Both the position numbers and the translations under genes were made by a program. 51,559 nucleotides of DNA from Trichodesmium erythraeum GBRTRLIN201 (GTDB taxonomy: Bacteria; Cyanobacteriota; Cyanobacteriia; Cyanobacteriales; Microcoleaceae): the NCBI GenBank assembly GCA_018457135.1, contig JAGGDU010000231.1, positions 1,798-53,356 on the forward strand. The letters are read 5' to 3'. The notes beneath the pieces were generated by a model. That model ran no database searches. It was given only the letters and a program-made list of their open reading frames with translations, and was not told the DNA's origin. Below, piece after piece: positions 1-51,559 of this stretch. Position 1 is the first letter of the stretch. The number at the start of each line of letters is the position of its first letter.

Positions 1-264
1 AAGTCGTCAAATAAAATTAGATGGGAAAGAATTAGAAAAAGATATAAAACCAAATTTTAATCATGTCTTACAGTTTAGACTTAAGAAAAACAGTAATAAA
101 TTTTGTAGAAAATGTTGGTTGCTTACTGAAGTAGCTCATATATTTGGGATAGGAATAGCTTCGATATATAGATGGTTATCTCCCCCAAATTTGGAAGTTA
201 CTAAGGTAAAAGTCGTCAAATAAAATTAGATGGGAAAGAATTAGAAAAAGATATAAAACCAAAT
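1..264 (+). repeat. 55-bp direct repeat inside the transposase relic
   Basis: Positions 1-55 and 210-264 are identical as read (both begin AAGTCGTCAAATAAAATTAG). In the frame of the first copy the sequence reads SRQIKLDGKELEKDIKPN. The second copy follows directly after a residual coding stretch, ends its frame with a stop and is followed by unrelated bases. This is an internal segmental duplication that helped break the transposase. Confidence 0.9.
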
Positions 265-926
265 AAATAATAGCTCATTAGCAGACATATCTAAAAAATT
301 TGTAGTTAATCCTACACCTATATTTTATGGTTTTAAAAAAATTAAATTTCCTTCAAAAAAAACAACTTCGTTATAGAGAAATAAATAGAGAAGAAAGAAT
401 AAAATATTATCAGAAACTACGAAATTGTATCAAAAAATTGGAAGTAAAAGCCTTGTCTTGATTTATAAACTAGAATTTGAAGATAATCAAGACTGTATTT
501 ATGCCTGGTTAAAAAAAATGAAAAAAGTTGATAGTGAGCCAGAAAAAGAACGAGGAAAAATAGAAAATTTAGTAGCCTGAAGAATAAAAAAAGAAAAAGA
601 TTTAATGGTACCAATTATATTTAAAGTCAGCCTAAATGCCGTGGGATATAAACAATAGTTAAATGAATATTTATTGCCATCATTAAAAATTCCCAGTGTA
701 CTAATTATAGAGAATTAACCAATTCATAGAAAAAAGGTTATTAGAGAATTAGTAGAAGCAGGAGATCATCAATTATTATTTTTGCCAAAATACTCTCTTC
801 ATTTAAATGGCAAAGAACATGATTTTAATGCATTAATAAAGAGATAGAATGTATTCACCTATCAACATATCTCTTGATGAAATTATTCGTAATTATTGTG
901 CCAAAGAGTGTCTAATTCTTATTTAA
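1..926 (+). pseudogene. Decayed IS630-family transposase (left end cut by window)
   Basis: No intact frame exists, but transposase-like pieces follow in the expected order. Near 130-185 is a helix-turn-helix-like stretch (EVAHIFGIGIASIYRWL). Near 365-420 is LRYREINREERIKYYQ. Near 700-735 LIIENxPIHRKKV resembles the IS630 DNxxxHR catalytic block with D changed to E and a stop after N. Near 780-812 LPKYSLHLN resembles LPPYSPDLNPIE. The tail SLDEIIRNYCA ends with TAA at 924-926 after a frameshift near 845. Several stops and frameshifts interrupt it, so it cannot encode an active transposase. Family assignment is from motif memory; no terminal inverted repeats could be fixed because the left end lies outside the window. 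Confidence 0.7.
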
Positions 927-1173
927 AATGACTATAAGTTTATATATACTAATATAGTTATACTTATCAAGCCTAAATGATTATAGTGGAATTAGATTAT
1001 AAGAGTCACTTTTGGTGTATAATTAGTTCCCTAAATAACCGAATTCAAACTCTCTTTTGCCTAACCGCTGAAGCTTTTCATTAAGGACCAATGTCAGTAT
1101 AGTAGACTTTATAATATAAACTTAGTTGCTAAAATTTATTTATACCTATACCACTATATTTAATAGAATTTAT

Positions 1174-2367
1174 TCAGAATATACTGGTATTAACTCGTCC
1201 TTTCCAATAACCGCCTCGCCCTCGCCAGTGTCGCCAAGCTGAATCTATTGTGATTAATATATAAATCAAAGCAACAGTGGGTAAGCTCATGGCATATATT
1301 GGTGAAAGTCCATAAAATCTAATAATAGGTAAGTAAGCTAAAAATATTAATAATCTTGCTAAGATCGCGATCACTACTACTGGCCACCAACCAAAAATAA
1401 CTCCCAAAATTATTCCTAATGAGGGAATTAAATAAACTAATTTCATTCCTATTACTGTTACTAATAACAAGAATGGAGAATAATTTAACTGAGTAAAAGC
1501 AGTACGAGCTACCATATTCCAAATACTCATTAAATCAGGATAAGAACGTCGGCTTTTCGTATCATTAGTTAGCCCTAACCAGATATTTTTATTTGTGGAT
1601 TTTTGTTTAACTATTTTAGCTAAATTACAATCATCTATTAAAGCATTTTTAATAACCTCTATTCCTCCAACTTGATCTAAATTTTTATGACGAACTAATA
1701 TGCAACCTCCAGCAGCAGCTGCAGTAGTATTTTGGGGATTATTTACCCATTTAAATGGATATAACTTTTGAAAGAAAAATACAAATGCGGGAATCATTAA
1801 TTTCTCGGCTATTGTTTCGCATTGTAGTTTTACCATTAAAGAAACTAAGGCTAAATTTTCTTGTTCTGCTTTGACAACAAGTTGGCGAATATTAGTAGGG
1901 AAATGTTCAATATCTGCATCTGTTAATAGAAAATAATCTGGGGCTGGAGTTTGTTTTTTTGCATAGTTAATTCCTTCATTAATTGCCCATAGTTTTCCTG
2001 TCCAATTACTAGGTAAATCTGCTGCTGAAATAACTTCTAGCTTTGTAGAATTATGACCTTGTTGAGCCAAAGAATTCGCTATATTGATTGTATTATCTTT
2101 ACTGTGATCATCTACTAATATTATTTTTAATATCCCTGAATAATCTTGATTTAATAAAGAATTTAGGGTAATTTTTAGTAATTTTTCTTCATTTCTAGCA
2201 GGAATTATCACATAAATTGATGGCAAATTTTCCGTATTCTCAATTTTTGTTTTTGATTTTGATAATAGTTGTTGGTTTGCCAGCCAAAAATTACCGCGAA
2301 ATATTAATAAGTATATCCATATTATGAAGTTAGAAATTACTGTTATTAAGAGAAATTTTTGGAACAT
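1174..2367 (-). CDS. hpnB: Glycosyltransferase family 2, hopene-associated HpnB type
   Basis: A 397-residue membrane GT2 enzyme. An N-terminal membrane segment (about residues 5-23) leads into a GT-A domain that opens with IYVIIPARNE (51-60). Nucleotide-sugar motifs are VDDHS (85-89) and the DAD metal site (150-152). IDDCNLA (244-250) supplies the acidic catalytic region, and further hydrophobic helices lie after residue 300. This order and the NWTGKLWA motif near 121 fit HpnB proteins, which are found with hopanoid genes; the exact sugar transfer is not established for the family. No hopanoid cyclase gene is nearby, so the functional link rests on similarity alone. The start ATG follows two residues of minus-strand AT-rich leader without a clear Shine-Dalgarno. 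The gene stands alone on this strand. Confidence 0.8.
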   Translation of the reverse strand: MFQKFLLITVISNFIIWIYLLIFRGNFWLANQQLLSKSKTKIENTENLPSIYVIIPARNEEKLLKITLNSLLNQDYSGILKIILVDDHSKDNTINIANSLAQQGHNSTKLEVISAADLPSNWTGKLWAINEGINYAKKQTPAPDYFLLTDADIEHFPTNIRQLVVKAEQENLALVSLMVKLQCETIAEKLMIPAFVFFFQKLYPFKWVNNPQNTTAAAAGGCILVRHKNLDQVGGIEVIKNALIDDCNLAKIVKQKSTNKNIWLGLTNDTKSRRSYPDLMSIWNMVARTAFTQLNYSPFLLLVTVIGMKLVYLIPSLGIILGVIFGWWPVVVIAILARLLIFLAYLPIIRFYGLSPIYAMSLPTVALIYILITIDSAWRHWRGRGGYWKGRVNTSIF

Positions 2368-3024
2368 AAAAAAAACATAATTTTACAATAGATAAATGCA
2401 TTTATGCAGGGCAAATATACATTGTTAATAAACCGGTTGTAATTATCAATAAATCATGGTTTATTGTACTTGTTAACAATAGACTTTTCCAATATAGTGT
2501 TTATTTAATTTTAAAAAACTAACTATAGTAGTCAGAAATTTTATATGAGTTTGCCCTGTGTATTAATACTATTAAGAAATAGAACTTGACAACATTTTAC
2601 ATAGGTTCAAGGTGACCATAACCGAGGATAGTTCAACTAGAAAAGTATTTTTTTCTTTCTTAGAAATCTATAGAAAAAAATGATATCTATGTGAGTAAAC
2701 TAGTCAAAAGTAGTTTATTCAAATTATTTCAAGATATCAAATATAATAAAGATTTGAACGATACATTGAACATTTTACCCAAAGTAGCTGGTAACTCCGT
2801 CTTTGATAGAAAGCTGGTCAAGAGGCTTGTAGTTAGTTATAGAAAATTCAAGCCCCACAAAACTTTAGTATATTTGTCGACAAAATTATTAATTTACCCC
2901 GAATAACTACTCAAAAATTCCAATATAAATAAAGGTAAATATATCAATAATTTTTCCTAACTCTTGAAAATTTATTGACTAATCAAAGAAAAAAGATTTT
3001 CAACTATTCCACCAGCCTAAAAAT
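2368..3024. other. AT-rich spacer between two minus-strand genes
   Basis: About 650 bp with no recognisable conserved gene, RNA or strong terminator. It contains one weak plus-strand reading frame (listed separately). It must hold the promoter of the hpnB-like gene near 2370-2450, but no clear -35/-10 pair could be chosen with confidence. Confidence 0.5.
2691..2906 (+). CDS. Possible small hypothetical protein (71 aa)
   Basis: Open frame with a GTG start, basic and without a membrane segment, signal peptide or motif I recognise. There is no Shine-Dalgarno before the GTG and the frame sits alone in a long spacer. It may be a chance frame in AT-rich DNA or the remnant of a longer gene. Listed only because nothing else explains the stretch. 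Confidence 0.2.
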   Translation: MSKLVKSSLFKLFQDIKYNKDLNDTLNILPKVAGNSVFDRKLVKRLVVSYRKFKPHKTLVYLSTKLLIYPE

Positions 3025-4959
3025 CTAAAGATTCATAATTTCTAGCTCCTCTAAATTATCAGCAGGTGTAAATCCAAATACACGAGAGTAAAAGTAAAAT
3101 TCTCCATCCAAAGCACGTTTAATATTCTCGGAACTACGAAAACCATGTTGTTCTCCTTCAAAAGCAACATAAGCCACTGGCAATCCTTTTTTCTGTAAAA
3201 CTTCTACCATTTTCTCTGCTTGATTTGGTGGTACAATTTTATCTTCTAATCCTTGGAAAAAAATTACAGGGCAAGACAAACTCTCAGTAAAATTAATTGG
3301 CGATCGCTGTTTATAAATCTCTTTTTTCTCAGGATAAGGTCCTATTAATCCATCTAAATAACGGGATTCAAACTTATGAGTATCTGTTGCTAAAGCCTCT
3401 AAATCACTAACTCCATAATAACTTGCTCCTGCTTTAAATACATCCTTAAAAGTTAAGGCACATAAAGTAGTATAACCTCCAGCACTACCACCAGAAATAG
3501 CCATGCGATTACTATCTACTAATCCCTGTTTAGCTAAATATTGAGCTCCATTTACACAATCATCAACATCAACAATACCCCAACTATTTTTGAGTCTTTG
3601 CCGATACTCTCTTCCATATCCAGTACTACCTCCATAATTAACATCAAGTAAAGCAAAACCACGACTTGTCCAATATTGAATTTTTAAGCTTAAACTACCA
3701 GAAGTTGCTGCTGTTGGACCACCATGACTTTTAACTAAAAGAGGTGGTTTTTCTCCTAAAGGTTCTGTGTAATCTTTGTTAGTCGGCGGGTAAAATAAAC
3801 CATAAGCAGTCTTACCATTTTCTGTAGGAAATTCTATTGTTTTAGGAATAGATAAATAACCAGAATCAATTTTTAAATCTGTAGAACGTTTTAAAATATT
3901 AATATCACCTGTAGATAGATTTATTTGTATAATTGAACTAGCTTCTGTGGGGGAACTTCCCAAAAAACAAACTTTGTTATTTTTTGCTGTTAAATAACTA
4001 ATAGAAGTGAATGGTATTTCTATTTTCTGTAGATGTTTTTTAGTAGTATCAATAGTTGCCAAATTACAAATTCCATTTTGAGAAAAAGTGCAGAGGATTT
4101 TGTTAGCTTCTGTAAATGTATAAGTAGACATTCCAAATAACCATTGTGGCACTCCAAACTCAGCATTTAAAGAATACAATATATCTAAATTTACCTTGTC
4201 AGTAATTCCTGAAACTTGATAAATATTCCACCATAAAGAGCGATCGCTCACAAAACATAACATTCCATCTGGTGACCACTGGGGTTGAAAAATTGATTCT
4301 TCTTTTCCTCCAGCCACGAACTTATTTTCATCTAATAAACCATCTGTATTCACCTGAGCCACCCATAACTCTGTACCATCCCAAGGCATATTTGGATGAT
4401 TCCAACTAATCCAGCAAAGCGTGGAACCATCAGGACTTAAACGTGGTGAGGCATAAAAATCATAACCCTCTGCTAATACCTGGATATCTTCTCCATTTTT
4501 GAGGTTAATGCTAACTATCCTATTAGTAGGCTCCCCATCCTTTGTATGATCTTCTTGAACACAAATTAGGCGATCGCGCTGTTTATCTATTACTGCATCA
4601 GCATAACGTAGGTCTGCTGATGGGGTTAAAGGTTGAGGTTCTGTACCTGGTGTTTGGCGATAAAGACGTTGGTCCTTGAAATTAGAAAAATATATCGTAT
4701 CATCTGCCACTAAGAAGGATCCACCGCCGTATTCATGGACGCGGGTGCGTACATTAAAAGGTGAAGGAGTAATATCAGTTGTCTTTCCATCTGGAGTATA
4801 GCGCACAATTACATTTCGTCCACCCTCTGAAGGTCGTCCTTCAATCCAGTAAACATTATTACCATCAATGGTGATACTACTAAGTCCAATTGCCCCGGAT
4901 AGAATTAAGTCAGTAGTTATGGGAGAGTTCCAAGAACCTAATGGTGCTATTTGTGTCAT
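3025..4959 (-). CDS. S9-family prolyl oligopeptidase-like peptidase
   Basis: A 644-residue serine peptidase of the prolyl oligopeptidase/acylaminoacyl-peptidase clan. The N-terminal two thirds looks like a beta-propeller (repeats such as LSPDGSTLCW and WSPDGMLCFV). The C-terminal alpha/beta-hydrolase domain carries the nucleophile elbow GGSAGGY with Ser492, Asp573 in GLEDKIVP and His605 in GEQHGF, so the full catalytic triad is present. The upstream KSHGGPT block supplies the oxyanion-hole region. There is no signal peptide, so it is probably cytoplasmic and trims short or N-blocked peptides; substrate is unknown. Length is normal for the family. It starts with MTQIAPLGSW at an ATG with a weak upstream AGGATGA. 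It is transcribed toward hpnB but separated by 650 bp, so it is likely monocistronic. Confidence 0.9.
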   Translation of the reverse strand: MTQIAPLGSWNSPITTDLILSGAIGLSSITIDGNNVYWIEGRPSEGGRNVIVRYTPDGKTTDITPSPFNVRTRVHEYGGGSFLVADDTIYFSNFKDQRLYRQTPGTEPQPLTPSADLRYADAVIDKQRDRLICVQEDHTKDGEPTNRIVSINLKNGEDIQVLAEGYDFYASPRLSPDGSTLCWISWNHPNMPWDGTELWVAQVNTDGLLDENKFVAGGKEESIFQPQWSPDGMLCFVSDRSLWWNIYQVSGITDKVNLDILYSLNAEFGVPQWLFGMSTYTFTEANKILCTFSQNGICNLATIDTTKKHLQKIEIPFTSISYLTAKNNKVCFLGSSPTEASSIIQINLSTGDINILKRSTDLKIDSGYLSIPKTIEFPTENGKTAYGLFYPPTNKDYTEPLGEKPPLLVKSHGGPTAATSGSLSLKIQYWTSRGFALLDVNYGGSTGYGREYRQRLKNSWGIVDVDDCVNGAQYLAKQGLVDSNRMAISGGSAGGYTTLCALTFKDVFKAGASYYGVSDLEALATDTHKFESRYLDGLIGPYPEKKEIYKQRSPINFTESLSCPVIFFQGLEDKIVPPNQAEKMVEVLQKKGLPVAYVAFEGEQHGFRSSENIKRALDGEFYFYSRVFGFTPADNLEELEIMNL

Positions 4960-5405
4960 AGTTAGGATGAATATATACTAAAGTACCCACTTAAATTTTG
5001 TCATTTTTTTAATTGTGTCATTGTCAATTGTTAAGTCCTAAATATTTCATTTGATTTAATATTTATTAAAAAATACCAATTAAGAAGATAGGATTCAAGT
5101 TATATTAATTACTATGCATTAATATCATAAATATCATAGTTAAGTAGGCAGGCAAAATCTAAATATTCCTCCTCGTACTCTACTACCCTATTTTACAACT
5201 ATTTTTGCCTACCTACTTAAATATAAATCTAACTTTAAGAAGTATACAAAAATAAGGAATTTAAATTAATGTACTTAAGAAATATATATCTAAATAGTTT
5301 TTCATACCTCAAATATATACCAAAAACTTTGACATTCAATGCCCTCCAGAACAGCGCACATGGAGAAAAATTTCCCAGAAAATTCCCCAGAAAATTAGAG
5401 CCCTT
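4960..5405. other. Divergent intergenic region with foldback element
   Basis: This lies between the minus-strand peptidase and the plus-strand operon, so both promoters should be here. It contains the inverted repeat at 5140-5220. The frame of the DUF3326-like pseudogene stays open upstream of 5406, so its real start may lie a little inside this region. No other coding signal was seen. Confidence 0.5.
5140..5220. repeat. 18-bp inverted repeat (MITE-like foldback)
   Basis: The left arm 5140-5157 (TTAAGTAGGCAGGCAAAA) and right arm 5203-5220 are inverted copies with one mismatch in 18 bp, separated by 45 bp. Read from the minus strand the mismatch becomes a G-U pair. It is too far from any gene end and lacks a U-run for a standard terminator. 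A small non-autonomous foldback element or a regulatory hairpin of the divergent region are the main options. Confidence 0.75.
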
Positions 5406-6626
5406 GCCTTGCCTAGTATTCCTATTCGCTTGATTTTAACGAAAGTTGAAGATGATACTCTCACTTTTGAATCAAGTTTCATTGATACTGAGAGAAAGCC
5501 GGTTTAGCCATCATTACTAGACATTAATATTCGTCAACGGGTTTCTAACCAACCTTTTGTGGCAGTTAGTATTATTCCTACAGGAGTAAGAGCTGAAATA
5601 GGAGGTTTTGCCGGAGATGCTACTCCTAGTACTAATCTTTTAGCAACTGCTTGTGACTATCTAATCACTAATCCCAATGCAGTTACAGCATCAGATATCT
5701 ATTTCGCTCAGGATAATGTTCTGTACCTAGAAGGTAATTTAATCTGTCAGTTGCTCCTGGGCAATATTGGGGTAATTCCAGAAAAGCGCAAAAATATTGC
5801 AGCAATTATCGAAAAGCCCAAAGATGAAAGATTTTTAAATAATGTTCTGAATGCTCTCAATGGCTTGCGTGCTGTAGGAGGTATTAATATTGACCCTGTA
5901 GTGGTAACAGGTGGTCCTGTTGAAACTGAATGTACCTATTCCCAGTATGGAAATGCTTCCGGGGAATTTAAAGGGATGGACGAGTTGATGAAGGCTTTGG
6001 ATGTAGTGGAAAAATCTGATGTTAGGGCAGTAGCTTTAATGACCACTTTGCAAGTAGATGACAAAGTACGTCAAGCTTAATACCGAGGAGAATCTATTGC
6101 CAATCCCTGGGGTGGTGCAGAAGCAATTCTGACCCACATGACTACTAATTTCTATCCTTTTACTGCTGCCCATGCTCCCTTGTTATTGGAGTGGGAACAT
6201 ACAGGATTTGGTAAATTAGTAGATCCTAGGGATGGAGCCGAATTAATTTCCAGTGCTTATGTTTGTTCTCCTCTAAATGGTTTAATCAATTCTCCTCGCC
6301 CGGTAAAATTTGATACTCCTTTAGCAGCAGGTGAAACTAGGATATCTGTTGAAAATATTTCCGCAGTGGTAATGCCAGAAACAACTGTAGGAAATATACC
6401 TTTCTTAGCGTCTTTAGACCAAGGGGTTCCTATAATCTTAGTGAAAGATAATACTACGAATTACGATATTACTCCTGAAAAATTACAAATTGAAACTCAG
6501 GGGCATAAAATATATCGTGTAAATAGCTATATGGAAGCGACAGGATTACTGTTAGCTTTACGGAATGGGATTACGATAGAAAGTACAATTCGCCCCATAC
6601 CACAACTTAAGCCAATTTTGCTGTAA
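5406..6626 (+). pseudogene. DUF3326-like protein, broken by two in-frame stops
   Basis: One continuous frame of about 400 codons is interrupted by TAG at 5505-5507 and TAA at 6078-6080. Coding similarity continues without a shift across both stops: ERKPV-stop-PSLLDIN and KVRQA-stop-YRGESIANPWGGAEA. The core VSIIPTGVRAEIGGFAGDAT and NVLYLEGNLICQLLLG matches my memory of cyanobacterial DUF3326 proteins, whose function is unknown. The N-terminus is uncertain because the frame stays open upstream. Both stops could come from glutamine codons by single C-to-T changes, which suggests recent loss. Pieces could be translated separately from GTG 5559 or ATG 6138, but neither has a Shine-Dalgarno. It heads a tight operon; the next gene begins 4 bp after its stop. 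Confidence 0.65.
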
Positions 6627-6630
6627 ATTG

Positions 6631-7953
6631 ATGAATCAAGTATCTTCTACCTATAAGCTGATTGCATCCCACAATCAGGATATTCAGATTAGCCTCTATA
6701 CTCCTGCTCATCAAGGTATTAAAAGTAATGGTCATCGTCTGAGTGCAGAAATTTACCAATATGATGCACCATTTCTGACTCGTCCTCGTACTGAAAATAT
6801 AGAGAAGCATTTCTCTAAGCTGTATGGTACAAAACATACTTTCTGGCTCACAGCAGGAGGTAGTCAAGGAGTTTTAACCACTTGTGCTTTACTAGGTACT
6901 CAGTATAAAAAAGTGGCGATCGCCCTCAATAGTCATATTTCCACTATAAACGGCATCATCTTAGCAGGATTAGAGCCTTATTTTATTGATTCTGAGTCGC
7001 TGATGCCTACTACTGATGAGGTAATTACGGCTTTAGAAACGAGTGGCGTATCAGCACTGTTACTAACTCATCCAAGTTATGAAGGGGTAACTATCGAGCT
7101 TGCCACCATCGCTAATTATTGTCAGAAGCATGGGATAGCTCTAGCAGTAGATGAAGCTCACGGTAGTCATTTTCCCTTTCTTGACGAACAATGGCAATCG
7201 GCAATTAGTGTTGGTGCAGATATAGTTTCCCATAGTATGCACAAATATGCCGGAAGTTTAGTACAAACTGGTTTGTTACATTTACCTAAATCTTCCCAGT
7301 TTAGCACCGAACAAGTGATGGGGGTTTTACCTTTGTTTGAAACTACTACCCGCAGTAATTTGTTGATGCTGAGTCTTGAAGATGCTATTAAAAGGGGGTA
7401 TTCTGAATCAGGCAAGGCTTTATTTGACAAAGCTATTCAAGAGTGCGACCTCCTGCGTAGTCAGTTAGATAGTTATGGTCAGGTTTTAACTTACGATCCT
7501 CAAGTTACCGATCCTCTGAAAATTTATTTAAAGAGCGATCGCATGACAGGGGAAGAGTTAGCAGAATTTTTGTATGAATATGGCATAGATGGGGAATTTG
7601 CAGGAGAGGAGGGATTATTATTAATTTTCTCTTTTCATCACAATCCACAGGATTTCCAATTTATGCGGGAAACTCTGGCTAAAGTTGTAGCAATTTTGAG
7701 GGAAAAACCCATAAAACAGATTGTACCTGACAGTTACTTTTCCCGTCGCCCTCAAATAAATACTTTACCTAAAGATGCTTTCTTTTGCCGGAAAGAAAAG
7801 TTACCCATTGGGGAAGTATTAGGTAAAATTAGTAGTTGTTGGATTAAGAAAGTTCCCCCAGGGAGTCCGATTTTGATACCAGGAGAAGAAGTAACTAATT
7901 GGCACATAGAACGTTTATCTCCTGATACTGTTGTTGAAGTAGTAGGTGCGTAA
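6631..7953 (+). CDS. Orn/Lys/Arg decarboxylase-fold PLP enzyme
   Basis: A 440-residue fold-type I PLP enzyme of the Orn/Lys/Arg decarboxylase major-domain family, in the short form without the N-terminal wing domain. HSMHKYAGSL (201-210) contains the PLP-binding Lys205. DEAHGSHFPF (174-183) carries Asp174, which should pair with the pyridine nitrogen, and TAGGSQG near 74-80 forms the phosphate-binding region. The start is set at ATG 6631 rather than TTG 6628. It lies in a five-gene operon (4 bp after the DUF3326-like gene, 6 bp before a methyltransferase). Known members decarboxylate ornithine, lysine or arginine, but many cyanobacterial copies are uncharacterised. The methyltransferase/CmcI-like context suggests a specialised metabolite rather than general polyamine synthesis; that is inference. 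All key residues look intact. Confidence 0.82.
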   Translation: MNQVSSTYKLIASHNQDIQISLYTPAHQGIKSNGHRLSAEIYQYDAPFLTRPRTENIEKHFSKLYGTKHTFWLTAGGSQGVLTTCALLGTQYKKVAIALNSHISTINGIILAGLEPYFIDSESLMPTTDEVITALETSGVSALLLTHPSYEGVTIELATIANYCQKHGIALAVDEAHGSHFPFLDEQWQSAISVGADIVSHSMHKYAGSLVQTGLLHLPKSSQFSTEQVMGVLPLFETTTRSNLLMLSLEDAIKRGYSESGKALFDKAIQECDLLRSQLDSYGQVLTYDPQVTDPLKIYLKSDRMTGEELAEFLYEYGIDGEFAGEEGLLLIFSFHHNPQDFQFMRETLAKVVAILREKPIKQIVPDSYFSRRPQINTLPKDAFFCRKEKLPIGEVLGKISSCWIKKVPPGSPILIPGEEVTNWHIERLSPDTVVEVVGA

Positions 7954-7959
7954 TTAAAA

Positions 7960-8592
7960 ATGGTCGAAGAACAATCCAAAGATTTCTTAGAAGCAAGACC
8001 TTGGTTATCAGGGATTTGTGATACTCAAAGCACTGAGGAATTAAAAAATAAGTATGATGGTTGGGCTAAGACTTATGATACAGATGTCAGAAAAGATTGG
8101 TTTTTTATGCCTGGTAATATAGCAATAACATTAAGCCAACTGCTTCCTCACAAAGAAACCGCAATTCTGGATGCTGGTGCTGGAACGGGTTTAGTGGGTG
8201 AAGCTTTAGCCCAACAAGGATATACAAATATTACTGCTGTTGATTTGTCAGAAAAAATGCTGGCGATCGCTAAAGAGAGAGAAGTTTACAAGGCTCTCCA
8301 TCACTGTAATTTAGAAGATTCCCAAATTTTTAACAATTCAGTAACTTTTGATGCTATTATTGCAGCAGGAGTTTTTGCTTATGCCCATGCTGGTGTTAAG
8401 GTATTAAACAATCTATTCGGTCTTTTAAGAGAGGACGGAATTTTTTTGTTGACGATACGGGAAGACTATCGCCGTGAAATGCAGATAGCATTAGATAAAT
8501 TACCGTGGACATTAGTCAGTGAAGAAAATTTTACGATCTATGACGAAGCCAAGTTGATGTATCTTCTTGGTTTTAAAAGGGAGGGATATTAA
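7960..8592 (+). CDS. Class I SAM-dependent methyltransferase
   Basis: A 210-residue protein with a standard Rossmann SAM site: ILDAGAGTGLVGEALA (motif I, about 69-84), the acidic ITAVDLS after strand beta-2, and FDAIIAAGVFAYAH as the post-I region. The leading YDGWAKTYD motif is typical of the small WBSCR27-like/UbiE-related group. It starts 6 bp after the PLP enzyme, and its TAA overlaps the next ATG in TAATG, so it is translationally linked to both neighbours. The substrate is unknown. N- or O-methylation of an amine or acid made by the preceding decarboxylase is a reasonable guess from position only. Confidence 0.85.
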   Translation: MVEEQSKDFLEARPWLSGICDTQSTEELKNKYDGWAKTYDTDVRKDWFFMPGNIAITLSQLLPHKETAILDAGAGTGLVGEALAQQGYTNITAVDLSEKMLAIAKEREVYKALHHCNLEDSQIFNNSVTFDAIIAAGVFAYAHAGVKVLNNLFGLLREDGIFLLTIREDYRREMQIALDKLPWTLVSEENFTIYDEAKLMYLLGFKREGY

Positions 8593-9332
8593 TGAATACT
8601 AAAATTGACCAATCCACTCGATCTGAGCAAGAAACCTTGGATAATAAAAGGTTCGTTAAAATCTCCGATCGAGAAGATAGATGTGATATTCCCAAGTCGG
8701 CTTGGAGACCTCTGACAAACAATGCTTATTTACAGACTTGGAAAGGGGTGCTTTTGGAGAAAGACCCTATGCAAATAGCAGCTTATCCGATGCTGCTGCG
8801 GGAGTTACAACCGAAGACAATTATTGAACTGGGTGCGCTCAAAGGGGGAAGTGCAATTTGGTTAGCAGATCACTTAGAATTATTTGGTATTGAAGGTGAG
8901 GTTTACTGTGTTGATAATGACCTTTCTCAACTTGATGAAAAAGCTAAAACAGACTCTAGGATTAATTTTTTAGAAGGTGATTGTCGAGAAATTAATGCTG
9001 TTTTACCCACAGGGTTGCTTGTCTCACTGCCTCATCCTTGGTTAATTATAGAGGATGTTCATGATAATCTAGTTGGTATTCTTAAGCATTTTCATCACAA
9101 TGGTCTGCAAACTGGAGATTACCTGATTATCGAAGACACCAATAAGTTCATGTGGGAAGTATGGTATGATTGGGAAGACCAGGAATTAATTCAGCGAGGA
9201 GGGCGCAAGCTTGATGAATTGAGAAGCTGGTTAATGAAGCATCAAGATGAGTACTTAATCGATGCTTACTATCAAGATATTTACGGTTATAATGCTTCAA
9301 AAAATTGGAATTCTATTTTAAAAAGGATTTAA
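8592..9332 (+). CDS. CmcI-like methyltransferase (cephalosporin hydroxylase family)
   Basis: A 246-residue protein with a SAM-type fold. TIIELGALKGGSAIWLADHL (about 75-94) is motif I, VYCVDND (about 102-108) the acidic strand end, and WLIIEDVHDN and YLIIEDTNKF supply acidic residues suited to metal binding. This layout is that of the CmcI/rhamnosyl O-methyltransferase group (Pfam 'cephalosporin hydroxylase'), which despite the name are metal-dependent SAM enzymes of specialised metabolism. The start overlaps the previous stop by one base (TAATG), and the cupin gene follows 5 bp later. Two different methyltransferase folds in one operon imply two methylation steps or one methylation plus another tailoring step. 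Confidence 0.75.
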   Translation: MNTKIDQSTRSEQETLDNKRFVKISDREDRCDIPKSAWRPLTNNAYLQTWKGVLLEKDPMQIAAYPMLLRELQPKTIIELGALKGGSAIWLADHLELFGIEGEVYCVDNDLSQLDEKAKTDSRINFLEGDCREINAVLPTGLLVSLPHPWLIIEDVHDNLVGILKHFHHNGLQTGDYLIIEDTNKFMWEVWYDWEDQELIQRGGRKLDELRSWLMKHQDEYLIDAYYQDIYGYNASKNWNSILKRI

Positions 9333-9337
9333 ATAAA

Positions 9338-9671
9338 ATGATGAATGAATCTAGAATCAAAGAGATCAAGAACACTTGGCAAAAAAAGGGGTTCAAGTGC
9401 GAAATTTCAATTACTCCGCCTGGAGAGTTTTGGTCAAGTGATGGTCATGAAACAGACGAGATAATTATACCCTTGGAAGGGGAATTAGAATTGTCTTTAC
9501 AAGGTAAAGTCTTTACAAGGTAAAACTTTTCGCTCCACCATTGGGGAAGAAATAATTATTCCTGCTGGTGAACCTCATACATTTAAGAGTGTTGGCAAAG
9601 TAGCTAGTCGTGTGTATTGGCTCTATGGCTACGAACATGAAAAAGGTGTGACTGGAACTCGTGTATCGTAA
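9338..9671 (+). pseudogene. Cupin protein, frameshifted by 16-bp duplication
   Basis: The frame from ATG 9338 reads MMNESRIKEIKNTWQKKGF, then the first cupin motif (GHETDEIIIPLEGELELSLQGK), and hits TAA shortly after the second copy of a 16-bp repeat (9493-9524). Removing one copy restores a continuous protein of about 105 residues: QGKTFRSTIGEEIIIPAGEP, HTFKS, and an ending at GVTGTRVS with TAA at 9669-9671. The second motif keeps PxGxxH. Small cupins act as metal-binding sensors or small-molecule enzymes; no specific role can be given. It is the last gene of the operon. The lesion could be fixed decay or a reversible slippage switch, since loss of one repeat copy repairs the gene exactly. 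Confidence 0.8.
9493..9524 (+). repeat. 16-bp perfect tandem duplication in cupin gene
   Basis: The unit GTCTTTACAAGGTAAA occurs at 9493-9508 and again at 9509-9524 with no mismatch. Sixteen is not a multiple of three, so the extra copy shifts the cupin frame. Confidence 0.95.
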
Positions 9672-9845
9672 ATGGCTCAAGGATTTAGGGATTACTTGTG
9701 GAGTTTGCTAATTTTGTTGTAGTCAAAAGGCAGACAGATGAAATACTTTTGGCAAATTTTAGCAAGTAATGTTTCATGTTACTTATTTATAGGCACTTAA
9801 GATTAAATTAGGCATTACAGCGGTTTTCCTGCACGGTAAACCAGA

Positions 9846-9933
9846 GTAGGGAGGTTAGACAGACAAAAATTTCCTATAGGGAATGCTACGCGACATATAA
9901 AGTGGAGCTTTGCGTCAGCAAAACGTCCCTACA
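9846..9933. repeat. REP-like palindromic element
   Basis: The ends GTAGGGA (9846-9852) and TCCCTAC (9927-9933) are inverted copies. Inside, 9906-9927 is the reverse complement, with one mismatch, of 38411-38432, so the core is dispersed in this window. The interior GGGAATGCTACGCG is a pattern common in intergenic repeats of filamentous cyanobacteria (from memory). Confidence 0.65.
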
Positions 9934-10011
9934 AAATTTTGGTGATGGCGATGTGGTTTATCCATAGGTAATACCATTTTCAAAAATAATGCTATACCGA
10001 TCTGCTGGGAA

Positions 10012-10041
10012 AGTGTGGGAGTGTGGGGAGTGTGGGGAGGA
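10012..10041 (+). repeat. Short G-rich tandem array (GTGTGGGGA units)
   Basis: About three imperfect 8-9 bp units of GTGTGGG(G)A follow one another. They lie in a spacer, are not coding and are too few and short for CRISPR. Similar TGGGGAG runs are frequent in filamentous cyanobacteria. Confidence 0.7.
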
Positions 10042-10185
10042 GTAAACATAAGAATAATAAACATTAACTAAGCTATTATTAGTAAAAAATGATTTATCCT
10101 GTATTAATTACTTAATAACTGAAGTATAGCCTAAGTATAGCAATATTTTTGGGAATTGGTATAAGTAATAGCTATAATAATTATT

Positions 10186-11757
10186 TTACAAGTTTAGATT
10201 AGCAGTTTCCAAAAGCTCAATAACTGCTGAAACCGCTGTCTGAATCGATCCCTGAACCGAAGCATGATTAATAGCTAAATGTTCCCCCGCAAAGAATACA
10301 CGGGGATTATTTATAGGATAAGGTTGACCAAGAAAAGGTTGATATTTCTCGCGATCGCCAGGGGCAAAATAAGCATAAGAACCAGAACCCGGATTATTAT
10401 CTTCATCCCAAATACTATGAACAACATCATCAGTATATTGTTTAATATTAGGATGTAGTTGTGAAATTTCTTCTAAGGTTAAATCTGTTTTATTTGACTC
10501 ATCTAAAGTAACAAACTTTCTAGAATTATCTTCCCAACGATAAGCAGCAGTTAATACAGATGCCTGATAAGAAATATCTTTATTCTTAACCACAAAATGA
10601 GGTTGAGAAAAATTGTTTCCATCTAATTTAGCATTATCGCAAGGATACCGACACTTTTCAATATTTAAGTCTGTAAAACTGCCCCCACCATAAATATTTT
10701 CTGTAAATTCCCAAGGACGAGCAGTGCAGTGTAATAGACTTTTACTAGAACTACAATAACCTAAATTGTTAATAGCTTCCTGTTGTTTGCTAGGTAAAAT
10801 AGGGTCAAAATTAATCCGAGCTAAAGCAGTAGTTGGAACAGTACAAATAATATAGTCAAATTCTGCAGTCTGTTGCTTATCCAACTTATTCCAGTCAACT
10901 TGAACCCCTTTATCTGTCATCGCTATATTTGTTACTTTTGCTTCAGTCTCAATTTTTCCTGATATTCTTTTAACCAAAGCCTTAATTAAAGTTTCCATTC
11001 CTCCAATTAATTCATATTGTTCAACTTGATGCCAAGCAAAGAAGTCAATTAAACCATTTAATAGAGAAACTTTTTCATAATGAATTGCTCCAGTAGCATG
11101 ACCTAACAACTGAAAAGCATCGGGAGAAAGATGACTACAAAAATAGTCAGTAACTGTTAAATCATCCCATTTTCTAACTCGATCGCTGGTAAAAGTAGGC
11201 GCAAATAACTCCCATTTCTCCTGTTCAGAGAAAGAATTAATTAACTCTGACAATAACTGGTCGTAAATTACCCCAGGGTCTTCTTTTTCATCAGAGGTTA
11301 AATTATAAACAGAAAAAAGTTCTTGATAATTATCTAAACGAGTTTTCTTTCCCCTCAGGTAATAAAAAGTTGCAGGATTGTAATTAATAAAAGGTCTTTT
11401 TGGTAACTTAAACTTATCTATATAATGTAAAGTGCAACCATGACTTGTAGGAATCCGCATTGCACCTAACTCTCCATAAGTTCCATCACTAAAATAATGA
11501 GTCTTAATCCTTCCTCCTAAGCGATAATCAGACTCTAATAAAGTAACTTTATGGTTTAGTTGACTTAGTTCGTAAGCACTAACAAGTCCGGCAATTCCTC
11601 CGCCAATAATTGCAACTTGTTTGCGAGTACCGCCCTGGTCATAGGGAATAAGAGAACCAGGATGACTATACAAGCGTTCAAAAGAAAATGGACTATCTAA
11701 CTCTAAAATGTGATTATACATATATCGAGAGTACAAAGTGATGGCTAAAAAAAACAT
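10186..11757 (-). CDS. Flavin monoamine oxidase / L-amino-acid oxidase family
   Basis: A 523-residue FAD enzyme. VAIIGGGIAGLVSAYEL (about 48-64) is the dinucleotide-binding GxGxxG motif, LLESDYRLGGRI (about 73-84) the conserved GG-R segment, and FFAGEHLAINHASVQGSIQTA near the C-terminus the FAD-closing motif. This architecture covers monoamine oxidases and L-amino-acid oxidases; GELGAMRIP and the overall length lean toward the latter. Expected products are an imino/keto acid, ammonia and hydrogen peroxide. The first ATG (11757) sits just after a CCCC/GGGG hairpin; ATG 11721 (MYNHILELDS) is an equally good start. It has no signal peptide. It converges on the decarboxylase operon, so a shared amino-acid substrate is possible but unproven. 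Confidence 0.8.
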   Translation of the reverse strand: MFFLAITLYSRYMYNHILELDSPFSFERLYSHPGSLIPYDQGGTRKQVAIIGGGIAGLVSAYELSQLNHKVTLLESDYRLGGRIKTHYFSDGTYGELGAMRIPTSHGCTLHYIDKFKLPKRPFINYNPATFYYLRGKKTRLDNYQELFSVYNLTSDEKEDPGVIYDQLLSELINSFSEQEKWELFAPTFTSDRVRKWDDLTVTDYFCSHLSPDAFQLLGHATGAIHYEKVSLLNGLIDFFAWHQVEQYELIGGMETLIKALVKRISGKIETEAKVTNIAMTDKGVQVDWNKLDKQQTAEFDYIICTVPTTALARINFDPILPSKQQEAINNLGYCSSSKSLLHCTARPWEFTENIYGGGSFTDLNIEKCRYPCDNAKLDGNNFSQPHFVVKNKDISYQASVLTAAYRWEDNSRKFVTLDESNKTDLTLEEISQLHPNIKQYTDDVVHSIWDEDNNPGSGSYAYFAPGDREKYQPFLGQPYPINNPRVFFAGEHLAINHASVQGSIQTAVSAVIELLETANLNL

Positions 11758-11921
11758 TCCCCCCCAGAAAATTGGGGAGTGGCGGATACTGCTTTAAGAT
11801 TCTAATTTCTACAACTCTTTCAAAAATGCTACATTTAGTTTATATAAAAACAAGAGGTAAAACTATAAGTAAAAAAAATAATACATCTATTATAGTCACT
11901 GGTTAAGTAATAGATACTATT

Positions 11922-12305
11922 ATGAAGACTGGAAGTCTTCGCAGTTCTAAAGATTCACTTTCTAAGGAAAGTAATACATCTATGAATATATCAGAAAATG
12001 TAGATGATAGTAATTTAGAAACAGGAAATATTGACAAAATACTTGAAAAATCTCAACTAGAGGCATAAATTGAGAAACTTAGAAAGGAAATTCAACCACT
12101 ATTAGAACATCTTGCCCAAAATCCCATAACTGCAAATGAAGCTTTGGCAGAAATAGCCATTCAACAGTAAATAAATAATCATCAAACTTTCAAACGGCGA
12201 TTAATAAATGCTTAGAAAGCAGAGGGTCTTGAAACATTAAAAGCAATATTTAATCATCCTGCTTTTTCTATTCCCGTTGAAACAGTGAAGGGGTTTTTGG
12301 AATGA
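11922..12305 (+). pseudogene. Small cyanobacterial hypothetical protein, three stops
   Basis: One frame runs from ATG 11922 to TGA 12303-12305 with stops at 12066-12068 (TAA), 12168-12170 (TAA) and 12213-12215 (TAG). The fragments join smoothly: KLRKEIQPLLEHLAQNPITA, NEALAEIAIQQ, FKRRLINA, then GLETLKAIFNHPAFSIPVET and VKGFLE. The last part recalls a conserved C-terminal segment of cyanobacterial proteins of unknown function. All three stops can come from CAA or TGG codons by C-to-T (or G-to-A) change. It is isolated, between the amine oxidase and ruvB. Confidence 0.65.
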
Positions 12306-12442
12306 TGATAGTATCTTGAGCAGATAATTGAAAATATTAGGTAGATTAAGCGATCGCTGATTCACTAAAAGTTAAAACCTTTCTAGATCTATGAAGAAAT
12401 CTCATAAAAAGAATCTTACGGCGGTTTATCACTCCTTATACC

Positions 12443-12514
12443 CATTATCTATTTCTCTACAACTTTCAACTCAACTGCTCATCTGGGGGACTAAAATCCA
12501 AATCCCCCCAACCT
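12443..12514 (-). repeat. Degenerate duplicate of the ruvB 3' end
   Basis: About 70 bp match 12705-12774, the stop and last codons of ruvB plus flank, with roughly 85 percent identity by eye. On the minus strand it still reads [16 protein letters not shown], against [18 protein letters not shown] in ruvB. The copy lies about 260 bp further downstream of ruvB, in the same orientation. Confidence 0.85.
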
Positions 12515-12702
12515 CCAATTTTTGAGATGTTCTTTGAATAAAGGATATTGCTTTGCTCTATCTGCTAATTCCTTTGCTGCTTTTTGTTCAGCTTCTTCAG
12601 AAGAGTAAGTTTTATAAAGCTGGTTTAAAAGTTATGAGCAACTTCCTCCACTAGTTTTTCCTGTAAAAGTTGATAGTAAGTAAGTTTAGATAATCTATAC
12701 AT
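12491..12702 (-). pseudogene. Frameshifted small gene fused into ruvB-tail copy
   Basis: Minus-strand ATG at 12700-12702 starts MYRLSKLTYYQLLQEKLVEE and stops after VAHNF. Two frames over it continues as LLNQLYKTYSSEEAEQKAAK, ELADRAKQYPLFKEHLKNW, and then runs into the duplicated ruvB tail to stop at 12491-12493. The helical, charged composition looks like a real small protein that lost its frame and its natural end. I do not recognise the family. It lies just downstream of ruvB on the same strand, so it may once have been co-transcribed. Confidence 0.5.
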
Positions 12703-12717
12703 CTATCATCTATTTCT

Positions 12718-13878
12718 CTACAACTTCAAACTCAACTGCTCATCCGGCGGACTAAAACCCAAATGCCTCCAACCAGCCGCAGTCACAACTCGACCACGAG
12801 GAGTACGCTGCATAAATCCAATCTGCATCAAATACGGCTCATAAACCTCCTCAATAGTTTGAGCATCCTCCCCAGTTGCTGCAGCCATAGTCTCCAAACC
12901 AGCAGGACCACCATTATAATTCTCAATCATAGTCCTCAATAAATTACGGTCAGTCCAATCTAAACCAAGAGGGTCAACATTAAACAACTCCAAAGCTTCA
13001 CCTGCAATCTCAGCATTTATCGGAGTCAACTTTTTCACCTCCGAATAATCTCTCACTCTTCTCAATAAACGATTAGCAATTCGAGGCGTACCCCTGGAAC
13101 GACGGGCAACCTCCTCAGCACCATCCTCTGTAATATCCGTATTTAAGACTTTTGCTGCTCGGATAATAATTAAACTCAGTTCATCAACCTCATAAAACCG
13201 TAACCTCTGAATAATTCCGAAGCGATCGCGTAGAGGAGAAGTCAAAGAACCCACTTTAGTAGTTGCTCCTACCAAAGTAAAAGGTTTGAGAGGAATACTC
13301 CTAGTCTTAGAGCTCTTACCTTGCCCAACCGTAATATCTAGTCGAAAATCTTCCATCGCCGGATAAAGTATTTCTTCGGTCATTTTAGAAAGGCGATGAA
13401 TTTCATCTATAAACAAAATATCCCCTTTTTGTAAACCTACTAACAAACCAACTATATCTCTAGGTTTTTCAATAGCAGGTGCAGTTGTAATCTTACAATT
13501 AACCTCCATTTCTGCTGCCAATATTAGAGACATAGTAGTCTTCCCCAATCCTGGAGGACCATACAATAGTAAATGGTCTAGAGATTCTTTTCTAGATTTA
13601 GCCGCCGAAATCGCAATATTCAACACCTCTTTTAGGTCTTTCTGTCCGATATATTCATCTAACCTTTGAGGTCGGATTTTTTCCTCATTTTGATTATCAC
13701 TTTTTTCTGCAGCAGATGCCTCTGGTTCTAATAAAGCTTCTACTTCCGATCTTTGAGCTTGAGACTTTGATTTTTTCGTTTTATATTTATATGAAACTTG
13801 ATTTTCTGAGGCTAAGAAAATGTCATCATCTGGCCTTTCTGGTTGAGGAGATTGTTTTTTAGAAGAAATTATGGCCAT
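12718..13878 (-). CDS. ruvB: Holliday junction branch migration helicase RuvB
   Basis: The AAA+ motor of the RuvAB branch-migration complex in recombination and repair. From the chosen ATG at 13878 ([19 protein letters not shown]) it is 386 residues; a longer start at 13917 exists but adds a non-conserved leader. An N-terminal extension of about 60 residues precedes the usual [11 protein letters not shown] start, so the protein is longer than the roughly 340-residue bacterial norm. Motifs seen: Walker [10 protein letters not shown], Walker B FIDEIHRL, sensor [18 protein letters not shown], arginine-rich [19 protein letters not shown], and the C-terminal winged-helix end [18 protein letters not shown]. 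It is divergent from the next plus-strand gene, with about 70 bp between starts. Part of its 3' end is duplicated downstream. Confidence 0.97.
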
Positions 13879-13947
13879 AACTGGAAAATTATATCTAACA
13901 TCCTTATTATCATACAAAGTAGTGTATTTAATAACTGTCCCATATTT

Positions 13948-14487
13948 ATGAAATCATTATTATCAGTATCAGAAAATATAACATTTGAAGAGGCGATCGC
14001 CCTAACTCAAGAAATTATGTCCGAGATAGAAACAGGTCAGCTATCAGAAACTAAAATAGAATCATTAATTGGAGATTTAGTCAAGAGCAAAAATGGTGCT
14101 AGAGGATTTTTCGTCAGTTATCTTACAGATTCTCGAGCTTTAGCGGATAATCCATCACCCTCAGTATTCAAAGCTTTAGAATCAGCTCCAGAGATAGTAG
14201 TAGAACTGTTGATTAAAAATTTGGCCATGTGTTCGGCAATGGTAGTCCACCATCAGCGAAATCAAGATGAAAAGGCAGCCAATGAATCCAAAAAAGTGCG
14301 ATCGCGAACCACAAAACTAATAAAAAGCATTAAAATACCCAGTTTATCAGGTAATATTCAGGAATTATATCAAGGTATAACTACTTGCGAGGGAAACTAC
14401 AAAGGCTTTTTAAAACGCTGGGGCTATGATACTGAGCAATTAAAAGCAATTAAGGAAGTGATAGAACCCTTACTTAGGGCTTGCTAA
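13948..14487 (+). CDS. Conserved cyanobacterial hypothetical protein
   Basis: A 179-residue soluble protein. I chose ATG 13948 ([20 protein letters not shown]) because the longer frame from 13843 overlaps the ruvB start and its leader looks non-coding. It is mostly helical, with [20 protein letters not shown] and [17 protein letters not shown] as the most family-like segments; these recall a protein conserved across cyanobacteria without a known function. No catalytic motif, membrane segment or signal peptide is visible. It is divergent from ruvB and shares the short intergenic region, so the two may be co-regulated. Its stop abuts an A-run and hairpin that fit a terminator on the opposite strand better than its own. 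Confidence 0.75.
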
Positions 14488-14513
14488 AAAAAAGGACTTT
14501 ATCAACTAAGTCC
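14488..14513 (-). terminator. Hairpin with U-run on minus strand
   Basis: The stem 14494-14499/14508-14513 (GGACTT/AAGTCC, loop 8) is flanked on its left by an A-run at 14486-14493. Read from the minus strand the hairpin is followed by eight T, the form of an intrinsic terminator. No minus-strand protein gene lies upstream of it, which points to a short RNA. Confidence 0.6.
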
Positions 14514-14642
14514 AGTAGGGAACGTAAATTAAATAAAACCGGAAATCTGTAGTTTGTGCCTGAGAAAGCTCTTGAGCGTAATTAATTTTCTCCGGCTTCC
14601 GGCTTGTTCTCATTCGTAAGTAGTTTATACTAAATCCGGTTT
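14488..14642 (-). ncRNA. Candidate structured small RNA
   Basis: Upstream (minus sense) of the terminator, 14536-14543 and 14635-14642 form a perfect 8-bp closing stem (AAACCGGA/TCCGGTTT) around about 90 nt. Inside are GAGAA/TTCTC pairing, a GCTC-AA-GAGC hairpin and a CCGGAAGCCGG block. No reading frame explains it. A rod-like RNA with a central open region and a 3' terminator would fit a 6S-like or other regulatory RNA, but I cannot assign a family, and the stem alone does not fix the strand. The wzm-like gene begins 34 bp beyond it. Confidence 0.35.
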
Positions 14643-14675
14643 ACATGAGGTGGGTTTTCCACTTACCAAAAATTT

Positions 14676-15530
14676 ATGATGAAAAGTATTATCCGCAAAA
14701 CCAGCAGAGTTAGTAATTGGCTAACCGTGGTAAATACTGATTGGTTAGTTAATTTAAACTTATTATTCACATTAGTACGAAGGGATTTAGAGGCCAGGTA
14801 TAAAGGCTCAATTCTTGGAAATTTATGGCCACTACTCAATCAGCTATCCCAACTTTTAATTTATACCTACGTCTTCTCAATTATTCTTAAAGTTAAACTG
14901 AGCCTCAGAGGATTACCAGAAGATAGTAAGCTAACCTTTGGACTATGGCTATTTGCAGGATTAATAGCTTGGCTAGCTTTCACTAATGGATTAACTCAAG
15001 CTTCTGGATGTGTAATTAGACAGCCCAATTTAGTTAAAAAATTAGTCTTTCCACTCAGTTTATTACCCTTAGTTCCTATTCTTTCAACATTTCTAGAAAG
15101 TACATTTGGGTTAATAGCTTTAATAGGAATGCTTTATATATCATCTGGGGTAATAAATCAAACATTATGGCTACTACCTATAGTATTTATACCTCAACTT
15201 TTATTAACAGCAGGTTTAGGATATTTTACTGCCGGATTAACAGTATTTTTACGGGATATTCCACAGACTTTAGGAGTAATTATTAATCTTTGGTTTTATG
15301 TTACACCAATAGTATATCCTGCATCAGTAATTCCAGAAAATTGGAGAGTTTGGGTATTTTGGTGTAATCCTTTAACAGCGATAGTCGAAGTATATCGTGA
15401 CCTAATATTAGTAGGAGAAATTCAACACTGGGGAGAATTAGGAATTGCTACTTTAATGTCTACACTAATATTTTATTTTGGCTTGTGGGTTTATCAAAAA
15501 TTACGTCCTGCTTTTGCCGATGTTTTATGA
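14676..15530 (+). CDS. ABC-2 polysaccharide export permease (Wzm type)
   Basis: A 284-residue inner-membrane permease with about six hydrophobic segments (roughly 50-66, 88-106, 126-156, 164-190, 199-215, 256-277). The N-terminal LVRRDLEARYKGSILGNLWP motif and WFYVTPIVYP are signatures of ABC-2 permeases that export O-antigen, teichoic acid or capsular glycans. It pairs with the Wzt-like ATPase 380 bp downstream; together they should move a lipid-linked glycan across the inner membrane. The start is ATG 14676, with a second ATG directly after; there is no strong Shine-Dalgarno. Length is typical. The long gap before the ATPase gene, which usually follows directly, is filled with a repeat. Confidence 0.9.
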   Translation: MMKSIIRKTSRVSNWLTVVNTDWLVNLNLLFTLVRRDLEARYKGSILGNLWPLLNQLSQLLIYTYVFSIILKVKLSLRGLPEDSKLTFGLWLFAGLIAWLAFTNGLTQASGCVIRQPNLVKKLVFPLSLLPLVPILSTFLESTFGLIALIGMLYISSGVINQTLWLLPIVFIPQLLLTAGLGYFTAGLTVFLRDIPQTLGVIINLWFYVTPIVYPASVIPENWRVWVFWCNPLTAIVEVYRDLILVGEIQHWGELGIATLMSTLIFYFGLWVYQKLRPAFADVL

Positions 15531-15909
15531 AAGTATTCATTCCCTAACTATTAGCTTAATATTCACCCCCTTTAAAAGCGAGGTTTAAATGAAAAATATA
15601 ATTTTTCATGCTTAAAAGAGAATACTTTGACAGTAACCTTAATTATACTGAATTTTTAATTACTTTTACTTCCTAAATTATGTAAGAGCTTATAGTTAAT
15701 AAGCAAATACTTACAAAAAAAAGGATTAAAATTTGATAATTTATACAGTATATAGTATACCATAACAATTACCTTTTTATTGATAAGTTTTAATTCTCCT
15801 TGGAGACTAATTCCTCCTTGGATATAATAAGAATAAGTTAATAACTTATTACAAATAGCCATCAGCTATTTGTACAGCATTCCCCAGGAAACGCTTACAT
15901 ATAAAATCC
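15531..15909. other. Spacer between permease and ATPase genes
   Basis: About 380 bp that splits a gene pair normally adjacent. It contains the hairpin-rich repeat at 15790-15873. No coding sequence was recognised. Insertion of the repeat may explain the gap. Confidence 0.6.
15790..15873. repeat. Dispersed hairpin-rich repeat, copy 1
   Basis: It begins TTAATTCTCCTTGGAGACTA and matches 44912-44971 over about 60 bp. It is followed by two hairpins: AATAAGTT/AACTTATT (about 15833-15850) and ACAAATAGC/GCTATTTGT (15851-15859/15865-15873). The second ends 36 bp before the ATPase start and could influence its translation. Confidence 0.7.
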
Positions 15910-17328
15910 ATGATACCTGAAACTGTAATTTCACTACAAAATGTTTCTAAATGTTTTAAACGGTACCAACATCCTGTAGACCGTTTAAAAGAAATTTTAC
16001 TCCCTGGAAAAAGTTGTGCTGATGAATTTTGGGCAGTACAAAATATAAATATAGAAATAGAAAAAGGGCATACTTTAGGAATTGTAGGACGGAATGGTTC
16101 AGGAAAAAGTACTCTTTTACAAATAATTGTGGGAACTCTAACGCCAACAACAGGAAAAGTAAAAATTCAAGGGAGAATTTCTGCACTACTAGAACTTGGT
16201 AGTGGATTTAATCCAGAATTTACAGGGAGACAAAACGTTTTTTTTAACGGTCAACTATTAGGATTAAAAACATCAGAAATAGAAGCAAAATTTGACCAAA
16301 TCGCTAGTTTTGCCGATATTGGTGATTTTATTGACCAACCTGTAAAAACTTATTCTAGCGGAATGTTTATTAGATTAGGATTTGCTGTAGCTACCAGTGT
16401 AGATCCAGATATTTTAGTAGTTGATGAAGCACTTTCAGTAGGAGATGAAGCATTTCAAAGAAAATGTTTTGCACGTATTCAAGACATTCAAGAAAGAGGA
16501 GGTACAATTTTATTTGTGTCTCATGCTGCTTCAACAGTGGTTCAGCTTTGTGACTCAGCAATTTTGATGGATCATGGGGAAATGTTGCTTTATCATACTC
16601 CTAAATATGTAGTTTCTAAATATCAGAAATTAATCTATGCTTTTCCAGATAAAATTCCATCAATAAGAGAAGAAATTCGCCAAATTCCTAATTTAACCAT
16701 TCAAGATTTATTTGATGATCAAAATACAGATAAATCACCATCTAAATCGGCAATAAATAGTGAAAATCTAGATCAATATCAGATTGCACAATCAATAGAA
16801 TACGAAGAAATTTATGATCCAGATATGATACCCTCAAATACCATACATTATCCTGATAAAGGAGCAAAAATTATTGACCCCCATATTATTACTTTGGAAG
16901 GTAAAAGGGTAAATCATTTAGTTAACCGCCGGGAATATTACTATACATATAGAGTAAAATTTATTAATTCAACATCCAAAATTAGGTTTGGAATGTTAAT
17001 AAAAACTCTCAGTGGTTTTGAGTTAGGAGGAGCATCTTTACATGGTTATACTAAATCAGTAGAATATATTGCAGCACAACAAATAGTTATAGTTAAATTT
17101 AGGTTCAAATGTTTACTAAATCCTGGTGTATATTTTTTAAATGCTGGAGTTGTTGGAATGGCAAACGATCATCTAACCTATTTATCCCGTTGCATTGACA
17201 TTGCAATGTTTAAAGTCCAACATTATAGTGATTCATGCGGTACAGGTGTCATTGACTTTTTAATAGAACCTAGCTTAAACATTGAGCATAATACTCTGAA
17301 CAATAAAGCCAAAATTGAATCTATTTAA
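15910..17328 (+). CDS. ABC glycan exporter ATPase (Wzt type) with C-terminal domain
   Basis: A 472-residue ATPase. Walker A GRNGSGKST (60-68), signature YSSGM (148-152) and Walker B DILVVDEAL (167-175) are complete, followed by FVSHAAST with the switch histidine. The first 250 residues are the nucleotide-binding domain; residues about 300-465 form a beta-rich extension (from DKGAKIIDPHIITLEGKRV onward) like the Wzt C-terminal domain that binds the terminal modification of the glycan. That type of exporter recognises a capped chain end, often methylated, which fits the methyltransferase genes next door. The start is ATG 15910. It works with the upstream permease. Confidence 0.9.
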   Translation: MIPETVISLQNVSKCFKRYQHPVDRLKEILLPGKSCADEFWAVQNINIEIEKGHTLGIVGRNGSGKSTLLQIIVGTLTPTTGKVKIQGRISALLELGSGFNPEFTGRQNVFFNGQLLGLKTSEIEAKFDQIASFADIGDFIDQPVKTYSSGMFIRLGFAVATSVDPDILVVDEALSVGDEAFQRKCFARIQDIQERGGTILFVSHAASTVVQLCDSAILMDHGEMLLYHTPKYVVSKYQKLIYAFPDKIPSIREEIRQIPNLTIQDLFDDQNTDKSPSKSAINSENLDQYQIAQSIEYEEIYDPDMIPSNTIHYPDKGAKIIDPHIITLEGKRVNHLVNRREYYYTYRVKFINSTSKIRFGMLIKTLSGFELGGASLHGYTKSVEYIAAQQIVIVKFRFKCLLNPGVYFLNAGVVGMANDHLTYLSRCIDIAMFKVQHYSDSCGTGVIDFLIEPSLNIEHNTLNNKAKIESI

Positions 17329-17626
17329 AATAGAAATAGGGTAGAAAAAATCAGATTATTTCAGTTATTATTTATTAGTAGCAACTACTGAATCCTTATA
17401 CTTCAAATACCTATAGGGAATATTTTTTTATTCCCAATTAAAAGGAACTTGAAAAATATTACATTTACCCATTAATTAATTAAAAATTGTAGATGTTTGT
17501 TCATAAAACTTCTACGATAAAAATATTTTTTTTAAATTGTACTACCTCTTTCTTAAACCTTAACCTTGATTGTTAGATATTTTATATGGTAAAAAAAACG
17601 AGAGAAACAAATTAAAATATAAAAAT

Positions 17627-20191
17627 ATGAACCCTGAAAAAATAGATTTCAATAACAAGTTAATTATAGATCAATTTATTCAAGACCAAACTAAAAAATC
17701 TGACAAAATAAACGTGATAATTCATCCACAAGATGAAATGTATCTCTATGCTTTGAAAAATACAGACGGGAGGAAAGATGAAGCATTGCTACGATATTTT
17801 TCTAATGGAAAAAGAATTTTAGATGCAGTAAAACAAATTGTAGAATGGTATTTTGATGGATTTGAAAATATATCCTCTTTTCTAGACTTTGCTAGTGGTT
17901 ATGGTCGTTTTAGTAGGTTTTTGGTTCAAGAAATACCAAACAATAAAATATGGGTTTCGGATATTTATCCCAAAGCAGTAGAATTTCAAAAACAACAGTT
18001 TGGTGTCGAAGGGATAGTTTCAACTAATTATCCAGAAAACTATCAAATAAATCAAAAATTTGACTGCATTTTTGCTTGTTCTTTTTTTAGTCACACTCCC
18101 CAAAAAACTTTTACTAGTTGGTTAGAAAAATTATATAGTAGCTTGACTGAAAATGGTATATTAATCTTCAGTACTCATGATTTATCTTTAATGACTATAG
18201 AGGCAGACGTAGAAGCAGAAGAAATTTATTTTACTCCAGAAAGTGAAAGTCTTTTTCTGAAAACTGAAGATTATGGAGTTACTTATGTGGGAGAAAAATG
18301 GGTAGCTAAAGTAATTCAAAAAGTTACTCAGGGAAAGGCAAAATGGCATCGAATTCAAAGAGGTCTTTGTGGACATCATGACTTATATATTATCAGAAAG
18401 AAGGAAGCAAGAAGAAGTAATAAGGAACAAGTTGGGGAACAAATAGATGAATTATTAAACTTTCATTGTCATCCTGATGGAGGTTGCAAAAAAATTCAAA
18501 TGACAGTTACAGGAGATATTTATTTAGAGGGATGGGCAGCAGATATTAATCCAGAAGAAAAGGTAGAAAAAATATCATTTTTAATCAATGGAAACGAAGT
18601 AGAAAGCTGTTACCCAAAGCCTGAAAATAAAACTCAAAAATATCAATGGTCATCTACTATTAATACTCAAAATTTATCAGCAAATGACATTATACTAGTT
18701 AAAATTATTAATAATTTTAATTTGGAGCGAGTAGTTAATATTTATCCCGTTCATAACATCGCATTAATACCACCAAATGATCTATTACTAAGAATAAGTG
18801 GCAACCCGAGTATCAAAGCTTTTATTAGTTCATTTGATGACCTAAGATATACCGTAAAAAGTTATCTTCAAACCGCAGGATTTAATTTTAATCAATTTGA
18901 GAAAATACTAGATTTTGGTTGTGGGGTAGGGCGTTACTTAATGGCATTTGAACCTGAACTTTCCCCTAATCAAAAACTATTTGGTTGTGACGTTTTTGCC
19001 GAATGTGCTGAATGGTGTCAAGAAAATATTAAATTTGCCACTGTCAAAAATAACGATATTCAGCCACCGTTACCTTTTGAAAATAATCAGTTTGATTTAA
19101 TTAATGCTATCTCAGTATTTACTCATCTAAGTTTAGATTTACAACATCTTTGGGCGTGGGATATTTATCGAGTTTTACGACCAGGTGGAATATTATTTAT
19201 GACTCTTCACGGACCTCAATTTTTCCCCATAGTTTATGATGTTTTTCGCAGTGGAAATTCTCATATAGCAGAAATGTATAGTATTGGTGAAGAGGGATTA
19301 TTTTTATATCTTGACCATCAAGGAGAAACAGATGGTCAAGGTCAACATACTATTGCAGCAGTTCATACACCAACAGCTTACCAGGAAATATTTTCTATGT
19401 TTAAACACATTAAAAGATTTCCTCAAAGTAATTTAGCAAATGGTCAAGATTTATATATTTTACAAAAACCAATTTCTGGAAGTTTAGTTGCTCAACCTAT
19501 TAATATTAAGTCAGAAGTAAGAAGTCAGAAATCAGACATTAATAATTTTAGTAAAAAGAAAGATGCGGAAAATATTACCAAAAAAATAACAGGAGATATC
19601 AATTTAGAACTCCTAAATAATAATTTAGAAATTAATAATTTTCTAAAGACAGAAAATGTGGGAAATGCTACGGAAGAAATAGTAGGAAAAGAGATAGAAG
19701 TAGAAAAAATACTCATATCTGATAATGGAGAAGGTGAAAATTTGTCAGAGAAAATATTGTCTGATAGTCAAACAAAGGAGCAACTAACAACACAAGTAGG
19801 AAACATACCTTTATCTAATGATGTAAAAACTGGAAATTTATCTGAAAAAGTATTCTGTGAGAGTCATCAATATCATACTGAGATGAAATTTCAAATAGAA
19901 GGTCAAAAAGTATTTAGAGCTTATCCACAAATAGAACCGTTAGGTACTTATTCTATTGGCTGTAAAATTGAGATTGTTAATAACAAAAATGGAGAAATTT
20001 TAGTACAAAAAACTCTGCCACTAAACAATAAAAATATATTTGGTAAAACTAATTATGGTTTGATAGAAATAGAAATTCCTGAATATTCAGGAGAAGTAAT
20101 TGTCAGATTAAAAACTGTAATTACTGATAGAATCACTTTACCACCAGAACAAGAAGTATTAGTATCTTGGAATTTTGCAAACTTTGCTTAA
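17627..20191 (+). CDS. Double SAM methyltransferase with beta-rich domains
   Basis: From ATG 17627 (MNPEKIDFNNKLIID) this is 854 residues; TTG 17570 is a weaker start. Domain order: methyltransferase 1 with FLDFASGYGRFSRFL near residue 86; a beta module with IYLEGWAADINPEEKVE near 300; methyltransferase 2 with ILDFGCGVGRYLMAF near 426 and RVLRPGGILFMTLHG near 519; a low-complexity charged linker (about 625-745); and a final beta-sandwich (about 750-854). Both SAM sites look functional. It sits between the ATPase and the giant glycosyltransferase gene, only 19 bp before the latter, so it most likely methylates sugars of the exported chain, possibly the terminal cap. The middle beta module resembles those in two other proteins of this window. 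Confidence 0.82.
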   Translation: MNPEKIDFNNKLIIDQFIQDQTKKSDKINVIIHPQDEMYLYALKNTDGRKDEALLRYFSNGKRILDAVKQIVEWYFDGFENISSFLDFASGYGRFSRFLVQEIPNNKIWVSDIYPKAVEFQKQQFGVEGIVSTNYPENYQINQKFDCIFACSFFSHTPQKTFTSWLEKLYSSLTENGILIFSTHDLSLMTIEADVEAEEIYFTPESESLFLKTEDYGVTYVGEKWVAKVIQKVTQGKAKWHRIQRGLCGHHDLYIIRKKEARRSNKEQVGEQIDELLNFHCHPDGGCKKIQMTVTGDIYLEGWAADINPEEKVEKISFLINGNEVESCYPKPENKTQKYQWSSTINTQNLSANDIILVKIINNFNLERVVNIYPVHNIALIPPNDLLLRISGNPSIKAFISSFDDLRYTVKSYLQTAGFNFNQFEKILDFGCGVGRYLMAFEPELSPNQKLFGCDVFAECAEWCQENIKFATVKNNDIQPPLPFENNQFDLINAISVFTHLSLDLQHLWAWDIYRVLRPGGILFMTLHGPQFFPIVYDVFRSGNSHIAEMYSIGEEGLFLYLDHQGETDGQGQHTIAAVHTPTAYQEIFSMFKHIKRFPQSNLANGQDLYILQKPISGSLVAQPINIKSEVRSQKSDINNFSKKKDAENITKKITGDINLELLNNNLEINNFLKTENVGNATEEIVGKEIEVEKILISDNGEGENLSEKILSDSQTKEQLTTQVGNIPLSNDVKTGNLSEKVFCESHQYHTEMKFQIEGQKVFRAYPQIEPLGTYSIGCKIEIVNNKNGEILVQKTLPLNNKNIFGKTNYGLIEIEIPEYSGEVIVRLKTVITDRITLPPEQEVLVSWNFANFA

Positions 20192-20194
20192 TAT

Positions 20195-20203
20195 TAAGGA
20201 GGA
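20195..20203 (+). promoter_or_regulatory. Strong Shine-Dalgarno of the giant fusion gene
   Basis: TAAGGAGGA lies 7 bp before ATG 20211, one of the few near-consensus ribosome sites in the window, and it fixes the start of the 1984-residue protein. Confidence 0.85.
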
Positions 20204-20210
20204 AAATTAG

Positions 20211-23200
20211 ATGAAAACAACAGCTTTGATTATTGCCGGAATGCACCGTTCAGGAACCTCCTTAACTGCTTCTTTATTTCAAAGTTTAGGAGTGAATATA
20301 GGAGAAAAATTACTCGGTCCTGAATTGGGAAATATTAGAGGGCATTTTGAAGATATTGAGTTTGTAGAACTCCATAAAAAAATATTGCGGTCGCAACATA
20401 TAGATGACCTCGGTAGTAACTTAGAAACTCAAGAAATTGTAGTCAAGAAGCCAAACTTAAAAATAGCAAGAAAACTTATAAAAAATCGTCAAGAAGAAAA
20501 TGAAAAATCTCACAAAATATGGGGATGGAAAGACCCTAGGACTACATTATTTTTAAACTTTTGGTTAAAGTTATTGCCCGATGCTAAATTTATTTTTGTT
20601 TATCGTTCTCCTTGGGAAGTAGTAGACTCTCTTTATCGACGAAGTACAGATAAAAAGTTATTGGATCAACCAGAAATAGCTGTAAAAATGTGGTTGAATT
20701 ACAATCAGAGAATATTAGACTTTTATCAACAATGTTCAGCAAAATGTTTAATAGGTAAAGTTGATATTATTGGTAGAGATCCTGAAAGCTTTATCCAGGC
20801 AGTTAACGAAAAATTTGAAATGAATTTACCAGCACCTTCTCCTGAGATTTTTGCTGAATCATTATTGGTGAAAGACATTAGCCAAACCAATAAACCTAGT
20901 CTCATAGAAAAATATTTTCCAGAAACATTAGAAACTTATCAGCAACTAGAAAAAAATGGCATAGGTGGAGATTTAGAGGTCAACATCCAAGAGTCGAAGG
21001 TTAAAAGTGAATCAGAATTATGGGAGTTTAGGGATTGGTTCAATATTCGATGTTTAGAAAAACAAGTTAGTAGTTTAGAAACAGATGTAGAAAAATGGCA
21101 AAAAATATTTAAAGAAGCACAAAAAAAGGTAGGAAAATTAGAATCCGAATTAGGTGAAACTCAGCAACAAATTAATATTAGGTCAGTTAAGCTCGAAGAG
21201 TCTAGTAAAAAGATAGAATTACTAGAAATAGAATTAGGTAAAACTCAAGTTCAACTCGAAGGTAAAGTAAAAAATTTACAAGCATCTCAAACTAAAGTAG
21301 TCACATTAGAAAGAACACTAGGGCAGACTCAATCTCAACTGGAAAATAATCAAACAAAATTACAAGAGTCTCAACAGAAAATTATTAGATTAGAAGTAGA
21401 CTTAGGGCAAACTCAGACACAATTTAATAACTCAAAAACTAGGTTTAAAGAAGCTTTAGTCAAAATATTTAGTTTAGAAACAGAATTAGGAAAAACTCAA
21501 GTTCAACTAGAAGGTACTCAGATTAAATTTACTGAATCTCAGAAAAAATTATTAGGAGTAGAAACTGACTTTGGGCAAAGTCAAATGAAACTTGAGAGAA
21601 ATCAAATTAAGTTAGGAGAGTCTCAGGAAAAAATTGGAATATTAGAAACTAAGTTAGGTCAGACTACACTACGACTTAATGGCAATATTCTGAAATTACA
21701 AGAGTCTCAAACTAAAATTCAACTGTTAGAAACAGAATTTGGAGAAGCTCAAAGATTACTCGATGGTACTCAGATAAAATTATTAGAATCTCAAAATAAA
21801 ATTCAATTCCTAGAAACAGAATTCGGAGAAGCTCAAAGATTACTCGATGGTACTCAGGTAAAATTATTAGAATCTCAAAATAAAATTCAATTCCTGGAAA
21901 CAGAATTAGGGCAAACTCAAGGAGTATTGGGACAAACTCAAGCCACTCTCCAAGAAACTCAAGCTACTCTCCAAGAAACTCAAACCACTCTCCAAGAAAC
22001 TCAAACCACTCTCCAAGAAACTCAAACCACTCTCCAAGAAACTCAAGCCACTCTCCAACAAACTCAAGCTCAATTAGATGCTCAACACTACGAAACAGAA
22101 ATGCTTAGGGCAGAAATTTCTGGGATGAAATCTTCCAAATTCTGGAAACTACGAGAAAAGTGGTTTAGTTTGAAAGGAAAACTAAAAAAGAAACTGAAAA
22201 ATTTACGAGGGCGCTTCATTTTTTCTATCGACTCCCCTATTAATTGGAAAATTTCCAACTCCCAAATAGAAATAGTAGGTTGGTGTTTCCACAATAGTAT
22301 TCTCAAGATCCAAAATATTCGTGCCAGAGTAGGAACCGAAGTTTTTTTTGGTAAGTATGGTATCCCACGACCAGATGTTGCCCAACAATATAATGATATT
22401 TCTACTGCTCAAAATTCTGGCTTTCAAATATCTGTACAACTTTCCCCAGGAAATTACCAATTAATACTTGAAGTAGAAGAAAAGAAAGGAAAGTGGCATG
22501 AATTGGTAACCTACCCCATATCAATATCTACCGTCGAAGCAAATTTTGATGCTCCCACAAACTGGCAACAAAGGGAGGGAGTAATTTTATTTGCTGGTTG
22601 GTGTTGCCATCGAGAAGAGAAAATTACCAAATTAGTTCTTAAATATGGGGATATTTCTGTAGACTGCGCTTATGGTTTGCGTCGGAAAGATGTAGAGGAA
22701 ATTTTCCCAAATTGGGTAGGAAGTGGCCATAGTGGCTTTGAAGTAACCGTTGAACTTCCACCCGGAAAATGGCAAGTTAGTTTAGAAGCATATTTGGAAA
22801 GTGGGGAAATAGTTGGTTTTCCTTGCTCAGAAGTTTTGCAACTAAAACGTTATGGTTTTTGGGAAAAAGCTAAAGATAAATTTCGGCAATTATCCAAATT
22901 TACTCAAGCTATTCAAAAACGAATTTCCGAAAGAAAACAAAGATTAGGTCGCATCATCCCCCTACCTTCAGAATTACCTAGTATTGCCCGACAAATATTA
23001 GCAATATATAGACAGCAGCAAAAACAAGGGGGAGATTTATTGCTTCCCCCTGGGTTTGTCCTACCAGAAACTGTAGATGTTTATGATGCTTGGTTGGCAG
23101 TAAATAACTGGGGCGATCGCTCCCGTCAATATTTAATATCCCGTTTAGAAAGTTGTCGGACTCCTTTGCCAAAAATTTCTGTGGTTATGCCAGTTTATGA

Positions 23201-26165
23201 TCCTCCTCTAAAATTTTTGCATCAGGGAATATCCAGTGTACTAAATCAAGTATACCAAAATTGGGAATTTTGTATAGCCGATGATTGTAGTAGTAATCCG
23301 AAAATTCGGGAAATTCTGACAGAAAGAGCTAAGACTGATTCCCGTATTAAACTTACATTCCGCTCTGAAAATGGCAATATTAGTGCTGCGACTAATTCCG
23401 CCGCCGAATTGGCCACGGGAGATTTTCTTCTCTTTTTGGATAATGATGATGAACTTACTCCGGATGCTTTGGGGGAAGTTGCTTTATATATAAGTCAAAA
23501 TTCAGAGATAGATTTTCTTTATTCCGATGACGATAAAATTAGTACGGAAGGCAAAAGATTCGACCCTCAATTTAAACCAGAATATTCTCCAGAATTATTA
23601 CTTTCCTATATGTATATAGGTCATTTGTGTGTAGTGAGAAAAGAAATTTTCGACAAAATAGGAGGATTTAGAATTGGTTTTGAAGGTTCTCAAGATTATG
23701 ATTTTGCTTTAAGAGCAACAGAAATTTCTCGTCAAGTCGGACATTTACCTTTAGTGTTATATCATTGGCGAACAACTCCAGGTTCGACTGCTATTTCTGG
23801 AGGGGAAAAACCGAAAAGTTTTCTAGCAGGTCAAAAAGCACTTCAAGAAAGTTTAATTCGTCGAGGTGTGGCAGGAAATATTTATCAACCAGACTGGGCA
23901 GTGCGGGAAAAGTTAGGAATTTTTAAACCAACTTTTCCCGATCAAGGTGACTCAGTAACTATTATTATTCCAACGAAAAATCAGGTTAAGTTATTGAAAG
24001 CTTGTGTGGAGTCTTTGAGAAAGACAACCTATCAGAATTATCAAATTTTTGTGATTGATAATGAAAGTGATGAACCTGAAACTTTAGAATATTTGGCAGG
24101 TTTAAAATGTTTGTATTCTGGGGAAGATAATATATTAGTTTTTCCGATGAAAAATACTGATGGAAAATTTAATTTTGCTGCTATAAACAACCGCGCTGTC
24201 GAACAGGTAAAAACTGAGTATATTCTATTTCTAAATAATGACACAGAAATTATTTCTCCCTACTGGTTAAGTCAAATGATGGGATATGCAAAAATTCCTG
24301 GAGTCGGTGCGGTGGGTGCTAAGTTGATTTATCCGGATAAAAGAATTCAACATGCTGGTGTAATTCATGGTTTACACCATGGTTTAGCAGGTCATGCTTT
24401 TAAATTATTACATAGTGAAAATAGGGGTTATCTTTCCCAAGCGTTTGTTTCAAAAAATTATTCGGCAGTAACCGCAGCTTGTATGTTAACTCCCCGAAAA
24501 TTATTTTTAGAATTAGGTGGTTTTGATGAGGAAAATTTTGCTGTTGCTTATAATGATGCTGACTATGGTTATCGACTTTTAAAAAGTGGTTATCGTTCGG
24601 TTTATTGTGCAGATGCTGAATTAATTCATAAGGAAGGAACGAGTCGGGGTTATTCTGATAATCCTCAAGAAGAGGCAAATTATCGTAGGAAATATTCTCA
24701 GATGATAGATGGGTTTTATAGTCCTCATTTGTCTCTAGAAAGTGATTGTTTTCAAATTCAACCGAGAAGATATTTTATTAGAAATTTAGAAGTCAGAAGT
24801 CAAAAGCCAGAAGTTTTTATGAATTCAGGTAGTTCTAAGAAAGAGCCGGAAATAAATACTCAAGTAAAAGTCGATAAATCTGATAAAGAGTCAGAAATAA
24901 ATAATCAGACATTAGAGAAAAATTATCCAAATGAATCAGAAATAAATAATCAGATTAGTTATAGTACAGAAAACTTCTATACTTCTCAAAAAGAAGCTTT
25001 TCCCAGAATTAAAATATTGATGTGTAGTAATTCTTTAGACCTAACTGGTGCCCCACTTCATCAATTAGAAATAGCTCTAAAGTTAGCAAAAGATGGAATT
25101 GTTGAACCAATAATATTTTCCGTAAATGATGGGGAGTTAAGAGAAATTTATCAACAACAAAATATTCAAGTTATTGTTAAAGATAATCCTCTAGAACATA
25201 TTTACGAAAGACATGCTTATGATACAGCTTTAACTACTTTTGCTCAAGAAATAAAATCTCTAAATATTGATGTGATGTATATCAATACTTTAGAAAATTT
25301 TTTTATGGTAGATGTGGCTCAAATGTTAAATATTCCCAGTGTCTGGAATGTGCATGAAAGTGAACCTTGGCAAACTTATTTTAATCGTTTTGGAAATGAG
25401 ATAGCTGCCAGAGCATTAGAATGTTTCCGTTATCCTTATCGCATAATTTTTGTTTCTGATGCTACTCGAAATAGGTATCTTCCTTTAAATAGTCATCACA
25501 ATTTTACAGTCATTCATAATGGACTAGATTTAGAATTATTAAAAAAAGCCAGCGCTAAATGGTCTAGACAAGAAGCAAGGTCAGTTTTAGGAGTAAAAGA
25601 AGATGAAATAGTTATTCTATTATTAGGTACTGTCTGTGAAAGGAAAGGTCAACATGACTTAATAAGAGCCCTATCATTTATGCCAGAAGAAGAAAGACAA
25701 AAAATTAAATGTTTTCTAGTAGGTGATCGCCCCAACCTTTACAGCTTAAAATTACACGAGCTTGTCAAAAACTTACCAGAAGAAATTCAACAAAGAGTAG
25801 AAATAGTAGGAGAAACTCCAGAAACAGCAAAATATTATCAAGCAGCAGATATATTTGTTTGTACTTCTCGCATAGAAAGTTTCCCCAGAGTAATATTAGA
25901 AGCAATGTCTTATAGTTTACCTATAGTTACTACTCCAGTTTTTGGCATAGTTGAACAAGTCAAGCCAAATATTAACGGTTTATTCTATACTCCTGAAAAC
26001 CCAGAAGAATTAGCAAATGTTTTGACGTCTTTATTGATAGATGAAGAGTTACGTCATAAATTTGCTACTAATGCTAAATATGTATTGGAGTCATTAAATA
26101 ACTTTGCAGAAATGACTGAAACTTACGGTCAAATATTCCAAGAAGCTTACTTTTGTAGAGTGTGA
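20211..26165 (+). CDS. Giant sulfotransferase-coiled coil-GT2-GT2-GT4 fusion
   Basis: A 1984-residue protein. Residues 1-250 are a sulfotransferase-like domain with the PAPS loop GMHRSGTS (10-17) and FVYRSPWEVVDSLY. About 270-635 is coiled coil, including nine 28-residue repeats (310-561) and six heptapeptide LQETQ units (578-619). Then come a basic MKSSKFWKLREKWF segment, two beta modules (about 670-775 and 780-885, each with an hhGWC motif), and GT2 domain 1 from ISVVMPVYDPP (about 987) with DNDDE. GT2 domain 2 starts at VTIIIPTKNQ (about 1247) with LNNDTEI, and the C-terminal GT4 domain (about 1600-1984) has LLGTVCERKGQHDL and ESFPRVILEAMSYS. It probably builds and sulfates repeat units of the exported glycan, the coiled coil serving as scaffold. 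Two charged linkers (for example about 1525-1595) separate the domains. Confidence 0.88.
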   Translation: MKTTALIIAGMHRSGTSLTASLFQSLGVNIGEKLLGPELGNIRGHFEDIEFVELHKKILRSQHIDDLGSNLETQEIVVKKPNLKIARKLIKNRQEENEKSHKIWGWKDPRTTLFLNFWLKLLPDAKFIFVYRSPWEVVDSLYRRSTDKKLLDQPEIAVKMWLNYNQRILDFYQQCSAKCLIGKVDIIGRDPESFIQAVNEKFEMNLPAPSPEIFAESLLVKDISQTNKPSLIEKYFPETLETYQQLEKNGIGGDLEVNIQESKVKSESELWEFRDWFNIRCLEKQVSSLETDVEKWQKIFKEAQKKVGKLESELGETQQQINIRSVKLEESSKKIELLEIELGKTQVQLEGKVKNLQASQTKVVTLERTLGQTQSQLENNQTKLQESQQKIIRLEVDLGQTQTQFNNSKTRFKEALVKIFSLETELGKTQVQLEGTQIKFTESQKKLLGVETDFGQSQMKLERNQIKLGESQEKIGILETKLGQTTLRLNGNILKLQESQTKIQLLETEFGEAQRLLDGTQIKLLESQNKIQFLETEFGEAQRLLDGTQVKLLESQNKIQFLETELGQTQGVLGQTQATLQETQATLQETQTTLQETQTTLQETQTTLQETQATLQQTQAQLDAQHYETEMLRAEISGMKSSKFWKLREKWFSLKGKLKKKLKNLRGRFIFSIDSPINWKISNSQIEIVGWCFHNSILKIQNIRARVGTEVFFGKYGIPRPDVAQQYNDISTAQNSGFQISVQLSPGNYQLILEVEEKKGKWHELVTYPISISTVEANFDAPTNWQQREGVILFAGWCCHREEKITKLVLKYGDISVDCAYGLRRKDVEEIFPNWVGSGHSGFEVTVELPPGKWQVSLEAYLESGEIVGFPCSEVLQLKRYGFWEKAKDKFRQLSKFTQAIQKRISERKQRLGRIIPLPSELPSIARQILAIYRQQQKQGGDLLLPPGFVLPETVDVYDAWLAVNNWGDRSRQYLISRLESCRTPLPKISVVMPVYDPPLKFLHQGISSVLNQVYQNWEFCIADDCSSNPKIREILTERAKTDSRIKLTFRSENGNISAATNSAAELATGDFLLFLDNDDELTPDALGEVALYISQNSEIDFLYSDDDKISTEGKRFDPQFKPEYSPELLLSYMYIGHLCVVRKEIFDKIGGFRIGFEGSQDYDFALRATEISRQVGHLPLVLYHWRTTPGSTAISGGEKPKSFLAGQKALQESLIRRGVAGNIYQPDWAVREKLGIFKPTFPDQGDSVTIIIPTKNQVKLLKACVESLRKTTYQNYQIFVIDNESDEPETLEYLAGLKCLYSGEDNILVFPMKNTDGKFNFAAINNRAVEQVKTEYILFLNNDTEIISPYWLSQMMGYAKIPGVGAVGAKLIYPDKRIQHAGVIHGLHHGLAGHAFKLLHSENRGYLSQAFVSKNYSAVTAACMLTPRKLFLELGGFDEENFAVAYNDADYGYRLLKSGYRSVYCADAELIHKEGTSRGYSDNPQEEANYRRKYSQMIDGFYSPHLSLESDCFQIQPRRYFIRNLEVRSQKPEVFMNSGSSKKEPEINTQVKVDKSDKESEINNQTLEKNYPNESEINNQISYSTENFYTSQKEAFPRIKILMCSNSLDLTGAPLHQLEIALKLAKDGIVEPIIFSVNDGELREIYQQQNIQVIVKDNPLEHIYERHAYDTALTTFAQEIKSLNIDVMYINTLENFFMVDVAQMLNIPSVWNVHESEPWQTYFNRFGNEIAARALECFRYPYRIIFVSDATRNRYLPLNSHHNFTVIHNGLDLELLKKASAKWSRQEARSVLGVKEDEIVILLLGTVCERKGQHDLIRALSFMPEEERQKIKCFLVGDRPNLYSLKLHELVKNLPEEIQQRVEIVGETPETAKYYQAADIFVCTSRIESFPRVILEAMSYSLPIVTTPVFGIVEQVKPNINGLFYTPENPEELANVLTSLLIDEELRHKFATNAKYVLESLNNFAEMTETYGQIFQEAYFCRV
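21138..21893 (+). repeat. Nine 84-bp coding repeats (28-residue coiled-coil units)
   Basis: Each unit encodes a sequence like LETELGKTQVQLEGTQ-IKF-ESQKKL, four heptads long. Units 8 and 9 (from 21726 and 21810) are nearly identical in DNA, while the earlier ones have diverged, which indicates recent growth by unequal exchange. A tenth, partial unit starts at 21894. Confidence 0.9.
21942..22067 (+). repeat. Six 21-bp coding tandem repeats
   Basis: The unit (A/G)CCACTCTCCAAGAAACTCA A repeats at 21942, 21963, 21984, 22005, 22026 and 22047 with one or two changes, encoding TLQETQ(A/T). It lies inside the coiled coil; copy number could vary without breaking the frame. Confidence 0.95.
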
Positions 26166-26822
26166 AAGTTATCTAAAGTCAGGACTTATGCAATGGTAAT
26201 ATATATAGATTTCAAAAGCTATAACGTTATATTTTAAAAGCTATATGTATGGTTTATGCGTAACTTATATAGAGGTTTACTTATTGATTTATACAACCCA
26301 TAACTGTCTTTTTTATTGAAATATAGAGGTTTCAAGAAAACTGTTTTAGGTAGTCTAAAAATTATCGGAGTTTATCATCATGAAGGAAAATTAGAGTATA
26401 AAATTCTGAGCTTGAAACAGGAGATATCCTAATAATATTATCGTCTAGAAGTCGAAGTAGATAAAGTTATAAAGACAGAAATAAATTCTAGTGTTACCTA
26501 TCAGCAATTTACATATTTATACTGTGCTAGATACATTGAGTAATTTGAAAATTGGGTCAAATTTTTCCTCAGAAAAAAACTTTTAATTATGGAAAATAAA
26601 TACTTATTAGAGAGTCCTTAAGGAACTCTGAATAAAGTATTTTACTTTCTAAATTAGCAGACAAAATCTATAGATTATTTTCTGAATATTGAGGATAAAA
26701 AAAAATTATATTGACTCATAAATCCATCAAAATTTTCTTGAATACCTTTAATTATATAACTAAAAATAAAATAAACATATTCCTATCAACTTTACAAAAA
26801 AACACAACTTTATCTGGAAAAA
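26166..26822. other. AT-rich spacer with possible MITE remnant
   Basis: No intact gene. TCAGGACTTATGCA near 26177 and TGCGTAACTT near 26255 are imperfect inverted copies about 90 bp apart and look like ends of a small non-autonomous element. Between 26320 and 26520 a fragmentary frame (KKTVLGSLKIIGVYHHEGKL) with stops suggests an old gene relic I cannot identify. Confidence 0.35.
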
Positions 26823-27566
26823 ATGAACATTAACAAGCCATATTTTTTAATAATTGGAGCCCAGAAATGTGGTACTAACTCCTTATATAAATATTTAGTT
26901 CAACATCCTTTAATTGCTCCATCTTTACAACATGAGATTCATTATTTTGATTTAAATTTTGACAAAGATTTAGAATGGTATAAATCACAATTTCCCGAAT
27001 TAGAACTAGGAATGATTACTGGAGAATCAAGTCCTTACTATTTATTTCATCCTCTAGTAGCTCAAAGAGTTTTTGATAAATATCCTCAGATGAAACTAAT
27101 TGTTCTTTTGAGGAACCCAACTGAAAGAGCTATTTCTCATTACTACCATGAAGTAAGATTAGGATCTGAATTTTTGAGTTTGAAAGAGGCGATCGCTACT
27201 GAAGAAACTCGTTTACAGGGAGAAGTTAATAAAATCATTCAAACAGGAACATATTATAGTTTTAACCATCAACATTATACATATCTAGCAAGGGGCAAAT
27301 ATATTGAACAACTCCAAAATTGGATGAGCATTTTTCCTAAAGAACAATTTCTCATTCTCAAAAGTGAAGACTTATTTAGTACTCCTCAAGAAACTATGAA
27401 TAAAGTATTTCATTTTTTAGAGATACCTACATATTCCTCAGAAAAATATATTCAATATAATCCTGGTAATTACTCAAAACCTAGTCAAGAAATATATCAA
27501 GAATTAGTTGAATATTTTGAACCATACAATCAAAAATTAGTTGAATATATGAGAATTTACTTTTGA
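26823..27566 (+). CDS. Sulfotransferase (PAPS-dependent, carbohydrate type)
   Basis: A 247-residue cytoplasmic sulfotransferase. IGAQKCGTNSLY (11-22) is the 5'-phosphosulfate loop with the catalytic Lys15, and VLLRNPTERAISHYYH (94-109) the 3'-phosphate site with the conserved Arg and Ser. The pattern is that of heparan-sulfate/NodH-like enzymes that transfer sulfate from PAPS to sugar hydroxyl or amino groups. It lies in the glycan locus but is separated from the giant gene by 650 bp. With the sulfotransferase-like domain of that protein it makes two candidate sulfation steps. There is no PAPS synthesis gene here. The protein is a little shorter than the family's usual 270-300 residues at the C-terminus but its core is complete. 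Confidence 0.88.
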   Translation: MNINKPYFLIIGAQKCGTNSLYKYLVQHPLIAPSLQHEIHYFDLNFDKDLEWYKSQFPELELGMITGESSPYYLFHPLVAQRVFDKYPQMKLIVLLRNPTERAISHYYHEVRLGSEFLSLKEAIATEETRLQGEVNKIIQTGTYYSFNHQHYTYLARGKYIEQLQNWMSIFPKEQFLILKSEDLFSTPQETMNKVFHFLEIPTYSSEKYIQYNPGNYSKPSQEIYQELVEYFEPYNQKLVEYMRIYF

Positions 27567-28771
27567 CATCCTGCCTGACTTTTAGGAACTCTTAAACAAC
27601 CGAACTATAACACCTATGCGGGTTGACATCTCACGGGCTGCTAGACTTATCCCCATACTTTCCTTGTTAGGAGAAGCAAGAGAGGTGGGTTAGCCTAGTC
27701 TTTATGTCCATTTTAAGTCTCGGAATGCCCGAGGGTGACTTACCAAAAATTCTTGTTGGTCTTTTCTTTATTTGTGCTTTGACATAAAGAAGTTACTCAG
27801 AAACCTGAAAGCTTCCCAAGTTCAACTCTCAACTTTTAAGTGGTCCGACAAACCTTTTTTATTCTGCACTATAGCAATTCTCACACTGAGTCGGTAAAAA
27901 TTTATTTTAGTAGGGAAGATGCATCTAAGCTCCCCTAAAGATTAGTAAGCAAGGAAAACAGAGTATAGAAAAGAAGAAAAAAACTGTACATCATTACCTT
28001 GAAAAACTCTATATTTATGAGACAAGGCAGGTATTTAAACCAATCTTATTAAACAATTGAAAATCGCCCGATGGGTGGGCCAAGTGTTAAACCCAATTTT
28101 TCTTTAAGTCTTCAATTTTTGAAATAATTAAGCAAGTAATAAGGTTTGCTAATGACTTTTTTGTTGCTGTAGAAAATCTCAAAATCTTAGAAATAATGAG
28201 TAATGAATTTTGGTTATTCGTTAAAAAAAATACGACTTTAAGCTTGCAGTTAAACTCATATAGAAGATTTTGGCCTTGGTGATTTTGACCCTTGATTGTG
28301 CTTTAATAGTAATCGCCTAACTATTAACTCAAAATAATTTTATCTTGGGCCAAATTTAAGTTTTATAGCTGGATTCGCCAACGCTATATTTTTAACTAAA
28401 AGTTTTGAAAAATTGGCATTGTACTACTTCTCTAAAGCAACATTTAAGGCTTAAAACGCCACTACCAGAGTCATCAAAGTAGTTTGTAGAAATAGTTGGT
28501 TGCCCTAGAGATTCATTGAGTCATTATTTTCCTGGAGTTTTCTTGATAGAAGTTATACCTAAAAAGACTACTAATAGTTAACTTAATAATTAAGATGTTT
28601 TGGGTATAAATTTATGTATACGATATAGATTACCACTGAAAGAATTGACTTCAATATCTCAAAAAAGTACTTGATAAAATACCGAAAAAATATGTAATTA
28701 ATTTTGCATAGGAACTTAGCTGATAGCTAAATGTTTATAGCTAATAAACTTATAAAATATAACTATACCCC
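27567..28771. other. 1.2-kb spacer with structured and repeated segments
   Basis: No intact gene. From 27590 to 27770 is GC-richer DNA with a CTCGG/CCGAG hairpin (about 27719-27733) and the phrase GAGGTGGG...ACTTACCAAAAATT, also seen at 14647-14673; this could be the end of an insertion element or a structured RNA. A dispersed 115-bp repeat lies at 27901-28015. From 28100 to 28600 only short degenerate frames occur on both strands. Confidence 0.45.
27901..28015. repeat. Dispersed 115-bp repeat, copy A
   Basis: It aligns with 47347-47465 over its whole length with small indels. The shared blocks include TTTTAGTAGGG, AGTA-GCAAG-AAAACAG-GTATA and AAGAAGAAAAAACTGTAC. It is not coding and its source is unknown, perhaps the end of a lost insertion sequence. 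Confidence 0.8.
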
Positions 28772-29470
28772 ATGACTATTGATTATGAAAATGCCTGGGA
28801 AGAATATGCAAAAAAATGGCAAGAATATTACCCAGAATTAACCTATATAGGTGATGAATGGATAGGCAAAGCAGCTGGAGCAGCAAACTCATTAGCAGAT
28901 TACGAAAAATTAATAGAAAAAAAATTTATTGCTCCATATATAAAACAAAAAGATACAGTGTTAGAGATAGGAATTGGTGGGGGAAGAACCGCAGCATTGT
29001 TACTTAAATACTGCCAAAAATTAATATGTGCTGATATTTCTAAGTTTATGTTAAATGCTACTAAAAATAGACTGGGTGAAGATCAAATAAAATATGTAAA
29101 AGTTGACGGAATAACATTAAATGAAATTGAATCAGAAGTAGCAGATGTTTGCTTTTGCTATGACACAATGGTGCATTTAGAACCCAGAGATATTTTCAAT
29201 TACTTAACTAAAATTCCTAGCAAATTAAAAGGAAAAAAGCTTTGTATCTTTCATCACACAAATACTCTTAGTAATTTAGGTTGGCAAAGATTTCTCAAAG
29301 ATTGGGATGAGAATCTTATGGGTGAACGAAATGGTACAGCTCACTCAGTAATGACAGACAAAATAATGGAAAAGTTTCTTTCCCATCTTAACTACCAAAT
29401 TATTCATAAAGATATTAACTCAGTTCCGAGAGATTGTGTTTGGATTTGTCAAGCACCTGAAAATAATTAA
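28772..29470 (+). CDS. Class I SAM-dependent methyltransferase
   Basis: A 232-residue soluble protein with VLEIGIGGGRTAALLL (63-78) as SAM motif I, ICADIS (about 84-89) as the acidic loop, and the catalytic-side segment VADVCFCYDTMVHLEPRD. FHHTNTLSNLGWQRFLKDW resembles the region seen in sugar and phospho-sugar methyltransferases of cyanobacterial glycan loci. It starts with ATG 28772 after a run of AT-rich repeats, with no clear ribosome site. It lies between the sulfotransferase and a GT4 gene, so a role in decorating the same polysaccharide is likely. The substrate cannot be read from the sequence. Confidence 0.82.
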   Translation: MTIDYENAWEEYAKKWQEYYPELTYIGDEWIGKAAGAANSLADYEKLIEKKFIAPYIKQKDTVLEIGIGGGRTAALLLKYCQKLICADISKFMLNATKNRLGEDQIKYVKVDGITLNEIESEVADVCFCYDTMVHLEPRDIFNYLTKIPSKLKGKKLCIFHHTNTLSNLGWQRFLKDWDENLMGERNGTAHSVMTDKIMEKFLSHLNYQIIHKDINSVPRDCVWICQAPENN

Positions 29471-29481
29471 CAGTTAAGGAA

Positions 29482-29530
29482 ACAGGAAAAAAATCATCAT
29501 TTTTTGAACTAGACCTTTTTGTTTTCCTGT
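29482..29530 (+). terminator. Possible terminator-like inverted repeat
   Basis: ACAGGAAAA (29482-29490) and TTTTCCTGT (29522-29530) form a 9-bp stem with a 31-nt loop just after the methyltransferase stop. The loop is long and no U-run follows, so termination is only a guess. Confidence 0.3.
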
Positions 29531-29739
29531 ATCTATTTACTACCCCTTACTCAGCTAATACCAGTTTAAAATGTGCCTTTAATAAGTCAGAATTTATCAT
29601 GGTTTTTCGCGTAAACAATGCACATAACAATGAGTCGTTTAAATGCACAACAGTTTACCTACTCTCTAAACTTATAATTTAGGTTAGTTGTATATTGAAA
29701 GTCTCTCCTGATTTAGTATTATTTTCAATTATCAAACTT

Positions 29740-31011
29740 ATGAAAGCTTTATTTCTACACCCGAATTTTCCGGCTCAATATCGTCATATTATTACCGCTT
29801 TAGGAGCTAACCCAAAAAACCAAGTCGTCTTTGGTACAAAAAACGAAAGGCCAGAATGGAAAATACCAGGAGTTCATAAAGCACTATTCAACCCCAGTCG
29901 GGAAGCCCGCCCAGAAACTCACCATTATGTGCGTCCTTTAGAAAGTGCAGTAATTTATGGACAAGCCGTGTTTAGAATGGCAGAACAACTTAAGGTCAAA
30001 GGGTTTGTCCCAGATGTAATTTGTGGTCATTCAGGATGGGGGCCTACTCTATTTGTTAAAGAAGCATTTCCTGGAGTTCCCTTACTTTGCTACTTTGAAT
30101 GGTTCTATCATTCTCAGGGTTCTGATGCAGATTTTGACCCTGCAGAACCCTTAACAGTAGATGATATGGCCAGAATTCGGATCAAAAATGCCCCCATATT
30201 AATAGACTTGTACTCTTGTGATTGGGGACTATCTCCCACACACTGGCAGCGCTCCCAATTTCCTCAAGAACTCCAAAGCAAACTATCTGTACTGCATGAT
30301 GGGGTGGATACCGACTATTTCAAACCAAATCCGGGGTCAAAACTGGTATTACCCAACTTAGACTTGTCTGGAGTAGATGAACTGGTGACTTATGTAGCAA
30401 GAGGAATGGAACCATATCGAGGTTTTCCAGAATTTATCGAAGCGATCGCCTATATCCAAGAAAGAAGGCCCAACTGTCATGTAGTAGTAGTTGGTTCTGA
30501 AAGAGTTTGCTATGGTAAATCATTACCAAATGGCAAAACTTACAAACAAGAGATGCTAGAAAAAATACCCTTGGACTTATCAAGAATTCACTTTGTTGGA
30601 TCATTGCCCTATGGATTATACTTGAAAGTCATTCAAGCATCAGATGTTCACATTTACCTAACCAGACCTTTTGTGCTTTCATGGTCAATGATTGAGTCCC
30701 TATCAACTGGTTGCTTAATTGTCGGTTCAGACACAGCACCAGTTAGGGAAGTTATTCAAGATGGGAAAAATGGCCTATTAGCAGACTTCTTCTCTCCTAA
30801 GCATATAGCTGACCGTGTTGATGAAGTTTTAGATCACCCAACTCGTATGGCAGAAATACGAGAAAAAGCACGGCAAACTGTATTAGAACGTTATGCTTTA
30901 TCCAATCTATTAATAAAACATTTAGAACTAATTAATCAAGTTGCTAATCGTAGCTTAACACCAACTAAAGGTAAGGAAACAAAAGGATCTCTTACCTTAT
31001 CTAAATTCTAG
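29740..31011 (+). CDS. Glycosyltransferase family 4
   Basis: From ATG 29740 (MKALFLHPNFPAQYRHI) this is 423 residues; the upstream TTG at 29695 adds a poor leader. It is a GT-B fold: an N-terminal acceptor half with the FPAQY opening typical of this cyanobacterial subfamily and CGHSGWGPTLF, then LSVLHDGVDTDYFKP at the domain junction. The donor half has TYVARGMEPYRGFPEFIEAI and RPFVLSWSMIESLSTGCLIV, the E-x7-E region that binds the nucleotide sugar. It is cytoplasmic or peripheral. It is the last glycan gene before the RTX gene and likely adds one sugar of the exported chain; donor and acceptor are unknown. Confidence 0.88.
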   Translation: MKALFLHPNFPAQYRHIITALGANPKNQVVFGTKNERPEWKIPGVHKALFNPSREARPETHHYVRPLESAVIYGQAVFRMAEQLKVKGFVPDVICGHSGWGPTLFVKEAFPGVPLLCYFEWFYHSQGSDADFDPAEPLTVDDMARIRIKNAPILIDLYSCDWGLSPTHWQRSQFPQELQSKLSVLHDGVDTDYFKPNPGSKLVLPNLDLSGVDELVTYVARGMEPYRGFPEFIEAIAYIQERRPNCHVVVVGSERVCYGKSLPNGKTYKQEMLEKIPLDLSRIHFVGSLPYGLYLKVIQASDVHIYLTRPFVLSWSMIESLSTGCLIVGSDTAPVREVIQDGKNGLLADFFSPKHIADRVDEVLDHPTRMAEIREKARQTVLERYALSNLLIKHLELINQVANRSLTPTKGKETKGSLTLSKF

Positions 31012-31787
31012 GTACATTCAAAATTAGATATATCTGGGAACCATTAGTAAATTAATACCGTCCTCCGGTAATGTTTAGACTGTAAACTATAATCAATAAG
31101 TAAAGTACTAAAAAAGTACCAAAAGTTACCCAAACCAGTTATGTCTTTTATGGTTTAGGTTTTAAAACTTAAACCCTAATGCAATGCCTTGAAAATCTGA
31201 AAACTTTCTTGGTCTTACATAAGCATCCACAGGCAAATATCCATCTCCCATAGACTAAACTTTTGTGCTGTCTCATGAAATAGGCCGACCTCCCAGGTTA
31301 AATCACCGATCCTGGAAGGGAAACTAGAGGAGTGGGTCAAATTTTTCCTAATTTTGCCGAAATTGTTTGGGTATTCTAGAAGAGTTTTAATAGACTCTTT
31401 GATTATAAGTAGCAGGTAAAATCCCGCAATTCATACTAACCCCTTTCCTGACGGCGACAGCATTTTAAGCCTTGCCACATTGAAAGTACAGCTTTGGGGA
31501 ACAGAAAATCTACCTAATAGAGTGGAACTTGAATGCGGATTAAGTTAAAAATATGCTGTCTTAGAATAAGTACTAACGTTGTACTTCCAAGTCAATAAGA
31601 GTAAATCTATAGACAAATAGTTAGGCCCAACTTTGGCTAATAATTTTTGTAGTTAAAAGGCTAGACTTATTCCAGATAAACAGGTTAAACTACAGCCGAA
31701 TATAAAATAACTTCTGTTTTTAGTGGTATAACTAAACAGAATAATTGACCATAAATATTATAGATAAATGTAGAGGAGTGAAACGGT
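31012..31787. other. Long leader region upstream of the RTX gene
   Basis: No gene was recognised in 776 bp. The part 31240-31530 is GC-richer than ordinary spacers and could be a structured 5' untranslated region or an old gene remnant. No riboswitch signature or group II intron domain V was found by eye. Confidence 0.4.
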
Positions 31788-33659
31788 ATGGTGACATTAA
31801 GTGACGCAGACAATAACTTTGATCAGGACCAATCAGACCAGATGAAACCTGATACCATTAATGCTATTGGTGGAGATGACATAATATTAAGTTCTACCCT
31901 GGGAGGTAGTCTAATTAGAGGTGGAAATGGAAACGATACTTTGCTGTCCAGAGGGCCTGCTGGAATTGGCAACTCTGGTGAAGGTGACACTCTTGAAGGG
32001 GGGAATGGAGATGATACCTTAGACTTCAGAGCAGCAGGAGGCACTGGATTTGGAGATGAGGGCAATGATACCTTAAAAGCTATTACCCAAACTACCCTGT
32101 ATGGAGGTAATGGGGAGGACTCTCTCATAAGTTTGATTGAAGGAAACTATCTATCAGGCAATCGAGATAATGATAGATTCTTCATAACAGAGAGAGATAC
32201 TGTTTATGGAGGTAAAGGTAATGATACTATTCTTAATAGGGATACCTCAACTCCATCAGAAAATTCTGGGTTTAATTTTATATCTGCAAACAATAACGAA
32301 GATTATGTCAAGGTGTCTGGTGATCGCGATACTATCTATGGTGGTAAGGAGGACGATACACTAATTTCTTCGGGTAGTCGAGTCTTTATAAGTGGAGATA
32401 AAGGTAATGACACAATCACTAACTCGGAAGAAAGGTCTACCCTACTTGGTGGTGAAGGTGATGATTCGATTATGGGCGGGCTTGATCCATCTCCTAGTGA
32501 TGAGAATAATAATAGTAGAAATAGTCTAGAGGGTGGTGCGGGTAGCGATACTCTCATTGGTCGAGGTGCGAGGGACACTTTGATTGGTGGTGAAGGTAAT
32601 GACTCTATTGTAAGCAAGTCTACTGATGAAGGTTCTGATGGTCAAAACAGATTGGATGGTGGTGCAGGTAGCGATACCTTAGTAGGGGGATATGTAACTG
32701 ATACAATGATCGGGGGTGATGGTAATGACTCCCTTAGTGGTATATTCACAAAGGGAGATGGTGGTGGAGGTAATGACACCATAAATGCTACTGCTGCAGG
32801 TACTGATGCTGCTCAAATTACCCTTATTGGTGGTGCAGGTAATGACAGTTTACTAGGTAATACTAGTGCTGGTGTATCTAACTTCTTCGATGGTGGTACA
32901 GGCAATGACTTTATCCAGTTTGGATCAACTAACGATCAGTTAATTGGGAACAACAGAGGTAACGATACTATTGCTGCGGTTGGAACTAGTACATCAGGAT
33001 TTAATATTCAAGATACCTTCGGCAATAATACTATTACTGGTGGTAAAGGAAATGACACACTAGTTACTGGAGGAGGTAATGACTCTATTACTGGTGGTAA
33101 CTCAGTCAGTGAAGATTCCCCAGACGAAGGAGATGATCGTATTGTTGCTGGTGCAGGGAATGACACAATATTCGGACGTGGTGGCAAAGATACAATTATT
33201 GGTGGTGATGGTGATGACTATATTGTAGGAGGTCTTGACAGTACAGGCGATTCATTAATTGGTGGTGCAGGAAACGATAGTTTCGTTTATTTTGGTTTGG
33301 ATGGTAAGGACCAAAGTCCAAATAGTGTTATTGTAGATTTCGATACTGCTGACGACAAAATACTGCTTCGAGATCAAGGATTTAATTTAGCCAACTCTGA
33401 GGCAGGTTCAACAATTGCTAATGCTGATTTGGTTCTTATTGACCCAGGCAATAACTATAGCAACGATGATGCTCGAAGTACTAATCCTACAATTATCTAC
33501 GAGCCTGAGCCTCTAAACGGAAATGAAAGAATAGATTCTGGTTTATTAAAGTACGATCCTAGTGGTAGTGGTGGTCCAGATGATAACAGCGATGTTGTTA
33601 CTATTGCTCGTCTCAACGGTAATCCAGGTCTTGAGAACAGCGATATTTTAATTATCTAA
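31788..33659 (+). CDS. RTX calcium-binding protein, type I secreted
   Basis: A 623-residue acidic protein made almost wholly of glycine/aspartate nonapeptides such as GGNGNDTL, GGKGNDTI and GGAGNDSLL, which form calcium-bound parallel beta-rolls outside the cell. There is no N-terminal signal peptide, as expected for type I export. The last 130 residues, from NSVIVDFDTADDKILLRDQG to the end NSDILII, lack repeats and should carry the C-terminal secretion signal. It has no enzymatic domain, so a surface-layer, adhesion or matrix role is more likely than a toxin. The start ATG 31788 has GAGGA 10 bp upstream. The ABC exporter and HlyD genes lie 7-12 kb downstream and are the likely secretion route. 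Confidence 0.92.
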   Translation: MVTLSDADNNFDQDQSDQMKPDTINAIGGDDIILSSTLGGSLIRGGNGNDTLLSRGPAGIGNSGEGDTLEGGNGDDTLDFRAAGGTGFGDEGNDTLKAITQTTLYGGNGEDSLISLIEGNYLSGNRDNDRFFITERDTVYGGKGNDTILNRDTSTPSENSGFNFISANNNEDYVKVSGDRDTIYGGKEDDTLISSGSRVFISGDKGNDTITNSEERSTLLGGEGDDSIMGGLDPSPSDENNNSRNSLEGGAGSDTLIGRGARDTLIGGEGNDSIVSKSTDEGSDGQNRLDGGAGSDTLVGGYVTDTMIGGDGNDSLSGIFTKGDGGGGNDTINATAAGTDAAQITLIGGAGNDSLLGNTSAGVSNFFDGGTGNDFIQFGSTNDQLIGNNRGNDTIAAVGTSTSGFNIQDTFGNNTITGGKGNDTLVTGGGNDSITGGNSVSEDSPDEGDDRIVAGAGNDTIFGRGGKDTIIGGDGDDYIVGGLDSTGDSLIGGAGNDSFVYFGLDGKDQSPNSVIVDFDTADDKILLRDQGFNLANSEAGSTIANADLVLIDPGNNYSNDDARSTNPTIIYEPEPLNGNERIDSGLLKYDPSGSGGPDDNSDVVTIARLNGNPGLENSDILII

Positions 33660-34284
33660 TTCTGAGCAATTAGAAAAAATCCTCAAAAAAGTTGGGTCTA
33701 AAACCAACTCCTTCTAGGGTATTGTTGTTTTCTTTCCAGGGAAATAGCTGTTTGAGTGGCTAGACAAGGGGGATTAATAGTTGGCAATCCAAAGCTACTA
33801 ATCATATCGTAATCTAATATGTCAGAGTAGTTAGGGATGCCTGCCCTCTTATTACTAATTACTATGAGTTTTCTAATTCCTGATAAGTGATCCAACCGCC
33901 TGAGTCTTGGCAACTAAGAATATCTCTGTCAACGCCTACTACTAAGGCTACATAACTCATAAAAAAGTTTATAAGATTTTCTTATATACATTAGACTTCT
34001 CGAAAAATACCGATCTGAAAAGACGAGTATAAGGGTTTGGGAACCTTTGGAGGGGAAGTCTATTGGGAGATACCTCCAATGTGGACAAAATTCTACTTTC
34101 TACTGTAAATGGTTAGCTTTTGTTAGAATTTATAGTTTCGGAAAAGAGAGACAGGGTAGACAATAGGAAAAGGTAGAATGACCATCCTAATTGCTACCCT
34201 TTTACTCCTTATTAGTTCACAAAAATTTGCTAGGTTGGATGAGTCTTCTTTTCTCCCTCAAAGTTCATAGTTAAATATTTAATA
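33660..34284. other. Spacer with minus-strand coding relic
   Basis: On the minus strand, about 33960-33865 reads MSYVALVVGVDRDILSCQDS then GGWITYQELENS and a stop. In another frame PNYSDILDYDMISSFGLPTI continues to a stop at 33698. This looks like a frameshifted gene I do not recognise. A hairpin at 33690-33709 ends it, and an imperfect AAAGGTAG/CTACCCTTT hairpin near 34172-34203 could end the next minus-strand gene. Confidence 0.4.
33690..33709 (-). terminator. Hairpin plus U-run, minus strand
   Basis: The stem AGTTGG/CCAACT with an 8-nt loop is followed by T6 when read on the minus strand (A-run at 33685-33690). It fits an intrinsic terminator for the decayed minus-strand frame and could also slow plus-strand readthrough from the RTX gene, which ends 30 bp before. 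Confidence 0.5.
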
Positions 34285-35232
34285 TTAATTAGTTTTAGTT
34301 TCTGTTTTAACTTCTTTGTTGACTTTATTTTTAGCTTCAGTCTTAGTTTTTTCTTTACCCTGAATAAGTTTATCCCAGAGTGATATTTGATTACCAATTA
34401 AACTAAGAAACGTAGTACCAAAATGCTGAATTTCCAAGAAACTAGCATCAGCAATAGCAGGTTTATAAATTCTAAAACTCCTCATAATTCCTAGAGTCGC
34501 AGCACTTTCTAAAGGACCAATAAAACTAGTATCTCTATCCCCAAAATATGGTTTACTAACCCATTCTGCCATTTGTTCAGAATTCAAAAAATAACAACCA
34601 GAATGAGGGTTAAGAGTTCTGTGAAAAGCAATCACTTTCTCCATTATTTTCCCCTTAAGTTGAGGTTGATCTCGAATATTTTGAAACTTAGCTGTTGTTT
34701 CAGGTTTTAAATTACCATCTATATAAGCTTTTGGCACAGGCCCCAAAGGTGACACTTCATAACGATTAGGTTGTAGTAAATTACTATTTCCAGTATGGTG
34801 ATTAAACCATTTTAACTTCACAAAGAACCAAGGGTCATGTAGAATTAAATCGTCTTCTAAATAACAATAATAATCATACTTTCCCAGACATGATTTCAGT
34901 ACTGCCTGACATTCAAATCCTAATAACATAGGTTCTACATTAGTATTGTGGTGCATTAAGAAATTTGACGCCAAAGGAATCTGAGATAATAAGTGAAAAC
35001 CTTTAGTTGTACAAACAATAATATCCACATTATTTCCATGGCTTTGATTAGCAGGAATAGCTTGGTGTCTGCTAATATCAATCATATACTGAGATTGACC
35101 ATATAAGGCTTTTAATGCAGTTAAACAGGTAGTAATAGCTATTCTGCGCGTTTGTGGGTCTTTTCGTAAAGAACCATGTTGCCCGCTACCTTCTGGGTTG
35201 AAAAAATGAGGAATTGTAAATAATATTCGCAT
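34285..35232 (-). CDS. Putative GT-A-fold glycosyltransferase
   Basis: A 315-residue protein opening with MRILFTIPHFFNPEGSG. The centre has KYDYYCYLEDDLILHDPWFF, where EDD after a hydrophobic strand looks like the DxD metal site of GT-A enzymes, and HSGCYFLNSEQMAEWV recalls acceptor-side segments of such enzymes. The last 30 residues are a Lys/Glu/Thr-rich tail. I know of similar cyanobacterial proteins without experimental function. It sits on the opposite strand between the RTX gene and the secretion genes. Glycosylation of the secreted protein or of surface glycan is possible, but neither is shown. There is no signal peptide or membrane segment. Confidence 0.55.
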   Translation of the reverse strand: MRILFTIPHFFNPEGSGQHGSLRKDPQTRRIAITTCLTALKALYGQSQYMIDISRHQAIPANQSHGNNVDIIVCTTKGFHLLSQIPLASNFLMHHNTNVEPMLLGFECQAVLKSCLGKYDYYCYLEDDLILHDPWFFVKLKWFNHHTGNSNLLQPNRYEVSPLGPVPKAYIDGNLKPETTAKFQNIRDQPQLKGKIMEKVIAFHRTLNPHSGCYFLNSEQMAEWVSKPYFGDRDTSFIGPLESAATLGIMRSFRIYKPAIADASFLEIQHFGTTFLSLIGNQISLWDKLIQGKEKTKTEAKNKVNKEVKTETKTN

Positions 35233-37589
35233 TTTTGCTTTTTATTGAATCAATTAGTAAATCAGAAATAGGGAACAACAAAATCCACAATTTTTATATT
35301 GTTTTTATACATTTTTATGCAAGAAAAACACACATTTTTCCCAACACTATAAGACTACAAAAAAGTGTTAGGAAATTTATCAAATTACAATGCTTGATCA
35401 CGAATAGTTTTGACTTGAGCTGATAGTTGTTTGGGGAGCATTCCAGCACGGAAATGCTGAAAGTTATATGAGGAGAAATTGAATTAAACATCTCACTGTT
35501 TTATATAATTTATCAAAAACTTCTCTCCCCGTGTCTTTAGCATGGGTCGGGACATTGGATGTAATAGACCTAGCTATAGGTGAGAAAAGCCTCTAATTAA
35601 GTAAGTCTATTCTCCTAAAATATCTATTTAATGAAAAGCACATAACTTCTCTGTTTTGTCAAGTTTTATGTTAATAAAGATGTTTATAAAGCATAGCTTG
35701 AAAGGTGGGCAGAGATGGATGTATAACTATAACTCATTGATTAAAGGGTAGTGATGCACAAGTAATGATTTTTGCAGTTAAACTATTGACAATGAAAGGG
35801 GTCTACTTATAAATAAATATCACCACATTCATGGGACTACTGATTAAAAAAACTACTAATTGTGGTAAAGTAAACTTTTTTTCCTATAACATTATTCTTA
35901 ATTGAACTATTAAATTACAACTTTCTTAAATAAGTATGATTTGTTAGCATTTAACCATCAGCTATCAAATATTAGCTATGAGTTATTAAACTATTCTTAC
36001 ACCAAGGGTTAAAAATAAATGCTATTTAATGCTATTTTTAATTTGAAACTTAAACGATTAAGTAATTAACACAGGTAGAATAATTTTTTTCATCATTAGC
36101 ATCCACTGAGGGTGTGAATTGTTTATCTTTTTTACGAACGTCGCATACAATATTAGTAGCGACTCCTAAAATGTAAATATATATTGAATTTACGACTCCT
36201 GGGTTGTTATGTTAGGTAGTTATGTTGATTTTTTTAGGGTCATAGGAGTAGGGGTTAGGGAATATGGGAATTACGAATGGTAAACTTGTAAAAAATATTT
36301 ACCCTGTTAGTTGTTGCACATTACTTACCGAATATGCTGTAAGGCTTAAGTCCTCTTTTTTTTCAATAAGGGGTAATTGTTGAAATATAAACTTGTTTTC
36401 CTCAAGATTTATTTTTTATTCCAATTTCCGTTTTCCTTCTTGAGGCCTGATATTATAATTTCTAGGCAAAACAGTAATATCTGATCCTAAAGTTTTACAA
36501 TTACAGTCTAAAAAACATTGCTCAGTAAATAAGCCTCAATTTTAGTGTTTTGTCATTGTATAAAATTATTCTTAATACTAGAGTTTTGGTTAGTATAAAT
36601 ACTGATGGTGTGTGTTCAAAAAAACGTGAGGAGTTAAAAGAAAGATAAATAGAAACTTTACTAAAATAACAAGAATTGCTGGAATTAATTATTCATACTT
36701 ATAAATAATATATTAAGTTAAGCCTAGCATTATAAACAAACAAAAATTATGTTGTTATAATCAGGAAAAGTTTGACAAAAGATTGCCTCTAAAGACTAAA
36801 ATTTTAGATGATTATGGTTATTTAAAGCAAATAGGAGAACTCTTAGAAGGTATACTAAAAAAAATATATTAGGTCTGCTTACAGCTTACATATAGGCAAG
36901 TTATGATGAATCACAGAGATTATTAAGTTTAATGGGCGAATCTACATCTAGTATACCCTAATGGACTAAGGCAATTAAAAAATGTAGGCTTTGATAAAAT
37001 GAACTCAAACTCAACATGTGTCTTATTTTGCTTGGTTTTCGTTCCTCAACTTTAGATAAGCTAATTACATAATTTTAGATGTGTCGGTTGACTACACCAG
37101 GATTTAATATTTTAAGCTTGACAAAATTAATTATACATTTTCTTAAGCTCATTTTTTTAAAATTTACAGATATATGACAGAAAACATGGCAATGGCTGGA
37201 ATTAGTGTTTAAGTGTTGATTTACAAATATCCTCTTAAAAAAGATTATTAATCATCATAAATAAATAAAGAAACAAAAAAAGTCGGCCATGTCCTACAAT
37301 TTAGTTTTTATGCTTGAGTAGTAAGAGAATGTTATGATCCAGAAAGAGTAGATTCTGATTACCATTATTTATAACCAGTAGAGCTAAAAGCTATTATTTA
37401 CAAGAGTTAGAATAGACTCTAGAGAATAATTAAAAACTGTAATATGTGAGCTCATAGGTGTAAATTATCTATTTTCTAATAAATAAACATAAAGCAATAA
37501 AAAAAAATGAATCAGTAAACTATTTGGCACTACCTTTTACAGAGAACTAGATTAAAAAGAATAGTGCAAGTTAGTTGGAGAGATAAAAA
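35233..37589. other. 2.4-kb gene-free stretch with decayed remnants
   Basis: No intact gene on either strand. Around 36780-37000 broken frames read LPLKTKILDDYGYLKQIGEL and LLTAYI-stop-ASYDESQRLLSLMGE, and around 37290-37400 HVLQFSFYA-stop-VVRECYDPERVD. They behave like transposase or other gene relics riddled with stops, and the family could not be named. A short region 35940-36000 carries AGCTATCAAATATTAGCTAT-type repeats common in cyanobacterial spacers. Confidence 0.45.
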
Positions 37590-38345
37590 ATGACAGGATT
37601 ATTTCAAATAGGTGATAAATTATTGCAAGCCCAAGATATCCCATCGCTATTACAACGTTATCAGTTAATGCCTCATTTTTTACGAGGGGTAATAATTGAC
37701 GAAGCGATCGCTAGCTTGACTTGCACAGAAAAGGAAAAAACAACAGCCTTAGAAAAATTTGAGACTCAATACCAATTAAATAACCCCGAAGCTAAACAAG
37801 CATGGCTAAAAAGCCAAAACATGACCCAAGAACAACTAGAAGAAATGGCAATTAGGCCAGTATTGCTAGAAAAATTTAAACAACAAACTTGGAAAAATCA
37901 AGTAGAAAGATATTTTCTCACCCGCAAGAGTAGCTTAGACCAAGTAGTATATTCTCTAATTCGAACAAAAAATCCTGGTTTAGCCCATGAACTATACTTT
38001 CGGATAGTAGAAGAAGAGCAAACTTTTGCCGAAGTTGCTCGTGAATATTCAGAAGGCCCAGAAGGGCGAACAGGAGGGTTGTTAGGCCCTGTCCCCCTAA
38101 TTCAACCACATCCTTCTATAAGCAAAATTTTATCAGTAAGTCAACCAGGGCAAATCTGGGCTCCACGTCCATTAACAGAATGGACAGTAATTATTAGGTT
38201 AGAAAAATTTATCCCAGCACAGCTTGATGATTCAATGCGTCGGCGTCTAATGGACGAATTATTAGAAAATTGGATACGAGAACAAATAGGAAAAATTGGG
38301 CTTTTGAAGCCATTAGGTTCAGATGTATCAGATGTAAAAGTTTAG
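37590..38345 (+). CDS. Parvulin-type peptidyl-prolyl isomerase
   Basis: A 251-residue protein. The first 125 residues are helical and SurA/PrsA-like, and the rotamase domain (about 127-212) has FRIVEEEQTFAEVAREYSEG and GRTGGLLGPVPL, the usual parvulin core. There is no signal peptide, so it should act in the cytoplasm, unlike SurA. In cyanobacteria such genes often precede CLD-type ABC exporter and HlyD genes, and that is the order here, suggesting it keeps the RTX substrate export-competent. This is inference from gene order. GGAGAG 8 bp before the ATG is a fair ribosome site. The exporter gene follows 555 bp later, so it is not tightly coupled. Confidence 0.85.
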   Translation: MTGLFQIGDKLLQAQDIPSLLQRYQLMPHFLRGVIIDEAIASLTCTEKEKTTALEKFETQYQLNNPEAKQAWLKSQNMTQEQLEEMAIRPVLLEKFKQQTWKNQVERYFLTRKSSLDQVVYSLIRTKNPGLAHELYFRIVEEEQTFAEVAREYSEGPEGRTGGLLGPVPLIQPHPSISKILSVSQPGQIWAPRPLTEWTVIIRLEKFIPAQLDDSMRRRLMDELLENWIREQIGKIGLLKPLGSDVSDVKV

Positions 38346-38900
38346 GGTTGAGATCCTCTTCGGGTATTAGATGGTGAAATTTATCCTGAGCTATAGATAT
38401 TCGGTGGGTTGACGTTTTGCTGACCCAAAGCTTACCCTGAATTCGGATGCTGCATCTACCCCAACCCACTCACACCCCCTCCAGGAAAGGGAAGTAAGGG
38501 AAAGTTGCGGGTTCCTCCGCGTCCGTTTATAATTTTAGTTTTATTTTCCTTATCGCTATGCAGATCAAACGCGACATGAAATGGGTTTCATACCCGTGGC
38601 CGGAAATATACCTCTCCAAAATTCAGATTTTGGACGGCAGGGGTAAAGGGTAAGAAAACAAATTCCTAGATATGCCTAAAGCAAAGCTCCTCTGCAAGAG
38701 GCGTCTCCTCCGAAGGAGGCGTGCCCCCTTGCAAATAATTAAAGAACATAGCATATTCTATGGCACAGAAATCTTAGCAAAAGTCCCTCAAAAAGTTTAG
38801 CAGACCCAATTTTCTAGTGAATCATATAAATACCCAAATATATAAAAATTAGGGAAAATCAATAGTTATCTCCCAACTATAGTGAAATAACATAAACTAA
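38346..38900. other. Spacer with REP-like repeats and hairpins
   Basis: No gene. It contains the dispersed REP core at 38411-38432 and two small hairpins, CCTCT-GCA-AGAGG (38689-38701) and CCTCC-GAA-GGAGG (38707-38719). The exporter promoter should be in the last 150 bp. Confidence 0.6.
38411..38432 (+). repeat. REP core, inverted copy of 9906-9927
   Basis: GACGTTTTGCTGACCCAAAG CT equals the reverse complement of 9906-9927 except for one base. The flanks differ, so only the core is shared. Confidence 0.75.
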
Positions 38901-41900
38901 ATGGCTACTCCTTCTTCGACAATATCAAGAGTACAAGTACAAGAATTTCTGGCAAATAAGCCACCATTTAACAAACTTTCAGAAAATGCTCTGAGAACTC
39001 AATTAGTGGAAAAGTGTCAACTTCTAGGTTACCGTGCTGGCCAACCACTATTTGAAAGGGAAAAAATGCCAAACCAGATAGCAATTATTTATCAGGGTCA
39101 GGCACGAGTATTAGGTTATGAGGAGCGATCGCAACGTCACATCAGTTTGCAATTAGCAGGACCAGGAGAAATTCTAGGTTGGGCCGGGTTGCTACGAGGG
39201 ATGCCTTGTGAAACAGCACTCGCTTCCACAGACTTAATCGCTATTACTTTACCAGCAGCAGATTTTTTGGCAATACTAGAAGTAGAACCAGAATTTGGAG
39301 CAGTCTTTCTCGAAAGTCCAGCAATAAGTGAAGTATTTGAACTACTAAGCCAAGAATTTGATAGAAGAGCTGAAGTAAATAATAACCTCAAACAACTAGC
39401 TCAAAATGTTGTCCAAAATACTGTAGTAGTAAATCTACCGAAAGGAGACCACAAAACCATAGAAATAGCTTCGATCCTCGACAAAAAAAAAATATGGCTA
39501 GTTAGTAGTGGGGTAGTAGGAGATTTTCCTTCAGGTTCTCAAGTAGTTTTGGATAGAGCTGGAACAGGTAGGTCTATTAAAATAGAAGGGCCAAGAGGTG
39601 CAAGAATTATCGGATTACCTGAACAACAAGATGAGGAACAAACAATAGAAAATTGGGCGGAAACTAGTCAACTGGTACCCTTGGATTTATCTAAGGTTCC
39701 CCTAGCACCAGCACGTCCATCAGAACCTACTGTGGCTCAAGATACTTCATCAAAAAAGTACCCAATTTTTCGAGCTAAAGGACAAATAGCAGCTCCTTTA
39801 GCTTGCTTTCAGATGCTAGCCAAACATTTTGGCCTCAGGTTTCGCCGGGACGTAATTCGTCGAGTATTGGATAATCAGATCCGCACAGCAGGTAGAGTGT
39901 CTATGCAGGCTTGTGGGGCGATCGCTCAGATGATGGGATTAACGGGTCAACTAGCACAAGTGTCGGCATCAGCAGTGCCTCGACTCAGAGCACCAGCTCT
40001 AGTTGAATGGCAAAATAGTTTTGGTATACTTTATAGTATTACAGAAAAAGAAATTGTCGTTGGGAGTCCAGAATCAGGATTAAGTCGTCTCAAACCAGGT
40101 GAGTTCCAGGAAATTTGGGGAGAGTCAGGACAAATTCTACTACTAGAAGCACCAAAAACTGAGCAGAAGGAACAGTTTAGTTTTTGGTGGTTTGTTCCTT
40201 CTTTGATGGAACATCGCACAGTATTTATTGAGGTTTTGATTTCCTCATTTTTTGTACAGGTATTTGGCTTGGTCAACCCTCTAATGACGATGATTATCAT
40301 CGATAAAGTGATGGGGCAACGTAATATTGAGGCTTTGGATGTTCTGGGAATCTTGATGTTATTAGTGGCTCTATTTGAGGCTTTGTTGGGAGGTCTACGG
40401 ACTTTCTTATTTGTAGATACTACTAACCGTATAGATGTCAAACTTAGCTCAGAGGTAATTGACCATTTACTTCGTCTACCACTCACTTATTTTGATAATC
40501 GCCGGGTAGGTGATTTGGTAGGTAGAATTGGAGAATTAGCTAATATTCGGAATTTTCTGACAGGCACAGCCTTAACAGTGGTTTTAGATGCGGTCTTCTC
40601 AGTAATTTATGTTGCTGTAATGTTGACTCTCAACCCATTAATGACGGCGGTTGCTTTGGCTGGAGTACCTTTCTTTGCTGGTATTATTTTAATTAACTCT
40701 CCTATTGTCAGAAGGTTACTACGGAAAAAGGCAGAACGTTATGCAGATTCTCAGTCATACTTGGTAGAAGTACTAAATGGTGTGCAAACTGTTAAGGCGC
40801 AAAATTTAGAATTGAAGTCTCGTTGGGAATGGTCATCCCGTTATACTAGATTTATGACTGCTAGTTTTAATACTGTTCTTACTCAAACTACTTCTAGTTC
40901 TATTAGTACATTTTTAAATAAACTTTCAGGATTAGCGCTTTTATGGGTTGGCGCTTATTTAGTTATTGATGGTCAGTTATCTGTAGGGGGATTAATTGCT
41001 TTCCGAATTATTGCTGGTAATGTGACAGGTTCATTGCTCCGTTTTGTTAGTGTTTGGCAAAGTTTCCAAGAAGTAGGAATGTCAATTGAACGATTAAGAG
41101 ATGTTTTAGATACTGAAGCGGAAGTAGATGAGGAAGACCGGAATAATATTGATATGCCACCAATTAATGGCAGTGTCAAATTTGAGGAACTTTGCTTCAG
41201 GTTTACTCAAAGCGGACCTTTACAATTAGCAAATATAAATCTGGAATTTCCTGCTGGTCATTTTGTGGGTATTGTGGGGTTGAGTGGTTCCGGAAAAAGT
41301 ACACTAATGAAGTTATTGCAACGCTTATATCCTCCACTTTCTGGTCGAATTTTCATTGATGGATATGATATTCAAAAGGTAGAACTATACTCTTTACGCC
41401 GTCAAATTGGGGTGGTTTTACAAGATACTCTTCTGTTTAATGGTACTGTTCAAGATAATATTGCTTTGACAAATCCAGATGCAACGACTGATGAAATTAT
41501 TCGAGCCGCTAAGATAGCAGTTGCTCATGATTTTATTATGAATTTGCCTAGTGGTTATAACACAATGGTGGGAGAAAGAGGAGCTTCTTTGTCAGGGGGT
41601 CAAAGACAAAGAATTGCAATTGCTCGGACAGTTCTACAAAATCCCAAATTGTTGATATTAGATGAAGCAACTAGCGCTTTAGATTACAGTTCTGAACGTC
41701 AGGTTGGAGAGAATTTAGCTGAGGCTTTTACCAATACAACAGTGTTTTTTATTACTCACCGTTTAACAACAGTAAAAAATGCTAATACTATCATAATGAT
41801 GGATAAAGGTTCGGTGGTAGAGCAGGGAACCCATGATGAATTAATGGGAGTAAAAGGGCGTTATTTCTGCCTTTATCAACAACAAGAATCTCAACAATAA
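38901..41900 (+). CDS. Type I secretion ABC exporter with cNMP-binding and CLD domains
   Basis: A 999-residue fusion. Residues about 15-165 form a Crp-type cyclic-nucleotide-binding beta-roll (PGEILGWAGLLRGMPCETAL). About 285-415 is a C39-peptidase-like domain in which the catalytic Cys is replaced (IAAPLACFQML where active enzymes have DCG-AACL) and the His position reads WQNSFGILY, so it should bind rather than cut the substrate, as in HlyB. The membrane domain spans about 425-700. The ATPase has Walker A GLSGSGKST (about 793), signature LSGGQRQR (about 896), Walker B LLILDEATSALD (about 917) and ITHRLTT. An inactive CLD fits an RTX substrate with a C-terminal signal, such as the protein at 31.8 kb. 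The HlyD partner follows. Confidence 0.93.
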   Translation: MATPSSTISRVQVQEFLANKPPFNKLSENALRTQLVEKCQLLGYRAGQPLFEREKMPNQIAIIYQGQARVLGYEERSQRHISLQLAGPGEILGWAGLLRGMPCETALASTDLIAITLPAADFLAILEVEPEFGAVFLESPAISEVFELLSQEFDRRAEVNNNLKQLAQNVVQNTVVVNLPKGDHKTIEIASILDKKKIWLVSSGVVGDFPSGSQVVLDRAGTGRSIKIEGPRGARIIGLPEQQDEEQTIENWAETSQLVPLDLSKVPLAPARPSEPTVAQDTSSKKYPIFRAKGQIAAPLACFQMLAKHFGLRFRRDVIRRVLDNQIRTAGRVSMQACGAIAQMMGLTGQLAQVSASAVPRLRAPALVEWQNSFGILYSITEKEIVVGSPESGLSRLKPGEFQEIWGESGQILLLEAPKTEQKEQFSFWWFVPSLMEHRTVFIEVLISSFFVQVFGLVNPLMTMIIIDKVMGQRNIEALDVLGILMLLVALFEALLGGLRTFLFVDTTNRIDVKLSSEVIDHLLRLPLTYFDNRRVGDLVGRIGELANIRNFLTGTALTVVLDAVFSVIYVAVMLTLNPLMTAVALAGVPFFAGIILINSPIVRRLLRKKAERYADSQSYLVEVLNGVQTVKAQNLELKSRWEWSSRYTRFMTASFNTVLTQTTSSSISTFLNKLSGLALLWVGAYLVIDGQLSVGGLIAFRIIAGNVTGSLLRFVSVWQSFQEVGMSIERLRDVLDTEAEVDEEDRNNIDMPPINGSVKFEELCFRFTQSGPLQLANINLEFPAGHFVGIVGLSGSGKSTLMKLLQRLYPPLSGRIFIDGYDIQKVELYSLRRQIGVVLQDTLLFNGTVQDNIALTNPDATTDEIIRAAKIAVAHDFIMNLPSGYNTMVGERGASLSGGQRQRIAIARTVLQNPKLLILDEATSALDYSSERQVGENLAEAFTNTTVFFITHRLTTVKNANTIIMMDKGSVVEQGTHDELMGVKGRYFCLYQQQESQQ

Positions 41901-42209
41901 TTTGGAGGAGGAAGAAGGAGTAAGGAGAAAGAAAATTTCAGCACAATTCCTAAATTATTAAAAATTAGGAGGGGTAAAAGAAGCTACTGAAGTTGTCATG
42001 CAATATTAATTGCATATTTATTTATACAAGCTGAATTCTTTGCCTTTTAAAAAGCACAAATAATTTAAATAGATAAATAGTTTTGCTGGAGCACTAATAG
42101 TTAATGACGACTAACCTCCGACTTTTTTCTAAAAGACTTTTCCTTGCCTGACTATTCCTAAATACCTCCTGCTTACTCCTTTTTCCTAATATATTAAAAG
42201 AGAAAAAAA
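41901..42209. other. Spacer between exporter and adaptor genes
   Basis: About 310 bp of AT-rich DNA without a gene or clear terminator. The two genes are probably still co-transcribed, but a separate promoter cannot be excluded. Confidence 0.5.
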
Positions 42210-44390
42210 ATGCAAGATAAATCAATATCATTAAAAGAACAACCAATAATTTTAGAGAAACCAGCTATATTATCTCGGCTATTTCTCTGGATGATTATGA
42301 TTATGACTAGTTCAGCTATTATCTGGGCTTACTTTGCCGAGATAGACCAAGCTGTACCGGCAACAGGTAAATTAGAACTTAAAGATGGTTCTATAGATGT
42401 CCAAGCTCCTACCAGTGGAAATGTAGTTAGACTTCATGTAGAAAATGGTGATCGGGTAGAAAAAAATCAACCATTATTAACTTTTAGCCCTACTGCTCCC
42501 AGTGCAGATTTAGGTTCGGCAATTAAGTTAAAAGAAACTCTCAAAAGAGAAAATAAATTTTATGAGGAAGTATTAAATGGTAAAGTTCCTAGAGATTTAC
42601 CTTCAGATTTGCGAAAACTTGCTCAAGAAAGACAAACTAGACTATCAGAAAACCAAGCCTATGGCGCTTTAATTGATGAACTTTATTTAAACAGAGGTCG
42701 TTTTGTGAATATTGACAGAAGTTTACAAGGATTATATATCAATTACAAGGCTGAATATAATTCTCGTGTAGGTGCTGTAGAATTACAAGTTCGAGAACTA
42801 CAAAAACAACTTCAACAAGCAGAAAAACAGGAAGAAGCAGCAACAGAACAATTAAGGGTTGCTCAAGATCAATTGCAATATTCTAGACAACAATTAGAAT
42901 TTGCTAAACAACAATTAAATAATAGTAAGCAAAAGCTAACTTATGCTTATGAACAATTAAATAATACAGAAAAACAACTGAAATTTGCCAGAGAACAACT
43001 GAACAATACTCAGGCACAATTAAAGTATTCTCAAGAACAATTAAAGCTAGCAAAGGGGCAATTAGATAAATCAGGACAAGTATTAGATTCTAACCAAGGA
43101 ATTCTAGAGCAAATATCTCCTTTGGTAGAAGAAGGAGCTATGGCTGAACTGCAAAAAAAACGTCAAGAACAAGAAGTATTTCGTGGGGAAAGTGAGCTCT
43201 TAAGACAACAAGACCAAATACAGTCAAGGGCAGGAGAAATAAATATTAGATTGGGAGAAATTAATTCTCGGTTAGCTGATATTAATGCTAGAGAAGGAGA
43301 AGTAAATTCTCGTAGGGCGGACCTTAATAATTTAGAGGGAGAAGTTAATACTCGCGAGGGTGAAATTAATTCTAGAAAAGCTGATATTAATGCCCGAGAA
43401 GGAGAGGTTAAGGCGCGTCAAGCAGAAGTGCAACGTATTAGGTTAGAACAACAACGTTTAAATGTATCTATTAATAGAACTAGAGAACAATTAAAAAATA
43501 CAAGAGATGCTTGGGCAAGGGAACTTTATGCCAGAATTGCTGAAAATGAAGGTAGAGAAATTTCCAGAATAGATTCTCAATTTACTCGCTTACAATTAGA
43601 AAATAACAAGCGACTGACTGAAGTTAATGCTCAAATAGAAAAGTTAGAAGAAGCTCGTGATAATCAAGTTTTAAAGTCACCAGTTTCTGGGGTGATTTTT
43701 GATTTACAACCTACAACTAAAGAAGAATCTTCTTTAGATATTAAGACAGACCCTATCTGTCAATATGTTATTAATGATGTTTTGAAGCCAGGAGATATTC
43801 AACCAGAAAGATGTGAGGATGCTTCTTATGAGGCACAACAAACTCAACCTTTACTGACAGTATTGGATGATGATGAAGGTTTGAAAGCAGTAGTTTATAT
43901 TCAGAATAAAGATGTTGCTCTGGTGTTAAAAGCTTTAAATGATAAACGCAAAAAATTAGAACCTTATCACGACGAAGAGTTAGCTGGTGGAGAGGTTATT
44001 GCATGTGAAGCAGGTAAAAAATGTGCTTGTCCGGAGTTAAAAGAAAATAGGGAAAAACTAGGTTTAAGTGATGTAGACTGTGTACCTGTAGAAGTACAAG
44101 TTGAAGCTTTACCTGCTAATGAATTTGGAACTGTGACTGGGGAGGTTATTTCTATTAGTGATGATGCTATGCCACCAGACCAAGAAGCAGGAAGACCTTA
44201 TTTTTCTTTTAAAACTACAATTGATTTAGAACGCCAAACATTTGTTCTGGATAATGAGAATGATCTGGAAATTGGCTTACAGAATGGTATGGCAATTAAC
44301 TCTAATATTAATGTTGGTAAGCGGACTGTTTTAGAGTTGTTCTTTAATAGGTTTACTGGCAAGTTTAAGAGTTTGACTAATGTTAATTAA
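42210..44390 (+). CDS. HlyD-family periplasmic adaptor of type I secretion
   Basis: A 726-residue membrane-fusion protein. A short cytoplasmic tail is followed by one membrane segment (about 28-47, FLWMIMIMTSSAIIWAYF), then the first lipoyl half (DVQAPTSGNVVRLHVENGDR). A very long coiled coil (about 180-480) has 11- and 7-residue repeats such as EQLNNTQAQLKYSQ and INAREGEV. The second lipoyl half is LKSPVSGVIFDLQP, followed by the beta-barrel region with an insertion rich in Cys (for example CEAGKKCACPEL, about 600). It is much longer than E. coli HlyD (478 residues) because of the coiled coil and this insert. It bridges the ABC exporter to a TolC-type outer-membrane channel, which is not encoded here. 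A strong terminator lies 150 bp downstream. Confidence 0.92.
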   Translation: MQDKSISLKEQPIILEKPAILSRLFLWMIMIMTSSAIIWAYFAEIDQAVPATGKLELKDGSIDVQAPTSGNVVRLHVENGDRVEKNQPLLTFSPTAPSADLGSAIKLKETLKRENKFYEEVLNGKVPRDLPSDLRKLAQERQTRLSENQAYGALIDELYLNRGRFVNIDRSLQGLYINYKAEYNSRVGAVELQVRELQKQLQQAEKQEEAATEQLRVAQDQLQYSRQQLEFAKQQLNNSKQKLTYAYEQLNNTEKQLKFAREQLNNTQAQLKYSQEQLKLAKGQLDKSGQVLDSNQGILEQISPLVEEGAMAELQKKRQEQEVFRGESELLRQQDQIQSRAGEINIRLGEINSRLADINAREGEVNSRRADLNNLEGEVNTREGEINSRKADINAREGEVKARQAEVQRIRLEQQRLNVSINRTREQLKNTRDAWARELYARIAENEGREISRIDSQFTRLQLENNKRLTEVNAQIEKLEEARDNQVLKSPVSGVIFDLQPTTKEESSLDIKTDPICQYVINDVLKPGDIQPERCEDASYEAQQTQPLLTVLDDDEGLKAVVYIQNKDVALVLKALNDKRKKLEPYHDEELAGGEVIACEAGKKCACPELKENREKLGLSDVDCVPVEVQVEALPANEFGTVTGEVISISDDAMPPDQEAGRPYFSFKTTIDLERQTFVLDNENDLEIGLQNGMAINSNINVGKRTVLELFFNRFTGKFKSLTNVN

Positions 44391-44540
44391 CTATCAGCTT
44401 TTAGCAGTCAGCTATAGCAGGAAATAGGCAATAGTGGCAAATATTTCAAAAGTTTAAGATTAACTACTAGTCTATATTGTAAAGTTCTTTGATTATTGCT
44501 ATATTGGCTCAGAAAATATACTTAACCCGATGAGAAAAAT

Positions 44541-44593
44541 CCTGGACTTGCTGCAAGTATAATGTTTAAGTCCAGGTTTGAGTTCTTTTTTTT
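44541..44593 (+). terminator. Intrinsic terminator of the HlyD transcript
   Basis: The perfect 9-bp stem CCTGGACTT (44541-44549)/AAGTCCAGG (44568-44576) with an 18-nt loop is followed by TTTGAGTTC and nine T. It is the best intrinsic terminator in the window and ends the exporter/adaptor transcription unit. Confidence 0.85.
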
Positions 44594-44911
44594 ATATGGG
44601 TAATTTAGCAAAATAAAACATTAAAAATAACATCAAATACAGATAAAGTAAAGGTTTTACTTTTAATCAACTTGTTCCTTGATATATCTAGCATTTGAGC
44701 CATTGTAGACTGATTTAGGTGACTGAATATAATTTAGATTAACTACTAATTTACCTTAAATCATTGAGCACTGCATTCATTCTGCTTGAGCGCTTTTGAA
44801 TAACTGCCAAACAACTACTAAGGTTACCTAATGACCAATTACATGTTCTTACCTTACCTTTCCTAAAATACGGAATGGGATACAAAGGTTATGCTGTCTA
44901 AACATAACTTT

Positions 44912-44971
44912 TTAATTTTCCTTAGAGACTAATTCCTCCTTCCAATATAATGAGTTCATAACTCATAGCTT
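44912..44971. repeat. Dispersed hairpin-rich repeat, copy 2
   Basis: It aligns with 15790-15850: TTAATTTTCCTTAGAGACTA then ATTCCTCCTT and a TATAAT stretch, followed by a different small palindrome (GAGTTCATAACTC). The repeat family is therefore mobile or conserved as spacer DNA in this genome. Confidence 0.7.
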
Positions 44972-45195
44972 ATCGCTGAATACTGACAATTTAGGAAGGA
45001 GTAAGTGATAAATATAGAGTAGATATATATGTACAAAGATGACAGATAGAATTACTTTGGAAGTTTTTAAAGATGCACTTAAAGCTAGATAGAATAATGA
45101 CTAAAAATTAGAATTGTATTGGCATTCAAATCTATAGTTTTTAATCCCCTATTTTATTTTACAACTGATAGACATACCAATGATGATTAATTAAA

Positions 45196-46536
45196 GTGAA
45201 ATTAACATCTTTATCTGCCCATACCTTAGCAAAAATAATTCGTGAACGCCTGGTTTCTTGTGAAGAAGTAGTGACAGCTTATCTTCAACGTATTTCTTAC
45301 TATAACCCTCAATTAAATGCTATTATTACTCTCGATCCAGAACAAGTTGATCAACAGGTTAAAAAAGCAGATCGTGCCTTAGCAAAAGGAAAATGTTTTG
45401 GACCTTTACACGGAGTTCCTATTACTATTAAAGACAGTTTAGAAACGAAAGGGCTGAGAACAACTTGTAGTTATGAACCTTTAGCTAACTATATTCCCCG
45501 AAAAGATGCAACGGTTGTAGCAAAATTAAAAGCAGCCGGCGCTATTATTTTAGGTAAGACTAATACCCCAAAATTAACCGGAGATTTTCAAACCAATAGT
45601 CCTTTATTTGGTCGCACAAATAACCCTTGGAATTTAGACTATACACCAGGGGGAAGTACAGGAGGAGGTGGGTCTGCGATCGCTGCTCAATTATCGGTTT
45701 TTGACATAGGAAGTGATTTGGGAGGGTCGCTTCGAATTCCGGCTCATTTTTGTGGTATTTATACCATTAAAGCAACAGAAAAGAGGGTTTCAACCTATGG
45801 TCATATTCCTGAATTACCGGGTAATCCTTTAACAATTAATCATTGTCAAAATGTCGGATATTTGGGACGATCAGTTGAAGATTTAATGTTATGTTTTTCG
45901 GTCATAAAAGAAAGTAATCATCAAGGATTAAATGAAAAAATTAACTCATTTTCTAGTTTAAATTCTTATGGCTTTGTATGGTCTTATGGTTTCGGTAATA
46001 TTCCTTGTTGTTCTGAAACTAAAAAAGCTATTAAAACAGTTATTGATGTTTTATCTGAGTTAGATTATCAGCTAGAATATAGAAATCTTTCTCAAATCAA
46101 TATGGATGAAGTTTGGGAGATTTATAGAAATATTTTAAGCTATGAATTTAATCCTTCAACGCCAAAAGATGAGCAGAAAAACTATATGATTGCTCTTGAA
46201 AAACGTCAAATGATTATGAATCAATTAGCCCTATTTTTTCAGAAGGTTGATATTTGGTTAATTCCAGTTGTTCCTTTTCCTGCTTTTCCTCGTTTTCCTT
46301 TTGGTAATGATATAGATATAGAGGGAAAAAGTTATCCATATTTTCAAGCGATCGGTGCTTATACAACCTTATTTAATTTAACTGGTTATCCTGTGGTTGT
46401 TATCCCATTAACTTTATCCTCTAAGGGGCTCCCTATTGGTGTTCAATTAGTAGGAAACTATGGAAATGATCAAAAGCTTTTAACAATTGCTAACCAGATC
46501 AGTAGCATTATTAATCCTTTACCTTGTCCTTTATAA
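45196..46536 (+). CDS. Amidase signature family enzyme
   Basis: A 446-residue hydrolase of the amidase signature family. The Ser-cisSer-Lys triad is complete: Lys79 in PITIKDS, cis-Ser154 in TPGGSTGGGGSA and nucleophile Ser178 in DLGGSLRIP. Flanking KDATVVAKLKAAGAIILGKT and the C-terminal GLPIGVQLVG are family hallmarks. It is not GatA: no gatB or gatC gene is near and the GatA-specific C-terminal part is lacking, so it probably hydrolyses small amides or acts on a peptide-like metabolite. The GTG start at 45196 is used because an in-frame TGA lies four codons upstream and no early ATG exists. It stands alone, bounded by long spacers, so recent acquisition is possible. Confidence 0.88.
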   Translation: MKLTSLSAHTLAKIIRERLVSCEEVVTAYLQRISYYNPQLNAIITLDPEQVDQQVKKADRALAKGKCFGPLHGVPITIKDSLETKGLRTTCSYEPLANYIPRKDATVVAKLKAAGAIILGKTNTPKLTGDFQTNSPLFGRTNNPWNLDYTPGGSTGGGGSAIAAQLSVFDIGSDLGGSLRIPAHFCGIYTIKATEKRVSTYGHIPELPGNPLTINHCQNVGYLGRSVEDLMLCFSVIKESNHQGLNEKINSFSSLNSYGFVWSYGFGNIPCCSETKKAIKTVIDVLSELDYQLEYRNLSQINMDEVWEIYRNILSYEFNPSTPKDEQKNYMIALEKRQMIMNQLALFFQKVDIWLIPVVPFPAFPRFPFGNDIDIEGKSYPYFQAIGAYTTLFNLTGYPVVVIPLTLSSKGLPIGVQLVGNYGNDQKLLTIANQISSIINPLPCPL

Positions 46537-47984
46537 AATTGAAAATAAATTATAGATATAGCTTTTATATTTATTTAAGTGATAAATACTATTATTTATA
46601 TAAATATATAACTGATGAGATTAAATAAATCCCAAAATATATTAATACTGGGGTGCTAATCTCGTTATTTTTGATATGATATTATCTGGCTTAATATCTT
46701 ATTTACTATCGATATTTGATGGCAATAGTTAAGATTATGTGATAATTATATTATCAAACTTATCCCATTAAAAATATTTATTACTTCTGTTTTAATAAAA
46801 TTAGATAAGGTATCTCTGGGTATAAATTCAGTTACCAGATAAAAGAAATTATCTGACTTCAAAGTTGTGAATTTCAATCAATTAACCTTGGTATTCCTAG
46901 CCAATAAATATATAGTTAGAGTAGCTACTCTTCTATGCATTCTTGAAAGTTTTTCATAGTTATTTTGTTTGTTAAGTTTTTTGAGAACCTATTGATGAGC
47001 TGGAAACGAATTATTTTTAGGTTCAACTAGATTATTTTGACATTGACCACCGCCACCAATATTATTAATAATTTTCCAATTTTTATCCCAGGGCTTACTA
47101 CTATTTTAGTTATAGTATATGTTGATATCTTTAATTATTCAAATTAACTACATTATAAGACAAAATCATATTAGTTGTAATGTTTTTGATGACAACTCAG
47201 ACAAAATAAAACTTATAACTTGTATATTATGGCTTGAAAAATTAAATTTTAAATTAGGTTGAATAGAGAGGTAACTTGATAAGTAAAATTCATCATTCAG
47301 CTATGAGTTAAGAATATAGAAAATCCCATACTTTTGAGGTACAAAATTTATTTGTTTTAGTAGGGGAACCCCATGCAAAGTTCCTTAAAGAGTAGTATGC
47401 AAGAAAAACAGGGTATAAAAAAGAAGAAAAAACTGTACAAACTGTTCCTTGATAAATACTATATACAGCGCATTAAGTGATTTATAAATACAGTAGTACT
47501 AGCTTTTTAAATAGTTTTTGAAGTCTGGAATATAATTTTAATTCTTATTCAGCCAATATACTATAATTACCATACTACACTTTACTAGGAATAGGTTGTA
47601 AAATTGCTGTTCAAGCATATCTAGATAGATTAGCTTAGAGTCCAGAGCAAAAAGTTATTATGAACATTTGAAGTCCCTAATTTTGATGATAAAATTTAAG
47701 CTCCTATTTGTAAATAAATGGAAAAAAAAGGAATAGACAAATAAGAAGCGATCGCCTCTTTTGTGTCTCACTATCTACGAAATAATTCATCTCTATTGTT
47801 GCATAGATAGACAATAGAAGTTTTTATCCAGTCTGACTCACTTGGGGAAATAGAGATAGAAACTTTTAGCAAATCATAAATATAAATTTGATTTAGCTAT
47901 ATTGCTATATAGCTCTAAAGAGACGGGACTTTCAAGTTCGCTTTAAGGTAATATTTATAAAAGCTATCTGCCAACTTTTGAATA
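46537..47984. other. 1.45-kb spacer with decayed fragments
   Basis: No intact gene. A degenerate plus-strand frame near 47600-47660 reads CKIAVQAYLDRLA-stop-SPEQKVIM, and one near 47718-47800 contains EAIASFVSHYLRNNSSLL with a HIP1 site; both are gene relics I cannot name. Repeat copy B lies at 47347-47465. Confidence 0.45.
47347..47465. repeat. Dispersed 115-bp repeat, copy B
   Basis: Matches 27901-28015 in the same orientation. Small insertions near 47355 and 47370 distinguish the copies. Confidence 0.8.
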
Positions 47985-49727
47985 ATGCGAAAAATATTTT
48001 CCCGAACCAGAATATTATTAGTAACCCTATATATTTTTCCAGTCTTATTACTCCTTTGGTTTCTCGCTAATTTTAGTGTCAATGTTCCCTACTGGGACCA
48101 ATGGAGATTAACCCCTATATTTGAGAAAGTTGCTGAAGGAAACGCCACATTTTTTGACTTTTTCACAGTACACGGACATCACAGAATATTAATACCAAAA
48201 TTAATCATTACTGCCTTAGCTTTTGCCACTAAATGGAACACTCAAGCTGAAATAATTTGTAGTGTAATTTTTGTCATCATCACATTTTTTGCTGTTTGTA
48301 AAATAGCCCAAATTAACTTTCATAATCAAAATCAAAATATTATAAATATAGCAAATATTTTAAGCTGTCTATTTTTATTTTCCCTAGTACAACATCAGAA
48401 CTGGTTATGGGGATTTACTCTATTTTGGTTTCTCACAAACTTATGTTTAATAATGGCGGTATATTTGATTCATGTCTTAGAGAATATATCGGCAAAAAGA
48501 AGAATATTTCTAGCAGCAATATTTTGTTTTATCGGAAGTTTTACATTAATACAAGGATTATTTTCTTGGCTAGTTTTAATTCCGTCAATATTGTCTATAG
48601 AAGGGAAAGCTAAACAAAAAATTACTAGACTAGTGATCTGGAGCTTACTGTTTGTAGTTTCATGTATTATCTACGCAATTAACTTCAATCCAATTCGCGA
48701 ACCAAAACCATTTTTATTTACAGAAAAACCATTTTTGATAATAAATTATTTTTTAGCCGTTATAGGTTTACCTCTAGTTAGACTTCCCATACCTGCAATT
48801 TTAACAGGATTAATATTATTCTCTAGTTTCCTATTTTTTACATATTACTTTCTCAAGAAACCTTTGTATAAACTAACTTTTTTTCCTCCTACTATTCCTT
48901 GGTTAACAATAGGTACATTTTCTATAATTTCTGCTCTATCTATTTCTGTAGGTAGAGCAGAATATGGGGTGGAAAATGCTATGACTTCTTCCCGATATAC
49001 AACCACATCAATATTATTAATTATCTCTTTAGTTTATCTCTTGGCTTTGTTTATACAAAAGCAACAAAAATATTTATTAATATATAAAATTTTAGCTGTT
49101 GCAATCACAGGAATTATGCTCATAAACTCCCTCTATGTTGTGAGGAATATTAAATTAAGTTTTCCCTATATTGAGAGTCGGAAAGAATGTCTAGAAATAA
49201 TTAACTATTTAGAAGATTCAGAATTTATAAAAACATCTCCAGATAGTTGTTTAGTGTTAATGAATGGCAAAACTTGGCTAGTCAGACGAGGTGCAGAAAT
49301 TATGGCAAAACTCGGATGGCGAGAATTTCCTCAAAATCTACAATTTATCAAACAACCAAAACAAAATTATGGTTATTTAGATCATCCTCAAACAACTGCA
49401 AAACCTCTAATTATTAAAGGTGAAGAAACTCTAAATTTGGGAGGTTGGGCAATTCAACCTGATGGAAAAGAACAACCTAACTTAGTGTTACTTTCTTCTG
49501 GTAATAATCAAGATTTTTTTGCTAATGCTATTGTTAACTTAGAGAGTTATGATATTGCTAAAGTTATGAAGTCAAAACTTTATAGTAGAGCCAGATGGAA
49601 AGTAAAATTTTCAGCGAAATCTTTACCTGTAGGAGAAACTGTTATTAAAGCTTGGGTTTATAACCCTAATAAACAAGAATTTGTTAAATTAAACAATGAA
49701 GTTAATGTCAGGGTAGAAAAGTCTTGA
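47985..49727 (+). CDS. Polytopic membrane protein with C-terminal beta module
   Basis: A 580-residue protein with about ten hydrophobic segments between residues 8 and 395. After the first comes the loop NVPYWDQWRLTPIFEKVAEG, whose D and basic residues recall the first periplasmic loop of GT-C membrane glycosyltransferases. HGHHRILIPKLI follows. A soluble C-terminal part (about 400-580) includes LNLGGWAIQPDGKEQPN, close in pattern to the beta modules of the methyltransferase and giant glycosyltransferase proteins. The family is common in cyanobacteria but, to my knowledge, not characterised. A role in glycan assembly at the membrane is likely from the fold and the shared module. ATG start at 47985, no strong ribosome site. 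Confidence 0.65.
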   Translation: MRKIFSRTRILLVTLYIFPVLLLLWFLANFSVNVPYWDQWRLTPIFEKVAEGNATFFDFFTVHGHHRILIPKLIITALAFATKWNTQAEIICSVIFVIITFFAVCKIAQINFHNQNQNIINIANILSCLFLFSLVQHQNWLWGFTLFWFLTNLCLIMAVYLIHVLENISAKRRIFLAAIFCFIGSFTLIQGLFSWLVLIPSILSIEGKAKQKITRLVIWSLLFVVSCIIYAINFNPIREPKPFLFTEKPFLIINYFLAVIGLPLVRLPIPAILTGLILFSSFLFFTYYFLKKPLYKLTFFPPTIPWLTIGTFSIISALSISVGRAEYGVENAMTSSRYTTTSILLIISLVYLLALFIQKQQKYLLIYKILAVAITGIMLINSLYVVRNIKLSFPYIESRKECLEIINYLEDSEFIKTSPDSCLVLMNGKTWLVRRGAEIMAKLGWREFPQNLQFIKQPKQNYGYLDHPQTTAKPLIIKGEETLNLGGWAIQPDGKEQPNLVLLSSGNNQDFFANAIVNLESYDIAKVMKSKLYSRARWKVKFSAKSLPVGETVIKAWVYNPNKQEFVKLNNEVNVRVEKS

Positions 49728-49953
49728 CTAGTATTTTAATTTAAACAGATAAGATAATAATAACCACCAAAATTTCCCATAAATGAACTTCAGGGCTAAT
49801 AGCAGAAGTCTCTGAAAAGTGGCTGAAAATACTTAGTGTTCTAAAAATCACTTGATATGTGAAGATGGATTACGTTCACTGGTAATATTGAGGTTAAAAT
49901 TTTAATATAGCTATCCCCAATATCATAATATAAGTAATTTTAATCCAAATATT

Positions 49954-50814
49954 ATGCAAAAAAATTATTGCCCCTTATGTCATACAAACAAGTTTAACTA
50001 TTATAAAGCAGGGGATAACTATCTATTAGCAAAATGCTCTAAATGTGGTATGGTATGGGATAATAATCCGCCAGTAAATCCTACTACTATTTATCAGGAA
50101 AGTTATTATAATAACGATTTCCCTAAAGGAGGATATTCTAATTATTTCCAAGGGATGAAAATTAATAATCAGACTTTTCGTAAACGTTTATTAAAAGCAG
50201 AGAAAAAACTTTTTGGTCAAGGTTTATTATTAGATGTGGGTTGTGCTTTAGGTGATTGTTTGGAGCAAGCAAAAGATTTAGGATGGGATAAACCTCAAGG
50301 TTTAGAAGTCTCAGAATATGCAGTAAATTTTGCTAAAAGTAGGGGCTTATCTGTACATCAAGGGGATTTGTTTAATCATAGTTTTGAACCTAATTCTTTT
50401 GATTTGATTATGTTGCAAGATATGATTGAACATACGACAGATCCTATTGCTCAATTAACAGCAGCTTATCAACTTTTGAAACCTGGAGGATGGATTTTTA
50501 TTACTACTCCAAATGTGGGAGGGTTTTGGCATAGATTATTAGGGTCTTTTTGGTATCATTATAAACCAACAGAACACTTGACTTATTTCTCCCTAGATAC
50601 GATAAAATTTGCTTTGGAAAAAAGTGGATTTTCTGATGTAGAATCAAAGCCGACTAGTAATTTAATGAGCCTGGGATATATTTTGAATAGATTGAAGTAT
50701 TATCAGCAGGTTTTGTTCTCTTTTTTCCTCTCAATTTCTAAATTTTTTAATCTAGATAAATTGGTCTTTAATTTATGGATAGGAGAATTGGAAGCTTGGG
50801 GGCAAAAGAGGTAA
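49954..50814 (+). CDS. Zinc-ribbon class I SAM methyltransferase
   Basis: A 286-residue protein. The N-terminal zinc ribbon CPLCHTN (Cys6, Cys9) and CSKCGMV (Cys28, Cys31) precedes a Rossmann methyltransferase: LLLDVGCALGDCLEQAK (about 90-106), GLEVSEYAV and FDLIMLQDMIEHTTDP, with LLKPGGWIFITTPN after it. This ribbon-methyltransferase arrangement is typical of enzymes in surface-polysaccharide and deoxysugar loci. It starts at ATG 49954 after a 226-bp spacer from the membrane protein, on the same strand. The last 77 codons and the 3' flank are repeated in tandem downstream. The gene itself is intact. Confidence 0.88.
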   Translation: MQKNYCPLCHTNKFNYYKAGDNYLLAKCSKCGMVWDNNPPVNPTTIYQESYYNNDFPKGGYSNYFQGMKINNQTFRKRLLKAEKKLFGQGLLLDVGCALGDCLEQAKDLGWDKPQGLEVSEYAVNFAKSRGLSVHQGDLFNHSFEPNSFDLIMLQDMIEHTTDPIAQLTAAYQLLKPGGWIFITTPNVGGFWHRLLGSFWYHYKPTEHLTYFSLDTIKFALEKSGFSDVESKPTSNLMSLGYILNRLKYYQQVLFSFFLSISKFFNLDKLVFNLWIGELEAWGQKR

Positions 50815-51559
50815 TAACAGTTATAAGTTAACGGTTAACAGTTATTTACTAACAGTTTTTAGCTTCTTTATATTTGATTTTATCTATCCCTCTTGATTCT
50901 AAATTCCTCAACTTTTTGGTAATAATTTTAAAGGAAGTTTCAGTTAATTTTTCCTATTCATTATCAACCAAAGTAACACTTTAATTATTTCTTATTTATC
51001 CCTAGATAGAATAAAATTTACTTTGAAAAAAAGTGGGGTTTCTGATGTAGAATCAAAGCTAACCAGTAATTTAATGAGTCTGAGATATATTTTGAATATA
51101 TTGAAGTATTATTAGCAGATTTGGTTCTCTTTTTTTCTCTCAATTTCTCAATTTTTTAATCTAGATAAATTAGTCTTTAATTTATGGATAGGATAGTTAT
51201 AAGCTTGGAAAAAAAAGAGGTAGTAACAGTTATTAGTTAACAGTTAACGGTTAACAGTTATTTAATAACAGTTTTTAGCTTCTTTATATTTTATTTTATC
51301 TATCCCTCTTGATTCTAAATTCCTCAACTTTTTGGTAATAATTTTAAAGGAAGTTTCAGTTAATTTTTCCTATTCATTATCAACCAAAGTAACACTTTAA
51401 TTATTTCTTATTTATCCCTAGATAGAATAAAATTTACTTTGAAAAAAAGTGGGGTTTCTGATGTAGAATCAAAGCTAACCAGTAATTTAATGAGTCTGAG
51501 ATATATTTTGAATATATTGAAGTATTATTAGCAGATTTGGTTCTCTTTTTTTCTCTCAA
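50583..51559 (+). repeat. Tandem amplification of the methyltransferase 3' end
   Basis: Three copies start at 50583, 50992 and 51408, with periods of 409 and 416 bp. Copy 1 contains the real gene end. Copies 2 and 3 are identical over all 150 bp visible of copy 3, but differ from copy 1 at many sites. The 7-bp period difference comes from one extra TTAACAG/TTAACGG heptamer in the spacer (about 51237-51258). The array runs off the window. Confidence 0.92.
50992..51223 (+). pseudogene. Duplicated 3' fragment of the methyltransferase gene
   Basis: Collinear with 50583-50814 and still alignable codon by codon, but TAG at 51113-51115 replaces CAG at 50704-50706, and further stops occur near the end (GGA-TAG-TTA-TAA). 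It has no start, SAM site or zinc ribbon, so it is non-functional. A third copy begins at 51408. Confidence 0.85.

What the first reader, a model, noticed from the sequence alone, without database searches (positions are those of the whole stretch)
5406..9671. Possibly undescribed five-gene amino-acid-derived metabolite operon, now decaying
Seen: DUF3326-like gene, PLP decarboxylase-fold enzyme, small SAM methyltransferase, CmcI-like enzyme and cupin, with gaps of 4, 6, -1 and 5 bp. The first and last genes are broken, the three inner ones intact. Known: CmcI-type enzymes act in specialised metabolism and DUF3326 has no function I know of. Inference: a pathway that decarboxylates an amino acid, methylates the product and tailors it, with the facing flavin oxidase as a possible partner. 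I know of no described pathway with this gene set.
Basis: partly seen in the sequence, partly recalled or inferred. Interest (0 to 1): 0.7.

Follow-up and report, generated by a model that had tools for sequence, protein, structure and literature searches.

The report
Undescribed decarboxylase-linked cyanobacterial metabolite operon
A Trichodesmium genome carries a partly broken copy of a metabolite gene cluster that is intact in other cyanobacteria; its core pairs an amino-acid decarboxylase with a protein family of unknown function whose relatives also sit beside unrelated decarboxylases in viral contigs.

Summary
In detail: window 5310-9671 carries DUF3326 (broken), a PLP decarboxylase-family gene, a small methyltransferase, a CmcI-like methyltransferase and a cupin (broken), with the stated gaps. 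The genome shares a genus with a named Trichodesmium MAG.

It is a real, patchy cluster. Close PLP relatives occur in 17 of 388 genomes of the order, among them Okeania, Moorena, Prochloron and Anabaena; Rhizonema adds one. DUF3326 lies upstream of the PLP gene, same strand, in 19 of 19 loci; nine keep the five-gene order, insertions allowed. The constant core is DUF3326-PLP; methyltransferases, cupins, oxygenases, a transporter or radical-SAM genes vary.

The facing flavin oxidase (L-amino-acid-oxidase-like) occurs in 15 of 388 genomes, 14 of which have the PLP gene. And DUF3326, near-universal in the phylum as a different copy, sits beside non-homologous SpeD-like or PSD-like decarboxylases in 18 of 20 IMG/VR contigs, but beside none in 14 other cellular loci checked. 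So these DUF3326 subfamilies probably act just before or after an amino-acid decarboxylation. Reaction and product are unknown. Decay is partial: DUF3326 is broken in 6 of 19 loci, the PLP gene in none.

The parts
5310..6626 (+). DUF3326 (PF11805) paralogue, pseudogene: in-frame stops at 5505-5507 and 6078-6080, no usual start codon at the expected place, extra residues near the N-terminus
   Evidence: Pfam; tblastn of the intact Moorena protein, 89% identity; translation
6628..7953 (+). PLP-dependent Orn/Lys/Arg decarboxylase-family enzyme, 441 aa, open (ATG at 6631)
   Evidence: OKR_DC_1 88 bits; PDB relative 2x3l E 8e-28; S-x-H-K and DE[AS]H motifs in 21 of 21 operon copies
7960..8592 (+). 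small SAM-dependent methyltransferase, 210 aa, open
   Evidence: Methyltransf_11 54 bits; downstream of PLP in 12 of 19 loci
8592..9332 (+). CmcI/rhamnosyl O-methyltransferase-like protein, 246 aa, open
   Evidence: RMNT_CmcI 54 bits; CmcI structures 2br3/2bm8 E 4e-23 and 2e-22; in 10 of 19 loci
9338..9671 (+). small cupin, interrupted: reading frame stops at 9521-9523, the rest continues in another frame
   Evidence: intact relative Cupin_2 43 bits; cupin in 10 of 19 loci
10186..11757 (-). flavin amine/L-amino-acid oxidase, open, facing the operon; co-occurring partner
   Evidence: Amino_oxidase 192 bits; LAAO structures E down to 1.7e-46; co-occurrence

Best explanation
The window holds a partly broken copy of a horizontally patchy cyanobacterial biosynthetic gene cluster. 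Its core is a two-gene module, a DUF3326 paralogue and a PLP decarboxylase of the Orn/Lys/Arg family, usually accompanied in the genome by an L-amino-acid-oxidase-like flavoenzyme. Proposed working (inferred): an amino acid, free or modified, is decarboxylated by the PLP enzyme; DUF3326 carries out the step directly before it (preparing the amino acid) or after it (converting the amine); the oxidase makes an imine or keto acid from an amino acid of the same pathway; the two methyltransferases and the cupin, or other oxygenases in other strains, decorate the product. In this Trichodesmium the pathway is probably off or altered because DUF3326 and the cupin are broken, while the remaining genes are still open. 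Shown: gene content, order, co-occurrence, broken genes. Inferred: every chemical step.
For: DUF3326 upstream of PLP, same strand, in 19 of 19 loci: directly next to it in 14, one PhyH gene between in 4, four genes between in 1. PLP relatives are rare: 17 of 388 genomes at E <= 1e-70; in the phylum draw 5 of 386 are far above the rest (best 4.7e-140 or better, then 5.7e-60). Operon PLP forms one clade, operon DUF3326 one clade. Oxidase in 15 of 388 genomes, 14 with the PLP gene, Fisher 6e-22 without correction for kinship, seven families represented. Related DUF3326 genes sit beside SpeD-like (14) or PSD-like (4) decarboxylases in 18 of 20 IMG/VR loci. PLP motifs kept in 21 of 21 copies. dN/dS 0.15-0.19 for the window PLP gene against five relatives. 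Neighbouring open genes elsewhere are typical tailoring enzymes: PhyH, TauD, Rieske, FkbM, radical SAM, NRPS.
Against: No substrate, reaction or product was shown. DUF3326 in its housekeeping form (9 loci) and in a third subfamily (5 loci) has no relative of the PLP, SpeD or PSD queries nearby (only BLAST against those queries), so decarboxylase pairing is a property of subfamilies, not of the family. DUF3326 is broken, truncated or a remnant in 6 of 19 loci while PLP is open in all 21 copies, which fits badly with DUF3326 being indispensable. Three PLP genomes (G030, G542, G233) lack the oxidase at E <= 1e-120, and G597 has the oxidase without the PLP gene. Two of 20 viral loci (L089, L091) show no decarboxylase. 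The fold of DUF3326 gave no significant structural relative.
Confidence: 0.62

Rival explanations
1. A polyamine-type side pathway: the PLP enzyme is an ordinary lysine, ornithine or arginine decarboxylase and DUF3326 works on the resulting diamine or agmatine; the neighbours make a modified polyamine.
For: PLP family is Orn/Lys/Arg decarboxylase. SpeD homologues of phages and bacteria are reported to decarboxylate arginine or ornithine (PMC10407285 and PMC9992855: abstract starts and passages seen). Okeania hirsuta has a nearby aminotransferase most like the gamma-hydroxyarginine cyclodehydratase GntC (199 bits, below its cut-off 415).
Against: No agmatinase, deiminase or aminopropyltransferase was recognised in the loci examined. 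The operon PLP proteins are far from the other decarboxylase-family proteins of the phylum. PSD-type decarboxylases as partners do not point to polyamines.
Confidence: 0.25
2. The genes are neighbours without a joint pathway: a drifting island of methyltransferases and oxygenases that happens to keep DUF3326 and PLP together, and the oxidase travels with the same lineages.
For: Content beyond DUF3326-PLP varies strongly; several copies of DUF3326 are broken; the CmcI gene of the window is nearer to Moorena and Prochloron (86-87% nucleotide identity) than to Okeania SIO2C9 (75%), whereas its PLP gene is nearer to Okeania, so the cluster is mosaic.
Against: 19 of 19 order conservation, gaps of a few bases in many loci, 14 of 15 co-occurrence of the oxidase although it is 645 kb away in G486 and on another contig in six genomes.
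Confidence: 0.1
3. The window copy is still functional with a broken DUF3326 because another paralogue (C46, or the housekeeping copy on C74) supplies the activity.
For: The own genome has two further DUF3326 genes, both open. DUF3326 lesions differ between lineages while PLP stays open.
Against: The C46 copy belongs to a different subfamily linked to a sulfotransferase. Of five other lineages with a damaged operon DUF3326, only G492 has both an intact operon-type copy and a third-subfamily copy; G589, G405 and G644 show only the housekeeping copy besides the operon gene, and G595 only the housekeeping copy besides the two pieces.
Confidence: 0.15

Closest known systems
Orn/Lys/Arg decarboxylase family, short type (S. 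aureus 2x3l; Bacillus YaaO-like)
   Same: PLP fold, S-x-H-K lysine motif, C-terminal OKR domain traces, about 440-490 aa
   Different: One separate clade; always beside a DUF3326 paralogue; substrate unknown. Only the 2x3l comparison was run; YaaO appears in a plasmid hit at 28%
Housekeeping DUF3326 of cyanobacteria (reported next to fed3 and duf650, PMC4284462, one passage seen)
   Same: Same Pfam family, 28-29% identity to the operon type in the cyanobacterial loci compared
   Different: About 350-380 aa instead of 436, separate clade, no decarboxylase found nearby
SpeD-type pyruvoyl arginine/ornithine decarboxylases of phages and bacteria (PMC9992855, PMC10407285; passages seen)
   Same: A decarboxylase that is the neighbour of a DUF3326 gene
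   Different: No homology to the PLP enzyme; the passages seen do not mention DUF3326, and the library search for that word lists neither paper
CmcI / rhamnosyl O-methyltransferases
   Same: Pfam RMNT_CmcI; D and ED positions aligned with CmcI; their role as metal ligands is recalled
   Different: Below the NCBIfam cut-off (53 of 400 bits); no cephamycin context
L-amino-acid oxidases (snake venom type, VioA-like)
   Same: Amino_oxidase fold; GAMR arginine and the tyrosine of the YP stretch aligned (carboxylate-binding role recalled)
   Different: Tied to the DUF3326-PLP cluster; substrate unknown

Membership tests
OKR_DC_1 decarboxylases (PF01276) | Pfam score above cut-off | tested here: met
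   88.2 bits against 27
OKR_DC_1 decarboxylases (PF01276) | PLP lysine motif S-x-H-K and aspartate motif DE[AS]H | tested here: met
   21 of 21 operon copies
OKR_DC_1 decarboxylases (PF01276) | C-terminal OKR domain | tested here: inconclusive
   23.5 bits against 24.2
OKR_DC_1 decarboxylases (PF01276) | decarboxylase activity | not testable with these tools
   needs assay
Known lysine/ornithine/arginine decarboxylase equivalogs | score above an NCBIfam equivalog or subfamily cut-off | tested here: not met
   best decarboxylase model LdcC 20 of 968 bits
DUF3326 (PF11805) | Pfam score above cut-off | tested here: met
   128.8 and 83.6 bits for the two pieces, cut-off 25
RMNT_CmcI (PF04989) | Pfam score above cut-off | tested here: met
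   54.0 against 23.2
Rhamnosyl O-methyltransferase equivalog (NF045824) | NCBIfam cut-off | tested here: not met
   53 against 400 bits
L-amino-acid oxidases | fold and aligned Arg/Tyr of the carboxylate site | tested here: met
   the role of the two residues is recalled
L-amino-acid oxidases | activity on an L-amino acid rather than an amine | not testable with these tools
   needs assay
Known biosynthetic gene cluster class | described cluster with DUF3326 or this gene set | tested here: not met
   library searches: only 2 papers hold DUF3326 (one passage of one read, the other seen in the listing only); the other searches were read as listings. No BGC database was at hand

The most novel reading that the evidence does not exclude
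DUF3326 subfamilies catalyse an undescribed reaction that is obligately coupled to amino-acid decarboxylation, and evolution has joined them with three unrelated decarboxylase folds (PLP type in cyanobacterial clusters, SpeD-like and PSD-like in viral contigs). The cyanobacterial version, with an L-amino-acid oxidase, founds a new class of alkaloid-like gene clusters without PKS, NRPS, RiPP or terpene core.
Probability: 0.4. Interest if true: 0.8.

Novelty: new variant of a known kind. Interest (0 to 1): 0.62.

Why it matters
DUF3326 is present in 381 of 386 sampled genomes of the phylum, and no function was found for it in the library searched. The decarboxylase pairing gives the first concrete lead on its chemistry that I could find. 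The cluster is a compact, defined gene set in cultured or culturable genera (Moorena, Okeania, Anabaena) that can be tested by gene removal and metabolite comparison. It also links uncultivated phages to the same chemistry.

Tried and rejected
Rejected: DUF3326 as a rare gene of this operon only. A shallow six-sequence structure model, pLDDT 35, was replaced by a 25-sequence model, pLDDT 87. Structure comparison gave nothing with E <= 0.001 in the PDB (1146 weak matches) or BFVD (587 weak matches); best E 6.7e-3 to Argonaute MID parts, which I read as a common Rossmann-like piece. Sequence search of solved structures with DUF3326: best E 0.34, taken as chance. Named phages: no DUF3326 relative with three queries (with two of them; 87, 88; four searches in all, queries L092, L043, L093, L088); plasmids: none with two DUF3326 queries. 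Single-protein viral scans returned only the query's own record. Compensation by another DUF3326 paralogue: not general. dN/dS cannot date the decay, since pairwise values average over the whole branch. Literature.

Limits: whole-genome searches score only a few candidates per genome (up to 4 for PLP, up to 3 for the oxidase). Genome draws are samples (386 or 388). Several loci come from MAGs, so some lesions could be assembly errors. The DUF3326 tree used 62 of 86 sequences (housekeeping cyanobacterial copies capped at 14, L008 left out); both trees are quick searches with SH-aLRT only. The PKS/NRPS reading of the two Rhizonema genes is by eye. The regular expression for the SpeD cleavage site matched 9 of 14, while F[ST]C matched 14 of 14; G-S-Q-T matched 4 of 4 PSD-like and the H-x-I-H-S-P motif 2 of 4.
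Full report
What is there. The window lies in a 7.2 Mb genome that the genome search places in one genus with G644; G644 has the same match coordinates as the Trichodesmium sp. MAG_R04 record L039, so the window is Trichodesmium by that comparison. On the + strand stand DUF3326 (broken), a PLP decarboxylase-family gene, a small methyltransferase, a CmcI-like methyltransferase and a small cupin (broken), with gaps of 4, 6, -1 and 5 bp, and a flavin oxidase facing them. The lesions of DUF3326 are two in-frame stops, no usual start codon and extra residues near the N-terminus; the cupin changes frame.

Is it a conserved cluster? In 386 genomes of the phylum 187 have some PLP match at E <= 1e-40, but only five (G000, G358, G087, G233, G030) are close, with best E 4.7e-140 or better; the next is 5.7e-60 and 34% identical. 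In 388 genomes of the order 17 have a close match. A scan of named genomes gave nine loci: Okeania hirsuta, Trichodesmium MAG_R04, two further Okeania, Moorena bouillonii, Moorena SS36440, Prochloron didemni, Anabaena FACHB-1237 and Rhizonema. I mapped 19 loci: 18 from the 17 genomes (G492 has two) plus Rhizonema. In 19 of 19 DUF3326 lies upstream of PLP on the same strand: directly in 14, with one PhyH gene between in 4 and with four genes between in 1. MT11 lies downstream of PLP in 12, CmcI is present in 10, cupin in 10; the order DUF3326-PLP-MT-CmcI-cupin, insertions allowed, is kept in 9, and without inserted genes in 3 (window, Prochloron, Anabaena). Some stretches end at contig ends, so these are lower bounds.

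What varies. Around the core stand PhyH and TauD dioxygenases, Rieske oxygenases, an FkbM methyltransferase, an EamA transporter, FAD oxidoreductases, a class II aldolase, 2-hydroxyacid dehydrogenases, an aminotransferase most like GntC, a PRMT-like methyltransferase, an NRPS module (G030) and, in G481, six tandem genes of 509-537 aa between PLP and the oxidase. Two of the six were scanned and match Radical_SAM just below its cut-off (29.1 and 27.5 of 29.5 bits). This is the picture of a specialised-metabolite cluster with exchangeable tailoring.

The oxidase. It occurs in 15 of 388 genomes at E <= 1e-120; 14 of these also have the PLP gene (17 genomes); 3 PLP genomes lack it (G030, G542, G233) and 1 genome has it alone (G597, a Trichodesmium where one of its two copies has stops). 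Fisher's test gives 6e-22, but it ignores kinship; the shared genomes fall in seven families. In 7 of the 14 it is within about 13 kb of the PLP gene, in G486 it is 645 kb away, and in 6 it lies on another contig. Its best solved relatives are L-amino-acid oxidases, with the GAMR arginine and a tyrosine aligned.

DUF3326. The family is in 381 of 386 genomes of the phylum; the operon type is a separate clade with SH-aLRT 100. Relatives found in IMG/VR (20 loci; five of them are the records) have a decarboxylase-family gene beside them in 18: 14 SpeD-like and 4 PSD-like, 17 of them overlapping or within 65 bp, the eighteenth separated by a 260-aa ORF with NUMOD3 motifs. Six of the 18 were confirmed by Pfam, the others by phmmer (worst E 4.9e-25). 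Phage hallmark genes were seen in three contigs (portal in two, primase in one). Exceptions are L089 (beside a glutamate/leucine dehydrogenase family gene) and L091. Against a general rule: 9 housekeeping loci and 5 loci of a third subfamily showed no BLAST match to the PLP, SpeD or PSD queries. The third subfamily instead lies between a Sulfotransfer_5 gene and a 279-283-aa gene of no Pfam family in three loci (L130, L183, L186). The predicted fold (pLDDT 87) has no significant relative in the PDB or BFVD.

Decay. DUF3326 is interrupted, truncated or a remnant in 6 of 19 loci, with differing lesions: window (two stops), Okeania SIO3B5 (stop near residue 32), O. hirsuta (frame change between residues 213 and 244), Trichodesmium MAG_R04 (residues 310-436 left), Prochloron (stop near residue 21, the rest open), G492 C12 (residues 343-436 left; G492 has an open copy on C51). 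PLP is open in all 21 copies. For the window PLP gene dN/dS against five relatives is 0.15-0.19; two other pairs give 0.136 and 0.139. So decay is real but partial, and it hits DUF3326 first; I cannot explain why.

Mechanism. Best reading: an amino-acid-derived small molecule; decarboxylation by the PLP enzyme; DUF3326 acting directly before or after it; the oxidase acting on an amino acid of the same pathway; methylation and cupin-assisted tailoring. Only the gene associations are shown. Library searches found no description of this set (read as listings, plus one passage).

Noticed in passing
L130:5192-8464, L183:5951-9009, L186:5569-8459: A third DUF3326 subfamily lies between a sulfotransferase gene and a 279-283-aa gene without Pfam match in the window's own genome (C46), in G613 (same genus) and in G492.
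   Followed up: partly
L185:6757-16541: Six tandem genes of 509-537 aa in G481 lie between the oxidase and PLP-DUF3326; the two scanned match Radical_SAM just below cut-off and carry a CxxxCxxC stretch.
   Followed up: partly
L104:813-1595: A homing-endonuclease-like ORF (NUMOD3) has come between the SpeD-like gene and DUF3326.
   Followed up: no
L046:1-9996: In Rhizonema DUF3326-PLP directly follows two genes of 1445 and 1444 aa that look like PKS and NRPS (by eye, not scanned).
   Followed up: no
window 8592-9332: The window's CmcI gene is nearer to Moorena and Prochloron than to Okeania SIO2C9, unlike its PLP gene, which suggests a mosaic cluster.
   Followed up: partly
G597:C988: Another Trichodesmium genome has two adjacent oxidase copies, one with stops, and no close PLP gene.
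   Followed up: no
window 14676-44390: Downstream lie large genes that look like ABC export, glycosyltransferase, coiled-coil, RTX-like repeat and type I secretion genes (by eye, not scanned).
   Followed up: no
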